Source: Bythopirellula polymerisocia
Lineage (GTDB): Bacteria; Planctomycetota; Planctomycetia; Pirellulales; Lacipirellulaceae
Direction of reading: 5' to 3'
DNA length: 64,000 nt
NCBI RefSeq assembly: GCF_007860015.1
Contig: NZ_SJPS01000001.1
Span: forward strand, 1 to 64,000
A model generated the notes under the pieces. That model was not told the DNA's origin and did not search any database. It worked only from the letters and a program-made list of their open reading frames with translations. Positions 1-64,000 of the stretch are shown here, piece by piece; the first letter of the stretch is position 1; each line of letters begins with the position of its first letter. The position numbers and the translations under genes were made by a program.

Positions 1-765
1 GCAAAACTCGCTTCCAGTTGCTGGTCAGGCTCTACTGGACGGGGTTCTCACCCGCAAGGTTCCGCTGAAAGGTTTCAAAGTTGTAATTTACATCTCATTC
101 CCCTTTCCCAAGCTTTGCTTGGCGCAACTGATGCAACCTCAGCTTCTTAGCACGACCGTAAAATTCCGGCGGTGGCTTGACCTCTGCAGGAAATAGCCAG
201 CGTTTTGGCCTTCTGAGCCCTACTCTTTTGTCTGCTTTACTGCCGCTAAGGCTGACGTGACCCGAATCTTGTCGCAGATCGAGCAGACGACCACGGCACG
301 GAAGCTTACTGGCGGTGTCAGGTGACGAAAGAGAGTCAATTCACGCTGGATACTCAGTGCTACTGCAATCCGTCGGATCGTTCCAAGCGCGACTTTGAAA
401 TGGCGCTGAGCCCTCGTATTGCGATCACTCTTTCAATCGGTTGCTTGTCGCGACATCACGATCGCGAACGGGAGCCAAGTGGGCATGCGATAGCGTTTTC
501 GTATCAAATTCCCACAGATGGCAGGAAGTGGATAGACCAGTCGAGGCTATGTTATTAGGCTGCGACACAGTCATGACGTCTTGTTACGATGGTGTCCCGG
601 CCCCAATTTTCTCGAGGGACAAATTCGTGCAAGAAGAACGCTGTCAAACAGCACTCACTATGCGTGGCCCGAAATTCCGTCTCCTGATCGACCGCCTGGG
701 GTTTCTGGCGACTTTTCTTGAACGGCATTGGGTACGATAGGCGTTGTTATTTCTTGCAATCGAAA
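1..765. other. Gene-poor leading region with an unassigned open stretch
   Basis: I see no convincing complete gene here. On the minus strand, positions 340 down to 95 form an uninterrupted frame of about 81 codons. It has no usable start codon, and its C-terminal half (containing FPAEVKPPPEFYGRAKK) has a protein-like composition. It could be the 3' remnant of a decayed gene, but I do not recognise it. Plus-strand open frames between 322 and 740 are short, overlap each other and look like chance reading. Confidence 0.3.
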
Positions 766-787
766 CCGACCCGTGTCGGGCATTTTT
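766..787 (+). terminator. Weak hairpin plus T-run upstream of the phosphotriesterase gene
   Basis: CCGAC at 766-770 pairs with GTCGG at 775-779 around a four-base loop, and five T follow at 783-787. The stem is short, so this is only a possible intrinsic terminator or leader hairpin. It lies 36 bases before the start codon of the next gene. Confidence 0.25.
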
Positions 788-822
788 CTCGAATCTGCTG
801 TCTTAACTTTTTGGGCTTCACT

Positions 823-2109
823 ATGTCACGAGACTTTTTATCATCACGTCGCGAGTTTCTAGAACGCGCGGCTGTCAGTACCGCTGCTCTAGCAGCATCC
901 TCACCGCTCGCGTTCGGCCAGGCCGACGCATCGGCCAACGCTGACAAACAAGCCATGACCGTGCGCGGTCCGATCTCACCGAGCAAGCTCGGCACAACGC
1001 TGATGCACGAGCATATCTACTCCAACTTTACCGGCTACTACGAACTCACCTTGCCGATGTACGACAGGGTCGACAAGGACAAATACTTTGCAACGTCGCC
1101 TGAAGCGAAGATTCAAATGAAGGACCTTGCTTACCTGAATATGGGCGGATTCATCTTCAGCAAAGACGGCTGGAATCTGGCTGAAAAACAATTGATGGAA
1201 CATGAGATCACGAGCTTTGCCGAATCCGGTGGGCACTCGATTCTGGAAGTTACACCTTGGGGCAAAGGGCAAGATGATGATTTCCATACGACGCTGCGGG
1301 AACTATCCGAGAAGACCGGCGTCAACATCATCTGCTCGACCGGTCTTTACGGTGGCGACGACCACTTCTGGTACGACGAAGCGCTCGCCATGTCCGACTC
1401 GCAATTGATAGAGACGTTTATGGGTCACGTGGAAAAAGGATTTGGAGATAGCGGCGTGCGAGCCGGTAGTCTCAAGACGGCTCCCAACGTTTGGACTGAA
1501 AACGAACAACGCGCCGCCCGCGCGGTCATCGCCGTGCAACAGAAAACGGGCTTGCCCTACACGATTCACCACGGTGCCAACATGGGGCCAAAAGAAGCCG
1601 AGGAAATGCAACAAGGTATTGTGAAGTTCGGAACAAACCCAGAGTGTACGATCCTAGCTCACGTTCAAAAATTCCTGGTGAACTACAGTCTGAAGTCGGT
1701 CGTCAAGAATCCCGAAGGTCGCATCGCGGTTGACCTAGACTTTTACAGACGGATGCTCGACCAAGGATTCATCCTCAGCTTTGATACCTTCAGCACGAAC
1801 ATGGGGCTAGAGCTATTCGAGTTTCTGTTGGAGGACAACGGTGACGTGCCCAACGCATTCGAAGGCGCCAGCGGTGACAATGATGTCGAGATGTTGGCAA
1901 TGATTTACTTTTTAATTCAAAACGGTTACTCCAAGCAGATTGTATTGAGCCAAGACTGCTACTCGAAGGTTCACCTGCGTTCCTACGGCGGGCACGGTTA
2001 CACTCGGGTTACCAATTTTGCTCTCCCACTACTGAAAAACGTCGGCGTCAGTGACGAAGCGCTGCATGACATGGTGGTCGGCAACCCTGCACGGTTACTA
2101 GCTGTGTAG
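823..2109 (+). CDS. Phosphotriesterase-family metal-dependent hydrolase, Tat-exported
   Basis: This is a 428-residue protein. The ATG at 823 is chosen because it places a twin-arginine signal (SRREFLE, residues 8-14, then an Ala-rich h-region ending at FGQ) at the N-terminus; upstream in-frame codons add unrelated sequence. The mature part starts with the PTE-family opening LGTTLMHEH, whose His-x-His (residues 62 and 64) is the first metal-binding element of the (beta/alpha)8 amidohydrolase fold. Later His residues (HHGAN, LAHVQK) and the Asp in SQDCY fit the remaining ligands. The family includes lactonases and organophosphate hydrolases, so the substrate cannot be read from sequence. Export by Tat suggests cofactor loading before translocation. 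The gene is convergent with the AraC-type gene downstream and has no operon partner. Confidence 0.85.
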   Translation: MSRDFLSSRREFLERAAVSTAALAASSPLAFGQADASANADKQAMTVRGPISPSKLGTTLMHEHIYSNFTGYYELTLPMYDRVDKDKYFATSPEAKIQMKDLAYLNMGGFIFSKDGWNLAEKQLMEHEITSFAESGGHSILEVTPWGKGQDDDFHTTLRELSEKTGVNIICSTGLYGGDDHFWYDEALAMSDSQLIETFMGHVEKGFGDSGVRAGSLKTAPNVWTENEQRAARAVIAVQQKTGLPYTIHHGANMGPKEAEEMQQGIVKFGTNPECTILAHVQKFLVNYSLKSVVKNPEGRIAVDLDFYRRMLDQGFILSFDTFSTNMGLELFEFLLEDNGDVPNAFEGASGDNDVEMLAMIYFLIQNGYSKQIVLSQDCYSKVHLRSYGGHGYTRVTNFALPLLKNVGVSDEALHDMVVGNPARLLAV

Positions 2110-2156
2110 CGGTCTGATCATCGGACGCCCGTCTCGGAATTACAAACACTGTCGAG

Positions 2157-3131
2157 CTAAGTCTTCAACCGTCGTTTCAGCGCTTCGCTGGGTGATTCGC
2201 CAAATTGCTTTCGGTAGCGTTCAGACAATCGCCCCATGTGAGTGATACCCGATTGCATCGCCGCCTTGGTGATCGCTCCTTTCAAGCGAGGAGCCGCAAA
2301 GAGGAATTGGCGAAAGCGATGCAGCCGCCGAAGCTCGAAAAAAGCCTGAGGACTCATACCGACCCAACCTTGAAAAGCACGAAACAACGTTCGTTCAGAA
2401 ACTCGCAGTAGGCTGGCCAGTTCAACGTTTGAAGGGATCGATGAGTCATCTCGTCGGAGCGTATAGGCCACCGCCTGACTCACCAACAAAAAACCAGGGG
2501 TTGCACGCTCGACCGAATCGTGGACGTGGCCCTGGCAAGCGAACCATGGTTGTAGCACCTTGCGAAGTCGTCGTAAGACCGCATCGCGACGTGACAATAG
2601 ATATAGTGAATCCGCTCGAGCAGCTTGAGTGTAGGAAGACGCGAGGGCATCCTGCTCGGTCATTCGTTTCACGTCCGCGCAGATGAGTTCCAAATCTTTG
2701 ATCGCCGCGGGATCAAAACGTTGAAGCGGGGCGACGCAATCCAGATTCCAACCTAACGCTTGAACCAAGCGATCGTCCAATTCAATGCTCATCGAGCTTG
2801 TCGACCTGCCGAGTGCGTAATGTTGCTCATTGCCGCTTTGATAAAGCAGTCCGTCATGAACGTCGATCTCTTGACCTCGCCATCGCGTTGGTCCAACGGC
2901 ATCCCGAACAAAACCAAATCCGAGCCCTCTTAAGAACGTCTCGCGAACAAGCATGGCCTGAGTTGCCGTGTGCCACTTGATCGCCACCCCAGGCAGTTGC
3001 ACGACCCGCTCTCGAAAACCAAGTCTGCCAGCGGTCAGTTGGGTGTATTCAAAATCCCAACCCTCCGACCACGAAAACAACTCGTCAATATCATCAGTTG
3101 TAGTTTGCGTCGTTTCAGACTTGAAGTCCAC
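2157..3131 (-). CDS. AraC-family transcriptional regulator
   Basis: This is a 324-residue protein. The C-terminal ~100 residues form the AraC-type double helix-turn-helix: a first HTH around LLRVSERTLFRAFQ, the connecting helix LRRLHRFRQFL, and a second HTH ending GESPSEALKRRL. The N-terminal ~210 residues would be the ligand-sensing or oligomerisation part and resemble the AraC-like regulators that carry a loosely conserved N-domain. It is a cytoplasmic DNA-binding protein with an unknown effector. It is convergent with the phosphotriesterase gene (47-base gap), so no shared promoter is implied. No gene lies directly upstream; the next confident feature in that direction is the RAYT remnant. 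Confidence 0.85.
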   Translation of the reverse strand: MDFKSETTQTTTDDIDELFSWSEGWDFEYTQLTAGRLGFRERVVQLPGVAIKWHTATQAMLVRETFLRGLGFGFVRDAVGPTRWRGQEIDVHDGLLYQSGNEQHYALGRSTSSMSIELDDRLVQALGWNLDCVAPLQRFDPAAIKDLELICADVKRMTEQDALASSYTQAARADSLYLLSRRDAVLRRLRKVLQPWFACQGHVHDSVERATPGFLLVSQAVAYTLRRDDSSIPSNVELASLLRVSERTLFRAFQGWVGMSPQAFFELRRLHRFRQFLFAAPRLKGAITKAAMQSGITHMGRLSERYRKQFGESPSEALKRRLKT

Positions 3132-4285
3132 AGGAAGAGGCCTCTCGAATCATGGAGGGAAGTGGCCCCCGAAATACTCTTGGGCGGAAAGAGTACGAAC
3201 TTCATTTTGAAGTAGATCCGTTAACCATCAGGCTCGTACCGATCTTGGGCAAGTACGAATGGCAGGAATTCATCGGGACTTTCAAATCGTCGTAGAACGG
3301 ACTGCAGTTGATCAGGTTAGGTGAACTTGGCGCTGACGGAACTCCTTGGAAAAGCGATTCGGCGTGGCTGATCTGGAAATTTCGCCATAATGGTTGCATA
3401 GTTCAAGGGGACGATTCATCTGTTCTTCGGTTCGACAATCGATTTGACAGTTCAGTTTGTGAATGACAATCGAAATCAGTTTTTTCTCACTTCAGCCGGG
3501 ATTTCCCAATTGGAATTGCCTGAAACCACTCCAGGCTCGGAACGTTGCCTATTGTAGCAGAACGCGCCCCCCCGTTTTGCACAAATAACTTGCCACAAAA
3601 ATCTTTCTTCCCAATGAAACACGACTAGCCGATTTTCGCTGGAAGATAATGCCAACGATTTCAGGAGGTAGTTGCGCCAATAGAGCCCCGCGAAGTCGTG
3701 AAACTGCCAAGTGGTGAAAGGAGCGGTGGAGACTCCTGTGAGGCCGAGCAGGCCGACGAGCCGTGGCTCAGCGACGCCTTGCTGGAGTGGGTGTTCGGGT
3801 CGACGTGGCGGGTCAAGAACTCATTGATGCGAGACACATTCAACAAACTCCCCCTTTCAGGGTTCCGGTTCGGAGGTGTGACGTTCGACGATTGTACTCC
3901 GACAAGCCGTCCTTGGTCGCGAGGAAAACCTACTTCGGTCGAATCGACCTCTTGCAGTTCGCGGATTTCCAAACTGCCCGAGGATGTACCATCCGATGTG
4001 ACTTAAGCTCTCCTCAAACTGATGCAGGTGGTGGCGACCTCTTTCGTTACGCCACCAAATCGACAACAACTAATCCCTGGCTAGCGAAGTTCACTTCGAC
4101 TACACCCTTCGGGCAAAGATTTGGTGTGTCCTTTGCACGCAACCCGTATGCCGTAACCCGCAAAAGAGTGAGACGCCAAAGCTAGTTACTGAGCTTGCCA
4201 GGACGCGGCGGCGTGGCAAACTGCCGCCAGAAACGGGGCTTGGTATGACCCGCCCTTTCCGGGGAAATTCCGGCGATTCTGCCGA
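3132..4285. other. 1.15-kb stretch without a recognisable gene
   Basis: Open frames on both strands (for example 3698-4006 and 3763-4185 plus, 3661-3972 minus) overlap each other and resemble no family I know. A run of seven C lies near 3570. Together with the transposase remnant that follows, this looks like a decayed or accessory intergenic region. The promoter of the AraC-type gene should lie in its first ~150 bases, but I see no clear -35/-10 pair. Confidence 0.4.
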
Positions 4286-4660
4286 TCAATCGGCTCGGAA
4301 GGGAAAGGGTTCCAGGCTGAGCGACGCGGCAACTCGAACCCGCCACTTCTCCCCTCCGTAGGGGGGGCACCCCGGGCGACCGCTTGGCGGAGAGCGGTCA
4401 GTTCGGCTTCGGATTCCACTCCGTTGACATGATTCGTCCAACCACGAGATTTCTCCAACGGCCCTTCCGAAAGCGAACCACCGATTCCCTGGAATAACCG
4501 GTGGCTAGCGCCAATCCGCTCAAACATTAGATCCCATTTCTTAGGTTTGACATAGCACCAGGCCGGTGCGCAGCGGATTCCATTCGACGTATCGCAGTAC
4601 TGTCCAGTAGTGCTCGTCGTCTGGGAGGGGAAACGCCTTAAAGCTGCCCTGCCATGGGAG
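4286..4660 (-). pseudogene. Decayed REP-associated tyrosine transposase (RAYT, Y1_Tnp family), frameshifted
   Basis: Pieces of one RAYT C-terminal half are read in three frames. At 4654-4541 one frame gives WQGSFKAFPLP, DDEHYWTVLRY and VEWNPLRTGLV before a stop; this matches the family block GRFKAFP...VLRYVERNPLRAGLV. At about 4530-4365 a second frame gives ERIGASHRLFQG...RGWTNHVN...ESEAELTALRQAVARG, the typical region before the C-terminus. At about 4374-4286 a third frame gives GGEKWRVRVAASLSLEP, equivalent to the family end W..RVA..LGLESTLR. The N-terminal catalytic half (HUH and Tyr) is not recognisable upstream. At least two frame changes make it non-functional. A 232-codon open frame spanning 4186-4884 mixes real and out-of-frame pieces and should not be taken as a gene. 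Confidence 0.8.
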
Positions 4661-4844
4661 AGGTACCCCCCCGCACGACGCTCTGGCCATTGTTGGGATG
4701 GGAATTTTCTAGAAAGAGGTTTGGCGAAATTAAAGTAGAATTCCCCCTTTTCTTCCTGCGATGCTTCCGCTGAAATCGCCGCAGCCATCCAAGTCGCCCT
4801 CTTTGGCATGCGCGGCGATCTGCTGGCAGCGTAGAGATGTCGCT

Positions 4845-5855
4845 TTAGTAGATCGATTCTGAGACTTTCCCGCGGAAGGTCCAATACACGATGACCGTAT
4901 AGCTAAGTACCATCGGCATGCCAATGAGTGCAATGACTAACATGATACCTAGGGTTTTTTCACTTGAAGCGGCAGTGTAGATCGTCAGGCTGTAATCGGG
5001 ATTGTTGCTGGCACTTACCAGATTAGGGAACAGGGCGACGCCTACCAAGGTAACTTGGCAAAGTATCCCGAGCGATGAGGAGAGAAAAGCCTGGCCGACT
5101 TTGCGGAGAAAGATGCAGCGAGGAATATTAGCAATCGCAAGTACATTGAGGACGACCGCTCCGATAGCCCAAGGGAAGTGCTCAAAGTTCAGCGTGGCGC
5201 GGGGTACCTTCACCAGCGTGTACATGGTCACAAGATTCCACAACACGAGATACAGCCCCCAAGCATGCCAAATCCAGCGATAAAACATTTTCTGCAAACT
5301 TCCGGCAGTTTTCAAATGTAGAAATAACCCACCGTGCAAGGCGAGCATCGCCACGGTCATGAGTCCCACCAGAATCGCGTAAGGACCCAAAAGGTCGTGA
5401 ATGCCGCCGATAAATTCGCCCCGCTCGTTCAGTGGTATTCCCAGTAGTCCATTGGCCACCGTCACGCCAAATAGGAAGCTGGCCACGAGGCTTGCCGCGA
5501 AAAAGGCAAAATCCCACAGCCTACGCCACACGGCGGACTGGACCTTGCTGCGGAACTCAAGGCTCACGGCACGAAAAATCAGGCAGAACAACAGCAGCAT
5601 GAAAGGAGTATAAAAGGCAGAGAAGATCGTCGCGTAGGCCTCGGGAAATGCGACGAAGAGCGCTCCACCGAAAGTAATCAACCAAACTTCATTGCCATCC
5701 CAGATCGGTCCGATGGAACTCATCACCAGCCGGCGCTCTTCGTCGCTGCGGGCTAAAGGATGAAGAATTCCGACGCCAAGATCGAATCCGTCTAAAATGG
5801 CATAGCCTGCAAGCAGTATTCTTAGCAGTACAAACCAAATGAGTTGGTAATCCAT
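4845..5855 (-). CDS. cydB: Cytochrome bd ubiquinol oxidase subunit II
   Basis: This 336-residue integral membrane protein begins MDYQLIWFVLLRILL and continues with the CydB hallmark ILDGFDLGVGILHP. About eight to nine hydrophobic helices follow, with the conserved block IGPIWDGNEVWLITFGGALF near residues 48-67. CydB pairs with CydA to reduce O2 to water using quinol, with high oxygen affinity and without proton pumping. The length is normal for the family. It follows cydA on the same strand after about 10 bases, the standard cydAB order, and is probably co-transcribed. Its partner carries a frameshift in this sequence, so the function of the pair is in doubt. Confidence 0.93.
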   Translation of the reverse strand: MDYQLIWFVLLRILLAGYAILDGFDLGVGILHPLARSDEERRLVMSSIGPIWDGNEVWLITFGGALFVAFPEAYATIFSAFYTPFMLLLFCLIFRAVSLEFRSKVQSAVWRRLWDFAFFAASLVASFLFGVTVANGLLGIPLNERGEFIGGIHDLLGPYAILVGLMTVAMLALHGGLFLHLKTAGSLQKMFYRWIWHAWGLYLVLWNLVTMYTLVKVPRATLNFEHFPWAIGAVVLNVLAIANIPRCIFLRKVGQAFLSSSLGILCQVTLVGVALFPNLVSASNNPDYSLTIYTAASSEKTLGIMLVIALIGMPMVLSYTVIVYWTFRGKVSESIY

Positions 5856-5864
5856 GTGAGATAC

Positions 5865-7398
5865 TCATTCCTGAGAGTCGGTCAACGAATCATGGTGCTC
5901 CATCCACGAAGAAGCAGCCGCCAAGGCGCCGCCTCGCTGCGTGGAATCACTCTCGGCAAGGACCGGTTCAGGGCCATGCGAGATCTTTTGATGAAGCACG
6001 TATATCCAGATCACAAACAACAGAATATAAATTGCCGCAAACATGATGATCGATCCTAGCACTTGACCTGCCGAAACCGCGGCCGACACACCATCGCTGG
6101 TGCGAAGCCCTTGAGATTCGTCATAAACGAACTGCCCCGCTTCATCCAGTTTTGGTGAGCCTTCTGTCGTCCTTTCGAGCGAGGGATACACTATCCAAGG
6201 TTGGCGTCCTACTTCGGCAGCAACCCACCCAGACTCGTTCCCCGCGAAGGCAGGAATCACGGCCAGCACGAAAACCCACATCAGCCAGCGTTTTTCAAAT
6301 AATCGTCCTCGCACACGCAGCCAACAGGCCAGTACGGTTGCCGCGATGAAGAACATTCCGATCGCCACCATGAGATGGTAACTATAATGACAAGGCGACT
6401 GGTGGACGATCCTCTTTCCGAAACTTATCGAGTCCGACGACCTCTTTCTCACGGTCTCCGAACAGTAGCAGTCCGATACCGCCAGGGATTGCCAAGTTCA
6501 ATCGTACGGTTTCATTTTCCACATCGGGTATGCCGAGAAGGCTGAGATCGCCCGGGCCGCTGTGAAAATGGGCTTCGAACGCAGCCAGCTTAGCGGGCTG
6601 CGTTTCGTACACATTCTGTGCCTGCTTATGCCCGCTTACGAGAATGGCCAAGCTGGAAACCGTAGCGAGAATGAGTCCGCCCGTGAACGACCGTTCGGCA
6701 AACTCGCGATGCTTACCTTTGAGCAAATACCAGGCGGAGATGCTCATCACAAAAGCTGCTCCTAGAATAAAACATCCCAGCCAAACGTGGATCAGGCGAT
6801 GTACGGTCGATGGATTGAAGACCATGGCCCAGAAGTCGGAAATTTCAGCGCGACGTATCACCTCGCCATTGATGACCCACGGCTCGCCGTCGCGCATCAT
6901 CGGCACAATCTCATGCCCGGACGGAGTCTGTTGCCAACTATTGGCGACTGTGATCCAGATGGAGCTGAATATCGAACCCAGCGAAACCATTAGAGCTGCA
7001 AAAAAATGGAACCCTGGGCTGACTTTGTCCCAGCCGAACACCAGCACGGCCAAGAAACCGGACTCAAGGAAGAATGCGAAGATTCCTTCCGCGGCGAGTG
7101 CCGATCCAAATACGTCCCCCACAAAACGCGAATAGGTGGCCCAATTCGTGCCGAATTCAAACTCCATCACGATGCCTGTCGCGACGCCGATGGCAAAGTT
7201 GAGGGCAAATATCTTTGTCCAAAACCTCGCCGCTTCTTCGTATATGGACTCTCTCGTCCGGAGGAACATTCCCTCGAGGTAGACGATTACCACTCCGAGT
7301 CCGATTGTGAGGGGAGGGAACAGATAGTGGAACATGATCGTCAGGGCAAACTGAATCCGTGACAGCAGCACAACGTCAAGTTCGGCGAATATGGACAT
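5865..7398 (-). pseudogene. cydA: Cytochrome bd ubiquinol oxidase subunit I, frameshifted
   Basis: Two overlapping frames together make one ~510-residue CydA. The first (7398 to 6382) starts [17 protein letters not shown] and holds the family landmarks: the His of [12 protein letters not shown] (heme b595 side), the FEFGTNW block, HRLIHVWLG (heme b558 His) and the GHKQAQ quinol-loop start. It ends in a stop at 6382-6384 just after PPVALS. The second frame resumes at once with [10 protein letters not shown] (the Met ligand region) and continues through GWVAAEVGRQPW to the stop at 5865. The frame change falls at about 6384-6392, where one extra or two missing bases would rejoin the frames. ATG 7398 is preferred over an in-frame TTG 30 bases upstream. 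The break may be a real mutation, a sequencing error or, less likely, recoding. Confidence 0.85.
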
Positions 7399-7446
7399 GG
7401 TTAATTGTATGAACCGCAAACGAGGCAAAGAGCTAACAAGCCATCA

Positions 7447-8526
7447 CTACATCAGTTTTCTGATCGTGCCTGGTTCTACTGGCAGATGACTTAAAGAGCT
7501 GGCTACGGCGGCAAAGCACAATTCGAGGCTTCGCAAGTTGTTCCGTGCACTGTGCGACGGTTGGCGTTTCTCTTCGATCGCGCAGAGCAGTTCGCCCATC
7601 GTTCCGTGAAAACCATCAGGGAACCAGGTTCCTGTTAGCTCGGGTGAAATGCTTCCTTCCGACGTAATCAACTCGATCTGTTGGCTGGCAAGTTTCCGCC
7701 CGGCCGAGCGGATAAGCCCACGGCTTCCCGCGATGAGTGTGCGATCCCAAGAGCCACTCGGGACGTGGCCATCGAAAACTAGAGTCGCTTGGGCGTTCTC
7801 ATATTCAATCGATGCTTGCCCCAGAAGCGCCGGTTTGATGGATTGTGAACTGGTCTTAGCTGTCGAGGCATAAACTCTCTGTGGCAATTGGTCGCCCATG
7901 ACAGTGGTCAGAAAGTCAAACCAGTGGATCGCAAAATCGTAGAGAATCAACTGTTCGACGTTCTCGAATGCAGTTCCCTTGACCCAACTGTGATCCCAAT
8001 GGACTCCGCAATGAACGCCAGCGATGTCGCCAATCATTCCGGAGTGGGCCACTTCGCGCAAGTAGCTGAAATGGGGCGCCCAGCGACCATTCTGATTGAC
8101 GGCCAGTAGCACCCCGGATTTATCCGCTAAGTCGGCGAGACGCTCTCCCTCGTCCAGATTGAGCACGAATGGCTTCTGGCTCAGGACATGTTTGCCCGCT
8201 TTAAGACAAACGGTGATAATCGCGGGCCGAATGTCAGGGTGGGTAGTGACATCGACTACTTCGATATCGGCTAGTTTCAAGGCGTCACGGTAATCCGTAA
8301 ATACCTGGGCCTCGGGATAGAATTGTTTCTTTCGTTTTTCGGCGTTCTGGCGATTTACATCACACAGCGCTGTCACCTGATAGCCAGCAGCTTGATACGC
8401 AGCCAGATGGTGCTCTGTGATGCCACCGCAGCCTATTAAAGCAATTTGAGGGGAGTACTTCTGGGGATCACGGGGAAGATACTGCAGCTTGGGAAACAAT
8501 ACTTCGGTATTTGACTTGGGGGGCAT
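7447..8526 (-). CDS. Gfo/Idh/MocA-family NAD(P)-dependent oxidoreductase
   Basis: This protein has about 359 residues. The dinucleotide-binding Rossmann fold is visible as IALIGCGGITEHHLAAYQ, followed by ALCDVN at the end of beta-2. HVLSQKPFVLN matches the EKP-type motif of the family, although the Glu is replaced by Gln. The C-terminal half is the alpha/beta substrate domain with HWDHSWVKG and YDFAIHWFDF. Members oxidise or reduce sugars, inositols or related cyclitols; the substrate is not evident. ATG 8526 is chosen; an in-frame start at 8610 would add 28 residues that do not look like a signal peptide. It follows no obvious partner and lies 48 bases upstream of the cydA start on the same strand. 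Confidence 0.8.
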   Translation of the reverse strand: MPPKSNTEVLFPKLQYLPRDPQKYSPQIALIGCGGITEHHLAAYQAAGYQVTALCDVNRQNAEKRKKQFYPEAQVFTDYRDALKLADIEVVDVTTHPDIRPAIITVCLKAGKHVLSQKPFVLNLDEGERLADLADKSGVLLAVNQNGRWAPHFSYLREVAHSGMIGDIAGVHCGVHWDHSWVKGTAFENVEQLILYDFAIHWFDFLTTVMGDQLPQRVYASTAKTSSQSIKPALLGQASIEYENAQATLVFDGHVPSGSWDRTLIAGSRGLIRSAGRKLASQQIELITSEGSISPELTGTWFPDGFHGTMGELLCAIEEKRQPSHSARNNLRSLELCFAAVASSLSHLPVEPGTIRKLM

Positions 8527-8799
8527 CGTCAAGAATTCTTTGGTAGGTGGCTGTTCACATAAGACGGCCAATAGCCTAGCAGGTTCCCCAGCCAACCGCC
8601 AATGTTTCAACGAAACCGAGGGAAATGAGACTATTGCCAGTCATTTGCCATACCAATTTGCCCTAGACGCGACCCTTGTAATTCTCTTGTTAAGTGCTAC
8701 TTTGAGAGAGTACGAATCTGAATTTTTACCCGACACTTGTGCCCATGCTTCAAGGCTCCGCAAGGTTGGCGTCACCATATTCTGCTAGAGTGTTGATCA

Positions 8800-9177
8800 A
8801 TGGCCAAATCAAGTGAAAACAAACGAATCTTGCTCGTAGACGATGATGCCGAAATCATTGAATCTCTGCGATTGGCTCTGGAAGCCCATGACTACGAAGT
8901 CATTATTGCCCGAGACGGCAATCAGGGTCTTGCCCTGATCGAGCGCGAATCGCCCGACTTGATTATCCTTGACATGATGATGCCCAAGCGAAGTGGGTTC
9001 TTGGTACTGGAACGTCTCAAGCGCATGGGTGACAAGCGGCATCGCATCATCATGATCACGGCCAACGAAGGAGCCCGCCACAAAGCCTATGCTGAGATGC
9101 TCGGCGTTGATGATTATGTCCGTAAGCCTTTTCCCATGGATCGCCTGATCCAAAGTGTGGATCGCCTGCTCGCCTAA
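8800..9177 (+). CDS. Stand-alone response regulator receiver domain protein
   Basis: This 125-residue protein consists only of a CheY-like receiver domain. The acidic pocket LLVDDD (residues 11-16), the phosphoryl-acceptor Asp58 in LIILDMMMP, the switch Thr87 in IIMITAN and Lys109 in YVRKPF are all present, so phosphorylation should be possible. No output domain is fused, so it probably acts by protein-protein contact, like CheY or Spo0F-type relay proteins. No histidine kinase is adjacent; the nearest is at 12289. A strong inverted repeat follows directly after its stop codon and probably ends transcription. Confidence 0.9.
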   Translation: MAKSSENKRILLVDDDAEIIESLRLALEAHDYEVIIARDGNQGLALIERESPDLIILDMMMPKRSGFLVLERLKRMGDKRHRIIMITANEGARHKAYAEMLGVDDYVRKPFPMDRLIQSVDRLLA

Positions 9178-9190
9178 GAGGAAATTGGGG

Positions 9191-9253
9191 AATGCAGGAA
9201 TGGGGGAATAGTGAGGGAAAGATACCAAACAAAAATTCCCCCATTCCTGCATT
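9191..9253 (+). terminator. Perfect 19-bp inverted repeat after the receiver gene
   Basis: AATGCAGGAATGGGGGAAT at 9191-9209 is exactly complementary to 9235-9253, separated by 25 bases. It starts 14 bases after the stop codon of the receiver gene and lies 65 bases before the next start. There is no clear U-tract after the right arm, so a classical intrinsic terminator is only one reading. A mobile palindrome or a binding site is also possible. Confidence 0.6.
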
Positions 9254-9317
9254 TCTTCCGTTACTTCAACCGATCGCTAACGCGATGCGGCTAGTTTATG
9301 TTCTATGAGGCCTCCCC

Positions 9318-10613
9318 ATGACCCTCCGCACCTGTTGGTCAATTCTCTTGGCATCGATGATTATTCTTCCCTTTGCGGGTTGCAATTCTCAACAAAAATC
9401 GCTCAATGCCGACTCAGCTACTTCGCCTGAGCAGCTAATCGAATACGTGGAAGCTTCCTTGCAGGAGATGCAAGCCTATAGTTTCAACTTAGACGTGCAA
9501 CTCGATGTCACGGCACAGGGAGTCGAACAGAATATGGACTCGAAGTACGACATCAAGATTGAGAAACCCAATCGCTGGGCGATCGTACTTGAGTCGGGCA
9601 CGATGGGTGGTTCTTCGGTCTCCGATGGACAGAATCTCACTTTGTTTTCCAAGATGCTTCAGCGCTACGCAGTAGAACCTCTCGATGAAAGTGCCTTAGC
9701 GATGGATATGCAAAGAGGGTCCAATCAAAACGCCATGCTCCTGGGGGCGGGTACATTCGTTGGTCTTTTTATGGGCGATGACCTCAAAGATTGGCTGCTT
9801 GATGGGGTTTCGGAATCTGACTTTGTCGGCGAGGAAGTGATCGACGGTGCGACTTGCCGAATAGCCAGTTTCCAGCAAGAAAATGGCATGCACTGGAAAA
9901 TTGCCGTCGAAACGGGCCCCATTCCGTTCGTTCGCCAGTTTGTCTTGAAACCTGATTTCTTGAAAACGGCGGTGTCGCAAGCAGGCATGCCCGAGGGCAT
10001 GGAACTGACGCTCAAGCTCCGTTTTGATAATTGGAACACCGACGCCCAATTCGGCGACGAGGTTTTTGTGTTCACTTCCCCGGAGGGGGCGAAGAAAGTC
10101 GATTCCATGTTCTCACAACTTGGCGGCGAGCCAGAGTTGCATCCTTTAGTTGGCGAACAGGCCCCCTCGTTTTCGGCTACGGATTTGGAAAGCCAGACGG
10201 TGCAACTCGATCAGTTCGCAGGTCAGGATGTGGTGATTCTCGATTTTTGGGCGACCTGGTGCGGACCCTGTGTCGATGCGCTCCCAATTATTTCGAGGGT
10301 TGCCAACGAGTTTAAGGACAAACAGGTCGTCTTCTATGCCGTCAACCAAGGGGAGACTGCTGACACGATCCGCGAGTTTCTGAGCAGCGAAGATCTCGAT
10401 GTGCCGGTCTTGCTAGACCAAGAAGGGGCCGTCGGCAGTATGTTTCAAGTAAGTGGAATTCCGCAGACAGTGATCATTGACAAAACAGGCCGGATTCAGG
10501 TTGTCCATGTCGGATTCGGAGGCAATCTTGAGAAGCAACTCACGAAGGAACTAGAAGATATTCTCGCAGGGAAGGACTTGGCCGCCGCCGCACTCGGTGA
10601 GCAGGAACCCTAG
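9318..10613 (+). CDS. Lipoprotein with N-terminal LolA-like domain and C-terminal TlpA-type thioredoxin
   Basis: This protein has 431 residues. The N-terminus has a lipoprotein signal with lipobox FAGC (Cys22). Residues ~35-260 look like the beta-rich LolA/LppX-like (DUF2092-type) lipoprotein region: predicted strands, SPEQLIEYVEASLQEMQ, and the long repeated strand pattern through FKLKFDNW-like segments. Residues ~285-415 are a TlpA/ResA thioredoxin with WCGPC (Trp314, Cys315, Cys318) and the cis-proline loop GIPQTVIID. Such proteins reduce disulfides or deliver reducing power on the outer side of the cytoplasmic membrane. The fusion of a lipid-carrier-like domain to TlpA is found in planctomycetes, but the role is not settled. 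It appears monocistronic. Confidence 0.85.
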   Translation: MTLRTCWSILLASMIILPFAGCNSQQKSLNADSATSPEQLIEYVEASLQEMQAYSFNLDVQLDVTAQGVEQNMDSKYDIKIEKPNRWAIVLESGTMGGSSVSDGQNLTLFSKMLQRYAVEPLDESALAMDMQRGSNQNAMLLGAGTFVGLFMGDDLKDWLLDGVSESDFVGEEVIDGATCRIASFQQENGMHWKIAVETGPIPFVRQFVLKPDFLKTAVSQAGMPEGMELTLKLRFDNWNTDAQFGDEVFVFTSPEGAKKVDSMFSQLGGEPELHPLVGEQAPSFSATDLESQTVQLDQFAGQDVVILDFWATWCGPCVDALPIISRVANEFKDKQVVFYAVNQGETADTIREFLSSEDLDVPVLLDQEGAVGSMFQVSGIPQTVIIDKTGRIQVVHVGFGGNLEKQLTKELEDILAGKDLAAAALGEQEP

Positions 10614-10637
10614 CCCGTGAGGCACGCACTCTGGGAA

Positions 10638-11096
10638 CTACTTCGCGGGCAACTCTATTGCTGGCCAGACATTGACTCCTGCTGTGACTTCTTTTGTGAT
10701 TCCCGAAGTATCAGGATTGGCATAGCGACTCGGAAGTAAGTTTCTGCCATCGCGAATACTTTCTTCGCCACTGCGACGAGGGGCCCGCAATTCGACAGTG
10801 ATCGCATATTTGCCGGGCTGTGCTCCGTCGCCACCTTTCAACGTCGTTACGCTAAACTGGCCTTGCTCGTCGGTTGTCGCCTGAGGTTGAGGAAGTTCTG
10901 CTGCTTGGCCCCCTAATGGATGCAATACCACTCGGGCTTCAGCAATTGGCTTACCTGATTGAAGCAAGGTGCCATGAATCGGCGCGAGCTCAGGACTTTT
11001 GGTCTCGCAACCGAGCAAGATACCCAGCAATAAGGCAAACAAGCCGCATCTGCCGAGAGCACAATGAAAGCAATACTCCGTTCCCTGGGATCTCAT
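10638..11096 (-). CDS. Small lipoprotein with carboxypeptidase-regulatory/transthyretin-like fold
   Basis: This is a 152-residue protein. A hydrophobic N-terminus ends in LLGC (lipobox, Cys at about residue 29). The remainder begins [21 protein letters not shown] and contains [24 protein letters not shown]: the planctomycete version of the carboxypeptidase-regulatory-like beta-sandwich. It is immediately downstream of a DUF1559 gene on the same strand, with overlapping ends (11093-11096), so the two are surely co-transcribed. The same gene pair recurs at 46193/47433. A surface-exposed structural role is inferred only from the signal and fold; no enzymatic motif is visible. Confidence 0.75.
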
Positions 11097-12094
11097 TCCG
11101 TGCTAGTTTCTCCACCTGCACGAGTTACCATGTCAGCCAGAGTTTTCAATGAAATGCTTTCGCTCAGAAACCGCACCGAGCCATCGGCATAGGCAAAATT
11201 GGCTCCCCCAGGATGCAAGCTATAGAAACAATGCCCCCACTCATTCGAATTATTGATGGACACCTCTCCAGGAATTATGCCAAATGCGGCCTTCCAAGGA
11301 TTGCGGAGTCCAATTGGATAGGGATTATCCGTCGTGGCCCAGGCGCCACCCCGAGCCCGAATTGGTGGAGATCCAGTGTAATCGACTCCAAATAGCTGGC
11401 GTCCGCGATAAACATCTTCTCGGCCAGCACATTCACCCAAAAGAATACTGTTGGATGTCCCGTCGGAAATCGTGGTCATTCGATTGTGTTGATTGTTTTC
11501 ATATTGCTCGCCTATGACTCCGTCGAGCACGGGATTGGTCGAGCCATCTGAAAGCAAATCATTCGAGTTCACAATTTGCTGGTCTGCGGGGAGCGAGAGA
11601 TTGATGTCGGTGTGTACTCCCGTTGGGGGGAAGTAATCGCCACAGGCCCCTGTCTTGTTGGGAGGTGTGCTCTCAGGTTTATCCTGCAATCGATCTTGAT
11701 CGGGAGTCGAAGGGCATAGGAGCAGTGGCAAAGGGACTTGGGCTATGCTGCGGTTTGGTTCCCGCCACCAATCCTCTTTGAGATCGTAGCCAGCGATGAG
11801 ATTTCCTTGTTCGACAAATGGAAGTACAAAAGGTGCCCAATTGTTTTTGCCACGCGCGGGAGCCACAGGAGTCAGAGTCGCCAAAGGAAACTCCATGTGA
11901 GCACTTTCATAATTCATGAACGCGAGAGCCACTTGCTTAAGATTATTTAGGCACTGACTCCGCCGAGCCGCCTCTCGCGCCGCTTGAATTGCAGGTAGCA
12001 AAAGCCCCACTAGCACGCCAATGATTGCAATCACGACCAATAGTTCGACCAAGGTAAAAGCACATTTATATCGTCTCAAGCGATACCTCAACAT
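11093..12094 (-). CDS. DUF1559-domain pseudopilin-like protein
   Basis: This protein has 333 residues. The ATG at 12094 gives a short basic leader ([11 protein letters not shown]) directly before the type IV pilin-like cleavage and methylation site [22 protein letters not shown], then [20 protein letters not shown], the standard DUF1559 opening. The C-terminus has the family end [23 protein letters not shown]-rich stretch upstream (GGAAAAGAGAG) could serve as ribosome binding site. An in-frame start at 12301 would add 69 residues that break this architecture and overlap the histidine kinase gene. The family is strongly expanded in planctomycetes, is processed by a prepilin peptidase and has no agreed function. 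It is followed by a lipoprotein gene with a 4-base overlap. Confidence 0.88.
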
Positions 12095-12288
12095 AGGCTT
12101 CGTACTCTCTTTTCCAACGGTGTGCTTCTCATTTCGCCGTATCAAGTACACAATAGATGAATACCCTCGCTTCTGGAGTTTAAGTCCACTGGATATGCTG
12201 GTACATATCTCAATTTGCGACAGGTAGTGTTCGTTTTTTCGACACGCTTGTTTTAATTGCATAGAATTATGCGAGTCATACATCACCC

Positions 12289-13683
12289 GTGAGATCTCCA
12301 CTTCGATATCAGATCATGTTTCCTTTGGTCGGGGTCTCACTCGTTAGCCTGCTAGCGGTTGCGTTGATCGATGCGTATCTTGCTACGACTGAAACACGCT
12401 CGACAATAGACCGTCAGTTGCAAGGAGTAGTTCATGTCCTAGCGACTTCCAATTTTCCACTTACCGACACAGTGCTCCAACAGATGAAGGAATTATCTGG
12501 TGCGGATTTCGTTCTGGCAGACCAACACGGCAATCACCTTTCGACCACATTGCGAGACTCAATTGTTGAACTTCCCGAAAGCAGCCTGAGCGACTCTGGT
12601 CAAAAGGTGGCCCTAGGCCCACAACTCACTGTTGCTGGCAAGCAGTATTTTCATTCCTCAGCGAAATTGCAGAATCGGACGACTAGAGATGGACCGGACA
12701 TGCTCCATACCCTTTTCCCTTGCGATCAATACAATGCAGCTTGGCGAAGAGCCTTCTTACCCCCACTTGTTGTCGGCATCCTGGCCATTGGCGCGGTGGC
12801 AGCAGTTACCCAGTGGATTGCAGGCCGCATTAGCAATTCGCTCGGTGACTTAAGCACGGGAGTTGCTCGATTGGCGCAGGGAGAGTACGTGACTGTCGAA
12901 CTACCTCTCAGGGATGACGAAGTGCGCGACCTGGCACAGTCGATCAATCACACTTCGAATCGATTAGCTGACTACGAACAACAGATTCGCCAAACCGAAC
13001 AAGTCCGCACGGTAGCAATGTTGGGGGCAGGACTTGCTCATGAGATTCGCAACGCCGCGACCGGTTGCCGGTTGGCAATCGACTTGCATGCCGAAAACTG
13101 TGGCACTGTCACAAATGACGATGGATTAGCAGTTGCCAAAGGTCAATTGCAACTGATGGAGAATCGTCTTCAGAGCTTCCTCAAACTCGGCAAGGAAAAC
13201 GAAAGCGTACCCAACGAAGAGGTTGATCTCAATGAGCTTGTCGAAAGCATATTGCCTCTGGTGATTCCAGCGGCCCGGCATGCCAAAGTTCAGATAGACT
13301 GGCGACCCGAAGAGATGCCAATCAAGGTGTTGGCCAACGCCGATACGCTCTCAATGGTGATCGTAAATCTACTACTAAATGCCGTCGAAGCCGCACAACG
13401 ACATTCTGTGAATTCGTATACTCCGCCCCAAGTTCTACTGAGTGTCGGACGATCCTCCGACAATCAGGCAGAACTGCTTGTCTGCGACTCGGGAGATGGC
13501 CCTGCGACAACTATAGCCGAGAATCTGTTCCAGCCGTTTGTTTCTACCAAAGCCGAAGGAGTAGGATTAGGACTGGCCGTAGCAAGCCAAGTTGCTATTG
13601 CTCATGGAGGTAAAATTGATTGGTGCCGCCAAAATGGACAAACGGTATTTCGTTTTAGTGTTCCTTTAATGGAAAAGAGTTGA
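12289..13683 (+). CDS. Membrane sensor histidine kinase
   Basis: This protein has 464 residues and starts at a GTG (12289); an in-frame ATG lies nine codons downstream. One transmembrane helix (residues ~9-30) precedes a periplasmic sensor of ~125 residues. A second helix (~158-176) leads into a HAMP linker (~178-230). The dimerisation box carries the phospho-acceptor His251 in [12 protein letters not shown]. The ATP-binding domain shows an N-box ([13 protein letters not shown]), a G1-like SGDGP and G2 GVGLGLAV. All elements for autophosphorylation are present. Three bases separate it from the response regulator gene downstream, its evident partner. It is divergent from the DUF1559 gene, and the ~195 bases between the two starts must hold both promoters. 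Confidence 0.9.
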
Positions 13684-13686
13684 TCC

Positions 13687-15075
13687 ATGTCCAGAATTCT
13701 TGTTGTCGATGACGAGTCAGCGATCTGCTGGGGAATCAAAGAACTCGTTAAGTCGCTCGGGCACGAAGCGGAAATAGCTGCGTCTGCTGAGCAAGGGTTG
13801 AAGCTGGCCGCGAATTCTAGCTTTGATCTTTTGCTCCTTGATGTCCGACTACCGGGAATCGATGGGCTGACGGCGATGCCACAATATCGGGAACATCTGG
13901 GTATTGCGCCGATCGTGGTGATGACTGCTTTTGGAGACCTGGAGACAGCCGTTCGTGCCGTTCAGAACGGGGCGTATGAGTACCTGCTCAAACCGTTTGA
14001 TTTGGCAGAAGTCCGTGCTACGATCAACCGCGCATTTGCCGCGAATTCCGCGGACAGTTCACCTGGTTGCACAAGGCTAGGCGAAAAGATGGTCGGCGAG
14101 ACGTCCGTGATGCAGGAAGTCTTCAAGCGAATCGCGTTGGCTGCTAGTTCAGATGTTTCTGTTCTGCTGCAGGGTGAGCCTGGCGTTGGCAAGGTGGATG
14201 CTGCCCACGCAATTCACCATCATTCGTCCCGATCCACACATCCATTTGTGGTTGTCAACGCTGGGTCACTAAGTCCAACGATGGTCGAAACGGAACTCTT
14301 CGGACATACGCTTGGCACTTCGTCTAATTCAATTCAAGCACGAAATGGATTGCTCGCTGAGGCCAACGGGGGGACTTTGTTTCTCAACGAAGTTGCAGAG
14401 ATTCCGTTGTCGATCCAAGCAAAGCTCATGCGTGTATTCGACAAGAGCGATGTGTTGCCTGCAGGATCCGATCGAGTGTTCAGCACGAACTTCCGCGTAA
14501 TTTCAGCGACTAGCCGAGATTTGTCCCTCCGAGTCCAGGCAGGTGAATTCCGCCAGGATTTGTATTATCGCCTGAATGGATTCGAAATCACAATCCCTCC
14601 ATTGCGCGAGAGAGTAGACGACATTCTGCTCTTAGCTCAGCACTATGCAAAGACTTTAGGAGGGGTGAATGCTTCTTTTGCAGAGAAGACTCAATTAGAG
14701 CTGACCAAGCGACAGTGGCATGGCAATCTGAGTGAATTGCATGATGCAATTAAGCATGCCATAGCTGAAACAGGGTCGGAAGTTATTCTCCCTTCACATT
14801 TGCCAGAACCCCTCCCTCTTCGGGCAGTAGAGAGCGAATCAACTAATCCCACTGAAACGTTGGAACAACTTGTAAGAAGGCGTGCAGCCGATTTGCTCGG
14901 CGATCCAGCCAGCGAAGGTCTGGTTTATGAAAGGCTTCTGGAAGAGATAGAGCCGACCCTGTTGCAAACTGCCATGGATCGCTTCGCCAATGAATATGCC
15001 CCTGCTGCTCGGGCTCTAGGTTTACATCGCACCACGCTTAAACGCAAACTCGACCAATATGGAATGGCAAAGTAA
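13687..15075 (+). CDS. NtrC-like response regulator with degenerate sigma-54 interaction motif
   Basis: This protein has 462 residues: a receiver domain with Asp8/Asp9, Asp52 (LLLLDVRLP), Thr80 and Lys102; an AAA+ domain at ~135-375; and a C-terminal Fis-type HTH (AARALGLHRTTLKRKL). Walker A is present (GEPGVGKV, residues 163-170). However, where activators have GAFTGA after ELFGH, this protein reads GTSSNS (210-215). The Walker B/GTLFLDE position reads LFLNEV (231-236), losing the usual Asp. The arginine-rich sensor part (FRQDLYYRLNGF, PPLRER) is normal. GAFTGA contacts sigma-54, so this regulator probably does not activate sigma-54 promoters in the usual way. It may act through DNA binding on sigma-70 promoters, as known for other GAFTGA-less relatives such as TyrR and HupR. 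Confidence 0.9.
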   Translation: MSRILVVDDESAICWGIKELVKSLGHEAEIAASAEQGLKLAANSSFDLLLLDVRLPGIDGLTAMPQYREHLGIAPIVVMTAFGDLETAVRAVQNGAYEYLLKPFDLAEVRATINRAFAANSADSSPGCTRLGEKMVGETSVMQEVFKRIALAASSDVSVLLQGEPGVGKVDAAHAIHHHSSRSTHPFVVVNAGSLSPTMVETELFGHTLGTSSNSIQARNGLLAEANGGTLFLNEVAEIPLSIQAKLMRVFDKSDVLPAGSDRVFSTNFRVISATSRDLSLRVQAGEFRQDLYYRLNGFEITIPPLRERVDDILLLAQHYAKTLGGVNASFAEKTQLELTKRQWHGNLSELHDAIKHAIAETGSEVILPSHLPEPLPLRAVESESTNPTETLEQLVRRRAADLLGDPASEGLVYERLLEEIEPTLLQTAMDRFANEYAPAARALGLHRTTLKRKLDQYGMAK

Positions 15076-15094
15076 AGCCGCTTAGCGATTCAAC

Positions 15095-15838
15095 TCAACC
15101 AAGCGCAATTGCACGCGCCAGAGGTTGCAACACGGATTCAACCGCATAATTGTCTACCACATGGCAGCACACCTCTTGCAGACGCTTGAGTACATCGGGG
15201 TAGGTTATTCCATTGGCCAAGCTTCCGTAGTGCCGCGCAGTGACGTACACGCTCAGTTGTTCTTCTTGGAATTCGCCTGTGCGAATCTGATAGGCGTTGG
15301 TTCGCGATTCGACACTCAACCGACATTGCAGCCGACACTCGTCATCCAGGGCAATCGTAATATTTGGTTCGTGGCTGATGATGGTCGCCCCTGGAAGCGA
15401 TCCCAAACCTTCCATGGCCGGGCAAACACCTAGTGCCTCGGCGACGAGATGGTTGTGATTGCCCCGATAGTTGAAGTCGAATCCCATCATCAGATCGAGG
15501 GCTTCGCAATCAAGTGGGCTGACGGTCAGACCGTAGGGGGCAATCTCAAGAATGCGGCGATGCTGCTCCCAAGCGTCCTCAGCGCTCTCTGGGTTCACAT
15601 ACCCGGAGGAAATCCGTCGCGGTTCGACTGCACACCAGCGATGATTGCCGCGATCCTTGTCCTCTTCAAGCACGAAGTCACGTTTGTCCCGAGAGTAGAA
15701 ATTCCGCATCTCGGGATAAGATTTTTGTAACTGCTCGAAGAAGTGCAACACCGTTTCCCGATTACTCGGGAGCTCCATCTCGGTGCTGAGATTCATGTTG
15801 ATGTAATAGTCATCGGCGAGCGATTGATATGCATTCAT
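15095..15838 (-). CDS. Conserved hypothetical protein
   Basis: This 247-residue soluble protein was not assigned to a family. ATG 15838 (MNAYQSLADDYYINMNL) is chosen; a start at 15877 would add 13 residues of low-complexity sequence. It contains FDFNYRGNHNHLVAEALG and YVTARHYGSLANGITYPDVLKRL, and a block rich in conserved-looking Asp, His and Arg (FVLEEDKDRGNHRWCAVEPRR). There is no signal peptide or membrane helix. It is convergent with the response-regulator gene (19-base gap) and has no operon partner. Composition and codon use match the neighbours, so it is very likely a real gene. Confidence 0.75.
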   Translation of the reverse strand: MNAYQSLADDYYINMNLSTEMELPSNRETVLHFFEQLQKSYPEMRNFYSRDKRDFVLEEDKDRGNHRWCAVEPRRISSGYVNPESAEDAWEQHRRILEIAPYGLTVSPLDCEALDLMMGFDFNYRGNHNHLVAEALGVCPAMEGLGSLPGATIISHEPNITIALDDECRLQCRLSVESRTNAYQIRTGEFQEEQLSVYVTARHYGSLANGITYPDVLKRLQEVCCHVVDNYAVESVLQPLARAIALG

Positions 15839-16006
15839 CTTTGTGCGGCGACCTGGGTGAGCTCGACTAGGAAGCATTGGGCCATCGTGGCCGACAGCAT
15901 TGGCTGATTTTTTCCGTCAGTCCTAGCTACTTACAGTATAGAAAGCGATCAACAAGGATTAAACCCCGTGGCTCAGGAAGACTGCAAAGTCAACTTATAC
16001 CTACAA

Positions 16007-16089
16007 TTCAATGACCAATTTCGAAGGTCCGATGACTAAAGGGTCAAATTTCCGGCCTGAGAATTGGTCTTTGGGCCTTGGTCATTGGA
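16007..16089. repeat. Imperfect palindrome in the 15.8-16.2 kb intergenic region
   Basis: CAATGACCAA at 16009-16018 is complementary to TTGGTCATTG at 16078-16087. A second inner inverted pair (CCAATT / AATTGG) lies between them. The long spacing makes a terminator unlikely. It resembles short AATGACCAAT-type intergenic palindromes. The rest of this ~350-base gap shows no gene. Confidence 0.4.
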
Positions 16090-16189
16090 CATTTTCTATG
16101 AGGTTTCTCAGCCTCTCGCCAAGCTTTCGTGAGCGGGCTTATAATGGCCCCAGGTCACTTCCTGTCTTTTTTTCTTGCGGAGAAAACCG

Positions 16190-16738
16190 ATGCTAAAATC
16201 ATTCGACTCGGCACTTGGTTTCATGGCTTTCTTCATCGACCGTGGTGAGGTTCTCGCGATTACGTTTGGACATCCTACAGGCGCTGTCGCGCGCGAGTCG
16301 CTCCATAAGCTCCTTGCCAGTTCTGGGATTCCCACGAGCGACGCCAACGCTGATTCCGTGGAAGATAGTTTTCTTGCCGAGCAGCTCGAAGAACGGCTCA
16401 CGTGCTTTGCAAAGGGAGAAGCGGTCGACTTTGACGACTTGCCAATCTCACTTGCTGGACTAACTCGCTTTCAGAGACTCGTCGTTGCAGCTTGCCGAGC
16501 TATACCATGGGGAGAGACCCTTACGTATGGAGAACTGGCAGAATCGGTAGGTCACCCGGGGGCTGCGCGGGCCGTCGGATCAGTAATGTCCAGCAACCGA
16601 ATTCCTCTGGTCATCCCCTGCCACCGCGTGCTCGCATCTGGAGGCCGTCTGGGAGGCTACTCGGCTCCGCAAGGACTCGCCATGAAGGAACGGTTGTTAG
16701 AAGCGGAACAAGCAGCACTCGCGGAGCTTGCCCAATAA
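16190..16738 (+). CDS. ogt: Methylated-DNA--protein-cysteine S-methyltransferase
   Basis: This 182-residue suicide enzyme transfers alkyl groups from O6-alkylguanine (and O4-alkylthymine) to its own cysteine. The active-site block IPLVIPCHRVLASGG contains Cys144 in PCHRV. The preceding helix-turn-helix region LTYGELAESVGHPGAARAVG and the Asn of SSNRIP are typical. The trailing GGYSAPQGLAMKERLLEAE completes the C-terminal domain. ATG 16190 is used because GGAG lies ~8 bases upstream; a TTG at 16175 would overlap that ribosome binding site. It is a cytoplasmic protein with no Ada-like DNA-binding or AlkA domain. It is monocistronic, 46 bases before the next gene. Confidence 0.93.
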   Translation: MLKSFDSALGFMAFFIDRGEVLAITFGHPTGAVARESLHKLLASSGIPTSDANADSVEDSFLAEQLEERLTCFAKGEAVDFDDLPISLAGLTRFQRLVVAACRAIPWGETLTYGELAESVGHPGAARAVGSVMSSNRIPLVIPCHRVLASGGRLGGYSAPQGLAMKERLLEAEQAALAELAQ

Positions 16739-16784
16739 CCAGTTTTCTGCTGCCCTTTTTGAAGGTCTCTGCTAAGATGGAGCT

Positions 16785-17450
16785 ATGGCAGAACCCCTGG
16801 TCAACATCGGTGAAGTGATCGTCCATGGGATCGTGTTCGATCCCAAAAATGGGGAGCGACTCCGCACTATGGATCTCAATAAGCTGCTCGAGTCGATCCC
16901 CCGCCTCTTTGAATTGCTTGAAGAACGCCAAATCGAATACGTTCTCGTGGGTGGCATCGCCATGCTGGTGTACGTTGAGGGCCGCAACACCCAGGACATC
17001 GACTTGATAGTCGCCCGTAAGGATCTGGAGAAATTGCCCGAAGTTACCATCTACGATGACAATCTAGAATTCGCCAGGGGCACTTTTGGCGAACTACCCG
17101 TTGACTTTCTCTTCACTCGAAACAAGTTGTTCAGCAAGGTTTGTGAAGAGTTTACCAAGAATGAGACCTTCGTTGAGCGGCAAGTTCCATGCGCTACCGT
17201 CGAAGGGATCGTGTTACTCAAGCTCTTTGCATTACCTTCTCTCTATCGGCAAGGGAGATTCGAGAAAGTAGACATTTATCAAAACGATATCCTCCGCCTT
17301 ATCCGCGAGCATCGCCCCGCCACGGCTCCTCTCATGAAAGAGCTTTCGCAGCACATGCTGCCAAGCGATATCGAAGAACTTGAAAAGATTCTCCTGCAGA
17401 TCGAAGATGAAATCGCCGCGTCCAAGCAGCGATTTCGCGGAACAGAGTGA
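16785..17450 (+). CDS. Nucleotidyltransferase-fold protein (DUF6036/AbiEii-like)
   Basis: This protein has 221 residues. The polymerase-beta-type nucleotidyltransferase signature is visible: VLVGGIAM (Gly56-Gly57), then NTQDIDLIV with Asp71 and Asp73 as the metal pair. A later acidic/Leu-rich stretch (VEGIVLLKLFALPSLY) matches the C-terminal helical part seen in AbiEii and related toxins. It could start instead at ATG 16869 (MDLNKLLESI), which begins exactly at the domain; GGAG sits very close to the 16785 ATG. No AbiEi-type antitoxin gene is adjacent, so a toxin-antitoxin role is not supported. Stand-alone nucleotidyltransferases of this kind are common and unexplained. Confidence 0.72.
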   Translation: MAEPLVNIGEVIVHGIVFDPKNGERLRTMDLNKLLESIPRLFELLEERQIEYVLVGGIAMLVYVEGRNTQDIDLIVARKDLEKLPEVTIYDDNLEFARGTFGELPVDFLFTRNKLFSKVCEEFTKNETFVERQVPCATVEGIVLLKLFALPSLYRQGRFEKVDIYQNDILRLIREHRPATAPLMKELSQHMLPSDIEELEKILLQIEDEIAASKQRFRGTE

Positions 17451-17460
17451 AGATTTTAGA

Positions 17461-18735
17461 ATGCGCATCAAACGACTTTTTCACGTGCACTTAGCTGCGC
17501 TGCTGTTTCTCTCTGCGGCTCCGTGCTGCGAAGCGCTGACGATCAATCTGCAATATCCTGGTAGCCCCCTATTTTCAGCGACACTCGACCCACTCGCTAA
17601 AGCGGCGATCAATGCAGCCGCCAGCGACCTCTCAACGGCAATTACTACTTCGCTCAACTCTGTCTCTCCTGACTTCTATTCAGGCTCCAGCGGTGGAGCA
17701 AACGTCACACTCGGGTTCGAGTTTAATTACCGAAATCCAGTTACCGACGCTCAGACCGTCATTTCCAATGCAACAATCTCGGCCAATGCCGTCAACATCT
17801 TCGTTGGCGCGCGCTCCTTGGGCGGGAACACACTTGGAGTCAGCTCCCCCGGGTTCGTGCAACTCGATAATTCGCAATTCTCGGGCGGCGGCAATTCCGG
17901 TGGGTGGCTCGGTGCGGTGGCGATCGCCGAGTCGAAGGCTGAGACGGCCTATAAGCGAGGTGGTGGTCCGATCGTAGAAACAGCAAAGGGCAGTGCCTCA
18001 CTTGGCAATGTGACGGCCAATATCAACGTCGACTTCGGTATCACGTATGGCAGCCTCGCTCTCGATTGGGACGGAGACAACAATGGCGCAAAGGATTCCG
18101 ACGCCCAGTTGAGCAACTTCTGGCACTTTAATCACACAACCGCTGTCGCTGCTGGAAAGAACGATCTCTATTCGGTAGCCCTCCATGAAATAATGCACTC
18201 ACTGGGGATCGGTACTTCCTCGACTTGGAATGCCGTAAAGTCAGGAACCAGTTGGACAGGTGCACAAGTACTGGCGATTACCGGCAGCGGGGCCAATCTC
18301 ATCAATTCGGCGGGAGACCACGCGGCATCGGGATTGATGAGCCGCCGTATCAGCGATGGTGCCCAGCAGGAAGTGGTCATAGATCCGACGATCACTACGG
18401 GCACACGTAAATCGCTCACGGAACTCGATCTGGCATTCTTGCGCGACATTGGCCATACGACCATCATCCCGAGTTTCCCTTCCACACCCGGCGACTTCGA
18501 TGGTGATGGCGACGTCGATGGCACGGATCTGCAAACCTGGCGCAACTCATTTGCAGCCACTGCCAATGGCGACGCCGACAGCGACAACGACTCCGACGGC
18601 CGCGATTTTCTCATCTGGCAGCGCAACTATACTGGAGCGACTTCCTTCGTCGCCGTACCTGAACCCGGCGCATGCGTTCTCATTCTCACGATAGCGCTAA
18701 CCCTCCCGCGTCGCAAACTGTTCCACACTCGTTAA
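17461..18735 (+). CDS. NF038122-type metalloprotease with dockerin-like stretch and PEP-CTERM anchor
   Basis: This is a 424-residue exported protein. A signal peptide (residues 1-~26, ending CCEA) precedes a matrixin-like domain with the zinc motif HEIMHSLG (His242, Glu243, His246). The third ligand of the HExxHxxGxxH form is not obvious, as is usual in this PEP-CTERM protease group. The C-terminus has a Ca-binding dockerin-like pair (DFDGDGDVDGTDL; DSDNDSDGRDFLIW), followed by VPEPG, a hydrophobic helix and basic residues: the PEP-CTERM exosortase signal. ATG 17461 is chosen because it starts the signal peptide. It overlaps nothing and begins ten bases after the nucleotidyltransferase stop. 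Confidence 0.85.
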   Translation: MRIKRLFHVHLAALLFLSAAPCCEALTINLQYPGSPLFSATLDPLAKAAINAAASDLSTAITTSLNSVSPDFYSGSSGGANVTLGFEFNYRNPVTDAQTVISNATISANAVNIFVGARSLGGNTLGVSSPGFVQLDNSQFSGGGNSGGWLGAVAIAESKAETAYKRGGGPIVETAKGSASLGNVTANINVDFGITYGSLALDWDGDNNGAKDSDAQLSNFWHFNHTTAVAAGKNDLYSVALHEIMHSLGIGTSSTWNAVKSGTSWTGAQVLAITGSGANLINSAGDHAASGLMSRRISDGAQQEVVIDPTITTGTRKSLTELDLAFLRDIGHTTIIPSFPSTPGDFDGDGDVDGTDLQTWRNSFAATANGDADSDNDSDGRDFLIWQRNYTGATSFVAVPEPGACVLILTIALTLPRRKLFHTR

Positions 18736-18934
18736 CCGCGATAGAAATCGCCAGAGAAGGTGTACGTACGGTACCCAACCGGGAATAACGAAGTATGCGC
18801 AAATGCATGACGGGCGTTAGCAAAATCAATATTGCGAAACTCTGGACCTCGTTTCATGTCCAATTTGCTTGCAGCCGCCTGCTTGGAGCAGTTATGCTAC
18901 ATGCTGGATTTGAATTAAAACTGGGGAGCAGAAT

Positions 18935-20722
18935 ATGATGTCGACAATATTTCATCGAACAAATACAGCTGTCGTTTTACTTGTCGGACTATCGCTCGCA
19001 TTACCTGCTACGTCGGTACGTGCTGCCTTTACCCAAGAGCAAAGTTCCGTTCTCAACAATGCGAACTTTGATTCCCGCAGTGCATCGCTCGCGGATATCG
19101 ACAACGACGGCGATCTGGATCTCATGTTTCAAGGTGGGTCCGGGGCGCAGCAGCTTTTTCGCAACAACTATGTTGGCTCTGGTGTGCTGACTTATACCAA
19201 CATTACCAGCACGATGCCGACGAGTGATTTGGGTCCATCTTGGAGCGCGGCCTGGAGTGACTACGATGGAGACGGTTTCGTTGATGTGTTCGTCGGGCAG
19301 TCCAACATTGGCGCATCGGGAGATGTTTTCAAGAACAACGGCTTGGCAGGTTTTTCCAACGAGAGCATCCCCACCGGACTCGATGACCCTGGATTCCACC
19401 AAAACGTCGCCTGGGTCGACATCAATAATGATCGATTGCTGGACCTCATTATCGGAATGGAAGGTCCTGAGAAGCATGAAATTTATTTGCAAGGCCCGGG
19501 GCAATCGTTCACTCCCGTTGGCGCGGCTGTGGGGTTCCAACAAGACTTCGGAACCAAAGGCTACGGACTTGCGATTGGTGACTCCGATGGAGACGGGGAT
19601 TTGGACATTTACATCTCCACCTGCCGGGGAGACAACAACATTCGCAACAATTTTTATCAGAACATGCTTGTCGAAACTGGCTCCCTCGGTTTTGTAGACA
19701 TCGCCGACACCAACGGCACCCAGTTGATGACCAACAGCTACGGCACAGAATTCCATGATTTCGACGACGACGGCGATCTCGATCTATTCGTCGTGGGGGC
19801 GGATCGCCAGCCCAACAAGATCTTCCGCAACGATGGTGGAAACATGTTTACCGATGTTGATACGCTGACAGGGCACGCGTTGATCTCTGATGTTTCAGGC
19901 GACCTCAATGGTGGTCGCCCAATTGATTATGATAACGATGGTGACCTCGACCTCTTCTTCCACGATCATCTTGCCGCGGGTGGTAAGAATGCAGGGCGCA
20001 AACTTTATCGCAACGATGGCAATTGGGAGTTTACTGATGTGACCGTGGCGGAGGGACTCGACACCCAAAATCAAGGAGCTTACGACAGCGTGTGGGGTGA
20101 TCTCGATCTTGATGGCGATCTTGATCTGGTTGCCCCCACGAATTCTTCTTGGCCTGAACATGTTTTCAAGAGTGACACGACAACCAATGGCAACCATTGG
20201 ATGTTTATCGAGCTAGCCGGCCTGAAGGAGAATACCACTGCAATCGGTGCTTCGCTCTATGCCACGCTCGATAAAGGAACTCCTCAAGAGCGCACCCTCC
20301 GCCGCGAAGCCAATACCAACGCCGGCACATTCAATCAAAGTGATTTACCAGTTCATTTTGGATTAGGAGCGGCCACCTTGATCGATGAATTACGGATTCA
20401 ATGGCCTGACGGAACGATCCAGTTGCTACACAACTTATCAGTCGACCAATACCTCACAATCAACTCTCCTGGCGATTTCGATGGTGACGGCGACGTCGAC
20501 GGAGATGATCTTGCAAGATGGCAAACGGCATTCGGGACAAATGCTTTGGCTGATTCGGACCTTGATGGAGACAGCGATGGCCAGGATTTTCTCGCCTGGC
20601 AACGGAATTACGGCAAGGGTCTCGCTCCACTTACAACCGGGACAGCCATCCCAGAGCCTAGCGCCTTCGTTTTGCTACTCTTGGGTGCGGCGCAGTGGTT
20701 GGGAAAAAGACGCAGCCACTAA
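18935..20722 (+). CDS. FG-GAP/VCBS and ASPIC/UnbV repeat protein with PEP-CTERM anchor
   Basis: This is a 595-residue exported protein. After the signal peptide come at least seven FG-GAP/VCBS-type Ca-binding blades with the pattern DxDxDGDLDL (for example IDNDGDLDLM, DSDGDGDLDIYIS, DFDDDGDLDLFVV, DYDNDGDLDLFF, DLDLDGDLDLV), predicting an integrin-like beta-propeller over ~45-420. A UnbV/ASPIC segment follows (RREANTNAGTFNQSDLPVHFGLG, then WPDGTIQLLHNL). A dockerin-like pair (DFDGDGDVDGDDLARW; DLDGDSDGQDFLAW) and a PEP-CTERM tail (IPEPSAF...GKRRSH) end the protein. It is surface-anchored or secreted, with unknown substrate. It converges with the SMC-like gene, overlapping by four bases. Confidence 0.88.
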   Translation: MMSTIFHRTNTAVVLLVGLSLALPATSVRAAFTQEQSSVLNNANFDSRSASLADIDNDGDLDLMFQGGSGAQQLFRNNYVGSGVLTYTNITSTMPTSDLGPSWSAAWSDYDGDGFVDVFVGQSNIGASGDVFKNNGLAGFSNESIPTGLDDPGFHQNVAWVDINNDRLLDLIIGMEGPEKHEIYLQGPGQSFTPVGAAVGFQQDFGTKGYGLAIGDSDGDGDLDIYISTCRGDNNIRNNFYQNMLVETGSLGFVDIADTNGTQLMTNSYGTEFHDFDDDGDLDLFVVGADRQPNKIFRNDGGNMFTDVDTLTGHALISDVSGDLNGGRPIDYDNDGDLDLFFHDHLAAGGKNAGRKLYRNDGNWEFTDVTVAEGLDTQNQGAYDSVWGDLDLDGDLDLVAPTNSSWPEHVFKSDTTTNGNHWMFIELAGLKENTTAIGASLYATLDKGTPQERTLRREANTNAGTFNQSDLPVHFGLGAATLIDELRIQWPDGTIQLLHNLSVDQYLTINSPGDFDGDGDVDGDDLARWQTAFGTNALADSDLDGDSDGQDFLAWQRNYGKGLAPLTTGTAIPEPSAFVLLLLGAAQWLGKRRSH

Positions 20723-23700
20723 GCCGCTTCCAACGGACGTCGGTGGACGGCATTCGCGGCCCAGCGTTTGATCTTTCCCGCCGAGGGGGCATCGGTGGTC
20801 CGCAAGATGCGTAGCCCTTGTTTGGTTTTACATAGTTTTCTTACTTGTCGTACCAACTCCTCGGCAGGTATCGCGGCGATTTGCTCGGGGCTGGTGAAAC
20901 CGCAAGCGACTAACAACTGGGCCGCGTAACTACGCAATTCAGGTATCTGACATACCAAGCGTGCCTGATGTTGCCACTCTGCAATTTTCGTTTCCGTCAC
21001 GTGCCCCAACTCAAGTTCCGCGGTGGTGGCCGCCGCATTGGCATTGAGCAAGTCAGCGACAGTGCGAATCCCCACTCGCTCAAGATGCTCAGCCGTTTTG
21101 GGGCCTATCGAGGGGGCATCTTCGACGTCGCTTTCAAGACTGAGAAAATATCTTGCTGGTTGTTTAATTTCGCTGCGGGGGCGAACCACTTGCGAGTCCG
21201 TTTTAATTGCTTCTTCCGAAACATTGCGCGATCGACCGTTTCTATTAGATTGAGAGATTAGCTGCCCCCCATTAGACCATCTTCTCAGTCGAGCGGTATT
21301 GAAGCGCTTCCTGACATTCGCAAATCGTTGACCACGTTCAGATTGCAAAAACTCGTGGATGATACGCTCCAGCTGATCTACATCCGCCTCGCAGAGGTCT
21401 TTGTGGCAGGTAATCCCACAGGCTGCGAGCACTTGGGCATCATTGAGCGACAATCCAGCAACGTTACACATCAAGTCCATGTGAGCCTGCCATAATTTTA
21501 CGGTCTCGGCAGAAATTTCATGGCGGTCGAGTCCACGAGAGATCTCTTCTGGCGAGGTACGCAGCAGTTCGCCAACCGTATGGAGATTAATTTTCTGGAA
21601 AACGTTGTGCGTTTCACTTCCAAAGACGGGAAACTCACTCAAGGAGCACTCTTCGGTCAGGTAGTAGTGAGTGTCCAATTGCTCTTCGTTAGCGCGAATT
21701 TTCAAGACGGGCGTGAGACTACCATCCTCGGTTTCCCGCACCACCCGCGTGAATGTCGTTTCTTGAGTTGTGACGGGTTCGATGGTTGGCTGGCAACGTA
21801 GTTTAGCAAGATCAAACACCTGACAATGGAGTGACTGAAATCGGCGCAAGGCATCGACATCTTCAGTGAACACCAAAACCTGCTGACCGCTTCGTGCAAA
21901 CTCTGCCAACACGCCGGCCATTGCCGCGCTCCCTGCCGAATCTTGCCTCAGGAACGGTTCATCGAGGACGAGTGGTAGTTGAATCCCTCGCCGGGCAAAT
22001 GCTCCCACCAGCGCCAGTGTAAGTGAAAGATAGAGTTGATCGTGAGTCGCGGTGGAGAGCCCACTTAAGGAAGTCGCATGGCCAGTACGGTCGATCACGG
22101 TCGGCGACCTCCCCTCGCGATCAAGCCGAATCTGCACAAACTGGCCGCCGCTTAATTGGGCCAACACATCTGACGCCCGCCAGACGCCTAAATCACGTGA
22201 TTTCTTGTTCTCAATAGGATTAAGAGCCTGACGAATCGCAACTTCAAGCCTTTCAAGTTCAAATTGTTGTTCCTCAATTTGTTCATTCCCGACCAACCCG
22301 GCACGCTCGCGTTGCAACTGTTGCCAGCGCGATTCGAGTGAGGCAAGCTTGCTGTCTGCAGCTGCTTGCTCTTGCGACAATTCGTCCCGGCGACGCAATA
22401 GGTTTTCGTAGCGTCTCCGCAAATCAGCTTCTTGAACCCTACGAGGATCGTACCCTACCAGCAGAGAATCTGCCTCTCCAAGGAACGCATAATGGGAAGC
22501 GCATTCGCAATGTCCTTCAATCGGTGATTGAGGACGAAGAAGCGAAAGCTCTCCTTCTTGTCGGAGTTCATGAATGAGCGACTCGCGCTGTTCGAGAAGA
22601 TGCTCTAAGCGCTCGCTCAGGTCGAACTGGGATCGGGCAATTTGGCGGGACTCTGCCGTCAACCGCTGCCTGCGAGCTAGTCTCTCTTGTTCGGTGATCA
22701 AACCGCAGAGTGTATAAACTTGTTGACGGAGCATCTTTGCCACGGGAGCAAGCTTTGCATGGGAGTCTTGACCGATGCATCGTGCCGGTTCGTTGGCCCG
22801 GGCGAGTAGTGCCACTTCTGCGTCGAGGTCATCGACTAATCGTTCTAGGATGCCTACCGACGCGCGACTGTCTGCTAGACAGCCTACTCGCTCGGCTGTT
22901 CCGTCGGGAGTGAGTTGCGCCAATTCGGCTCGAATAGTTGCTTCTCGAGCCTGCAAATCTCCCAGCGATCTGCGGCATCGGGCGATCTCCCCTTCAAGCA
23001 GCGCAAGCTGTTTGCGTTGCCCCTCCAGGTTCCGCTCGTTTGCTGGACTTGCTGCCAGATCGGTCAACGAGATAAGTCGTAATCGGGCCTCGCAATCGGC
23101 AATCTCACCGTTGACCTTGCGCTGTTCATTTTGCAGCTCGTCGAGTCGCCGTCGAGCGGTATCCAACAAGGCTTCGAGTTGAGTATGCTCTTTCGAGAGA
23201 ACGCCACCTTCTTGCCGACGCACCGAAAGACACCTCTCGATCGACTCGGCAATGGTATCCCGTTGGCGAATAAGCTCTTCTATCCGGCGGCGATCTATCG
23301 GAGACTTCGTATTCGATTCTTTAGAACTGCAACAGGGTTGTGTTTTCAGCGGACTGCCGTTGGTAGGACCCGCGTTGGCCAACTCTGCGCAGAAGTCTCT
23401 GCTCAAGAGCCACTCGACCGAAGGTGCTTCGGCAAAGTCTACACCTACAAGTGGAGCAATCACCTTGGGAGACAAACTCGGTAGCAGCTTTTGGATCGTC
23501 CGATTATCAACCGGCTCGCCACCAACGGCGGCCACCGTCAACCGACTTAATCCCTCAGCATTCAAATGTCGGCGAAGTACATAGCTGCCCTGCGGGGTCT
23601 CAACAACCACCCGACCTTCGGTCAGGGGCAGGGTCTGGCCAAACTGTTGCCGCCACAGGCTAGTGGCTTTGCCAAAAAGAAGATGATTGGCGAGTTGGGC

Positions 23701-23820
23701 GACTGTGCTCTTGCCAGCTCCGGGTTTGCCAAAAAATACATTGAGCTGGGGATGAACGGGATCGGCGAGTAGGTCAGGCCAGGCCCCCCGGCCCGCGAGG
23801 CTCAATTGGGTGATTCGCAT
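20719..23820 (-). CDS. SMC/RecN-like coiled-coil ATPase (YhaN type) with C-terminal DUF4332 repeats
   Basis: This protein has 1033 residues. Walker A (GKPGAGKST, residues 31-39) follows the opening MRITQLSLAGRGAW. Long charged coiled coils cover ~200-560, interrupted by a Cys/His turn (GHCECASHYAF). An ABC signature-like LSGLSTATHDQLYLSL (~residue 590) and Walker B LVLDEPFL (~620) complete a SMC-type head of the YhaN group. Beyond ~720 two DUF4332 (helix-hairpin-helix) units follow; the second contains APSIGPKTAEHLERVGIRTV and is expected to bind DNA. YhaN-like ATPases usually pair with a calcineurin-like nuclease gene (YhaM/SbcD type), which is absent here. A role in DNA maintenance is inferred. 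Confidence 0.85.
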   Translation of the reverse strand: MRITQLSLAGRGAWPDLLADPVHPQLNVFFGKPGAGKSTVAQLANHLLFGKATSLWRQQFGQTLPLTEGRVVVETPQGSYVLRRHLNAEGLSRLTVAAVGGEPVDNRTIQKLLPSLSPKVIAPLVGVDFAEAPSVEWLLSRDFCAELANAGPTNGSPLKTQPCCSSKESNTKSPIDRRRIEELIRQRDTIAESIERCLSVRRQEGGVLSKEHTQLEALLDTARRRLDELQNEQRKVNGEIADCEARLRLISLTDLAASPANERNLEGQRKQLALLEGEIARCRRSLGDLQAREATIRAELAQLTPDGTAERVGCLADSRASVGILERLVDDLDAEVALLARANEPARCIGQDSHAKLAPVAKMLRQQVYTLCGLITEQERLARRQRLTAESRQIARSQFDLSERLEHLLEQRESLIHELRQEGELSLLRPQSPIEGHCECASHYAFLGEADSLLVGYDPRRVQEADLRRRYENLLRRRDELSQEQAAADSKLASLESRWQQLQRERAGLVGNEQIEEQQFELERLEVAIRQALNPIENKKSRDLGVWRASDVLAQLSGGQFVQIRLDREGRSPTVIDRTGHATSLSGLSTATHDQLYLSLTLALVGAFARRGIQLPLVLDEPFLRQDSAGSAAMAGVLAEFARSGQQVLVFTEDVDALRRFQSLHCQVFDLAKLRCQPTIEPVTTQETTFTRVVRETEDGSLTPVLKIRANEEQLDTHYYLTEECSLSEFPVFGSETHNVFQKINLHTVGELLRTSPEEISRGLDRHEISAETVKLWQAHMDLMCNVAGLSLNDAQVLAACGITCHKDLCEADVDQLERIIHEFLQSERGQRFANVRKRFNTARLRRWSNGGQLISQSNRNGRSRNVSEEAIKTDSQVVRPRSEIKQPARYFLSLESDVEDAPSIGPKTAEHLERVGIRTVADLLNANAAATTAELELGHVTETKIAEWQHQARLVCQIPELRSYAAQLLVACGFTSPEQIAAIPAEELVRQVRKLCKTKQGLRILRTTDAPSAGKIKRWAANAVHRRPLEAA

Positions 23821-24126
23821 AGTTTCTTCCTTGAACTGGGCAATCTGCGGCCAGCCGGATGAGAAAGTTTCCGACTACTCCTCGACGGGGATCGGCCAGG
23901 CACGAGATTAAGCTGGCAAAGTAGCGAATTACCGCTTAATTCACAACACGGGTTTAATTTTCAGCGTGTGCTAGCATAGTCTTTCGACTCTTTACTAGTG
24001 TGGCCGGTCAGCCCGATCTATCGTGAATCCCGTTGAAAAAGTCGCTTCACAAGAAACCGTGCGGATCCATTCAGTGAAAGCGGGCATATAGAAGTTGGAC
24101 GGAAGACGATTCAACATTCTCGGCAA
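23821..24126. other. Intergenic region, no gene seen
   Basis: This 306-base gap lies between the 5' end of the SMC-like gene and the 3' end of the PilZ gene. It must hold the promoter of the former. I see no convincing hairpin, tRNA or conserved open frame. Confidence 0.5.
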
Positions 24127-24711
24127 TCAAGAACCGAGGCGAAACATGAATTCACAGCCTACGGCAACATAGGGAGGAATCAATGCCTGCTGCCTAACCA
24201 CGCGGGCGATGATCTGAATGGGTTTTGCACTGCTGGAAGGTATATGCAATGCGAGATAGGGAGCTGTCGTACCATCTGTCATTGCAAGGCCCGCTCCTTC
24301 GCTAGAGACATCCGTCATAATGACACTAAGCCCTTTGCCAGCAATCACAAAACTTGTGTCGAGTTCGATAACCGAGATCATCATCGGGTTGACGACTCTG
24401 GCAGAGCGACGTCGATTAACAACGTCTTGGGGCACCGCACGATTGGCGATCGACGCCAGATGGACTCGAATGTGGGCGGGAATTCCCGGAGCGTCACTCG
24501 TATCGAATTGCTCCTCGTGGATGCGCACCAGTGAACCGAATTCTGGAAGTAAATCGACATCGGGGAAAGCTATTTGGTTCGCTCCACAATTTGCACAAAC
24601 CCATAGAGATGCCTGATCCAGCTGACTCGTCGTCAAGAGCGGAAGCTCGACATCACAGCTTTCGCAGGTGATATTGGTTGTCTGGGGTTCAGGGGTAGTC
24701 GTAGCGACCAT
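24127..24711 (-). CDS. Zinc-ribbon PilZ-domain protein
   Basis: This protein has 194 residues. The N-terminus carries a four-cysteine ribbon (Cys16-x2-Cys19 and Cys39-x2-Cys42, within CESC and CANC). The C-terminal half is a PilZ domain: NRRRSARV (Arg100-Arg105) supplies the RxxxR element and DVSSEGAGL (Asp134, Ser136, Gly139) the D/NxSxxG element that binds cyclic di-GMP. All key residues are there, so c-di-GMP binding is likely. ATG 24711 is used; a GTG six codons upstream is possible. It is predicted cytoplasmic and may link c-di-GMP to a surface process. Neighbours give no operon. Confidence 0.8.
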   Translation of the reverse strand: MVATTTPEPQTTNITCESCDVELPLLTTSQLDQASLWVCANCGANQIAFPDVDLLPEFGSLVRIHEEQFDTSDAPGIPAHIRVHLASIANRAVPQDVVNRRRSARVVNPMMISVIELDTSFVIAGKGLSVIMTDVSSEGAGLAMTDGTTAPYLALHIPSSSAKPIQIIARVVRQQALIPPYVAVGCEFMFRLGS

Positions 24712-24873
24712 GAATTGTACTTTCAGCACTTACGGGAAACGGCAATTTCGGTTTACACTATTCGTGCCTTTGAAAAAGTACTTTCGGATTTTTAGGTAGG
24801 AGGTTGATGGACTCCTTTCAATTCTTTCGAGGCGCGTTTTCGGTTCAGATTGTGACGGTTGCAGGAGTTGCAA

Positions 24874-26019
24874 ATGGCGGATTATGACGCAGTGGTCCTG
24901 GGGTTAGGAGGTGTCGGCAGTGCCGCCCTGCTACATTTTTCCCAGCGAGGATTGCGTGTTCTAGGCATTGACCGCTTCACTACCCCGCACACTTACGGCA
25001 GCTCGCACGGGCATACTCGAATTATTCGCCAGGCCTACTTTGAACACCCACATTATGTGCCGCTCTTAATCGAATGCTACCGCAAATGGCAACAGCTCGA
25101 ACAACTCGTCGGTAAGCAGCTTTATCACGAAATTGGCATTGTGCAGATTGGCCCCGAAACGGGCAACGTTGTCCCTGGAGTTCTCCGCGCTGCCCACGAA
25201 CACAACCTGAATATTGACGAATTCACTTCTCAAACCTTGCGAGAACGGTGGCCAGCTTTCGCAGTTCCTGAGAACATGGTTGGCGTTTTCGAAGCCAAGG
25301 CCGGCTATCTCTTGGTCGAAGAATGCGTTCGCAGTCAGCTCGCCGCTGCCCAACAGGCGGGTGCCGAGGTTCAGGCACCCTGCGAAATATTGCGATGGGA
25401 TTCTGGTAAACCCATCCGGATCCACACCGCAACTGGCATGATCACCACCGACCGTTTGGCCATCGCAGCAGGTCCCTGGGCAAACACTCTCTTGGGCGAA
25501 CTCGATCTGCACCTTGAGGTCCGCCGCAAAAGCGTCTTTTGGTTTGCCAACAAGAAAGATTTCTCCGCTCAAGCAGGTTATCCGTGCTTCTTGTACGAAC
25601 TCCCCCACGGTGTGTTTTACGGATTTCCGAAATTGGACACATCTGGCATCAAGCTGGCCGAGCACTCCGGCGGACAGAGAGTCGACGATCCGCTTACCGT
25701 CGATCGACAAGTGGATCCCGAGGATGCGGAGCGCATCGAGAGTTTCTCCAGGCAGTATCTCCCCGGCATCACCGGCAAGCAACTCGACCACCAGACGTGC
25801 TTCTACACGATGTCGCCTGACGACCACTTTGTGGTCGATCGCCACCCCCAGGACAAGCACATCGTCTTCGCCGCGGGCATGTCCGGCCACGGTTTCAAAT
25901 TCACTCCAGTCCTCGGCCAGGCCCTAACTGATCTGGCACTCGATGGAGGAACCGACTTGCCGATCGAATTCTTGTCGGTGGGGAGGTTTTCCTCAGCCCC
26001 AGGATCTCCACTATTTTAA
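24874..26019 (+). CDS. solA: SolA-like FAD-dependent amine oxidase (N-methyltryptophan/sarcosine oxidase family)
   Basis: This protein has 381 residues. The FAD-binding motif VVLGLGGVGSAALLHF (Gly10, Gly12, Gly15) starts at the N-terminus, followed by GIDRF and the family stretch SSHGHTRIIRQAY. In monomeric sarcosine and N-methyltryptophan oxidases FAD is bound covalently to a Cys in CxYTxTPD; here Cys309 sits in TCFYTMSPDDHF. Enzymes of this family oxidatively demethylate N-methyl amino acids, giving formaldehyde and H2O2. ATG 24874 is preferred because GGAG lies eight bases upstream; a TTG at 24859 would precede it. The exact substrate cannot be read. It is followed ten bases later by the dacB-like gene, probably co-transcribed without functional link. 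Confidence 0.85.
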   Translation: MADYDAVVLGLGGVGSAALLHFSQRGLRVLGIDRFTTPHTYGSSHGHTRIIRQAYFEHPHYVPLLIECYRKWQQLEQLVGKQLYHEIGIVQIGPETGNVVPGVLRAAHEHNLNIDEFTSQTLRERWPAFAVPENMVGVFEAKAGYLLVEECVRSQLAAAQQAGAEVQAPCEILRWDSGKPIRIHTATGMITTDRLAIAAGPWANTLLGELDLHLEVRRKSVFWFANKKDFSAQAGYPCFLYELPHGVFYGFPKLDTSGIKLAEHSGGQRVDDPLTVDRQVDPEDAERIESFSRQYLPGITGKQLDHQTCFYTMSPDDHFVVDRHPQDKHIVFAAGMSGHGFKFTPVLGQALTDLALDGGTDLPIEFLSVGRFSSAPGSPLF

Positions 26020-26028
26020 GGACTCACG

Positions 26029-27447
26029 ATGACGACTGTTCATTTTTATTCTCGGGTGATACTCTGCTTGCTTGTTGGCGTAGTGTTAACCGGCACTTCA
26101 AACGCAGGGCGTCCGATAGAATCGGACCTGAAGAAGCAGCTTGATGCCGTGCTGGACAATCACTCTACCTCGCGCCAGACCACGGTGACCCTCAAAGTAA
26201 TTGATCTCGAAAATGGTGAGGTGCTCTATGATCGTGGGGGAGATCGTCTGCTGACTCCAGCTTCTAATCTAAAGATTTATACTTCGGCGTGTGCGCTGGA
26301 TTTATTTGGACCAAGTCACCAGTTCCTGACTAAGGTAAAAACTGAGGGAGTGCTGCAGGGAGGTGTACTCGAGGGTGACCTGGTTCTCGTGGGGGGTGGC
26401 GATGCGATGCTTTCAAGCGAGGACATGGCAAAATTGTCCAAGCGAGTGGTTGAAGAACTCGGCATTACCAAGATTCATGGGAAAGTGGTGATCGACAATT
26501 CACGCTACGCTTCTCCACTGAAGGGTCCCGGCTGGATGTGGGATGACGACCCTGACTACTACAACATGTCCGTCACCCCTTTGATGGTTGACTTCAATGT
26601 GCTCGAGTTGCAGCTTACTTCGTCAAGAGAAGGAATTGCGGCAGCCCTGGCCTTGCCCTCCAATTACCCGGCAGTCCAGTTGAGGCCGCGCAAGAGCTTC
26701 GGCGGAGAAACGATAGCAACGCGTCGACCGTTTACCCATCCAATTCTGGTTGCTGAAAAGGGGACGCTCGACGAGCCACAAACGGTTCGGCTCACCATGC
26801 ACGATCCGGGCAAGTGGGTAAGCGGTGTGTTTGCTGCGATGCTCATGGAACGTGGTGTTGAGTTTTCTCCGCCAAATCAAGCTAAGAGATCTTCAGGTAA
26901 TGCCAGTCCTGGTGAATTGGAGCACGCCGGTCCTACGCTGGCAGATACCCTCAAGCACTTCAATAACAAGAGTGAAAACGCCGTAGGGGAGGTATTGCTC
27001 CATGAAATCGCCATCGCCAACGGAAAAAAGAAACCTCACTGGTCCGACGGGGCCGCGTCGATTACCGAGTGGCTCATCGAAAAAGCCGGCTTGGAACAGG
27101 ATTCATTCAAACTAGTCGATGGCTCGGGGTTGTCCCGCTACAATCTCATCTCTGCAGACTCCTCAGTTCGCCTCCTCGAGTTCATGCATCATCACCCACA
27201 CGCCGATACCTTTTACTCGGCACTCCCTGCCTATGACGTGGAGCTCGCAGGCAGGAAACAACCACTCGTAGCCGCGAAGCCCGGGGGGATGGCTAGTGTC
27301 TCGACAATCTCCGGCTATCTCAAGACTACGAGCGGGAAGATGCTGGCGTTCTCGCTCTTAGCAAATGGCTATACAGGTTCGGCTAGCCCAGTGTTCGAGC
27401 TACGCCAGAAAGTCTGGCAGGTGCTGGCCAAAGACGGTGAACCTTAG
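26029..27447 (+). CDS. dacB: D-alanyl-D-alanine carboxypeptidase/endopeptidase (PBP4, DacB family)
   Basis: This 472-residue exported protein has a signal peptide ending TSNA. Serine peptidase S13 motifs are in order: SxxK as Ser79-Asn-Leu-Lys82 (TPASNLKIYTSA), SxN as SEN in NNKSENAVGE (~317), and the third motif as Lys417-Pro-Gly in AAKPGGMAS instead of the usual KTG. Between the first two lies the inserted domain II of PBP4. It would trim or cleave peptidoglycan cross-links in the periplasm. Planctomycetes have thin, long-overlooked peptidoglycan, so the gene is consistent with that. The KPG variant deserves a check against homologues. It is ten bases after the oxidase gene. Confidence 0.87.
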   Translation: MTTVHFYSRVILCLLVGVVLTGTSNAGRPIESDLKKQLDAVLDNHSTSRQTTVTLKVIDLENGEVLYDRGGDRLLTPASNLKIYTSACALDLFGPSHQFLTKVKTEGVLQGGVLEGDLVLVGGGDAMLSSEDMAKLSKRVVEELGITKIHGKVVIDNSRYASPLKGPGWMWDDDPDYYNMSVTPLMVDFNVLELQLTSSREGIAAALALPSNYPAVQLRPRKSFGGETIATRRPFTHPILVAEKGTLDEPQTVRLTMHDPGKWVSGVFAAMLMERGVEFSPPNQAKRSSGNASPGELEHAGPTLADTLKHFNNKSENAVGEVLLHEIAIANGKKKPHWSDGAASITEWLIEKAGLEQDSFKLVDGSGLSRYNLISADSSVRLLEFMHHHPHADTFYSALPAYDVELAGRKQPLVAAKPGGMASVSTISGYLKTTSGKMLAFSLLANGYTGSASPVFELRQKVWQVLAKDGEP

Positions 27448-27827
27448 AGAGGGTGAAGCGAACTATTCAACGAGACAAGAACGTGAGCCGAACAATCGCA
27501 CCCTGGAAGTGAGTGCTCCCCGTTGAAGCAATCCAACTACTAGCTGGGTATGGCAAACGAATCCCTTAAAGACGTTTCCTCGCCGGAGTTGCGGAGCGAA
27601 TCTTATTACTCTTCACTCAGAGCTGGTTGGATTTTTATGGGTTTCCAAGTCCCAAGTTGATTGACAGCAAGCAATTATGCACTCTTGGCATGTTCTCGAT
27701 ATTTCTGGTTCCAAACGTCGAATCAGGTGCTTTGGCACCTGGCATCCCACACTCCAAATCGTTACAATTAGCAGCAGATTCGTTTTCTATATTGCCTATG
27801 CACTCGGGGAGGAAACGGAGCAGGAAC
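27448..27827. other. Intergenic region upstream of the HINT protein
   Basis: This 380-base gap has an in-frame extension of the next gene (from 27627) that does not look like a signal peptide, and no other gene. The ribosome-binding GGAG and AGGA near 27818-27825 belong to the ATG at 27828. Confidence 0.45.
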
Positions 27828-29798
27828 ATGAAGCTGTTATCGTCAGTCTCTTTTGTGATCGCGTTGTTTGCGGTCGTTCTAAGTTCTTCTCAATCGCCAG
27901 CTACTCAAGTTGGCTCCAGTTCTGCCGATACCCTGTTCCGTCAGGCGCTAGCTGCAGCAGCCCGAGGCGAGGCCACCGAGTGCGAGCAACTTCTAGCCGA
28001 AGTGCTACGTACTGATCCAGATTATCAACTAGCCAGATGGTATAGCGGACAGGTGCACTACGACGGCCAATGGATGCCTATTAATGCGGTCGGCCAAATG
28101 GTCTCTTCTGATCCACGTTGGGATGAGTATCAAGCTCGCAAATTGGAAACTGGAAACAGTCCTCGTGAGCATGCCTCCTTGGCACGTTGGTGTCGGACAG
28201 AGGGTCTTAGCTATGAAGAGAAATGGCATTGGCTGAATGTTCTTGCTTCTGATCCGGACAATCGAGAAGCTCTGGGAAGACTCGATTTGCGGATCTATCA
28301 AGGCCAGTACATGAGCCCTGGTCAGATTAAAGAACACAAACTTCACGCAGAGAATGCCGAAGATGACTTCAAGGTTTTGACTAAGCGATATCAAAGTTGG
28401 ATTGCAAAAGCGATCCGTGCCAATTCCGACGACATCGAAGACACCGTCAAGAAGGTCTCAGAGATTAACGACGTCGCTGCCATCCCTGCCTTGATAGAAA
28501 TCTTCTTCCTAGACATGAAGACAGATAAAGCAGTTTTGTCGAAGTTGGGTGATGAGCAAGGCGGACGATTGCTCAGTGATTTGCGTCTGGCTGTGGTCCA
28601 AGCACTTACCCAGATGGAACAACATGAGGCTACTTGGGCTCTTCTCCAGATCGCCGTGGAATGGCCCGATCCAGAGGCGTCTAACCAAGCTGCCGAAGCT
28701 CTTATTCCTCGCGAAAAGTCGAGTTACATGCCGACTTTGATGGGAGCGTTATCTTCTCCACTGGAAGCCGCCATCTCAGTCAGAGTAGCTCCCAATGGTC
28801 AGTATACTGTCTACGAAGATATCGCAGAATCGCATCCACTCGTAAGAAACAGCCATTTTAAAACTAGCAAATTCTTGAATCAACATACTTTGACAATCAA
28901 TAAAACGTCTACCGTTACCGACTACAGAGGCATGCGAGACTGGACGGATCGCCCTAAGGTATCGAGACAAACCGCTTCAGTATCAAAGACTTGGTCCGAG
29001 CGAAATCGGGATTTCAACAATGCTATGGCGCAGGCCTCCGGCAGCAGGGAGCGAATCGATTTGGAGAACTCGCTACGCGAGCAGCGAAATGCTAATATTC
29101 TAAAAGTTCTCAGAATCGTCACCGGCGAAGATCTTGGAAGTCATCCCTCCGCGTGGTGGAAAGATTGGAATATCTACAATGAACTCAACACTCCTGAGAA
29201 GCTGACCGACTACCAGACGTACGAAGAGCAGGATTACTCTCGGTACTCGTACCAAAACTATGCCCAGAACTATTCTGGGAGTGTCGGCACTCCACCTCCC
29301 AGACCACCGACAACCCATTCCTGTTTTGTAGCAGGAACTCCTGTTTGGACTCAGTCAGGTCCGGTCAGAATTGAAACGGTCCAGGTTGGCGACCTGGTAC
29401 TAAGTCAAGATCCGTTTACTGGAAAGCTGGACTATCGTCCCGTATTGGAAACTAGTGTCGGCCCACCAAGTCCTATTCTGAACCTCGTTATCGATCATGA
29501 GACAATTTCCACGACGCGTGGCCACCGCTTTTGGGTCGTCGACAAGGGTTGGCAAATGTCAAAGTTCCTCAAGCCGGGAGATCGCCTCGTCGCTCAGCAG
29601 GGATGGCCCGAATTGCTCTCCGTGGAAAAGGCAAATGAAAGTGAAGCATTCAATTTGGTCGTTGGTCAATTCCATACTTATTTTGTGGGTAACCAAAAAT
29701 TACTTGTCCACGACAAGAATTGCCCATTGCCGAATATAGCTTACCTGCCAGGAGTTGAGCAAATATCGGTCGTTAAACCGTCTTCGCTTCGGAATTGA
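27828..29798 (+). CDS. Exported TPR/HEAT-like protein with C-terminal HINT domain
   Basis: This protein has 656 residues. A signal peptide (MKLLSSVSFVIALFAVVLSS) is followed by TPR-like and HEAT-like helical repeats over ~40-400 (DTLFRQALAAAARGEATECEQLL; IPALIEIFFL...). From Cys499 (SCFVAGTPVWTQSG) a HINT autoprocessing domain extends to VVGQFHTYFVGNQKLLVHDKN, the pretoxin-HINT form found in polymorphic toxins. Only ~20 residues follow it, so no toxin domain is attached. ATG 27828 is chosen for its GGAG/AGGA ribosome binding site and the signal peptide. The HINT catalytic Cys is present, so cleavage or cholesterol-like C-terminal modification is possible. The function in this lineage is unknown. 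Confidence 0.8.
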   Translation: MKLLSSVSFVIALFAVVLSSSQSPATQVGSSSADTLFRQALAAAARGEATECEQLLAEVLRTDPDYQLARWYSGQVHYDGQWMPINAVGQMVSSDPRWDEYQARKLETGNSPREHASLARWCRTEGLSYEEKWHWLNVLASDPDNREALGRLDLRIYQGQYMSPGQIKEHKLHAENAEDDFKVLTKRYQSWIAKAIRANSDDIEDTVKKVSEINDVAAIPALIEIFFLDMKTDKAVLSKLGDEQGGRLLSDLRLAVVQALTQMEQHEATWALLQIAVEWPDPEASNQAAEALIPREKSSYMPTLMGALSSPLEAAISVRVAPNGQYTVYEDIAESHPLVRNSHFKTSKFLNQHTLTINKTSTVTDYRGMRDWTDRPKVSRQTASVSKTWSERNRDFNNAMAQASGSRERIDLENSLREQRNANILKVLRIVTGEDLGSHPSAWWKDWNIYNELNTPEKLTDYQTYEEQDYSRYSYQNYAQNYSGSVGTPPPRPPTTHSCFVAGTPVWTQSGPVRIETVQVGDLVLSQDPFTGKLDYRPVLETSVGPPSPILNLVIDHETISTTRGHRFWVVDKGWQMSKFLKPGDRLVAQQGWPELLSVEKANESEAFNLVVGQFHTYFVGNQKLLVHDKNCPLPNIAYLPGVEQISVVKPSSLRN

Positions 29799-29833
29799 GG
29801 AAGCAGCCTTAGACATGAGATTGAGCAGTGAAT

Positions 29834-32173
29834 TTACGGCTGTAGCTCGGGGACAAATCGCAATCGAGTCACCTGAATCCCATCAAGTTGCGGGGTGAGA
29901 GCAGCGATCCAATACTTACCGTCGCGAAAAACAATTTCAGGGGCTGCGACGGGAAGCGACGCGACGATCTTTGAATCGTCTTCGATGCCGAAATCTGTGG
30001 GATCTGCCGACCGATAGACGGTCGTGATGGGATTACCTTTGTAATTCGAAGTGCGAAATAGGTAGAAATAGCCGCCATACTGAACGACATGGGGGCACTC
30101 GGCATGGTACCACATCGGTCCGGGAGATCCACCGGAGAGAATCTTGATCGGCGGCGAATCAGTCCAGTCTCGCAAGTCTCGCGACTGGCGAACAAACATG
30201 GCACCTTTTTCATTGGGCATGGCAGAGTAATAACAGTGCCACATTTCATCAATATTCAGTAGCATAGCATCACGGGCATTTTTTCCCTCGCCCTCTCCGA
30301 ACAATTGAGGGCCCTTTCCTCCAAGGGACATACGATGGAAAGTTTTTCCGTCATCACTTTCAGCGAGGCAGATGTTGACCCAATCGCCATAGAACATCAA
30401 ATACTTGCCGTCTTTTCTTAGCACAAAGGGTGCTTGCAAGCCACCTCGCTTTTCGCCATATTGGGGGTTACCACGCATCGCGATGCCCATCGACTTCCAG
30501 TTGCGATCAGTGAAATTCTGGCCCTCCCAGCGATGGAATAGACGCGTCACTCCTGCCTCCTTCGTGTTGCGAATGCACGACCATAGTTGCCATGTGCCGT
30601 CGGCTGCCTGCCAGATACCAAAGTCAACCGGCTCTTGTTCGTCACTTGTCAATTCGCCCAGGTCGGGATTGCCGGCGATTTGCCACCAACTTTGTTCGTC
30701 GATTTTTGGCACGGCTGGCGCTTCGAGCCCAACCTCCTTGGCGTTCTGTTGAATCCGCGTAGCTGCGGGAAGCGGCGCCGCGAACAGATTACGCACCACG
30801 GCAGGGAATCCTTTCAATTCGCTGAGCGCATTTTTCCACGCGAGTTGGTCGGACATTTCTAGCGAATTGGCTTCGCCAAGGCAGATTGCCAGATAGGCCG
30901 CCCTGGCTGCTGCTGGTCCTGACTTCAGCAGGTCGCTTGGCAGCCGCTGTGCAAATTGCTCGTGCAGCACTTCCCGCTCAGCCATGGCCGAGGTCAGTCC
31001 TTCGACATTTGCCGGTGGGTGGGCGCGTATCCGATAAAAAGTTTGCCCGTCTTGCGAGAATTCCGTTCCACCATTCTGCAGGATACACAGCCTGGCGCAA
31101 TCGATAAGTTTGTCTTCGAATCCAGAGATCGTTTCATCCGCGGGCATGTCATCACGAGTCGTATTCCTATAAACGTCTTTTATATCCCAGCCTTGCGCAT
31201 CCATCCATTTGCGGCCTTTGATCACGCCGAGAATCGTCGCAGAGGTGGCGGCGTTGTTGTCGCAGTCCCATCCGAAGTTGAAAGCGAGTTGCATCGTGCG
31301 GACGAGATCCCCCTCACCGTAGAGGAGGGCGGCAATCGTGGCAGCGGTATTCAACTCATAACCGTTCTGGTCGCGAAAACTGCCATCATGAACCTGCCAG
31401 TGCTCTTTGATGGCCTTGCGGGCTGGGCGCCAGTCCTCCGAATGCTCTGCATGAAGGCGACGCACTTCACCGACGATCTTGGCAATCTGCGATTGGGGAT
31501 CGACGCTTGCGACCCCAGCATCCAGTATCTGGCCCAAGTCACTGGTGACAAATGCCGTAGCGATCATCGAAGTAAAGAGTTGAGTTGCCTGGGCTGGTTC
31601 GCCGTCGATCGTTACGTGCGTATAGTGAAGACCGATCCGGGCCGCCGACTGTGGCATGGCCGGCGCCATGAGTCCAAACGATTCACAACCAAACTGTCCA
31701 GCAATATTGAATTCCGACCAAGGATTGAGCCACCACATGCCGGTTAGGGGAGGGTCAAATCCGAGCTCCATCAAATCGCGCGCGTAGCGGTTTGCGCACC
31801 AGATTCCTCGATTGATGTGCTTCTTCCACAGTTCAATAACTCTCGCCGGAGTCAGTTGCACCTGGCCACTTCGCGCTATCTCCGAAACAATGACCCATTC
31901 CAAATCCGTATCGTCGTCTGTACGCGCACCCTCTGGAAGCGCAGGTACATAGTTTTCAACTTTTCCAGGCTCATCGATGTATTTGAACTCGTGGGGAAGC
32001 CCATTCAAGTTGCCGAGAATCTGAGCGAGTAAGCCTCCGCGAATCTTATCTTGGAGAGTCTCAGCCGATATTTGGACCATCGTAAACTTGTTGCTGCCGT
32101 CATCTGCATTGCCAATTTGTACCGTTGCGACAAGGGATGATAGTACTACAAGTACGTTTAGCAACCGTTCCAT
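29834..32173 (-). CDS. ADP-ribosylglycohydrolase fused to a five-bladed glycosidase-like propeller, exported
   Basis: This is a 779-residue protein with a signal peptide (MERLLNVLVVLSSLVATVQ). Residues ~35-400 are an ADP-ribosylglycohydrolase (DraG/ARH-like) fold: GGLLAQILGNLNG, the metal site RTDDDTD (85-90) and NFGWDCDNNAATSAT (299-312). Residues ~480-779 resemble the beta-propeller of GH43/GH32/GH130-like enzymes (LWSCIRNTKEAGVTRLFHRWEG, APFVLRKDGKYLMFYGDW, SRDLRDW). ATG 32173 is used. Exported DraG-like proteins cannot act on cytosolic ADP-ribosyl proteins; in carbohydrate loci they probably act on glycosides. It is the last gene of the minus-strand mannan cluster. Confidence 0.78.
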   Translation of the reverse strand: MERLLNVLVVLSSLVATVQIGNADDGSNKFTMVQISAETLQDKIRGGLLAQILGNLNGLPHEFKYIDEPGKVENYVPALPEGARTDDDTDLEWVIVSEIARSGQVQLTPARVIELWKKHINRGIWCANRYARDLMELGFDPPLTGMWWLNPWSEFNIAGQFGCESFGLMAPAMPQSAARIGLHYTHVTIDGEPAQATQLFTSMIATAFVTSDLGQILDAGVASVDPQSQIAKIVGEVRRLHAEHSEDWRPARKAIKEHWQVHDGSFRDQNGYELNTAATIAALLYGEGDLVRTMQLAFNFGWDCDNNAATSATILGVIKGRKWMDAQGWDIKDVYRNTTRDDMPADETISGFEDKLIDCARLCILQNGGTEFSQDGQTFYRIRAHPPANVEGLTSAMAEREVLHEQFAQRLPSDLLKSGPAAARAAYLAICLGEANSLEMSDQLAWKNALSELKGFPAVVRNLFAAPLPAATRIQQNAKEVGLEAPAVPKIDEQSWWQIAGNPDLGELTSDEQEPVDFGIWQAADGTWQLWSCIRNTKEAGVTRLFHRWEGQNFTDRNWKSMGIAMRGNPQYGEKRGGLQAPFVLRKDGKYLMFYGDWVNICLAESDDGKTFHRMSLGGKGPQLFGEGEGKNARDAMLLNIDEMWHCYYSAMPNEKGAMFVRQSRDLRDWTDSPPIKILSGGSPGPMWYHAECPHVVQYGGYFYLFRTSNYKGNPITTVYRSADPTDFGIEDDSKIVASLPVAAPEIVFRDGKYWIAALTPQLDGIQVTRLRFVPELQP

Positions 32174-32248
32174 TATAGTTATGCCCTGCCTTCCCATCGT
32201 GTCAGGCAAGAAGAACTCTTGCTCTTCTTGAACTACGACAATCGAAAT

Positions 32249-33352
32249 CTATTCATCACTTTGAAATAGCAGACAATCGACGATTCGTTCAACGTAGTCG
32301 GCCGGCGGTTCTAGTGCCGACCTGTTAAGCAGAATGACCACTGCCGCGTGGCGGTCTGGGAAACGTTGCAGCATTAAGGTAAAACCACGTGTGCCACCGG
32401 CATGCATCACGCGGCGCTCACCACGGTAGGTATCGAGAAACCAACCGTAGCCATAATCTTGCTGGCCACGATCTGTCCTCACGTGCGGGCTAAACATCTT
32501 CGTATAGGACGAATCGCTGAGCAATGCTTCTTGATCCAAGGTTGCTATCCAGTTTTGGAGGTCGTCCAAAGATGAATAAACTCCGCCATCACCGCGCACA
32601 GCGCTTGTCAAACTTTGATCGCCAACAATCCAATGGTTTTCGGCATCCAATTCGTGGCCATACGCCCTCTCGGGGACGCGGTTCATTCCTGCCACATACA
32701 GCAACGATCGGTTCATGCCAGTGGGCTCGAAGATCTCGGATTGTATGAAATCTTGGAAGGGACGATCGGCTGCGGCTTCAACAATCAAACCCAATAAAGC
32801 GTAACCGGAATTAGAGTAGGCGAATTTTGCTCCCGGCTCAAAGAGAGGCTCTATCGTTGCCCGCAGCAATTCAAGCACATTGAGATCCGTCAGCTGCAAC
32901 GTTGTACCTTCGGGAATCAGCTTCTCGTAGTCAGGAAGACCGGAAGTGTGCGTCAGCAAGTGATGAACGGAGATTCTACACCAATATTCGGGACACTCGG
33001 GGAAGAAGCGATCAAGAGTATCATCGAGCCCGATGACCCCTCGATCAACCAACAGCAGAATCGCAGTCGCTGTGAATTGTTTGCTGACAGATGCCAAGCG
33101 AAAATTGGTCGTCACTGTACAAGATTCTGTGCGATCCGAGCGAAGATTTCCCCAGGCATGCTTGAAAACTACTTTGCCATCGTCAATTGCCATCACAGCC
33201 GCACCGGCGGAGGGAGGAAGCAGGACTTCAACTTTCTCTACAGTTACTGTGTTATCTGCCCGAGCGGTCCGAGTACAGAGCAGCATCACCAAGACGAGGC
33301 AAACTAGCCGCCCGAGACGAGAACGAGACAGATCAGAGAATGTTTTTGACAT
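32249..33352 (-). CDS. Serine hydrolase of the beta-lactamase/penicillin-binding protein (class C) fold
   Basis: This is a 367-residue exported protein with a signal peptide ending ARA. The class C motifs are present: SxxK as Ser88-Val-Ser-Lys91 (LASVSKQF), Tyr-Ser-Asn at 179-181 (FAYSNSGYALLG), and the HxG-type third motif in VMHAGGTRGFT. Members are esterases, D-aminopeptidases or carboxypeptidases rather than resistance enzymes. Its place inside a mannan cluster fits a carbohydrate esterase (for example deacetylating acetylated mannan), but this is inference. It lies 27 bases after the sulfatase gene and 75 bases before the ADP-ribosylglycohydrolase gene, in one orientation. Confidence 0.82.
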   Translation of the reverse strand: MSKTFSDLSRSRLGRLVCLVLVMLLCTRTARADNTVTVEKVEVLLPPSAGAAVMAIDDGKVVFKHAWGNLRSDRTESCTVTTNFRLASVSKQFTATAILLLVDRGVIGLDDTLDRFFPECPEYWCRISVHHLLTHTSGLPDYEKLIPEGTTLQLTDLNVLELLRATIEPLFEPGAKFAYSNSGYALLGLIVEAAADRPFQDFIQSEIFEPTGMNRSLLYVAGMNRVPERAYGHELDAENHWIVGDQSLTSAVRGDGGVYSSLDDLQNWIATLDQEALLSDSSYTKMFSPHVRTDRGQQDYGYGWFLDTYRGERRVMHAGGTRGFTLMLQRFPDRHAAVVILLNRSALEPPADYVERIVDCLLFQSDE

Positions 33353-33379
33353 GTTATATATCGCAGGTAGTCTTTTCAG

Positions 33380-35167
33380 TTACTCTTCAATTCGAGTGAG
33401 CACCAATAGTCGGACGTCCATCACCGATTCACCAGGGATTTCTATCGCACGGAGTGTCAGTTCACCTATCGACTCCGAGAGATAAATTGTGCCAAGATCC
33501 AACGGCTCAAAGTCCTTAACTGGAGATTCCTCAGCAGGGAATCGGTTGAATTGCTCGGAAATCAAAGGTGGATCAAACGCTTTTACCACCTGTGCTTGAG
33601 TGGTGGAGTTGCCGAGTCGTAGTTCAACAAGTGATCCCTTATTCTGTTCACTGCAAGTGTAGTAAACTTCCGCGCGATAGGTGCCTGGTGTGGTGACCTC
33701 CACGTTCCAAGTAATGCTGTCTGATAGGCTTTTCCAATTGGTGAAATACGAGCAATTGGGGTGCTTGCTGGAACGTTTGATTTGGCCTTGACCCTCGGCA
33801 TCGCGGGCAGGGAGTTGTGTGATATTTGAATCAGGATGCCCAACGACAAATGGCCTGGGCGGTCGAGATTTGCCGAACTGCACGTCTTGCAACCAGTTGT
33901 CTAGGGCCGAATCGAGTCGCTGAACAATGCCTGGATTCTTTGAAGCAATGTCTCGCGACTGCGAAGGATCCTTTGACAAATCGTAGAGTCGTTGCTGACT
34001 ATCCAGCAGAAAGTGATCCCAACGGGAAGCCGTCTGGCCATTCCAATGTGTGAACAAAATTCTTGGGGGCCAGTTTTCATTCTTTCCCAATAACAAGGGC
34101 TTCAGACTCCGGCCGTCGATCGGCAGCCCAGGTTTCCCTTGGATGCTTGCCAGGTCGAGAAGAGTCGGGGAAAGGTCGATCGCCGCAACATTGTGAGTTA
34201 CCTTCGAGTTAGGCTGAATTTGACCCGGCCAGCTAATCATTAGCGGCACGCGAACTCCCCCTTCGTCGGTCGAGCCTTTGATGCCGCGCATCTCGCCGTT
34301 CCATCGATATCCATTAGGTCCATTGTCACTGAAATATACAACGATTGTATTTTCGGTCAGTTCGAGTTTCTCTAAGGTGGTGAGCAATCGTCCCACATTC
34401 CAATCGAGGTTTTCACACATTGCCAAGGCCGCGCGGGTATGATCGAACTTCTCTTTTTCAGGTAGACTGGCCTTAGCGGCGAGTTGCTTCCCCTCGAATT
34501 TCTCCCACCAGCGGTCAGGAACCTGCATAGGTGAGTGGGGGGTATTGAAAGCCACGTAAGCAAAGAATGGCTTGTCGCGGTTGTGCTCAATGAATTCAAT
34601 CGCATGATTCGTGATGTCGTTCGCCAGATAGCCATCGCCGCGAATGAGCGAATTGTTGCGCTCCAGCATGGGACTAAAATAAAGCCCCCAATGTCCTGAG
34701 CAGAAGCCATAGAACTCGTCGAAACCTCGACTATTGGGATGATAGGGGGCCTGCGTGCCGTTGTGCCACTTGCCAAAGGCTGCTGTCGCATAGCCTGCTT
34801 CCTTGAATGCGTTGCCAATTGTGGGGACATTGACATCCAATCGTTCAGCGCCGCTTGTCACTCCAGTAACCCCATCGCGGAGTGCATATCTCCCAGTCAA
34901 GAATTCAGCACGGGTGGGCGAGCAAACGGGTTCAACATAGAACCTGTCAAATACCGCGCCGCTCTGACCAAGCTTGTCAAGATTTGGAGTGGAGAGATTT
35001 GGATTACCGTGGCAACTCAAGTCTCCCCAGCCTTGGTCGTCGGCGAGGATTACCACAACATTGGGTTGAGCACCCTCCGCAGCGCGGCAAGAAATATCCC
35101 AGGCTGTCACTACGTTGAAACAACTTGCAACGAAATAGACAGTAACTCTTAAGGCATTTAGTGGCAT
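33380..35167 (-). CDS. Formylglycine-dependent sulfatase (arylsulfatase A type)
   Basis: This 595-residue exported protein opens NVVVILADDQGWGDLSCHG with the metal-binding Asp pair. Cys82-Ser-Pro-Thr-Arg (VCSPTRAEFLTGRY) is the type I modification motif whose Cys is converted to formylglycine. Later metal and substrate elements follow (FGKWHNG, FYGFCSGHWG, VVYFSDNGPNG). A C-terminal ~150-residue beta-rich domain (SYFTNWKSLSDSITWNVEVTTPGTYR) looks like a carbohydrate-binding or adhesion module. ATG 35167 is used; an in-frame TTG at 35197 overlaps the previous stop. Planctomycetes are rich in such enzymes. In this cluster it may remove sulfate from an algal mannan; the substrate is inferred. 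Confidence 0.9.
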   Translation of the reverse strand: MPLNALRVTVYFVASCFNVVTAWDISCRAAEGAQPNVVVILADDQGWGDLSCHGNPNLSTPNLDKLGQSGAVFDRFYVEPVCSPTRAEFLTGRYALRDGVTGVTSGAERLDVNVPTIGNAFKEAGYATAAFGKWHNGTQAPYHPNSRGFDEFYGFCSGHWGLYFSPMLERNNSLIRGDGYLANDITNHAIEFIEHNRDKPFFAYVAFNTPHSPMQVPDRWWEKFEGKQLAAKASLPEKEKFDHTRAALAMCENLDWNVGRLLTTLEKLELTENTIVVYFSDNGPNGYRWNGEMRGIKGSTDEGGVRVPLMISWPGQIQPNSKVTHNVAAIDLSPTLLDLASIQGKPGLPIDGRSLKPLLLGKNENWPPRILFTHWNGQTASRWDHFLLDSQQRLYDLSKDPSQSRDIASKNPGIVQRLDSALDNWLQDVQFGKSRPPRPFVVGHPDSNITQLPARDAEGQGQIKRSSKHPNCSYFTNWKSLSDSITWNVEVTTPGTYRAEVYYTCSEQNKGSLVELRLGNSTTQAQVVKAFDPPLISEQFNRFPAEESPVKDFEPLDLGTIYLSESIGELTLRAIEIPGESVMDVRLLVLTRIEE

Positions 35168-35193
35168 TGAGTTGTTCGATCTATGGGCGGTCG

Positions 35194-36447
35194 TCAAGGA
35201 GATGTTCGTACCGCAGTTGGTTTAGCATACCACTCACGAAGAACATTTTCTGCCGGCTTTCCGTAAACGCAGAAGCCACGGTTGTCGACTGCGTCAGAAT
35301 CTAGGTAGAGCTTTGCGGGCCAATCCCACCAGGTATAGCCCATGAACCAGGGTTCATTCCAGAAGACTTCCAGCATCGCTTCATAGAAGTTCACTTGTTC
35401 CTGCTGGTCTATTGGGCTCTCAGGATGTGCATCGCCGTGTGACCAAGGGTAGCGAGCGCACCCTCGCACACTTGTCACCCCGGTTTCAATGAACAAGATT
35501 GGCTTATGAAGTTTGGTACTTAATTCAGCCAATTCTTGCTTGATGCCGTTAAGTGCAGCGACAATTTCCGACTTGCTCGTTGTTTGTTTGACAGCTTCTT
35601 CCAGTGGTTTTCCAGGAGGCGGATCAACCGGATAGTATGCGCTGATGCTGATGACATCCACCATGTCCCACCATACTAAATCCTTTTCACGACCGTGATT
35701 GGCGTTATATGTGAGTTGGCCACAATAGATGTTCCGGACGTCTTTAATAACACTTCGCCATTGCTCAACTTGATCCTCAGTGGAATTCATCTCGCAGCCG
35801 AGGCAAAAGAGTTCCACCTGTTCGTCCTGGGCAATCTTGGCGTAATGCTTCAGGAATTCCGTGTAATTCTCCCACCACTTGCTCCATGCTTTTTCATCTA
35901 TTACCATCCCTTTTCGAATTCCGGGCGTGTCACCCCAAGGATCGTACTCGCCATGAATGCCTTGCGTTTTTTCTTCATCCGTAACTGGTCGGAAAAAGCG
36001 AATCCATGCCCTCCAGACCCCATCTCGACTGTTTACGACGGGTTTCAGGATGATTTTTAGCTTGAGTTTTCTAGCCTGAGCAATTGCTGCGCGAATGTCT
36101 TCATCAGAAACCATATACGGATTGTTGGTTGACCAGCGAAACTGTGGGTTGTCATAAGCAGACATACTCGTCCCGAAAGCAATGCAGATCCAGTTGCAGC
36201 CCAGGTCGGCCATTTTCGTCATCGAGTCTTGAGCTTGCGGAGAAGCGTAGTCTCCATGCCTGCCATCCCAACCCCAGGTATAGCCTTTTACGAAACCGAG
36301 GGACGTCGAATCTTGAAATCCTTCTGCATGGACCAACATCGACCCGCTGAGCACCAGAATTACAAGTGATGAACGAAGTACATGGCCGAACATTGCCATG
36401 ATTGGAATAACCAAGAGCTTGGAATAGAGACTAGTTCTTTTCGTCAT
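35194..36447 (-). CDS. GH113-family endo-beta-1,4-mannanase
   Basis: This 417-residue exported protein has a signal peptide ending VHA. It is a TIM-barrel clan GH-A glycoside hydrolase with the GH113 pattern: GFVKGYTWGWDGRHGDY at the start, LGCNWICIAFGTSM, the acid/base Glu219 in LGCEMNST, the nucleophile Glu321 in PILFIETGV, and a final TWWDWPAK. ATG 36447 is chosen; it overlaps the end of the GH5 gene by 17 bases, which signals translational coupling. It cleaves internal beta-1,4-mannosidic bonds. Together with GH5, GH26 and GH130 genes it indicates mannan as the target of the locus. The next gene (sulfatase) begins 26 bases after its stop. Confidence 0.85.
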   Translation of the reverse strand: MTKRTSLYSKLLVIPIMAMFGHVLRSSLVILVLSGSMLVHAEGFQDSTSLGFVKGYTWGWDGRHGDYASPQAQDSMTKMADLGCNWICIAFGTSMSAYDNPQFRWSTNNPYMVSDEDIRAAIAQARKLKLKIILKPVVNSRDGVWRAWIRFFRPVTDEEKTQGIHGEYDPWGDTPGIRKGMVIDEKAWSKWWENYTEFLKHYAKIAQDEQVELFCLGCEMNSTEDQVEQWRSVIKDVRNIYCGQLTYNANHGREKDLVWWDMVDVISISAYYPVDPPPGKPLEEAVKQTTSKSEIVAALNGIKQELAELSTKLHKPILFIETGVTSVRGCARYPWSHGDAHPESPIDQQEQVNFYEAMLEVFWNEPWFMGYTWWDWPAKLYLDSDAVDNRGFCVYGKPAENVLREWYAKPTAVRTSP

Positions 36448-38299
36448 CGTAAGCGATCTCAACTCGTGATATTTGAAATGCATTTTCCTCGGCGTCCGAA
36501 GACGAGGTATTCCTGATTCTTAGATAACTGCGGTCTTTTGCATCGATAGTTGCCTCTACAAGGACCGGCTGCAAATAGCCGTAATTCCCCGCGTCTCGCT
36601 CGGAGACTACTTGTTTAGTTCTAACTTGCTCAAACGAGTGTCCGTCGGAGGAAACCGCTATTTCACAAGCGGGGCTTGAAGAATTGCAAAACAGGAAGAC
36701 CCGGATGCCGCTAGCAGGTTCCAAATTCTGATAGACCACCTGGCCCCCAGGGCCGAGTTCCTTGCGATGGATGTCTTCCTGGACTTGTCGGGGATGGTCC
36801 GCGCGTTGCTTTACCGCTCCAGCGGTCGAATGAAGAATCGATTCGTCCTGCATCTCATCGACCAAAAGCATGTGATTCACTACCACGGGGCCTATCACAT
36901 TGGAGGGATCAGAGCTTCCGCGATTATTCTTGGCAATGACTCGATAATAATAGTGACAGCCTTTCTCGACGCTGGAGTCGGAGAAGAGAGGGCGATATTG
37001 CAAGGCAGCATCACTGATGTCTTGTCCAACCTTTTCCCAGGGACCTGATTCGTTATTGCTTCGCTCAACGTCGTAACACTTCGCGCCCGCAGATCCTTGC
37101 CAGGAAATACGGCTCGGGTGTTCGATCGGCAGGAGGGAAGGAGCAGCCGGTGCCGAGGGAGTCGGCAATTTCATGTCACGAATACGGTAGGCACTCCTTC
37201 GTACCAAATCCAGAACAGAAGTTTCCTCATAGCCCTCACCAGAATTAAATCCTGGCCAATGGTAGGCTTTGAATAAGTTTTCTCCGGAAGGTTCATCATG
37301 CCAATAGAATCCCCCCTCCCGATTGTGAAACCTTAAGCTCCACAAGAGAGCTCCTACGATGCCTTCATCGATGACGGTATTGAGGACTTCTTTAATCTCC
37401 TGCGCTGGCACAAATCCAAACTCGCCAACGAAATAGGGTTTCTTTCCTTTGGTCATGGCACGAGCCTTCAGAATGGGCTCGACAAAACCGCTGTCGGTAT
37501 TGGGATAGTGATGCGTGGTAATGACATCGATGTTGGGGTCATCCAAGGATTCTTGTCTTACTCCGTGCAGGGAGTAACCGTCGATCACGAGGTGGTTGGG
37601 ATCGAGTCTCTTAATGTGGGCAGCGATTCGACTAGTCCACTCTGGCGGACTGTCTAGCTCGTTGCCAGTCTCCCAGCCAAAGATGGCGGGATCGTCCTTG
37701 TAGGCAATCCCTGTAAAGGAGTTAACTCGTGAGAGAGTATATCGAATGGTTTCTTCGAAATCGGCGATGACTTGTTCGTCAGACCAGAACGCCTCGGGCG
37801 GCTTGCCACGAAACTTGGCATATTCTGCATGGCCACCCCACCACTTCCAATTGTCGACAAGGGGAATGATAACACGAATTCCTCTTTCCCCGGCGATTTG
37901 CAGCACCTTATCCAGCACACGAAAGGCTTCTTCGTTGAAATCGCCAGGGGCACGGACATGGACGTGCGATCCCATATCCGACCCATCGCGATGGACGCTT
38001 AAGACATAGGTTCGCACCACGGTGCCACCCATTTGCCGCACCGATTCGAGTGCATCCACTAATTCAAATTCGTTTGGCCAACGCCATGGGTTGGGATCGG
38101 AGAACGAGAAACTGTCTTCGATCAGATGCAGGTTGGGGATATTGAAGGAGATAAAACGAAATGGTTGGTCTCCGTCGTAGAGCTGGTCGCCTTTGCTGGA
38201 AAGAATATGACGCACGGGTTGCATTTCTTCTGCAGCTGCAGCCAGGGATGTAACTGAAACTACTGTAATAGCGACGAAGAATTGATGAAGGCGCTTCAT
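36431..38299 (-). CDS. GH5 endo-beta-1,4-mannanase with fibronectin-III and C-terminal beta domain
   Basis: This is a 622-residue protein with a signal peptide (to ~residue 23). The catalytic TIM barrel (~28-380) has the GH5 acid/base WETGNELDSP (Asn213-Glu214) and nucleophile VGEFGFVP (Glu293), with the GH5_7-like VVRTYVLSV and HHYPNTDSG. A fibronectin-III-like domain (~390-475, KCYDVERSNNESGPWEKVG) and a ~140-residue beta-sandwich follow. The enzyme is secreted or periplasmic and would depolymerise mannan. It starts 26 bases after the SSS transporter stop and overlaps the GH113 start, so it is mid-operon. The absence of dockerin and PEP-CTERM sets it apart from the plus-strand mannanases. 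Confidence 0.87.
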   Translation of the reverse strand: MKRLHQFFVAITVVSVTSLAAAAEEMQPVRHILSSKGDQLYDGDQPFRFISFNIPNLHLIEDSFSFSDPNPWRWPNEFELVDALESVRQMGGTVVRTYVLSVHRDGSDMGSHVHVRAPGDFNEEAFRVLDKVLQIAGERGIRVIIPLVDNWKWWGGHAEYAKFRGKPPEAFWSDEQVIADFEETIRYTLSRVNSFTGIAYKDDPAIFGWETGNELDSPPEWTSRIAAHIKRLDPNHLVIDGYSLHGVRQESLDDPNIDVITTHHYPNTDSGFVEPILKARAMTKGKKPYFVGEFGFVPAQEIKEVLNTVIDEGIVGALLWSLRFHNREGGFYWHDEPSGENLFKAYHWPGFNSGEGYEETSVLDLVRRSAYRIRDMKLPTPSAPAAPSLLPIEHPSRISWQGSAGAKCYDVERSNNESGPWEKVGQDISDAALQYRPLFSDSSVEKGCHYYYRVIAKNNRGSSDPSNVIGPVVVNHMLLVDEMQDESILHSTAGAVKQRADHPRQVQEDIHRKELGPGGQVVYQNLEPASGIRVFLFCNSSSPACEIAVSSDGHSFEQVRTKQVVSERDAGNYGYLQPVLVEATIDAKDRSYLRIRNTSSSDAEENAFQISRVEIAYDDEKN

Positions 38300-38325
38300 T
38301 ATTCGGTTTCAAACCTTGGAGAGAA

Positions 38326-40200
38326 TTAGGAAGTAGACGAATTCCCTGATAGGTCGTCTACGGAGTTACTATGTGCCAAGTCAGGCGGATAGTCTTCCAG
38401 CTTGTCGTACCAATTAATCTTCAGAATCAGAGAGGTGATGAGAATCACCGAGACTGATATTACTAGGGATCGGTAGTCTTCAAGCACCAGATAGATACCT
38501 GCTACAGCTAGAGCGGTTTGCCATATCATCCCAACTGCGACATTAAACGAATCCCTTGCAAATGAGTGGTTGGCAATGGTATTGGGATACTCTTGTGCAA
38601 CTAACTTGTGGATTGGTTTCCAAAATCCCCACGGGCGGACTTTTCGATAAAACTCTTTCAAGACCTCTAGATCATCGATGGGAGTCAATAAGCTTCCAGC
38701 AATGCATCCTAGAGTCGACACCAGCAAGATCAAGGGAAAACTATAAAGGGGAGTCACGCTTGGCATCAATTGAGGCACGATCGCCGCTGAGGCGATTCCT
38801 GCCGCCATGCCCCAGAAATAGCCGTAGCTATTAAACCGCCACCAAAACCATTTGAGCACGTTGGCTGCCGTATAACCACCATACAAAGCAGCGACAATCC
38901 ATTGCACGATGTCGTTAAGCGACTTAGTAAAGAACCCGAATGCCGTGCCGATAATCACTACCGCGATCGAGATCGCATAACTCATCCAGACATAAGTCCT
39001 ACTGCTGGCATCAGGGTTAATGTATCGCTTGTAGATGTCGTTCACGACATAGGCTGGTGCTGCGTTAACTGTTGCAGCATAAGTGGACATAAAAGCCGCC
39101 AGCAGAGCGGATATCAACAGGCCCAGAAGACCAACGGGGATGAACTCGCGCATTGCCAGGGGCAAGATAAGCTCAAAATCGACATCGCTCCCCATCGCAG
39201 CTAATTCGTCGGAGAAATGGCAGAGAGCGAGTACCGTGAGGCCGGTGATGAGCATGTACCTGGGCACCAAGAGCACGAGGCTGACAAGCCCACTCATCAT
39301 CGCGGCTTCGCGCGGTGTGCGTGCCGATAGGACGCGTTGCATGTCGTAATTTGGCGCCGGTCCTGCCATGCTCTGCAAGACCCCTTTGAAGAGCATCAGC
39401 ATGAAGAAAATGGAAAACCATTCCCACCCGTCGGCGGCAATTTTGTCGTTGGCAGCGTCGAGTATTCCCGTCCAATCGAGATCGAGTTTCCAGCCGAAGG
39501 ACAGATCGCGCCACCCGACAGGAATCATTTGATCGAGTAGTTCGGGAGAGGTCTCACGAATCGCGATAATGCCGACCCACACACAAGCCAACGTCATAAT
39601 AAAGAATTGCAGCACTTCAGTGAAAACAACACTGAACATACCTCCTTTGACTACATAGATGGTGGTGATCGCAGTGATAATCAATCCGTAAAGATTGACA
39701 TTGGTATCAGGATCCGTTGAAAGCTGCCATGGGAGAAAGGACGCGGCAAACTTTCCAATTCCGATAAATCCGTATGCCAAGAATCCGATCACGTTGATCA
39801 ATGCGAAGAGCACCACAATCAAATGCGCAAGTTGTGCACCCCGACCTTCACCAAACCGAAAGCGCATCCATTCTGCACCGGTCATGACTCGAGAACGTCG
39901 CAACCAGATCGAGAGAAACACCATCATGAATATCTGGTTGAAGGATGGCCACAACCAAGGGATCCAGACGCTTTTCAGCCCGTAGACAAACAATAAATAG
40001 ACCATCCACATCGTGCCACTGATGTCGAACATCCCCGAGGCGTTCGACAGGCCTAGCATGTACCAGGGAATCGTGTTGCCACCAAGGAAGTAGTTGTCGA
40101 TGCTCTTAGATGCGCGTTTGGATATCCAAAAGCCGATCAGAATTGTAACTGCGAGATAGCAGAAGATTATTCCGATGTCGATTGGGTGAAGCGTAAACAT
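38326..40200 (-). CDS. Sodium:solute symporter (SSS family), probable mannooligosaccharide transporter
   Basis: This is a 624-residue membrane protein with about 13-15 hydrophobic helices. The family landmarks are visible: YFLGGNTIPWYMLGLSNASGMFDIS near the N-terminus, the central VVKGGMFSVVFTEVLQFF, and AAFMSTYAATVNAAPAYVVNDIYKRYI, a typical SSS loop. The Na+-site serines and aromatic residues seem intact. Position between GH130 (94 bases upstream) and GH5 (26 bases downstream) in one orientation suggests it brings in mannose oligomers or mannose. The cargo is inferred from context only. Confidence 0.87.
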   Translation of the reverse strand: MFTLHPIDIGIIFCYLAVTILIGFWISKRASKSIDNYFLGGNTIPWYMLGLSNASGMFDISGTMWMVYLLFVYGLKSVWIPWLWPSFNQIFMMVFLSIWLRRSRVMTGAEWMRFRFGEGRGAQLAHLIVVLFALINVIGFLAYGFIGIGKFAASFLPWQLSTDPDTNVNLYGLIITAITTIYVVKGGMFSVVFTEVLQFFIMTLACVWVGIIAIRETSPELLDQMIPVGWRDLSFGWKLDLDWTGILDAANDKIAADGWEWFSIFFMLMLFKGVLQSMAGPAPNYDMQRVLSARTPREAAMMSGLVSLVLLVPRYMLITGLTVLALCHFSDELAAMGSDVDFELILPLAMREFIPVGLLGLLISALLAAFMSTYAATVNAAPAYVVNDIYKRYINPDASSRTYVWMSYAISIAVVIIGTAFGFFTKSLNDIVQWIVAALYGGYTAANVLKWFWWRFNSYGYFWGMAAGIASAAIVPQLMPSVTPLYSFPLILLVSTLGCIAGSLLTPIDDLEVLKEFYRKVRPWGFWKPIHKLVAQEYPNTIANHSFARDSFNVAVGMIWQTALAVAGIYLVLEDYRSLVISVSVILITSLILKINWYDKLEDYPPDLAHSNSVDDLSGNSSTS

Positions 40201-40294
40201 CGATCACCAGATAAGGGCGAATTGCAGAACTGCTTGTTTGCGTGGCTGGAAGAGTCAAGCTGATTTCTTTTAGAGTGGATCAGTAGCCACTAGT

Positions 40295-41365
40295 TTAAAA
40301 TACTGCCGAATTTGCTTTCGTGAATTCAACCAATTCACTCAGATGGGCATAGGCAACACACGAGGAAGTATCTGCAGCACCGTAGTAAATCGCCAGTCGA
40401 TCCTGCGTGGCATCGCACAAGGCAGCACAAGGAAACACGACATTCGGGACGTGGCCGGTGACTTCGTAGTCAGATTCAGGTGTGAGGACATGTTGATTGG
40501 TGCGGTAGAGTACTTTCCAAGGTTGATCGATGTCCAGCAGTGCGGCACCCATGCTGTAGACAAAGCCATTGCAGGTATCCATCACGGCGTGATAGATCAT
40601 GAGCCAGCCGTCATCCGTCTCGATCGGGATCGGACCCGCTCCCACTTTCGTTCGCTGCCACCACTGGCCAACTTCCCCTCCCCCGCGACGCATCACCAGG
40701 CGGTGCTTGCCCCAATGGATCATGTCAGGACTTTGGCTGACGTAGATGTCGCCAAAAGGAGTGTGACCATCGTCGCTGGGGCGACTCAGCATGAAAAACT
40801 TGCCGTCGATCTTACGCGGGAAGAGTACTCCATTGCGATTGAATGGCAGGAAGGCGTTATCTATTTGAGTAAACTGCTGGAAATCTTTCGTGGTGGCCAC
40901 GCTAATGGTGGGTCCGTTTTTCCCCCCACACCAAGTGACATAGTAGGTGTCTTCGATCTTGCACACTCGGGGGTCATAGGCATAGTCGTCGGAAGATACG
41001 ACTTCAGGATCCCCGGCATACTGGATTGGTTGAGGTTCGATGTGCCAAACAAGCCCATCCTCACTCCATCCAGTGTGCAGATGAGGATAACGGGAGCGTA
41101 GTTCGACTCGAAACACGCCGGCAAATCCGTCACCAAAGGGAACGACTGCGCTGTTATAAATCCCTTGAGCACCAGGTATATAGTGTCTTCCGATGACAGG
41201 GTTTTCGGAATGTCGCCAGACAACGTCCTTGCAACCTGCAGGCCGCTGCTGCCAAGGGATCGAGGCTCCGGTGCCTGAAAGTCCTAATTGAACCTTGAAT
41301 GGCTTTTTTTCAAGCGTACCCATGGCGTTGCCGTTGCTAGAGTCAATTCCTGAATCGTTCTTCAT
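40295..41365 (-). CDS. GH130-family beta-mannooligosaccharide phosphorylase
   Basis: This 356-residue protein with no signal peptide is therefore cytoplasmic. It has a five-bladed beta-propeller with family blocks NPVIGRHYIPGAQGIYNSAVV, FRVELRSRYPHLHTGWS, DDYAYDPRVCKIEDTYYVTWCG and KVGAGPIPIETDDGWLMIYHAV. The catalytic Asp in DPR is expected in this block. GH130 enzymes use phosphate to release mannose-1-phosphate from beta-1,4-mannosides, an energy-saving step that fits oligosaccharide import. ATG 41365 is chosen because a GAGGA lies about 11 bases upstream; the longer frame would start at 41434. It is the first gene of the minus-strand run and divergent from lacI. Confidence 0.9.
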   Translation of the reverse strand: MKNDSGIDSSNGNAMGTLEKKPFKVQLGLSGTGASIPWQQRPAGCKDVVWRHSENPVIGRHYIPGAQGIYNSAVVPFGDGFAGVFRVELRSRYPHLHTGWSEDGLVWHIEPQPIQYAGDPEVVSSDDYAYDPRVCKIEDTYYVTWCGGKNGPTISVATTKDFQQFTQIDNAFLPFNRNGVLFPRKIDGKFFMLSRPSDDGHTPFGDIYVSQSPDMIHWGKHRLVMRRGGGEVGQWWQRTKVGAGPIPIETDDGWLMIYHAVMDTCNGFVYSMGAALLDIDQPWKVLYRTNQHVLTPESDYEVTGHVPNVVFPCAALCDATQDRLAIYYGAADTSSCVAYAHLSELVEFTKANSAVF

Positions 41366-41437
41366 ACTAACAAATTCCTCGCCGATTGGCTTACTTGCTA
41401 TGTCGCGTTGTCGCGTTAGTAGCCGAAGTCTCATCCT

Positions 41438-41466
41438 AGTCTAACTACTAAATCCATTTGTTTCAA
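41438..41466 (-). promoter_or_regulatory. Predicted promoter of the GH130-led gene run
   Basis: On the minus strand TTGAAA (41461-41466) is followed after 17 bases by TAGACT (41438-41443), a reasonable sigma-70-type pair. It lies ~70 bases upstream of the GH130 start codon. The -35 overlaps the LacI-type palindrome at 41462-41475, consistent with repression. Confidence 0.5.
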
Positions 41467-41475
41467 GTAGTTGAA
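41462..41475. promoter_or_regulatory. Candidate LacI-family operator 1
   Basis: TTCAAGTAGTTGAA contains TTCAA and its reverse complement TTGAA with a four-base spacer. It sits in the gap between the divergent GH130 and lacI genes. The same half-site pattern occurs at 42960-42973 next to another gene, which supports it being a real binding site. Confidence 0.6.
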
Positions 41476-41642
41476 CAGTTCTTTGGAGGAGTTGTCCCAG
41501 TCAGAGCAATTGGACCAAGCTTGGATTCCAAAAATAAGATATCTGCCCCGATACCTTTGTCACAGTTGCCATGTCGGGGTTTTCATAGGATCATGACTAG
41601 CTGTCCTGCTCGATCTCGTTTAGTAAGGGGTGGCTTCTCACA

Positions 41643-42701
41643 ATGTCTGGTTCTTCTGCACCCCGCCTGAAGGACGTTGCTCAGGCGGCCAATGTCTCCA
41701 TGAGCGCTGCGTCCCGTATCTTGCGGGGAGAGTGTGATCGATTTGGCGAAGATACCTGCGAGCGAGTTCTTCAAGCGGCCCGCCAACTCGGCTGGCGCCG
41801 TAATTTGCTTGTCAATGGAATGCAAACCGGCCGAACGAAGATGATCGGCGTGATGATCCCTCCATTTGATTCCTTCTGGGTGGATGTGCTTGCAGGTATT
41901 CATCTCGTGCTGGCGGCGGCCGACTACCTCCCGATTACTGTCTGGGTCGGCGACTGCCAGGAAATCCCCCATTTCGAAAAGGGTGACGAGCAAGGACTCG
42001 AGCAAATAAGCCGTCTGCTAGATCGCAGAGTCGATGGCCTAATCCTCTGGCCTTCTTTCGCAGTGGCATATTACAGCCATTTCCGCGAACTTATCGAGCG
42101 GCGGGTACCCGTCGTAGTTATTGATCATGAATTCTCCGAAGACCAGATTGCTGACTCCATCGAAACCGATGAACAGCGCTCTACCAAAGCAGTCGCCGAG
42201 CATCTGATCTCACTCGGCCATGAGAATATCGCATGTTTTTCTTCACGAGAGACCGCCTGGCAGGCCTGGGCCGTGCGGCGACGAGAGTCTTTTGAGAAGG
42301 CAGTAAGAGAACATAAAGGAGCTAAGGTCAACAGTTGGCGACTCAATCAATGGGGTTCCAATGGAGTGGAAGTCGCCGAAGAAATCCTCACCCAAGACCC
42401 CCGGCCATCAGCTGTATTCACGGTCACTGATCATGAAGCGCTCTTTGTCTACGAGGCGGCGGCCAATTTAGGTCTCCGAATCCCTGAAGACGTTTCCGTT
42501 GTGGGTTTTGCCGATCTCGATTTTGCGGCAGCCCTGCAACCTCCTCTGACGACAATGCGTCAGCGTCCCAAAGAAATTGGCCGACGGGCAGCCCAACTAG
42601 TTCTAGACCGCCTGGACGGCGATTTTGCTGATAATCCACCTACCACCATTCGCGTAAGTGCGGAACTCATTGTACGTGGCTCTTCTACCCAGCATGCTTA
42701 A
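41643..42701 (+). CDS. LacI-family transcriptional regulator of the mannan locus
   Basis: This protein has 352 residues. The N-terminal HTH is RLKDVAQAANVSMSAASRILRGE with the hinge LGWRRNLLVNGMQTGRTKMIGVM, as in LacI/PurR. The ligand domain is of the periplasmic-binding type (DGLILWPSF, VVVIDHEFSEDQIADSIETD, VSVVGFADLDFAAALQPPLTT). It is a cytoplasmic, sugar-responsive repressor. It is divergent from GH130 and upstream of the plus-strand PEP-CTERM and mannanase genes, and two candidate operators with the same palindrome flank it, so it is proposed to control both directions. The effector is probably a mannose-derived sugar, by inference. An in-frame start ahead of 41643 is not seen. Confidence 0.9.
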   Translation: MSGSSAPRLKDVAQAANVSMSAASRILRGECDRFGEDTCERVLQAARQLGWRRNLLVNGMQTGRTKMIGVMIPPFDSFWVDVLAGIHLVLAAADYLPITVWVGDCQEIPHFEKGDEQGLEQISRLLDRRVDGLILWPSFAVAYYSHFRELIERRVPVVVIDHEFSEDQIADSIETDEQRSTKAVAEHLISLGHENIACFSSRETAWQAWAVRRRESFEKAVREHKGAKVNSWRLNQWGSNGVEVAEEILTQDPRPSAVFTVTDHEALFVYEAAANLGLRIPEDVSVVGFADLDFAAALQPPLTTMRQRPKEIGRRAAQLVLDRLDGDFADNPPTTIRVSAELIVRGSSTQHA

Positions 42702-42921
42702 TCTTTGCCGAAGAATTTGATATGGGCACTTTTCCGGAGTGAGCCTATTTGCGGCGTTCCGCTTCCACGAGTTCTCCGAAAAATGCCTCTTCTTACGCTG
42801 TAGGGCTGGCTCATTGTCGCCTGTGATTAAGAGAAATAGCTTCTTTTTGGTGAATCACTACAGAAATGTAAAATCGTCAGGTTCTTCAGAAAAAAACATC
42901 GGTTTTCGTGCTCCTATATTG

Positions 42922-42951
42922 TTGACATTGCTTGTGCAGTCAGCATAGAAT
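42922..42951 (+). promoter_or_regulatory. Predicted promoter of the 43076 gene
   Basis: TTGACA at 42922-42927 and TAGAAT at 42946-42951 are separated by 18 bases, close to the sigma-70 consensus. Transcription would start near 42958-42960, directly at the LacI-type palindrome. Confidence 0.6.
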
Positions 42952-42959
42952 GAAGTCAG

Positions 42960-42973
42960 TTAAAGTAGTTGAA
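42960..42973. promoter_or_regulatory. Candidate LacI-family operator 2
   Basis: TTAAAGTAGTTGAA matches operator 1 at 13 of 14 positions and shares the run AAAGTAGTTGAAC-like core (AGTAGTTGAAC in both). It covers the predicted transcription start, a position typical for LacI repressor sites. The remainder of the 42702-43075 gap shows no gene. Confidence 0.6.
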
Positions 42974-43075
42974 CGACTGTCTTATCGGCAAAACTGCTTG
43001 AACTGAAGCTTTTCTTGATTTTTGAGTCCATTCGAGTGTCGATGTCTTTTTTCTATTTTTGGAGGGAGAGTTCTA

Positions 43076-44263
43076 ATGAGTCGCATCGCTGTATATGTCT
43101 GTTCTCTTGTAGTTTTTCTGGCAGTTTGTTCGGATTCCTGGGCTCAGTCGCCCAGCGTGCTTTACACCTGGGACGGAGCGCCAAGCATTGAAGACTGGAA
43201 AAAGAATTTTGGAGCAACTGGCTCAGATGTGTTGTTGAATAATAACACGCCTGGAGAATTGAAAATCATCGAAATTGGAGCAACTCCAGGCTTGTCAGTT
43301 GCTATCAGTGATGGTGCGAACCGAGTGAGAGAGTCGTCGACGGTTTCAGGGGGATTGGATCTGACCGGTCTGAGCTTTTTGGAGTTCGACTTAGGCCACA
43401 ATGGAGCCGGAAACGTTGACGTTCAGTTCTACATCCAGGGATCGCCATCGTTTACTTATGTTTCTCTAGGCCCAGATGTGGCGGTCACTCCTGGTGTAAG
43501 CACGTATCAACTTCCACTGGCTGGTCTTACTTTCGAACAACAGGTCTATATTCGGACCGTTGGTTTTAATATTCGTGACCATGCGGCAGAAGGTAACCTT
43601 GTATGGACAGTCAATGAAGTTCGTAGCGCTGGAACCCCACTCTCTGTTCGTGATTTGGCAACACACAACGTGGGTTCTTCCGACGGAGGCCTGCAAGGTG
43701 TCTTCGGCAATTTCGATCTTGGTGCGATCATTGGCAACGATGGAGCCCAAAATCAGACGGGCTTGTCGCACGATGTAGTCACTGGTTCCCTGCAATGGAC
43801 CGATCGAGGGGGCTCCGGAGACGCTAATGATCCCAGTGGGGCGGCGATCGCGTATGGAAATGGCACGGTCTACAACGGGAATTCATTTAATGAAAGAGTT
43901 ACAGATCTTTCAAATTACAATTATGTGACCTATCGAGTATCTGCAACGGACGTTACCGGTGGTGGCGGATCAGTTGATGTGCAAGCTTACTATCAGACTG
44001 GATCTGGATTCACTTATCAGTCTGCAGGTGATATGTCACTTGCGATTGACGGTGCATTCCATGAGTTAACGTTCCCATTGGCGGGAGTGACGGATCGCCA
44101 AAACGTGAACTTGAGCGGTTTGAATCTTGGAGCTCATGCAAATGATATTCAAATGAATATTGATTTGGTGCGCTACACAATGGTTCCAGAACCAAGTTCA
44201 CTGGCAATCCTCGGCATCGCCACGGTTTTGTCGACCGCAGGGGTACGCCGACGTTTTGCCTAG
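43076..44263 (+). CDS. Exported PEP-CTERM protein with two carbohydrate-binding-like jelly rolls
   Basis: This protein has 395 residues. ATG 43076 follows a strong ribosome binding site (GGAGGGAGAG) and opens a signal peptide ending SWA. Two similar ~150-residue beta-sandwich domains follow; the repeat is visible as VDVQFYIQGSPSFTYVSLG against VDVQAYYQTGSGFTYQSAG. The C-terminus is VPEPSSL, a hydrophobic helix and RRRFA, the PEP-CTERM anchor, without a dockerin-like stretch. The position behind a LacI operator and before mannanases suggests a surface mannan-binding protein. I know no named family for the domains, so the binding role is inferred. Confidence 0.75.
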   Translation: MSRIAVYVCSLVVFLAVCSDSWAQSPSVLYTWDGAPSIEDWKKNFGATGSDVLLNNNTPGELKIIEIGATPGLSVAISDGANRVRESSTVSGGLDLTGLSFLEFDLGHNGAGNVDVQFYIQGSPSFTYVSLGPDVAVTPGVSTYQLPLAGLTFEQQVYIRTVGFNIRDHAAEGNLVWTVNEVRSAGTPLSVRDLATHNVGSSDGGLQGVFGNFDLGAIIGNDGAQNQTGLSHDVVTGSLQWTDRGGSGDANDPSGAAIAYGNGTVYNGNSFNERVTDLSNYNYVTYRVSATDVTGGGGSVDVQAYYQTGSGFTYQSAGDMSLAIDGAFHELTFPLAGVTDRQNVNLSGLNLGAHANDIQMNIDLVRYTMVPEPSSLAILGIATVLSTAGVRRRFA

Positions 44264-44329
44264 GACTTGCTGATAAAAGGAGTTTTGTACTCGATTGGCT
44301 TGGAGAAGCCGATTTTTTGAATCGCAACC

Positions 44330-44360
44330 CGGCCCGGACAGAAGGATGTGTTCCGGGCCG
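44330..44360 (+). terminator. GC-rich hairpin after the 43076 gene
   Basis: CGGCCCGGA (44330-44338) pairs with TCCGGGCCG (44352-44360), a nine-base perfect stem with a 13-base loop, 67 bases after the stop codon. No U-tract follows, so it may be an mRNA-stabilising or partial termination element between the two PEP-CTERM genes. Confidence 0.5.
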
Positions 44361-44459
44361 TTACTTACCCAACTACATGAACGTTTTTCTATTACGAATT
44401 TAGGCGATTGAATTGGCTGTTCAGCTAATCCAGGAATATTCATTGAGGAGGCCCTAGGC

Positions 44460-45953
44460 ATGCATGCACGTTTGACAAATCAGTTGGTTTTCAGATTGTT
44501 ATTGGCAGTCACCGCTGGATCAACTGTTCTATCCGGTTCAACGACAGCCCAAGCACAACTACTTTACTCCTTTGAGACAGGCTTGGAGGGTTGGGCTGCA
44601 ACTGGTTACTCGACTTCCGATTTTATTAGTGTTGCGACTTCGACCATGGGGGCCACAGTCGGCTCACAGAGCATGGCAATCGAAACAGGTCCCACTTTTG
44701 GCTGGGACGTGAGGATGGATGTAGGGCCAGGCGATACGAGCATTTACAATGCCTTCAATACGGTGGCAGCCGATCTCTCGAAGTACACGCTTGACTTTGA
44801 TGTGTCTATTACTTCCGACAGCTTCGCAAATGTTGCCAGTCCGGGAAATTTTTTCTTGATCAATGTGGCGGTAAATAGTGACTCGCCTAATTTTCCCTCC
44901 GTCACAAATGTGACTCCCAATCTAACGGGAATGACAGGTACGTTCCCTGTAAGTATTCCCATGACTTCAATTGCAGTGGCACCAAACTCAAGTTTCTATG
45001 AATTGAATATCGGCTCCAACAGCGACCACGTGAACGGTGCTGGTGGTCAGGGCGTCAAATACTTTGTGGACAATATCCGTTTCAATCAATTGCCAGACTT
45101 AGAGGAAGTGACCCTTTTCTCCTGGGAAACGCCAGATAATCCTGCGACTCCGAGCGTAAATGAACAACTCGAAAACTGGACGACGGGATTTCAGCCTGGA
45201 CACGTTCATTCAATTTCCTCGCTGGGCGCGACCGATGGAAACTCTTCCTTACAGATCAATCGGCAATCCCAGACCTCTCCAAATTTTACCTGGGGTAGTC
45301 AATTTATTCTCAACTCCGATATCAACCCCGATCCCCTGATATTAGAAGTTGATCCCGTGATTCAAGCTCAGATCGACGACATCGTCTCGAAAATCAACGG
45401 AGGTCTTTCAGCCGCGTTCGATGTGAGATTCGATGATCCATTCCCCAATTCGCCAGGCTATAACCGATTTGGCGTTCATTTCTCAGATGACCAAGGGACG
45501 TTCTACGACGCGGAGGGGGGGAATCTGGGTGCTCCCCCAATAGGCGGAACAGGCGTAACGACTGTTCCTTTCAACACAATGATCGACAATACTTCTGGAC
45601 TAAGTTTGGCCGAAGCGGGACTGAGAGTGGGAACTACCTTTCTGCGCATTGGTCTTTCCACCAATACGGACGGAGCCGGCATCTACCAAATCGATAATTT
45701 CCGGATTATTCGCCCAGTCTCTGAAGACACTGGCGACTTTGACGGCGATGGTGACGTGGACGGACATGATTTCCTTGTTTGGCAACGTGGTGGATCTCCG
45801 AATGGGATTAATTCAGGAGACTTAGCAATCTGGCAAGCACAGTATGGCACATCACCTCCTTTGGTAGCTGGCCTGGCTGTTCCGGAACCATCAGCGCTAT
45901 TATTGACACTGATCGCCAACGCGATGGTTTTTGCTTGCGGGCGCCGCAAATGA
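44460..45953 (+). CDS. Exported PEP-CTERM protein with two carbohydrate-binding-like domains and dockerin-like stretch
   Basis: This protein has 497 residues. The signal peptide (to about residue 35, AQA) is followed by two beta-rich domains, each beginning with the pattern LLYSFETGLEGW or LFSWETP...LENWTTG and ending with DNIRF or DNFRI. That pattern also occurs in the C-terminal module of the GH113-like protein downstream (VLYSFEAGLDGF...DNIAL). A dockerin-like segment (DFDGDGDVDGHDFLVWQ) and a PEP-CTERM tail (VPEPSALLL...GRRK) close it. The shared module suggests a common carbohydrate ligand, probably mannan. AGGAGG at 44446-44451 is the ribosome binding site. Confidence 0.75.
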   Translation: MHARLTNQLVFRLLLAVTAGSTVLSGSTTAQAQLLYSFETGLEGWAATGYSTSDFISVATSTMGATVGSQSMAIETGPTFGWDVRMDVGPGDTSIYNAFNTVAADLSKYTLDFDVSITSDSFANVASPGNFFLINVAVNSDSPNFPSVTNVTPNLTGMTGTFPVSIPMTSIAVAPNSSFYELNIGSNSDHVNGAGGQGVKYFVDNIRFNQLPDLEEVTLFSWETPDNPATPSVNEQLENWTTGFQPGHVHSISSLGATDGNSSLQINRQSQTSPNFTWGSQFILNSDINPDPLILEVDPVIQAQIDDIVSKINGGLSAAFDVRFDDPFPNSPGYNRFGVHFSDDQGTFYDAEGGNLGAPPIGGTGVTTVPFNTMIDNTSGLSLAEAGLRVGTTFLRIGLSTNTDGAGIYQIDNFRIIRPVSEDTGDFDGDGDVDGHDFLVWQRGGSPNGINSGDLAIWQAQYGTSPPLVAGLAVPEPSALLLTLIANAMVFACGRRK

Positions 45954-45962
45954 CATCAAACT

Positions 45963-45992
45963 AACTTGAGTACAACTCCTTGTTCTCAAGTT
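45963..45992 (+). terminator. Possible hairpin after the 44460 gene
   Basis: AACTTGAG at 45963-45970 pairs with CTCAAGTT at 45985-45992 around a 14-base loop, ten bases after the stop codon. The following bases are only moderately T-rich, so it is a weak terminator candidate. Confidence 0.4.
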
Positions 45993-46192
45993 TGTTGTGA
46001 TGATCTTTTCATTGCGTGACTGTTGAACGAGGTGCGGGGGCAGACCGCAACTTTTTACTTGACTTCTTGGAATGACTATGCCAGATCCAACTCGGCGAGT
46101 GATAGGAATCAATCACTGCGTTCCAGGCTGTAAAGTGTTTCCTTAGGGAAGAAGTAGACGTAGTATTACACGGATTGAGATAGGAACTTAAA

Positions 46193-47389
46193 ATGAGTCG
46201 AGGCGGACAAGATAAGTCTCTCGGAGCGGAGGTAAGAATCGTGTTATGGCAATGCAGTAGCATTAAGCAAAAGGCGTTCACCCTTGTAGAGTTGTTAGTG
46301 GTAATCGCCATCATAGGGGTTCTGGTCGCTCTTCTTTTGCCTGCTGTGCAGGCCGCGCGCGAAGCTGCACGTCGCACCCAGTGCCAAAATAACATGAAGA
46401 ATGTCGCACTGGCGATGATGACTTATGAGTCGACAAAAAAGTCTTATCCTGCTCCTGCTTACATGGTGCCCAACGGTCCGGCTCAGAATACACTTGTGGA
46501 TAATGTCTTATACACCAACTGGTTGATTGAATTGTTGCCGCAACTTGAATTGGCAAATCTCTACGATCGCATTGACGCCAAATGGAACGTAGCATCTGCG
46601 GCGAATTCGAAACGGATTACCGACTCTGCCTCAACAACTCCCAACGACGTGGAGGAAATAGCTACCGAGATATCAGTTTTGTTGTGCCCCAGTGACAATG
46701 GTCGGGGAAATCCTTTTGTAGGAGGCTTGAACAATCTCACCTGGGCACGGTGCAATTACGGCCTCAACGCATACCAATATTGGGGCAATAACGACAATAA
46801 TCGGATTGCCTCAGGAAATAATGCGGCAAGTGGCAGTAAACTTGCCGACTTCCTCGACTATAATATCGGCATGGGGCCCGTTGATTCCAAGGGATTCGCA
46901 CTCAAACGCATCTCAGATGGATTGAGCAACACGATTATGATTGGCGAAATGCGGGTTGGTCTGAGTCCTCGAGATCGCAGAGGAGTTTGGGCCATGGGGA
47001 TGTGTGGTTCGAGCTTCCATTGCCGTCATGCTTCCGATGTTCTCGGTGCCGTGAATTCTTGCGGTGGTTCTGATGACGACGTGCAAGGGGCAACCGACAT
47101 TATCGCCGATGTAGGAGAAGCAACACTACGTGCTGAATGTATGATGCCCGACAGCAGCGTCAATGCCAGCGGTGAATCGGTGGTGCGAAGTGTTCACATC
47201 GGCGGTGCTTTCGTAGCCATGGCCGATGCGAGTGTGAGATTCATCAGCGATTTTATCGACTCGGGAAATATCACGGGAGGTGCATGTATTGGCTGTTCCA
47301 ACCCAAATGACATACTTCAGCAGAATTTTGGAGTATGGCAGAGACTAAATGTCTCTACGGATGGCATGGTATCCGGCATCATTGAATAG
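46193..47389 (+). CDS. DUF1559-domain pseudopilin-like protein
   Basis: This protein has 398 residues. A longer leader than usual (~28 residues) precedes the type IV pilin-like segment [20 protein letters not shown] and [20 protein letters not shown]. The middle has the family blocks LLCPSDNGRG and RISDGLSNTIMIGE, and the end is HIGGAFVAMADASVRFISD. It is expected to be cleaved by a prepilin peptidase at the F of FTLVEL and to sit in the membrane with its C-terminal domain outside. It lies within the mannan locus and is followed by a small lipoprotein gene, just as at 11.1 kb, so a linked function is plausible. A GA-rich leader precedes ATG 46193. Confidence 0.85.
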   Translation: MSRGGQDKSLGAEVRIVLWQCSSIKQKAFTLVELLVVIAIIGVLVALLLPAVQAAREAARRTQCQNNMKNVALAMMTYESTKKSYPAPAYMVPNGPAQNTLVDNVLYTNWLIELLPQLELANLYDRIDAKWNVASAANSKRITDSASTTPNDVEEIATEISVLLCPSDNGRGNPFVGGLNNLTWARCNYGLNAYQYWGNNDNNRIASGNNAASGSKLADFLDYNIGMGPVDSKGFALKRISDGLSNTIMIGEMRVGLSPRDRRGVWAMGMCGSSFHCRHASDVLGAVNSCGGSDDDVQGATDIIADVGEATLRAECMMPDSSVNASGESVVRSVHIGGAFVAMADASVRFISDFIDSGNITGGACIGCSNPNDILQQNFGVWQRLNVSTDGMVSGIIE

Positions 47390-47432
47390 TCTGATAGGAT
47401 TAAGTGGCACTCATTTATCCAACTCCTTTAAT

Positions 47433-47882
47433 ATGGCTATTCTAAGAATGAACATGATGAGGACTCCCCTAAGTAGGATGCTTAAAACCTCGCTACTGCT
47501 TGCATTGCTTGGAGGTTGCCAGGGTTCGGTGTCACCTTATGACTACATTCCGGTCTCTGGCCAAGTCACCTATGAAGACGGTACACCGATTCCTTCGGGT
47601 GGTTTCGTTTTAAAGTTTTATGCACTCGATGCTCCTAAAGTGGAAAACATGAGGCCACGACCAGCCCAGGCAGATATCGATAGCAACGGTAACTTTGAGT
47701 GTGCCACGAGCTATAAATATGGTGATGGATTGATTCCTGGAAAACACCGCGTCGTCATTTTTTATGCAACCGACAAAAACGGCAAACTGCTAGTTCCCAA
47801 GGAATATATCCAAGCAGGGGATTCTCCGCTCATCATCGACACGGCCGATGCCCCACTCGAAATCAAAGTCCCCAAACCATAA
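47433..47882 (+). CDS. Small lipoprotein with transthyretin-like/carboxypeptidase-regulatory fold
   Basis: This protein has about 149 residues. A hydrophobic N-terminus ends with LLGGCQG, a lipobox Cys. The domain begins YIPVSGQVTYEDGTPIPSGGF and ends GDGLIPGKHRVVIFYAT, the planctomycete pattern PVSGxVxxDGxPI. ATG 47433 is used; ATG 47448 and 47457 are in frame and possible. The gene starts 44 bases after the DUF1559 gene and 18 bases before the GH113-like gene, so it is probably in the same transcript. The role is unknown; co-occurrence with DUF1559 proteins is the main clue. Confidence 0.75.
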   Translation: MAILRMNMMRTPLSRMLKTSLLLALLGGCQGSVSPYDYIPVSGQVTYEDGTPIPSGGFVLKFYALDAPKVENMRPRPAQADIDSNGNFECATSYKYGDGLIPGKHRVVIFYATDKNGKLLVPKEYIQAGDSPLIIDTADAPLEIKVPKP

Positions 47883-47900
47883 ACACCTGCGGTGGTTCGA

Positions 47901-49874
47901 ATGCATCATGTCCACCGCCAAATTTTTCTCGTTTTGATAGCTGTAGGCCTGCTTCTGATAGGCGGATTCGCTGAGTCCACTATTGCCAATCCCACAATTT
48001 ACGAACCAGGAATTGACCCTGGCGTGGGTTTCAACTTGGTCTCCTGGGGTAACTTCGCCAACGGTGCCACAGTCTGGCAAAACGCTGTGCAGGCGGCCTA
48101 CAATGCAGGCTTCGATGAGGTGTCGCTCAGCCCTGTGCGATTCTATACGCCAGGATCGGGTTCTATTGCTAGCTCGTCGAGCAGCGGCCCTGAACTGAGC
48201 CACATTGCTGCTGGAATAATCCGCGGCAAGCAGCTTGGTATGCGGGTGACGGTTAATCCCTTCGTGGAGCCCGTTGGATTTACTGGCTGGAGAGGGACTT
48301 ACAACCCTTCTCCAGGGAGTGCCGAGTCCAACACGTTCTGGAACGACTATCAGCAATACCTCGTCGACGTGGCAGCTGTTGCCCAGGCCAACGGTGCCGA
48401 CTCGATGACCGTGGGGACTGAATTGCGCGCCCTGGAACTCAACACGGGAAACAATGCCAAGTGGACGTCGGTGATCAACGCCGTCGATTCGGTTTTCAGC
48501 GGGTCGCTCGGCTATGCCTCGAATTGGGATAGCTACAACAGCACTAACACTGCGAACACGATTTGGGACCACCTAGCGATCGACTACATTGGCATCGATT
48601 CCTATTTCACGAATTTGCTGTCTAGTGGACAGTCCAACGCTTCAGGGTCTTATCCGAATCTCAACTTTATCACCCAAGTCGAAAATGCTTGGAACAACAA
48701 GCTCGACAACGAGATTCTTCCTTTCGCCGCTGCCCGAAAAGGGGGTGCAGGATTGCCCGTCGAATTCACTGAAGTAGGTTATTTGCCCTACAATGGGACT
48801 ACGGTCAACCCTCAGAACGGCAGTGGCACACTCGACCGTGACGAACAAAATATGGCATTCGAGGGCTTGATGCGGGCCCTTGATGGTCGTAAGGCCGCTG
48901 GAGAATTTCTCGCTACCCACATTTGGCAATGGGATATGCAAGGCTCCGGCGGGAGCCAGTGGAATATGAATCCCAATGGAGGAAATCAACCCACCAATCA
49001 ACAGACCGCACAGTGGCTTTCTAGTTTCGTCAAAGGAACCAATCCTGATCCTGGGGGCACGACAACAACGCCGGCCACGCAAGTCCTGTATAGCTTTGAG
49101 GCCGGTCTGGACGGTTTTTCATTTCCCGGTTTCAGTGGCAATAGCGTAAGTAGTCTCGCACAAGCCACCGGCACGGGAGCGACCGAGGGAACCCACAGCC
49201 TGGCGATTACGAAAACCGACGACGATTGGACCTGGGACGCCCGAGTACAAATGACAGGAACGCAACTTCAAGCGATGCAGTCTGCTCTCAACGACAACAT
49301 TAACAACTATGTGCTAGAGCTGGATGTCACCTACGATGCGGCGGCACTCCCTAGTGGACTGAGTGACCTCAACATGCACGTTTCCTTTCAGCCCACACCG
49401 GGAGCCTGGACCCAGGCTTATCCCTTTGCAGATATCAACGGTCGGGTTTCACAATCGTTTCACGTCGAGATTCCTCTTAACACTTTTAATCTTACGACAG
49501 GATTGAGTGGGCTGGCACTGCATATTGGCTTCGACGGGGCCTGGCCCAACGGCAGCAATGCCACGATGTATATCGATAACATCGCACTCACCGATTTGTT
49601 TCCCGATATCGCAAATGCCGACTTCGATGGCGACGGCGATGTCGACGGCCAAGATTTCTTGGCTTGGCAACGTGGCTTTGGTACAGGGACAACCTTGGCT
49701 CAAGGCGACGCCAACGGGGACAACATTGTCGATTCCAGCGACTTGGCCATTTGGCAAGCCCAATTTGCTAACGTGCCATTTCTAGCTACGTCGACAGTCG
49801 TTCCTGAGCCTGCTACCTGCTGGTTGATAGCTTTTGGTGCAGGAATTCTTTTTAGACGCAAACTTGCCGTATGA
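47901..49874 (+). CDS. GH113-like mannanase with carbohydrate-binding-like, dockerin-like and PEP-CTERM parts
   Basis: This protein has 657 residues. After the signal peptide (residues 1-~30) a TIM-barrel domain (~35-370) shows VGTELRALE (Glu174 as acid/base) and LPVEFTEVGY (Glu288/Glu291, nucleophile), with IGIDSYF at beta-6 and HIWQWDMQG at beta-8, a pattern shared with GH113. Residues ~390-570 repeat the VLYSFEAGLDGF module also seen at 44460. A dockerin-like pair (DFDGDGDVDGQDFLAWQ; DANGDNIVDSSDLAIWQ) and PEP-CTERM end (VPEPATCWL...RRKLAV) follow. It is anchored outside the cell or released. ATG 47901 is preferred to GTG 47892. The last gene of the plus-strand group. Confidence 0.8.
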   Translation: MHHVHRQIFLVLIAVGLLLIGGFAESTIANPTIYEPGIDPGVGFNLVSWGNFANGATVWQNAVQAAYNAGFDEVSLSPVRFYTPGSGSIASSSSSGPELSHIAAGIIRGKQLGMRVTVNPFVEPVGFTGWRGTYNPSPGSAESNTFWNDYQQYLVDVAAVAQANGADSMTVGTELRALELNTGNNAKWTSVINAVDSVFSGSLGYASNWDSYNSTNTANTIWDHLAIDYIGIDSYFTNLLSSGQSNASGSYPNLNFITQVENAWNNKLDNEILPFAAARKGGAGLPVEFTEVGYLPYNGTTVNPQNGSGTLDRDEQNMAFEGLMRALDGRKAAGEFLATHIWQWDMQGSGGSQWNMNPNGGNQPTNQQTAQWLSSFVKGTNPDPGGTTTTPATQVLYSFEAGLDGFSFPGFSGNSVSSLAQATGTGATEGTHSLAITKTDDDWTWDARVQMTGTQLQAMQSALNDNINNYVLELDVTYDAAALPSGLSDLNMHVSFQPTPGAWTQAYPFADINGRVSQSFHVEIPLNTFNLTTGLSGLALHIGFDGAWPNGSNATMYIDNIALTDLFPDIANADFDGDGDVDGQDFLAWQRGFGTGTTLAQGDANGDNIVDSSDLAIWQAQFANVPFLATSTVVPEPATCWLIAFGAGILFRRKLAV

Positions 49875-50015
49875 GTAGAGCACAATAGATCGATCTGTTC
49901 TTGAATTCTGAGAAGACGTCAGGACAAACAGGTTAGGTCTGCTTCTAGCGATAGAGTCCCAAACACTCCGTCACGCGACTAGAGAATTAAGATAGCAAAC
50001 CGATCATATCGATTT

Positions 50016-50358
50016 CTACTTCGATGTTCCCGATTTCCGTTTCTTTCCTGGCCTCCCAGCAAGTATCAGGCTGCTGGCGAGGAGAAGCAAGACTCCGCTT
50101 GCTGGCTCGGGGATGACTCCAAAATGCTGATTCGCAAATTGATAGGCACCGATGCCTATCGCAGATCCCATGATGCGTCCCGCGAAGTCGTCGGGAGGAA
50201 CATGAATTCCACCCCACAACCGGGAAATGCCGGCTTCGTCGGCAATCGACTCAGAGGCAGCGGCATGCGCTGGAGCGTGGCGGGTTCCGACGCGGTCTGT
50301 CATCTCCGCGCGCTGTACCTGAGCCAACCCGGCAGCTGGGACGACTTCTGGAAGAATT
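50016..50358 (-). pseudogene. 3' fragment of a vanadium-haloperoxidase-like (PAP2) PEP-CTERM protein
   Basis: The open frame runs from a stop codon near 50359 to 50016. It encodes VGTRHAPAHAAASESIAD and LWGGIHVPPDDFAGRIMGS, which correspond to the C-terminal phosphate/vanadate-binding part (GGIHxxxDxxxG) of planctomycete haloperoxidases. A PEP-CTERM tail follows (VIPEPASGVLLLLASSLILAGRP). The ~300-400 upstream residues expected for the family are missing, and there is no ATG at a sensible place, so it is a 5'-truncated remnant. It lies between the GH113-like and GH26 genes on the opposite strand. Confidence 0.6.
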
Positions 50359-50919
50359 ACCTAAACTAACCACAAACGTGACGCTCACACGCTAGGGAAA
50401 ACAGGTTTGGTAGGTCAACGTTTAGGTCAAGGCACTAGCGTAGATGAGAATTGCCCCCGTTCAATTTAAGCCGATACTCTTTGACAACGCTTATGGTTAA
50501 TGCAGTTGGTATGGCTGATGGGGTCATCTGTGCTGTGGAACCTGTTCTGACTGGAACAACAACCGAGTGCTGCTTGGCAGTCAAAGTTGCACTGAAGAAG
50601 GGCTCGTCATCGTCGATACGGACACGAACGAAGTCGTTCTTCGAAGTGAAGTGTGACTTGATTGTTCGCTGTGGCGAAGTACCTCCGGCTTTAGGACAGT
50701 TATCGGAGTGTCTTCCGTAACTCTGGGAGCCAATACGTCTCTTCCGACGACCAATTCCAGTTCGCACTGCGATCTATGCGAAAGAATACAGGGGAAAACG
50801 CCACGTGAGAGATGCTCGGAAAGCATCGCTATGATATAATGAGTGGGAAGACATTTCCCTGCCTTCAGGGAGCCCATTTCATTGCTAGCGTTTCGACCTC
50901 GCGCCGCATATCCGCTTGC
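50359..50919. other. Intergenic region between the haloperoxidase remnant and the GH26 gene
   Basis: No gene could be supported. Overlapping open frames on both strands (50435-50767, 50451-50720, 50581-50931) match nothing I know; one may be further debris of the truncated haloperoxidase region. The GH26 promoter should lie in the last ~150 bases, but no clear -35/-10 pair is visible, and no copy of the LacI palindrome was found. Confidence 0.4.
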
Positions 50920-52614
50920 ATGATGTCGCAAGTTAGGCGTGTTCGACTTCCAAGAGTGAGAAACAGAAAAGTGAAGCTACCCCTATTAGCTGCTTCAATT
51001 GTCGGGCTGTTCGTTAGTGAAGTGTCTGCGCAGACCTATCGGTATGAAGCCGAAAATGGCATTCTAAGTGGCAACGGCACGTCCATTCAGTCCAACGGCG
51101 GCGCCTCAGGTTCGCAATATGTCCGGTTCAACAGTGGCGACAGCAACAACAGAGTCACTGTTGAGCCTCTAGACCTTCCCGATGGTCAGTACGAGATGTG
51201 GGTTGGCTACCGATCTCCTTTCGGCGAGAAGGGCTATTACTTTGATGTCGGTGGTGTTTCAGGGAGCGGAATGTTCGATGCCTCTTCCACCTTCGGCGAC
51301 GACCTGGCGGGATTGTTCTCTGTCAGCGGTGGACTCAGCGCGGCTTCAATTTCTCAGTACTGGGGCTACCACGACGTTGACTATCTTGAGTTTCGCACCT
51401 ATGAACCAACCGAAGTGTTACCCGTCTCGGCGACTTTGGTGAATGCCAACTCTGATAGTCGCACTCGCATGTTGATGCAGTTCCTTACCGACATCTACGG
51501 AAACAAAACAATGAGCGGGCTGCAGCACGACGTAAACTCGGGTACGAACACGTTTCCACCCAACAGCTATGTGTCCAAGTCATGGGGCCTGCTGCCTGCT
51601 GTCCGGGGTTCGGACTTCATCAACTATTCCCCATCCCGCACGATTCACGGCCAGCTCAACCATAACGAAACCGAGGATACGATCGCATGGGCGCAGCAGA
51701 CTGGCGGTGTTGTGAGCATGACGTGGCACTGGAACGCCCCGGACGACTTGATCGACCAGCCGGGCATGGAATGGTGGCGCGGCTTCTACACCAACTCGAC
51801 TACGTTCGATCTTAACGGCGCTCTAAATAACCCTGGTGGCGCCGACTACAACAAGATCATCAGCGACATCGACACGATCGCAGTTGAGCTGCAGAAATTT
51901 GAGACTGCCGGCATCCCTGTCATTTGGCGCCCGCTGCACGAGGCAGAGGGTGGTTGGTTCTGGTGGGGAGCCCACGGCTCGGATAACTTCAAAGAGTTGT
52001 GGAACATCATGTACGACCGTCTCACCAACCATCATGGCCTGGACAACCTGATTTGGGAATTCACGGACCTGGGCGACTCCGACTGGTACCCAGGTGACGA
52101 TAGGGTCGACATGGTAGGTTTGGATATCTACACCGACCCCAGCGATAACATGAGTGGACCTTGGCTGGACGCTTTAGACCGGTACAACGGGAATAAACTA
52201 ATTGCGCTCTCCGAATCGGGCACTCTCCCTGACGCGGATGAAATGGAACGGTGGGGCATCGCCTGGAACTACTTCTCGACTTGGAATGGGTTCGATTCCA
52301 ATTTCACCGCGCAGCAACTCCAAAACACGCTGGGCGATGAGAATGTGCTTACCGTCGACGAGTTACCTTGGTTCCCGTGGGCTAGTGCCGTACCGAGCGA
52401 CGGCGACTACGACAACGACGGAGACATAGACGGCAACGACTTTTTGTGGTGGCAGAGGTGGGATGGGTCGGACACTGGGCTGGCGAATATCAAGGCCAAC
52501 TTCGCCCTTAACATGAGCGACGCAGGCTTGGCTACCGTGCCTGAGCCATCCCCGTGGATGCTGATGCTGAGCGCTGCACTAGTATTCTCTTGTAGAGGTC
52601 GCCGCGAATCTTAG
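50920..52614 (+). CDS. GH26 endo-beta-1,4-mannanase with CBM35-like, dockerin-like and PEP-CTERM parts
   Basis: This protein has 564 residues. A basic n-region and hydrophobic segment end in VSAQ; residues ~39-165 are a CBM35-like module (YRYEAENGILSG...VRF). The GH26 barrel (~170-490) carries the catalytic pair: acid/base Glu341 in WRPLHEAEGGWFWWG and nucleophile Glu432 in ALSESGTLP; these motifs are diagnostic. A dockerin-like stretch (DYDNDGDIDGNDFLWWQ) and PEP-CTERM anchor (VPEPSPWML...RGRRES) end it. ATG 50920 gives the most plausible signal peptide; starts at 50812 or 50839 would add unlikely sequence. It is the clearest evidence that the locus targets beta-mannan. Confidence 0.9.
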   Translation: MMSQVRRVRLPRVRNRKVKLPLLAASIVGLFVSEVSAQTYRYEAENGILSGNGTSIQSNGGASGSQYVRFNSGDSNNRVTVEPLDLPDGQYEMWVGYRSPFGEKGYYFDVGGVSGSGMFDASSTFGDDLAGLFSVSGGLSAASISQYWGYHDVDYLEFRTYEPTEVLPVSATLVNANSDSRTRMLMQFLTDIYGNKTMSGLQHDVNSGTNTFPPNSYVSKSWGLLPAVRGSDFINYSPSRTIHGQLNHNETEDTIAWAQQTGGVVSMTWHWNAPDDLIDQPGMEWWRGFYTNSTTFDLNGALNNPGGADYNKIISDIDTIAVELQKFETAGIPVIWRPLHEAEGGWFWWGAHGSDNFKELWNIMYDRLTNHHGLDNLIWEFTDLGDSDWYPGDDRVDMVGLDIYTDPSDNMSGPWLDALDRYNGNKLIALSESGTLPDADEMERWGIAWNYFSTWNGFDSNFTAQQLQNTLGDENVLTVDELPWFPWASAVPSDGDYDNDGDIDGNDFLWWQRWDGSDTGLANIKANFALNMSDAGLATVPEPSPWMLMLSAALVFSCRGRRES

Positions 52615-52645
52615 GTGCATACCTGGGCGCTAGCAAGATAACGGG

Positions 52646-53758
52646 TCACCTTCTGCCTTTCTCGATTAGTTTCTTCTTAGCAGCTTCCTGAGGGGGGTTA
52701 CTGCCATCAGCCAAGCGGTCGCCGGCGATTTCCCAGAAGAAGACACCGCGGAGCCCCTGCTTCATTGCCCACTCTGTTTTGAGGGCAATCGACTGGCTAT
52801 CGTCATAGCAGATAATCTCCGAGCCATCCTGGGCTATTAGCCAGGGGTTCTTCGTTTCGTCGTCCCAGAATCTTTTCCAATTCGGAGTGTTTTTCAATTT
52901 AGAAATTTGCCGAAATGTCAGAGCCTCTTTGCTCGGCCGGGGTGCATTGAGCGTGGATGCATAAGGTTTTTTTACAGCAAATACTTTCCCATAGAGTGGA
53001 ATACCCACTGTCAACCTGTCCGGAGGAAAGTGGCGTTCCTCCAAAAGATATTTTATCGTCGACTCGGTGGAGAGCGCAGGGCGCTTTGGATCTTCGGAAG
53101 AGGAATGTAGAGGAGCATGGTGACCGGCAAATTCAGCCCAGCGACCAGTGTAGTCATAGGTCATGATGTTGACCCAATCCATGGTCTCTAGAAGAAATTC
53201 GTTGCTGAGCCATCCCAAAGTCCGCGGATGCGATGCCGCTGCCATCGTTAGAACCATGGCCCGATCCTTCTTCTCGCCCAACTCGTCGAGCAATTTGCGA
53301 AAGCGGCGAGACAATCGCTCGAAACCAACGATCTCAATATTCGTATCAGGGTATTCCCAGTCCAAGTCAATTCCATCGTAATCGTACTTGGCGACAATAT
53401 CCATAACGGCCTGGACATAGCGATCCTCGGCTTCTGCATCGAGCGACATCGCAGCAAAGTTTTCGTCGTAACCCCAACCTCCTAGAGAGATCAAGACCTT
53501 TACACCCTCATCGTGGGCATCCCGCGTTAGCTCGCGGTTGGGAACGGCGTCTCCTGATTGCAGGCTTCCGTCCTTCTCCGCCACGAGGAAGGCATGTGCA
53601 AGATGGGTATACAGGTCAAAGTTGATTTCGCTTGGCATGCCGGCAACGTATCCCAAGAAGACCTTTTCAGGGGTCACTTTGCTCGGTGTTGCCGGGTAAG
53701 CGTTGGAATAAGCCAGTATGCCAAGCAAGAGTGCGTTTACGAAATTCGCGATACGCAT
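52646..53758 (-). CDS. GH18-family glycoside hydrolase (chitinase-like)
   Basis: This 370-residue exported protein has a signal peptide ending AYPA. The TIM barrel shows KVLISLGGWGYDENF and the catalytic DGIDLDWEYP (Asp128, Asp131, Asp133, Glu135) in full DxxDxDxE form. WVNIMTYDYTGRW and RGVFFWEIAGD complete the family pattern. It is predicted to hydrolyse beta-1,4-N-acetylglucosamine linkages, as a chitinase or endo-N-acetylglucosaminidase. No dockerin or PEP-CTERM tail is present. It starts six bases after the SSS transporter gene ends, so the two are co-transcribed; the transporter may take up its product. Confidence 0.9.
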   Translation of the reverse strand: MRIANFVNALLLGILAYSNAYPATPSKVTPEKVFLGYVAGMPSEINFDLYTHLAHAFLVAEKDGSLQSGDAVPNRELTRDAHDEGVKVLISLGGWGYDENFAAMSLDAEAEDRYVQAVMDIVAKYDYDGIDLDWEYPDTNIEIVGFERLSRRFRKLLDELGEKKDRAMVLTMAAASHPRTLGWLSNEFLLETMDWVNIMTYDYTGRWAEFAGHHAPLHSSSEDPKRPALSTESTIKYLLEERHFPPDRLTVGIPLYGKVFAVKKPYASTLNAPRPSKEALTFRQISKLKNTPNWKRFWDDETKNPWLIAQDGSEIICYDDSQSIALKTEWAMKQGLRGVFFWEIAGDRLADGSNPPQEAAKKKLIEKGRR

Positions 53759-53764
53759 GATTGA

Positions 53765-55663
53765 TTACTCCGTTCGCAATCGACTAAAGAGCTTAAATAA
53801 GATGAACGTACTCAACAGGGCACCTCCCCCGAGTACCCAGGCCTGAACCAGATTGCCATACACGATGCCACCGATCGTAAAGAGCGAACAGTAAATGGCC
53901 ACGCACCCGAGAAACACACACAAAAGCTGCACGGGCATTTCCCACGCCTGACCGTGAATCTTCTCGTCGATCATGTCCCCGTCAGAGCGTGCTTCGGCGA
54001 CGACCTTTGCCCAGCCTGGACCACCCGGATGACATCGACGAAAGAAGCTTCGCAGGGTCGCATTGCTCTCTGGCTTGGTTACGAAGGTGCCCACGAGCCA
54101 GGCAACGGTCGTAGCCGCCACGCTGATCAAGAGTTTCCCTGTGAATCCATCGATAGGGCCCCAAGTCGTTGCACTATCATCGACAATCAATACGAGCGCG
54201 AAGGCGAAGAGAGCGGAGACGACCATCGCAAATATCTCTGACCAGGCGTTGATTCGCCACCAGAACCAGCGCAAAAGATAAATGGCCCCCGATCCAGCCC
54301 CGGAAAGTAGCAAGATGTTGAATGCCTCGGTCGCGCTGGTAAGTACCAGCGAGAGAGATCCCGCCAAAACCATCAACAGGACCGTGCTGATGCGTCCCTT
54401 CTGGACCAGGTCTTTTTCAGTAGCACTCGGTTTGACAAATCGTTTGTAAAAATCGTTCACAACATAGGAAGAACCCCAGTTCAAGTGTGTTCCGATGGTA
54501 GACATATAAGCCGCAATGATCGAAGCAATCACGATCCCGAGAAATCCTGGCTTCAGCTTAGAGATCATTGCCGGATAGGCGATGTCCTGGGCGATGACCG
54601 ATTCATTGACATGCGGGAAAGCTGACTGGATGTCTGTCAACTCTGGAAAGCAAACCAGCGAGGCAAGTGCAACGATGATCCACGGCCAGGGGCGCAAAGC
54701 ATAGTGGGCAAAATTGAAGAGCAGTGTTGCACCGATGGCATTCTTCTCATCCTTGGCGGCCAACATCCGCTGGGCGATGTAGCCTCCACCTCCAGGTTCG
54801 GCGCCCGGATACCACACTGACCACCACTGCACGGCAACCGGAATGAAAAGCAACGGCACCCATTGTGCCGAATCAGAGAAGTCAGGAAATATCTTAATTT
54901 TGCCAGACACGTTGGCTTCATGCAGCAGGTCGGCCATGGAATAGTTCCTAGCGAACTCTGTCGCCTGATCAGTCGCAATCGTGCCAGCTTCGACCGCCCT
55001 TTCGGCAGCCGTTTTAGCTGCCTCGCCCAAGGCAACCACGGCAGCATAGACCGCGCCAAACATAGCGATGCCATATTGGAAGAAGTCGGCCCAGATGCAC
55101 CCCTTGAGACCGCCGAGTGTGGCATAAATCACCACGCCGAGTGATCCATAGAGCACGCATTCCCATTTTTCCAGGCCGAACATGAGCGAGCCATACTTGA
55201 TGATCGCCAGGGTGACCGAAGCCATGATCAGGACATTGAAAAAGATGCCCAGGTAGATAGAGCGAAACCCACGCAGAAAAGAAGCGGGCTTTCCGCCGTA
55301 GCGTAGTTCATAGAACTCGAGGTCGGTCATCACGTTGCTGCGCCGCCAGAGCTTGGCGTAGATAAATACGGTGACCATGCCCGTGATAAGAAACGCCCAC
55401 CAGGCCCAATTCTTGGAGACACCGCTTTCCCGCACCATGCCTGTCACCAGATTGGGCGTATCGGCAGAGAATGTGCACGCCACCATCGAGATTCCCAAGA
55501 GCCACCAGGGCATCCCACGTCCTCCCAGGAAGAACTCCGCAGAACTCTCCCCCGCAGATCGAGACGCCCAAATGCCGATCCCGACCACCACTACAAAAAA
55601 TATGGCGATGATCGCGTAGTCGATCGCGTGAAGCTGGATTGAGTAACTTGCAGCTAGAATCAT
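53765..55663 (-). CDS. Sodium:solute symporter (SSS family)
   Basis: This is a ~632-residue membrane protein with about 14 helices. The family opening SAEFFLGGRGMPWWLLGISMVACTFS, the middle YATLGGLKGCIWADFFQYG, and IAAYMSTIGTHLNWGSSYVVNDFYKRF are present. A hydrophilic insertion of ~60 residues (TAAERAVEAGTIATDQATEFA...) lies between central helices. ATG 55663 is preferred; a TTG at 55681 is in frame. It differs clearly from the transporter at 38326 (opening and insertion), so it is not a recent duplicate. It is paired with the GH18 gene in one unit. It probably imports an oligosaccharide or amino sugar. Confidence 0.87.
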   Translation of the reverse strand: MILAASYSIQLHAIDYAIIAIFFVVVVGIGIWASRSAGESSAEFFLGGRGMPWWLLGISMVACTFSADTPNLVTGMVRESGVSKNWAWWAFLITGMVTVFIYAKLWRRSNVMTDLEFYELRYGGKPASFLRGFRSIYLGIFFNVLIMASVTLAIIKYGSLMFGLEKWECVLYGSLGVVIYATLGGLKGCIWADFFQYGIAMFGAVYAAVVALGEAAKTAAERAVEAGTIATDQATEFARNYSMADLLHEANVSGKIKIFPDFSDSAQWVPLLFIPVAVQWWSVWYPGAEPGGGGYIAQRMLAAKDEKNAIGATLLFNFAHYALRPWPWIIVALASLVCFPELTDIQSAFPHVNESVIAQDIAYPAMISKLKPGFLGIVIASIIAAYMSTIGTHLNWGSSYVVNDFYKRFVKPSATEKDLVQKGRISTVLLMVLAGSLSLVLTSATEAFNILLLSGAGSGAIYLLRWFWWRINAWSEIFAMVVSALFAFALVLIVDDSATTWGPIDGFTGKLLISVAATTVAWLVGTFVTKPESNATLRSFFRRCHPGGPGWAKVVAEARSDGDMIDEKIHGQAWEMPVQLLCVFLGCVAIYCSLFTIGGIVYGNLVQAWVLGGGALLSTFILFKLFSRLRTE

Positions 55664-55915
55664 GATTTGTGGTATATGCAAAAGGACTAAGTCTTCTGTG
55701 CGGTTTAGTTTACCAGTTCACGCAGATCACAATAGTTGAAATTGCAAGACGATCAAAGAGGTAAAAAGAAGTTCACCATGTTCGGAGCCTGTCCGAATAC
55801 AAAGTTGTTACCGAAGTTTTCTATTGTCTACCAGCCAAGGATTGCTGCCGATTGCAATCGTTCGTTACAATGAAGCAATGGTTACTCATGAACCAGCCCG
55901 CCAGGAAGCAACCCG
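55664..55915. other. Divergent intergenic region between the SSS and ECF42 genes
   Basis: It holds both promoters. ATTTCAACTATTGTGA (minus strand, near 55728-55744) shares TTCAACTA with the LacI palindrome, but the second half does not match well. The ribosome binding site AGGAAG (~55900) belongs to the sigma factor gene. Confidence 0.35.
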
Positions 55916-57175
55916 ATGACCGACACCTCGGCCGAGTCTGTTCCAGACTTAGTGGACTCGATCTACCGCACCGAGTCGCGGCGGGTGTTTGCTACGCTTG
56001 TCCGGTTACTCGGTGATTTTGATCTGGCTGAGGAATCGCTTTCCGATGCCTTTGCTGCGGCGCTTCAGCAGTGGCCCCGTGAAGGGGTGCCGGACAATCC
56101 TCGTGCTTGGCTTGTTTCGGCGGGGCGTTTTAAGGCCATCGACGCCATGCGCCGTCGAGCTCGTTTTGATGCCTCGCTGGAAACGCTCGCGCAGCGTATC
56201 GACACGTCAGAGAACGAACTAACCAACGAAGAGCAGGTGGCTGATGATCGCCTGCGACTGATATTTACTTGCTGTCACCCAGCAATCGATCCAAAGATTC
56301 AGGTGCCACTGACGTTGCGAGAGGTGTGCGGATTGACAACGGAAGAGATCGCGAGCGCATTCTTGACCTCACCGCCGACGATGGCCCAGCGAATCGTTCG
56401 TGGGAAGGCCAAGATTCGTGACGCGAAGATTCCTTTTGCCATTCCGTCTCTGGCTGATTTACCTGAACGGATTGAGGCGGTGCTTTCAGTAATTTATCTG
56501 GTGTTTAACGAGGGCTATTCTGCGTCAGCAGGTGCAGAAGTGACGCGTACAGATCTTTCGGATGAGGCGATTCGCTTAGCACGGCTGCTGTTGCAATTGC
56601 TTCCCGATCCAGAGGTCATGGGCTTACTGGCATTGATGTTGCTGCACAGTTCACGTCGCACGGCCCGACTCTCGCCTGAAGGGGATATCATACTACTGGA
56701 AGATCAAGACCGGGAGCTATGGGACCGTGATTTGATTGCTGAAGGGAAATCACTCGTACAGAGTTCGCTATCTTCGGGCCACTTTGGTGAATATACGATC
56801 CAAGCTGCGATCTCGGCGGTGCACGCGGACGCTGCCAACGCTGCTGAGACCGATTGGCAGCAAATTGTAGCTCACTATGATCTCTTGCTTCGCGCGGCTC
56901 CTTCTCCGGTCGTTGAGCTTAATCGAGCAGTTGCCATCGCCATGTGTGATGGCCCCGAGGCTGGTCTCGCTCTCATCGAGGCGATTCTCCAACGTGGTGA
57001 TCTGACTGAATACTACCTTGCTTACTCGGCGCAAGGTGAGCTTCTGAGGCGTATGGGTCGCTTAGCGGAAGCGCAGTCTTCATTTAATCACTCATTAACC
57101 TTGGCTAAGCAAGAGCCCGAGCGGCGTTTTCTGAGTAAGAAAATCGCGATGCTTAAAGAGACCGCCGATCAATAA
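55916..57175 (+). CDS. ECF42-type RNA polymerase sigma factor with C-terminal extension
   Basis: This protein has 419 residues, much longer than a plain ECF sigma (~180). Region sigma2 is at ~15-80 (LLGDFDLAEESLSDAFAAALQQW; PRAWLVSAGRFKAIDAMRRR), and sigma4 at ~110-165 (LTLREVCGLTTEEIASAFLTS). The C-terminal ~230 residues form a helical TPR-like extension (EAVLSVIYLVFNEGYSAS; LNRAVAIAM). This is the defining ECF42 architecture, which controls its own neighbours without a classical anti-sigma factor. It directly precedes YciI/DGPF-domain genes, the known genomic partners. AGGAAG eight bases ahead of ATG 55916 is a fair ribosome binding site. Confidence 0.92.
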   Translation: MTDTSAESVPDLVDSIYRTESRRVFATLVRLLGDFDLAEESLSDAFAAALQQWPREGVPDNPRAWLVSAGRFKAIDAMRRRARFDASLETLAQRIDTSENELTNEEQVADDRLRLIFTCCHPAIDPKIQVPLTLREVCGLTTEEIASAFLTSPPTMAQRIVRGKAKIRDAKIPFAIPSLADLPERIEAVLSVIYLVFNEGYSASAGAEVTRTDLSDEAIRLARLLLQLLPDPEVMGLLALMLLHSSRRTARLSPEGDIILLEDQDRELWDRDLIAEGKSLVQSSLSSGHFGEYTIQAAISAVHADAANAAETDWQQIVAHYDLLLRAAPSPVVELNRAVAIAMCDGPEAGLALIEAILQRGDLTEYYLAYSAQGELLRRMGRLAEAQSSFNHSLTLAKQEPERRFLSKKIAMLKETADQ

Positions 57176-57287
57176 CCCCAAAAAATGAAAATATTTCGCC
57201 AGTACTGTCGATTTGCCCATTTACCATTCGACTACTTGGAAACAGGCCATTTTTTGCCGGTTTAGAACAATCTATTGTTGAGGTGGC

Positions 57288-57680
57288 ATGATGAAATTCG
57301 TGTGCATGGGATTTATCGAGGAATCAAAGTGGGAGTCGGTGCCGGAGGAAGAAGGCCAGCGGCTGATGAATGAGTGTTTTGACTACGACGACGAACTGCG
57401 TCGAGGTGGTCACTTTCTTGGCGGGGAAGCCCTTAAATCGGCTAGAGAAGCGGTAACATTGCGGTTCACCAATGGAAATGTCGCTGTGACGGACGGACCG
57501 TACGCTGAAACGAAGGAAATGCTGGGAGGCATTCTCTTGCTCGAAGCACGCGATCTGAACCACGCAATCAGCTTGATGTCCAAGCACCCGGGCGTGAAAA
57601 TGGGACCCTTTGAGATTCGTCCAGCTGATGAGCAGGTTAATGCGCTTGTGGCCGAACGCGATGCCGCGTTCAAAGGTTAA
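57288..57680 (+). CDS. YciI-like (DGPF) protein 1
   Basis: This protein has 130 residues. The N-terminus [11 protein letters not shown] and the motif [15 protein letters not shown] are those of YciI/DGPF proteins, dimeric ferredoxin-like folds whose biochemical role is not settled. The DGPF signature is read as DGPY here. ATG 57288 or 57291 could be the start; GAGGTGG lies just before. It is the first gene after the ECF42 sigma gene (112-base gap). The family is the characteristic ECF42-linked partner. Confidence 0.87.
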
Positions 57681-57772
57681 GTTGTAGCCACGGACGCCAG
57701 ACGGTGGACGCGCATTCTCGCCGCGCTCTAGCGAGCGCAACTACAAAGTTGAGAGAGGAGGAGATTTTTTTC

Positions 57773-58231
57773 ATGTCTAACGCAAATGATTCTGTTCGAT
57801 TGCACCGTGTGCTTCGCGCCCCTGCGGAGCGCATCTACAAAGCATTTGTCGACCCCGACGCGTTATGCCGATGGCTGCCGCCGTACGGCTTTGTTGGCAA
57901 GATCGATCGGATCGACCCACGAGTGGGCGGGAGCTATCACATGTCCTTCAGTAACTTTGGGACGGGAAACAGCCATGCCTTCGAGAGCACTTTCCTGGAG
58001 CTGATTCCCGGCGAGCGAATCCGCCTGGCCGACAAATTCGATGATCTCAGCCTGGCAGGTGACATGACCAAGACCATCACGTTGCGATCGGTGAGTTGTG
58101 GCACCGAAATCGATATCTTGCACGAAGGCCTTCCTGCGGCCATACCGGCTGAGATGTGTTACCTCGGCTGGCAGGATTCGTTATTTCAGCTTGCCCAGCT
58201 GGTTGAACCGGAAATTCCGGATGGTGTGTGA
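57773..58231 (+). CDS. SRPBCC (AHSA1-like) family protein
   Basis: This protein has 152 residues. The helix-grip START-like fold is recognisable from LHRVLRAPAERIYKAFVDPDALCRWLPP, GGSYHMSFSNFGTG, and the closing GWQDSLFQLAQLVE. ATG 57773 is preceded by an AGGAGGAG-type ribosome binding site; upstream in-frame Met would overlap non-family sequence. Members bind hydrophobic ligands or activate Hsp90-like ATPases; in ECF42 clusters they are common. It lies between two YciI-type genes on the same strand. No signal peptide is present. Confidence 0.85.
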   Translation: MSNANDSVRLHRVLRAPAERIYKAFVDPDALCRWLPPYGFVGKIDRIDPRVGGSYHMSFSNFGTGNSHAFESTFLELIPGERIRLADKFDDLSLAGDMTKTITLRSVSCGTEIDILHEGLPAAIPAEMCYLGWQDSLFQLAQLVEPEIPDGV

Positions 58232-58297
58232 ACAATTAAATCAATGAATTTGGAACTGTATGAAACCAAAACAAGTTGATCCTTAAGGAAAATCAAG

Positions 58298-58717
58298 ATG
58301 GAAAAAATGATCTTCGTGAATCTACCGGTTGCTGATCTCAAGGCGTCAACGGCGTTTTATGAGGCCCTTGGATTTGAGAACAACCCTCAGTTTACCGACG
58401 AAACGGCGGCTTGCATGGTGTGGAGCGAGGCGATCTACGTGATGTTGCTGACGCACGACAAATGGCGAACTTTCACTACTCGCCCGATACCACCAGCAAC
58501 GTCCTCCGAGGTGGCGCTGTGCGTATCGTGTGATAATCGTGAAACGGTCGATACGATGAATGAGATCGCGGCCAAGAATGGTGGGACTAAGGACATCAAC
58601 TCGAAGCAAGATCATGGTTTCATGTATAGCCGCAGCTTTGCTGACCCAGACGGCCACGTATGGGAGCCGATGTGGATGGACCCAATGGCGATTCCACCAT
58701 GTGAAGATGCAAAGTGA
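58298..58717 (+). CDS. VOC-superfamily (glyoxalase/bleomycin-resistance-like) protein 1
   Basis: This protein has 139 residues. The opening MIFVNLPVADLKASTAFYEALGF is typical of VOC proteins. Other fold features are LCVSCDNRETVDTMNEIAAKNGG and SRSFADPDGHVWEPMWMD, in which the terminal Glu is the usual metal ligand. VOC members include isomerases, dioxygenases and resistance proteins; the substrate is unknown. AAGGAAAA precedes ATG 58298. It is part of the ECF42 run. Confidence 0.87.
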   Translation: MEKMIFVNLPVADLKASTAFYEALGFENNPQFTDETAACMVWSEAIYVMLLTHDKWRTFTTRPIPPATSSEVALCVSCDNRETVDTMNEIAAKNGGTKDINSKQDHGFMYSRSFADPDGHVWEPMWMDPMAIPPCEDAK

Positions 58718-58842
58718 GGGCCTTTCGAACTACATGTACCTTTCCCGACACCCCGGCCCGCCGTTTTCATAATTGTTGGGGCCGGGAAACGATTTGAAAT
58801 TGCCAGTAGTCAAACCACTCCATCCCAAGAAAGGGGAAACGA

Positions 58843-59277
58843 ATGCGATTCATGGTCATTATAAAAGCAAGCAAAGATTCCGAAGCGGGTGTGATGCCCA
58901 GCGAAAAACTGCTTACTGAAATGGGTAAGTTTAATGAAGAGTTGGTAGACGCCGGCATCATGCTGGCAGGCGAAGGGCTGCAAGCCAGTTCCAAAGGTGC
59001 CCGTGTGAAATTCTCCGGCGAGAAGCGGACGGTAGTCGATGGACCGTTCACTGAGACCGAGGAACTGATCGCCGGCTATTGGATTTGGAAATGTGATTCG
59101 CTGGCCGAGGCGATCAAGTGGGTGAAAAAATGTCCCAACCCGCATCCTGACCAAGAGAGCGAAATCGAGATTCGCCAAGTTTATGAAGCAGAAGATTTTG
59201 GTGCCGAGTTCACGCCAGAACTTCGCGAGCAGGAAGAACGATTGCGCGCTGAAGCGGAGAAGCTCAGTAAAACTTGA
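58843..59277 (+). CDS. YciI-like (DGPF) protein 2
   Basis: This protein has 144 residues. It starts MRFMVIIKASKDSEAGVMPSEKL and contains VVDGPFTETEELIAGYW, the PhnB/YciI DGPF form; LAEAIKWVKKCPNPHP follows. The C-terminus has a charged helix (ELREQEERLRAEAEKL). It differs from the other three copies by that tail and by VVDGPFTETEE. AAGGGGAA lies directly before ATG 58843. It is the second of four DGPF proteins after the sigma gene. Confidence 0.87.
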   Translation: MRFMVIIKASKDSEAGVMPSEKLLTEMGKFNEELVDAGIMLAGEGLQASSKGARVKFSGEKRTVVDGPFTETEELIAGYWIWKCDSLAEAIKWVKKCPNPHPDQESEIEIRQVYEAEDFGAEFTPELREQEERLRAEAEKLSKT

Positions 59278-59595
59278 TCTCGCACATAAATAACCGTAGC
59301 CGGAGGCACACTTGCCTCCAGGTCGCCCAGGCCAGAGTGTTGTTCCGGCTATGTGGCAAAAAACCTACAGCGGCAAATATCATTTAAAACTACGGTGAAC
59401 GTTCATTGCCAACTCATTCGTACACGTCGAACTTAATTGTACTCACTCAGCACGACTTGGCGTATCTTGTTCAATTCAGATCCCGATAAAAAAAAACATG
59501 AACCAATACCTTTCTTCGGCACAGAAACAAAACTACGATCGCCTGAAACTCATCTAGCGCAATTGTCAAGCACATAGCCCTTTGGAGAGATACTT
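59278..59595. other. Intergenic region with a small hairpin
   Basis: This gap of 318 bases has GGAGGC (59302-59307) pairing with GCCTCC (59314-59319), a possible weak terminator after the preceding gene. No gene is visible in the rest. It separates DGPF genes 2 and 3 and may hold a promoter. Confidence 0.4.
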
Positions 59596-59952
59596 ATGCA
59601 ATACATGCTCTTGATTTACTCAGATGAACAAGACTGGACAGAAGAAGAGCGGGAGCACTGCTTTGCGGAGTCTACGGAACTCTCTCACGAGCTGAATGAG
59701 CGAGGCCAGTTTGTCTCCGCTTCGCGCCTCCAGTCAGTGACGACAGCAACTAGCGTTCGTGTTCGTGACGGCCAACGGATGGTGACCGATGGCCCGTTTG
59801 CCGAGACGCGTGAACAACTCGGTGGGTATTTTATTGTAGAAGCTAAGGATCTCAACGAGGCGATCGCCATTGCCGGTCGCATTCCATCCGCTCGCAAAGG
59901 AACCGTCGAAGTTCGGCCTGTTGTAGAGCTGGCGGGATTGCCATCACGATGA
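59596..59952 (+). CDS. YciI-like (DGPF) protein 3
   Basis: This protein has 118 residues. It starts MQYMLLIYSDEQDWTEEEREH and carries VTDGPFAETREQLGGYF, the canonical DGPF motif, and ARKGTVEVRPVVELAGLP at the end. It is closely similar to protein 4 just downstream in the blocks MQYMLLIY / MKYMLLCY, TATSVRVRDG and GTVEVRPV, so the two are tandem duplicates. GGAGAG lies ten bases before ATG 59596. It is cytoplasmic, with unknown reaction. Confidence 0.9.
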   Translation: MQYMLLIYSDEQDWTEEEREHCFAESTELSHELNERGQFVSASRLQSVTTATSVRVRDGQRMVTDGPFAETREQLGGYFIVEAKDLNEAIAIAGRIPSARKGTVEVRPVVELAGLPSR

Positions 59953-59992
59953 AGACCCGATCCGTAGCATCGAAAAGAGGGGAGCAAGAATA

Positions 59993-60361
59993 TTGAAATA
60001 CATGTTGCTATGTTACGATGACGAACAAGCTTGGCAACAAGCCGGAGAAGCCGCATATAAAGAGGCGATCCAAGAAGCGATACAACTCACTCATCAACTC
60101 CATGAGAAGGGACAATACATCCTGTCTGCACCACTTCACCCCGTTGCAACGGCTACCAGTGTGAGGGTTCGTGATGGGAAAAAGGTAGTCACAGACGGCC
60201 CTTTTGCAGAAACTCGCGAAGTGCTCGGAGGTTTCCACTTGATCGACGTCAAAGATATCAGCGAAGCGATTGAAATAGCTAGCAGACATCCTGGAGCGCG
60301 GCTTGGTACCGTCGAGGTTCGCCCCGTGGAGGAGCTGGCGGGGTTGCCGGTTCTCGACTGA
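59993..60361 (+). CDS. YciI-like (DGPF) protein 4, TTG start
   Basis: This protein has 122 residues. The frame begins with TTG at 59993; the protein then reads MKYMLLCYDDEQAW, aligning with the tandem copy upstream and with the family start, and AGAGGGGAG precedes it by about ten bases. The next ATG (60002) would remove the first strand. It carries VTDGPFAETREVLGGFH and GTVEVRPVEELAGLP. A TTG start in front of a close duplicate that uses ATG suggests lowered translation. The gene lies 40 bases after DGPF protein 3. Confidence 0.87.
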   Translation: MKYMLLCYDDEQAWQQAGEAAYKEAIQEAIQLTHQLHEKGQYILSAPLHPVATATSVRVRDGKKVVTDGPFAETREVLGGFHLIDVKDISEAIEIASRHPGARLGTVEVRPVEELAGLPVLD

Positions 60362-60439
60362 TTGTCGCGTATGTTAGACTCTTGATTGCATTCGCAGCGT
60401 GGCGGATGCTCCGTTTCCTTTTTCTGTATGGAGGTTCCC

Positions 60440-61075
60440 ATGAACACGAAGAGTTTCATTCTTAGTCTTGGCATAGCAGCCTTCTGTGGGGCGCTAGCTA
60501 TCGCCGCTACTTCGACTGAGTCGGCACCTGCCGACCAGGGTGAGATGCAATTGCCAACGGGCTGGACGATGGAAGACATGCAAGCGGTCATGATGGCCAG
60601 CACCCCCGGCAAGATGCACGAGCGGCTGGCCCAGGATATTGGCACCTGGGATTGCGAGACCACTATGTGGATGGCACCCAACACCGAGCCTATGAAAAGT
60701 GGTGGCACGGCCACTTATTCCCCGCTGATGGATGGCCGTTTTATTAAGTGTGATATGGAGGGGGAGATGCCCGGCATGGGTCCTTACCACGGGATGGGTA
60801 TTTGTGGCTATGACAACGTGTCCCAGGAATTCATCTGTAATTGGATGGATAACCATGGCACGGGCATCATGAACGGCGTGGGAGAATTGTCGGACGACGG
60901 TAAAACCCTCACGTGGGAATTTACTTACAATTGTCCCATCACCAAGAAGCCCGTCGTGATGCGAGAGGTTGAGACCGTCACCGGTCCCGATACTAAAACG
61001 TTCGATATGTTTGGTGCCGACCCTAAGTCCGGTGAAGAATTCAAGATGATGCACATCGATTTCACACGGAAGTGA
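60440..61075 (+). CDS. DUF1579 family exported protein
   Basis: This protein has 211 residues. ATG 60440 follows GGAGG closely (TATGGAGGTTCCC) and opens a signal peptide (MNTKSFILSLGIAAFCGALA). The DUF1579 domain is seen in HERLAQDIGTWDCETTMW, DGRFIKCDMEGEMPGMGPYHGMGI, CGYDNVSQEFICNWMDNHGTG and TWEFTYNC. The domain is a beta-barrel of unknown role, often found next to YciI and SRPBCC genes in ECF clusters. It is Met-rich in the region after the signal (EMQL...MEDMQAVMMAS). It is probably periplasmic. Confidence 0.87.
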   Translation: MNTKSFILSLGIAAFCGALAIAATSTESAPADQGEMQLPTGWTMEDMQAVMMASTPGKMHERLAQDIGTWDCETTMWMAPNTEPMKSGGTATYSPLMDGRFIKCDMEGEMPGMGPYHGMGICGYDNVSQEFICNWMDNHGTGIMNGVGELSDDGKTLTWEFTYNCPITKKPVVMREVETVTGPDTKTFDMFGADPKSGEEFKMMHIDFTRK

Positions 61076-61101
61076 GTCGGAAAGTGTATTCGCCCGCGGA
61101 G

Positions 61102-61155
61102 TCGCATAGACGCTGAGCATATTGAATTAATAGTTTGCCCTCAGCGTCTATGCGA
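61102..61155 (+). terminator. Perfect 16-bp inverted repeat after the DUF1579 gene
   Basis: TCGCATAGACGCTGAG at 61102-61117 is complementary to 61140-61155, with a 22-base loop. T-runs follow (ATTTTT at ~61160). It lies 27 bases after the DUF1579 stop and 35 bases before the next start, so it is a good intrinsic terminator or mRNA-processing hairpin. Confidence 0.65.
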
Positions 61156-61189
61156 GGGATATTTTTGCTTGTATTTCAGTGGAGGTATC

Positions 61190-61606
61190 ATGTTTGTCCA
61201 ACCCTACCTGTTCTTCGGCGGCCGCTGCGAAGAGGCACTCGATTACTATACCAAGGCCCTTGGTGCCAAGGTCGAGATGATGATGCGATTCAACGAAAGC
61301 CCGGAACCCGCGCCACCCGGGGCCGTGCCACCGGGCTTCGAAAACAAAGTAATGCACGCTACTTTCCAAATCGGCGATTCCATTGTGATGGCTTCCGACG
61401 GCTGCGACGAAGGCTCAACTTTCAGCGGATTTTCGTTGTCGCTTTCCGCAGCTTCTGCGGCTGAGGCTGACCGAGTATTTGCGGCGTTGGCAGAAGGTGG
61501 CAAAGTAGGCATGCCTTTAGGAGAAACCTTCTGGTCGCCACGTTTTGGAATGCTGACGGACCAATTCGGAATCGGATGGATGATTACCGTCCCTATGGAA
61601 AGTTAG
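61190..61606 (+). CDS. VOC-superfamily (PhnB-like) protein 2
   Basis: This protein has 138 residues. The opening FVQPYLFFGGRCEEALDYYTKALGAKVEMMMRF is that of PhnB-type VOC proteins. MHATFQIGDSIVMASDGC and the closing FGMLTDQFGIGWMITV are typical. No metal-binding His triad is obvious, as in most PhnB-like members. ATG 61190 is chosen; GGAGG lies just upstream. It is distinct in sequence from the VOC protein at 58298. The role in the ECF42 group is unknown. Confidence 0.87.
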   Translation: MFVQPYLFFGGRCEEALDYYTKALGAKVEMMMRFNESPEPAPPGAVPPGFENKVMHATFQIGDSIVMASDGCDEGSTFSGFSLSLSAASAAEADRVFAALAEGGKVGMPLGETFWSPRFGMLTDQFGIGWMITVPMES

Positions 61607-61637
61607 TTGCAAGATAGAACATCGGAGTCATGATGCA

Positions 61638-62237
61638 ATGTTGGAAACTACAGAAATGGAACCATTGGTTCAGCAATCCACGCGAAATAGCAGGTCGATT
61701 TTTTCAAAGATCCTATTGGGATTGGTTGTAGTCTTGTTTTTGCTCGTGGGCCTGATCGCCATCCAACCCTCGGAGTTCCGCGTTGAGAGAACGGCGACCA
61801 TGAACGCTCCGGCGGCGGCAGTCTTCGCGGAAGTAAATGATTTTCATAATTGGGAGGCATGGTCCCCGTGGATTGAGCTCGACCCCGAGGCGAAGAACTC
61901 TTTCGATGGACCAGATGCAGGGGAGGGAGCGGTCTTTCGTTGGGATGGCAACGACGATGTCGGTGCCGGGAGTATGACGATCACTGAGAGCAAGCCCAAC
62001 GAGCTAGTGCGCATTCGGCTTGCATTTACCCGGCCCTTCGAAGACAGCAGTACAACTGAATTCACCCTGAAGCCGGATGGAGACGAGACAAAAGTCACTT
62101 GGAGCATGTACGGCAGGAATAACTTCATCAGCAAGGCGTTTTGCCTTATCATGGACATGGATAAAATGATTGGGGACAAGTACGAAGAAGGACTAGCTAG
62201 CTTGAAACAGATTGTGGAAGACAAAACTCGTCAGTAG
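61638..62237 (+). CDS. SRPBCC family protein with N-terminal transmembrane helix
   Basis: This protein has 199 residues. A single hydrophobic helix (~24-43, ILLGLVVVLFLLVGLIAI) precedes the SRPBCC (polyketide cyclase-like) domain: VERTATMNAPAAAVFAEVNDFHNWEAWSPW, then TITESKPNELVRIRLAF and KVTWSMYGRNNFISKAFCLIMDMDKMIGDKYEEGLASLK. The domain would sit at the membrane, most likely on the outside by the positive-inside rule (NSRSIFSK before the helix). Such proteins bind hydrophobic small molecules. It follows the PhnB-like gene by 31 bases and precedes the DoxX gene by 34 bases. Confidence 0.85.
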   Translation: MLETTEMEPLVQQSTRNSRSIFSKILLGLVVVLFLLVGLIAIQPSEFRVERTATMNAPAAAVFAEVNDFHNWEAWSPWIELDPEAKNSFDGPDAGEGAVFRWDGNDDVGAGSMTITESKPNELVRIRLAFTRPFEDSSTTEFTLKPDGDETKVTWSMYGRNNFISKAFCLIMDMDKMIGDKYEEGLASLKQIVEDKTRQ

Positions 62238-62271
62238 TATGGTTTAGACTCGAAAGTGAAGGGAACAATTC

Positions 62272-62664
62272 ATGGCGACCGAAATCCAAGAAAGTACTGT
62301 CTCCAAAAAGATGCTGTGGGCGGGATGGATCGTAAGCGCGATTCCGATAGCTTTGCTCGTCATGAGCGGTGTCATGAAATTGCTAAGGCCGGCCCCCTTA
62401 GTGGAAGGATTTGAGCACCTTGGCTGGCCGGCGAATCTCGCCTTGGCCCTGGGAATCGTCGAACTCGTCTCTACGCTGCTCTACATGATGCCACGCACGG
62501 CAGTGCTGGGAGCGATCTTACTCACCGGCTACTTGGGCGGGGCAATCGCAACCCATGTGCGGATCGGCGAACCCTTCATTGGTCCAGCTATTTTTGGTGT
62601 CTTGGTCTGGTTGGGACTCTATCTCCGCGATCCTCGTGTGCGGGCTTTGTTGCCCCTGCGTTGA
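62272..62664 (+). CDS. DoxX-family membrane protein
   Basis: This protein has 130 residues and four predicted helices: WAGWIVSAIPIALLVMSGVMKLL, NLALALGIVELVSTLLYMM, AVLGAILLTGYLGGAIATHV and FIGPAIFGVLVWLGLYL. The DoxX hallmark GVMKL...G..ATHVRIG is clear. DoxX proteins are membrane components linked to redox or oxidative-stress systems. GGGAA precedes ATG 62272. It closes the ECF42-linked run before a hydrophobic transporter begins. Confidence 0.87.
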   Translation: MATEIQESTVSKKMLWAGWIVSAIPIALLVMSGVMKLLRPAPLVEGFEHLGWPANLALALGIVELVSTLLYMMPRTAVLGAILLTGYLGGAIATHVRIGEPFIGPAIFGVLVWLGLYLRDPRVRALLPLR

Positions 62665-62813
62665 GAGTTTCACCCAATTGACATGGGTTTCAACCGTTTT
62701 TCTCTGCGCTCTCTCCGAGTTGACCATTACATTTCGCGGATTGTGCTGTTAGCCTATCGCATTCAGCCATCGTTGCCGTAAGCGATTGACTTTGCGCTAG
62801 GATCACACCCGCA

Positions 62814-64000
62814 ATGCTAATTCTCTTTGTCACCCTCTACCTCTTGGCCTCGATCGCGATGGGCCTCTGGTTTGCGCGGCGTGTTAAGAATACAGCGGAC
62901 TACACCGTCGCAGGGCGGGCGCTACCGATGGGAGTAATCATCGGCACGACCTTTGCCACGTGGTTTGGCTCGGAGACGGTGATTGGCATCCCTGCGAAGT
63001 TTCTCGAAGGGGGGATGGTAGAAACCGCGGAGGATCCGTGGGGGGCATCGTTTTGCTTGATACTCGTGGGGTTGTTTTTTGCCCGTAAGCTCTACCGCAT
63101 GTCGCTGCTGACTATCAACGATTTCTATCGCCAGAGGTACGGTGTGGGCGTTGAACTGTTTTGCTCGGGAGTCAGCCTCATTTCGTATCTGGGTTGGGTC
63201 GCTGCACAAATCACGGCGATGGGGATCGTCTTCTCGCTGTTGACCGACGGGGCGATCAGCCCGCTCGCTGGGACTTGCATTGGGACGGTCGTGGTGCTGC
63301 TGTTTACTTACTTTGGCGGCATGTGGTCGGTGGCTGTTACGGATACCATCCAGATGGTGATCATCGTCTTCTGTTTGGCAGCGATTGCTGTTATGGCTAG
63401 CAATCTCGCAGGAGGACCTGCCAAGGTCATCGAGGTAGCCACGGAGAAGGAGATGCTAGAATTCTTTCCGCCGCTCACGTTCAGAGAGACTATGTTTTAT
63501 CTCGGGGCGGGGATTACGATCATGCTCGGCTCGATTCCGCAACAGGATGTGTTTCAGCGAGTGATGTCGGCCAAGCGAGAAAACATTGCTGTTTGGGGTC
63601 CAATCATCGGCGGCTCAGGCTATCTTCTTTTCTCCTTCGTGCCGATGTTTATCGTGGCGTGCAGTCTGGTGATCATGCCCACGGAGACGGCCGAGTTGGT
63701 GGAAAAAGATCCTCAGCATGTGTTGCCGACGCTAGTTATGACACACATGCCTGCGGTGACCAAAGTGCTATTCTTTGGGGCGTTGTTGTCGGCGATATTG
63801 TCGACGGCCTCTTCAACAATCCTCGCACCGGCGACGGTGTTCGTGCAGAACGTACTCAAGAATGTCTGGCCCGGTATGGATGATGCCCTAGAGTTGCGGC
63901 TGATGCGGTTGACCGTGCTGGTGTTCACCGCAGGGGTGCTAGTGTACTCAATCATCATGCACGGCACTTCGGTTTACGATCTCGTGTCAAGCAGCTACCA
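62814..64000 (+). CDS. Sodium:solute symporter (SSS family), 3' end outside the window
   Basis: The reading frame is open from ATG 62814 to the end of the window (395 codons) with no stop. It starts MLILFVTLYLLASIAMGLWF and has RVKNTADYTVAGRALPMGV, FATWFGSETVIGIPAKFLEGG, the SSS core TYFGGMWSVAVTDTIQMVIIV and GSIPQQDVFQRVMSAKRE. At least nine helices are visible. It is a Na+-coupled transporter of the pantothenate/proline-like branch; the cargo is unknown. AGGA about 13 bases upstream is the best ribosome binding site. It is not similar in its opening to the two SSS genes at 38-40 and 54-56 kb. Confidence 0.88.
   Translation, partial: MLILFVTLYLLASIAMGLWFARRVKNTADYTVAGRALPMGVIIGTTFATWFGSETVIGIPAKFLEGGMVETAEDPWGASFCLILVGLFFARKLYRMSLLTINDFYRQRYGVGVELFCSGVSLISYLGWVAAQITAMGIVFSLLTDGAISPLAGTCIGTVVVLLFTYFGGMWSVAVTDTIQMVIIVFCLAAIAVMASNLAGGPAKVIEVATEKEMLEFFPPLTFRETMFYLGAGITIMLGSIPQQDVFQRVMSAKRENIAVWGPIIGGSGYLLFSFVPMFIVACSLVIMPTETAELVEKDPQHVLPTLVMTHMPAVTKVLFFGALLSAILSTASSTILAPATVFVQNVLKNVWPGMDDALELRLMRLTVLVFTAGVLVYSIIMHGTSVYDLVSSSY

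Follow-up and report, generated by a model that had tools for sequence, protein, structure and literature searches.

A GAFTGA-less response regulator in Bythopirellula polymerisocia that has probably been uncoupled from sigma-54

Within the 64,000-nucleotide window analysed here (contig NZ_SJPS01000001.1, positions 1 to 64,000), Bythopirellula polymerisocia encodes a response regulator with a receiver, an AAA+ domain of the sigma-54-activator type and a Fis-type HTH (13687-15075, + strand; ORF, Pfam and family alignment). Judged by its translation, the protein keeps its homology to sigma-54 activators in the AAA+ domain but has neither GAFTGA nor an intact ATPase site. We consider it probable (roughly 0.75) that this is a working two-component regulator that has been uncoupled from sigma-54, uses its old operators at sigma-70-type promoters, and retains the AAA+ domain for oligomerisation.

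The ORF is uninterrupted (462 aa) and matches Response_reg (residues 4-113), Sigma54_activat (135-301), AAA_lid_14 and HTH_8 (418-458) in Pfam, the PF00158 match scoring 174 bits against a cut-off of 20.2. Related solved structures are those of NtrC1, NtrC4-type, LuxO and ZraR proteins. Identity as NtrC (TIGR01818) or as the PEP-CTERM regulator PrsR (TIGR02915) was rejected, with scores of 346.7 and 232.3 against curated cut-offs of 558.6 and 502.6, respectively. AlphaFold2, run on a 48-row alignment, modelled the three domains confidently (mean pLDDT 88.9, pTM 0.73) and the L1 loop less so (block mean 69). The receiver residues D8, D9, D52, T80 and K102, at columns invariant in the 48-row alignment, are present, and Walker A (GEPGVGK at 163) and both arginines of the FRQDLYYRL stretch (R289 and R295) are kept. 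The alignment and Pfam thus bear out the initial annotation, which had described receiver residues, Walker A and the HTH as retained, and the translation confirms the two replacements it had reported: GTSSNS instead of GAFTGA in the L1 loop (residues 210-215; 14314-14331, + strand) and NE in Walker B, which reads LFLNE, with N234 (codon AAC, 14386-14388, + strand) instead of Asp. Two further changes are S349 (14731-14733, + strand) in place of the Arg of GNxREL, which is Arg in at least 95% of intact members and lies at what we take to be sensor II, and L171D adjoining Walker A. Among the 139 orthologues scored as intact, conservation reaches at least 95% at each of F212, T213, A215, D234 and R349, and this protein is altered at all five.

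The gene for the cognate histidine kinase (HAMP, HATPase_c; ORF and Pfam; 12289-13683, + strand) ends 3 bases before the regulator gene, an order retained in nearly all loci listed. By its phospho-acceptor pocket and this adjoining kinase, the protein classifies as a two-component response regulator. Divergent from the kinase gene lies a DUF1559 gene (11093-12094, - strand) encoding a prepilin N-terminal motif and an H-X9-DG C-terminal domain; its proposed start, the ATG at 12094, was chosen by the prepilin motif, and the mechanical ORF extends to 12301. A small gene (10638-11096, - strand), with weak Ig-like and CarboxypepD_reg-like matches below cut-off, overlaps the DUF1559 stop and is probably on the same transcript; its homologue adjoins the DUF1559 gene at locus L129 too. 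The DUF1559 gene and small gene of L129, which belongs to the other lost lineage, are 68% and 48% like those at window positions 10638-12301, versus 38% for the DUF1559 gene of the nearest orthologue's locus, L110, which suggests exchange of the divergent cassette. A DUF1559 gene often fills the divergent slot at other loci, and the neighbour varies: it is squalene-cyclase-like at L132 (G001), and PEP-CTERM-like genes lie near L118 (G034) and L124 (G030).

At E<=1e-100, 27 of 43 Lacipirellulaceae genomes have an orthologue, and at 1e-95 at least 192 of 396 genomes sampled from the order Pirellulales have one; a subset of those from the order-level search was inspected. Nearly all of the 191 loci inspected for the motif, which include some duplicates between collections and two too short to show it, retain GAFTGA or a variant; loci with GAFTHA and L248 (AAFTGA) were scored as intact. 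A Desulfovibrio sigma-54 regulome paper (PMC4641369) regards variants such as GAFTDA and GAFTHA as functional. Clear losses are found in this gene, in L110 (68% identity; GGSSDS, with DE kept), in L128 and L129, whose replacements differ from each other, in L122 (GTFPGA) and L131 (EAFTAA), scored as lost though their change is milder and both without a divergent DUF1559 gene, and in L081-L083. The last form a distant clade with a replacement or shortening in the GAFTGA region and, in two members, an altered Walker B (LED, LDD), probably marking another departure from sigma-54.

Comparison with these orthologues also bears on whether errors in the sequence or its assembly explain the unusual residues. 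Walker B NE was seen in this gene only; it is a single-base change in a 27-contig assembly, and D234N may be such an error. Close orthologues with an intact motif, the refuting outcome named in the initial annotation, were not what the comparison showed: GAFTGA-intact orthologues start at approximately 56% identity, and the closest orthologue of all, at 68%, has lost the motif as well and has also changed at R349 (S here, D in L110) and L171. An error at GAFTGA is thereby ruled out, and errors as the general explanation are barely credible. The question of whether the changes are conserved, raised in the initial annotation, accordingly divides: the GAFTGA loss is common to the nearest orthologue, and the Walker B change is private, since that neighbour has DE.

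On a 156-row quick tree the intact/lost label requires 5 changes, and on a 40-row careful tree built without the L1 columns it requires 4 (best tree and 5-95% bootstrap range), a single origin of loss appearing in 0% of 200 bootstrap trees of the latter. A tree constrained to unite this gene with L110, L128 and L129 is worse by 9.0 log units and is not rejected (AU p 0.082), so that independence of the losses in this gene/L110 and in L128/L129 appears likely rather than proven.

The changes are concentrated in the AAA+ domain. With the 139 intact members as reference, this gene departs at 9 of 54 AAA+ sites that are at least 95% conserved, at 0 of 25 in the receiver and at 0 of 5 in the HTH. 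The AAA+ count for L110 is likewise 9 of 54, and L128 and L129 have 9 AAA+ departures each, L129 with 1 receiver site in addition; ten intact close relatives have 0-2 departures each. Identity between this gene and L110 is 0.63 in the AAA+ domain versus 0.80 in the receiver and 0.83 in the HTH, and between L128 and L129 it is 0.59 versus 0.81 and 0.78, respectively. In intact within-clade pairs the AAA+ domain falls no more than 0.09 behind, and some pairs have it ahead of the receiver or HTH; more distant rows without loss also show AAA+ gaps of up to 0.07.

That the AAA+ domain changes fastest in the lost pairs, with several catalytic positions gone, is what would be expected of a regulator that has lost its output and is becoming a pseudogene, as is the degeneracy of the operator copies beside the regulator gene described below. 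However, the ORF is open in two genomes 32% apart, the receiver and HTH are intact at highly conserved sites, the kinase is kept, and a tandem operator before a squalene-cyclase-like gene is kept in both genomes. The dN of the regulator (0.24) is far below its saturated dS (2.8), which argues that the gene is under constraint, and decay by frame shift was ruled out by flanks that align and by residue changes that stay in frame. We therefore regard decay as unlikely.

The genome remains equipped for sigma-54. One rpoN is present, so loss of sigma-54 from the genome was ruled out. PF00158 has 15 strong and 2 weak matches in the genome. Each of the 14 strong ones besides the regulator has DE together with GAFTGA or a close variant, and the regulator's motif changes exceed chance. 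At <=1 mismatch, 94 occurrences of the -24/-12 consensus (7 exact) were counted, versus 46 for the reversed pattern. No second regulator of the same family was found in the genome, the next best reaching 34-35% identity among the matches listed.

Counting of dyads in the intergenic regions yielded TGTCG-N7-CGACA; 16 of 47 loci have an exact copy, and shuffling gave at most 2. Of the 138 loci kept after duplicate rows were left out, 43 have the dyad at <=1 mismatch within 600 bp around the kinase start, compared with 3 in the regulator-gene control and 1 in shuffles. Copies are often tandem, 20-22 bp apart, and their centres are mostly 80-130 bp upstream of the -24 element. Of 146 genomes, 23 contain the tandem form at <=1 mismatch, with no match to the reversed pattern, and all 23 are among the 90 genomes with an orthologue, versus 0 of 56 without (Fisher p 7e-6); the other 67 genomes with an orthologue have no tandem at this level. 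A -24/-12 element scoring >=9 reads outward from 23 of the 25 tandem sites outside this genome and inward from 3. For the intact state, the restriction to genomes with an orthologue and the outward pairing link the operator to the regulator and to sigma-54, and the tandem TGTCG-N7-CGACA is probably the family operator. Neither TGTCG nor CGACA was found in the main text of the Desulfovibrio regulome paper (PMC4641369). An orthologue in G023 (L121) has an in-frame TAG and a weak -24/-12 (5.2), yet carries GAFTGA and an exact operator copy.

Promoters of the divergent gene were scored with a hand-weighted -24/-12 matrix (threshold 9) over the 260 bp that precede the prepilin motif. As 111 of 167 kinase-bearing loci have no divergent prepilin motif, the comparison is limited to the remaining 56, of which 47 were scored (43 intact, 4 lost) after removal of the duplicate contigs L056, L057 and L058, of L098, and of the false motifs at L188, L210, L217, L223 and L225. 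An element reading into the DUF1559 gene reaches threshold in 33 of 43 intact loci (10 have none), against 4 of 43 on the opposite strand and 1 of 43 in a far window. None of the four GAFTGA-lost loci has one (1.4 here; 5.9, -2.3 and 1.1 in the others). Intact and lost scores differ at Mann-Whitney p 0.002, uncorrected for kinship and spanning two lost lineages only, and a tree-aware pair test of co-loss had 1-2 pairs and no significance. Across 1,100 bp around the kinase start of this locus, on both strands, no -24/-12 scores above 4.6 (shuffled mean 7.5). The sigma-54-independent mode that had been proposed for the regulator and its divergent DUF1559 gene is thus backed by comparison, the element being absent from all four testable lost loci.

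The regulator might instead still activate sigma-54 by means of an atypical L1 loop, its promoters being missed by the matrix. Sigma-54 is encoded in the genome, and some EBPs are regarded as functional despite an altered motif, such as DVUA0100 of Desulfovibrio with GVATGV (PMC4641369). Here, however, F212, T213 and A215 are all altered, along with D234 and R349, and -24/-12 elements are absent on the gene side of both operator sites while the same matrix finds them in intact relatives, which makes persisting sigma-54 activation highly improbable.

Two operator-like copies lie between the DUF1559 and kinase genes: TATCTCAATTTGCGACA (12206-12222), inside the block best conserved with L110, and TGTTCGTTTTTTCGACA (12228-12244), 22 bp from the first and identical in L110. 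Each has 2 mismatches, a level that 34 of 138 regions reach when shuffled and that 73 of 138 control regions reach, so that the copies stand out only by their tandem 22-bp spacing, their position and their conservation in L110. Their placement from the prepilin motif is equal in the two loci (152/174 here, 151/173 in L110), and the rest of the intergenic region has diverged. Among the other GAFTGA-lost loci, L128 has two copies at 1 mismatch, L129 one exact copy, L131 one at 2 mismatches and L122 none at <=2. Neither the intergenic region here nor a 500-bp stretch of L110 yielded inverted repeats of >=10 bp, and no further tandem operator with a 5-base gap was found elsewhere in the genome at <=3 mismatches.

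A sigma-70-like pair, TCGACA-N17-TAGAAT (12239-12267, + strand), precedes the kinase gene, and its first hexamer overlaps operator copy 2, an arrangement compatible with autoregulation. The pair is weak, since one was found against a shuffle mean of 0.7, near chance, and its second hexamer is missing in L110. On the DUF1559 side, the block CTATTGTGTAC (12146-12156, - strand), the same in L110, is a candidate -10 region; no recognisable -35 accompanies it, and the upstream region of the gene holds no convincing sigma-70 promoter.

The second operator site of this genome lies outside the window, at C1:98455-98492, and is a tandem operator at 1 mismatch, among the matches listed. In locus L267 (G000:C1:98455 onwards) the operator occupies 1501-1538, and the gene downstream of it (1674-2801) encodes a secreted, squalene-cyclase-like protein (SQHop_cyclase_C). 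A syntenic operator with 2 mismatches precedes a squalene-cyclase-like gene in G005. Between operator and gene the best -24/-12 scores are 3.7 here and 4.2 in G005, and a promoter-like pair, TTCACT-N17-TACGAT, is conserved before the gene in both genomes, the operator centres being upstream of it. A -24/-12 scoring 9.0 on the operator's far side (L267, L266) falls inside the upstream coding region and was not counted as a promoter. Six operator-bearing homologues from intact genomes were compared (G064, G031, G016, G030 and a second G025 copy at <=1 mismatch, and G063 at 2 mismatches), and five of them have a -24/-12-like site scoring 9.3-11.8, G030 having none. The squalene-cyclase-like gene carries no operator at <=1 mismatch in the 8 regulator-less genomes examined, and regulator-less genus mates possess the gene without it. 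In G024, a GAFTGA-lost genome, a site scoring 11.2 lies 56 bp before the squalene-cyclase-like gene, where no operator was found at <=1 mismatch.

The overlap of operator copy 2 with the first hexamer of the kinase pair would also suit a protein that mainly represses, blocking old operators including that of its own kinase gene, or that competes by poisoning mixed hexamers of another activator, and the GAFTGA-less NtrC of Caulobacter represses genes too (PMC10274813). Against blocking, the operator at the squalene-cyclase-like gene lies upstream of the conserved promoter-like pair and not on it; against mixed hexamers, the genome search found no second family member (see above). A main role as repressor or competitor is decidedly improbable, and activation by the regulator is more likely than repression.

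For the uncoupled, working regulator that we favour, we infer the following course. The ancestor, like most present orthologues, would have bound tandem TGTCG-N7-CGACA approximately 80-130 bp upstream of a -24/-12 element, and its AAA+ ATPase and GAFTGA loop would have fired sigma-54 RNA polymerase at genes for DUF1559 prepilin-like proteins and at other genes. In this lineage GAFTGA would then have been replaced and the -24/-12 element would have vanished from both operator sites found, with the ATPase changing as well (R349 lost in both lineage members, D234N here only) and the receiver, kinase, DNA-binding helix and operator positions retained. Today the regulator, controlled by its kinase, would occupy the old operators and act on sigma-70-type promoters, its AAA+ domain now serving oligomerisation. 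D234N and R349S together suggest that ATP hydrolysis is dispensable for it.

GAFTGA-less EBPs are a kind already known, and with its lost GAFTGA and its retained DNA-binding domain the regulator adds a member alongside HupR, TyrR and the NtrC of R. capsulatus. HupR controls hydrogenase genes, and TyrR and DhaR are not known to be response regulators. The regulator resembles HupR as a response regulator with lost GAFTGA, and the NtrCs of R. capsulatus and Caulobacter as an NtrC-type two-component regulator without it. In those NtrCs, however, L1 is deleted, whereas here the substitution is of the same length; Caulobacter NtrC requires the Walker B Asp, which is Asn here; and they serve nitrogen control, whereas DUF1559 and squalene-cyclase-like targets are predicted for this regulator. 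TyrR, DhaR and VpsR differ from it in sensors and targets. As described in the literature, HupR of R. capsulatus has lost GAFTGA and is sigma-70 dependent (PMC3162934), the two NtrCs act on sigma-70 promoters (PMC10274813), TyrR and DhaR of E. coli are EBP homologues without a working GAFTGA (PMC3162934), and VpsR of V. cholerae, also without a working GAFTGA, works without ATP (PMC10274813); TyrR, DhaR and VpsR are each reported as sigma-70 dependent or judged not to be sigma-54 dependent. These precedents differ over the need for ATP binding or hydrolysis. Also close are the intact Pirellulales orthologues (e.g. L119, L158, L190), which share the kinase-regulator pair, HTH and operator type, many with a divergent DUF1559 gene. 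Unlike this regulator, they retain the sensor II Arg, DE and GAFTGA, and a divergent DUF1559 gene, where present, is usually preceded by a -24/-12 element. In the titles and abstracts that searches of the open-licence literature turned up, a scope outside which most papers of subscription journals fall, neither this family nor such a promoter switch is described, and for GAFTGA in Planctomycetes that literature returned only a regulon survey that kept just GAFTGA-bearing proteins.

GAFTGA-less EBPs are known singly (HupR, TyrR, VpsR, alphaproteobacterial NtrC), and an exit from sigma-54 is hard to observe. Here both states, intact and lost, coexist in one orthologue family, each with its predicted operators and promoters, and the order in which contact loop, promoter and ATPase changed is therefore testable. 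For a two-component system widespread in planctomycetes, the comparison also provides a predicted operator and part of a predicted regulon, to which DUF1559 prepilin-like proteins belong. More tentatively, at somewhat less than even odds, the whole small regulon has shifted to ordinary promoters, with GAFTGA lost repeatedly, every testable loss accompanied by disappearance of the -24/-12 elements but not of the operators, and the AAA+ domain becoming a non-hydrolysing module for oligomerisation or ATP sensing; if so, the intermediates (GAFTGA lost with DE kept, and both lost) would reveal the order of rewiring. The regulator appears to be a natural example of the rewiring of a bacterial switch.
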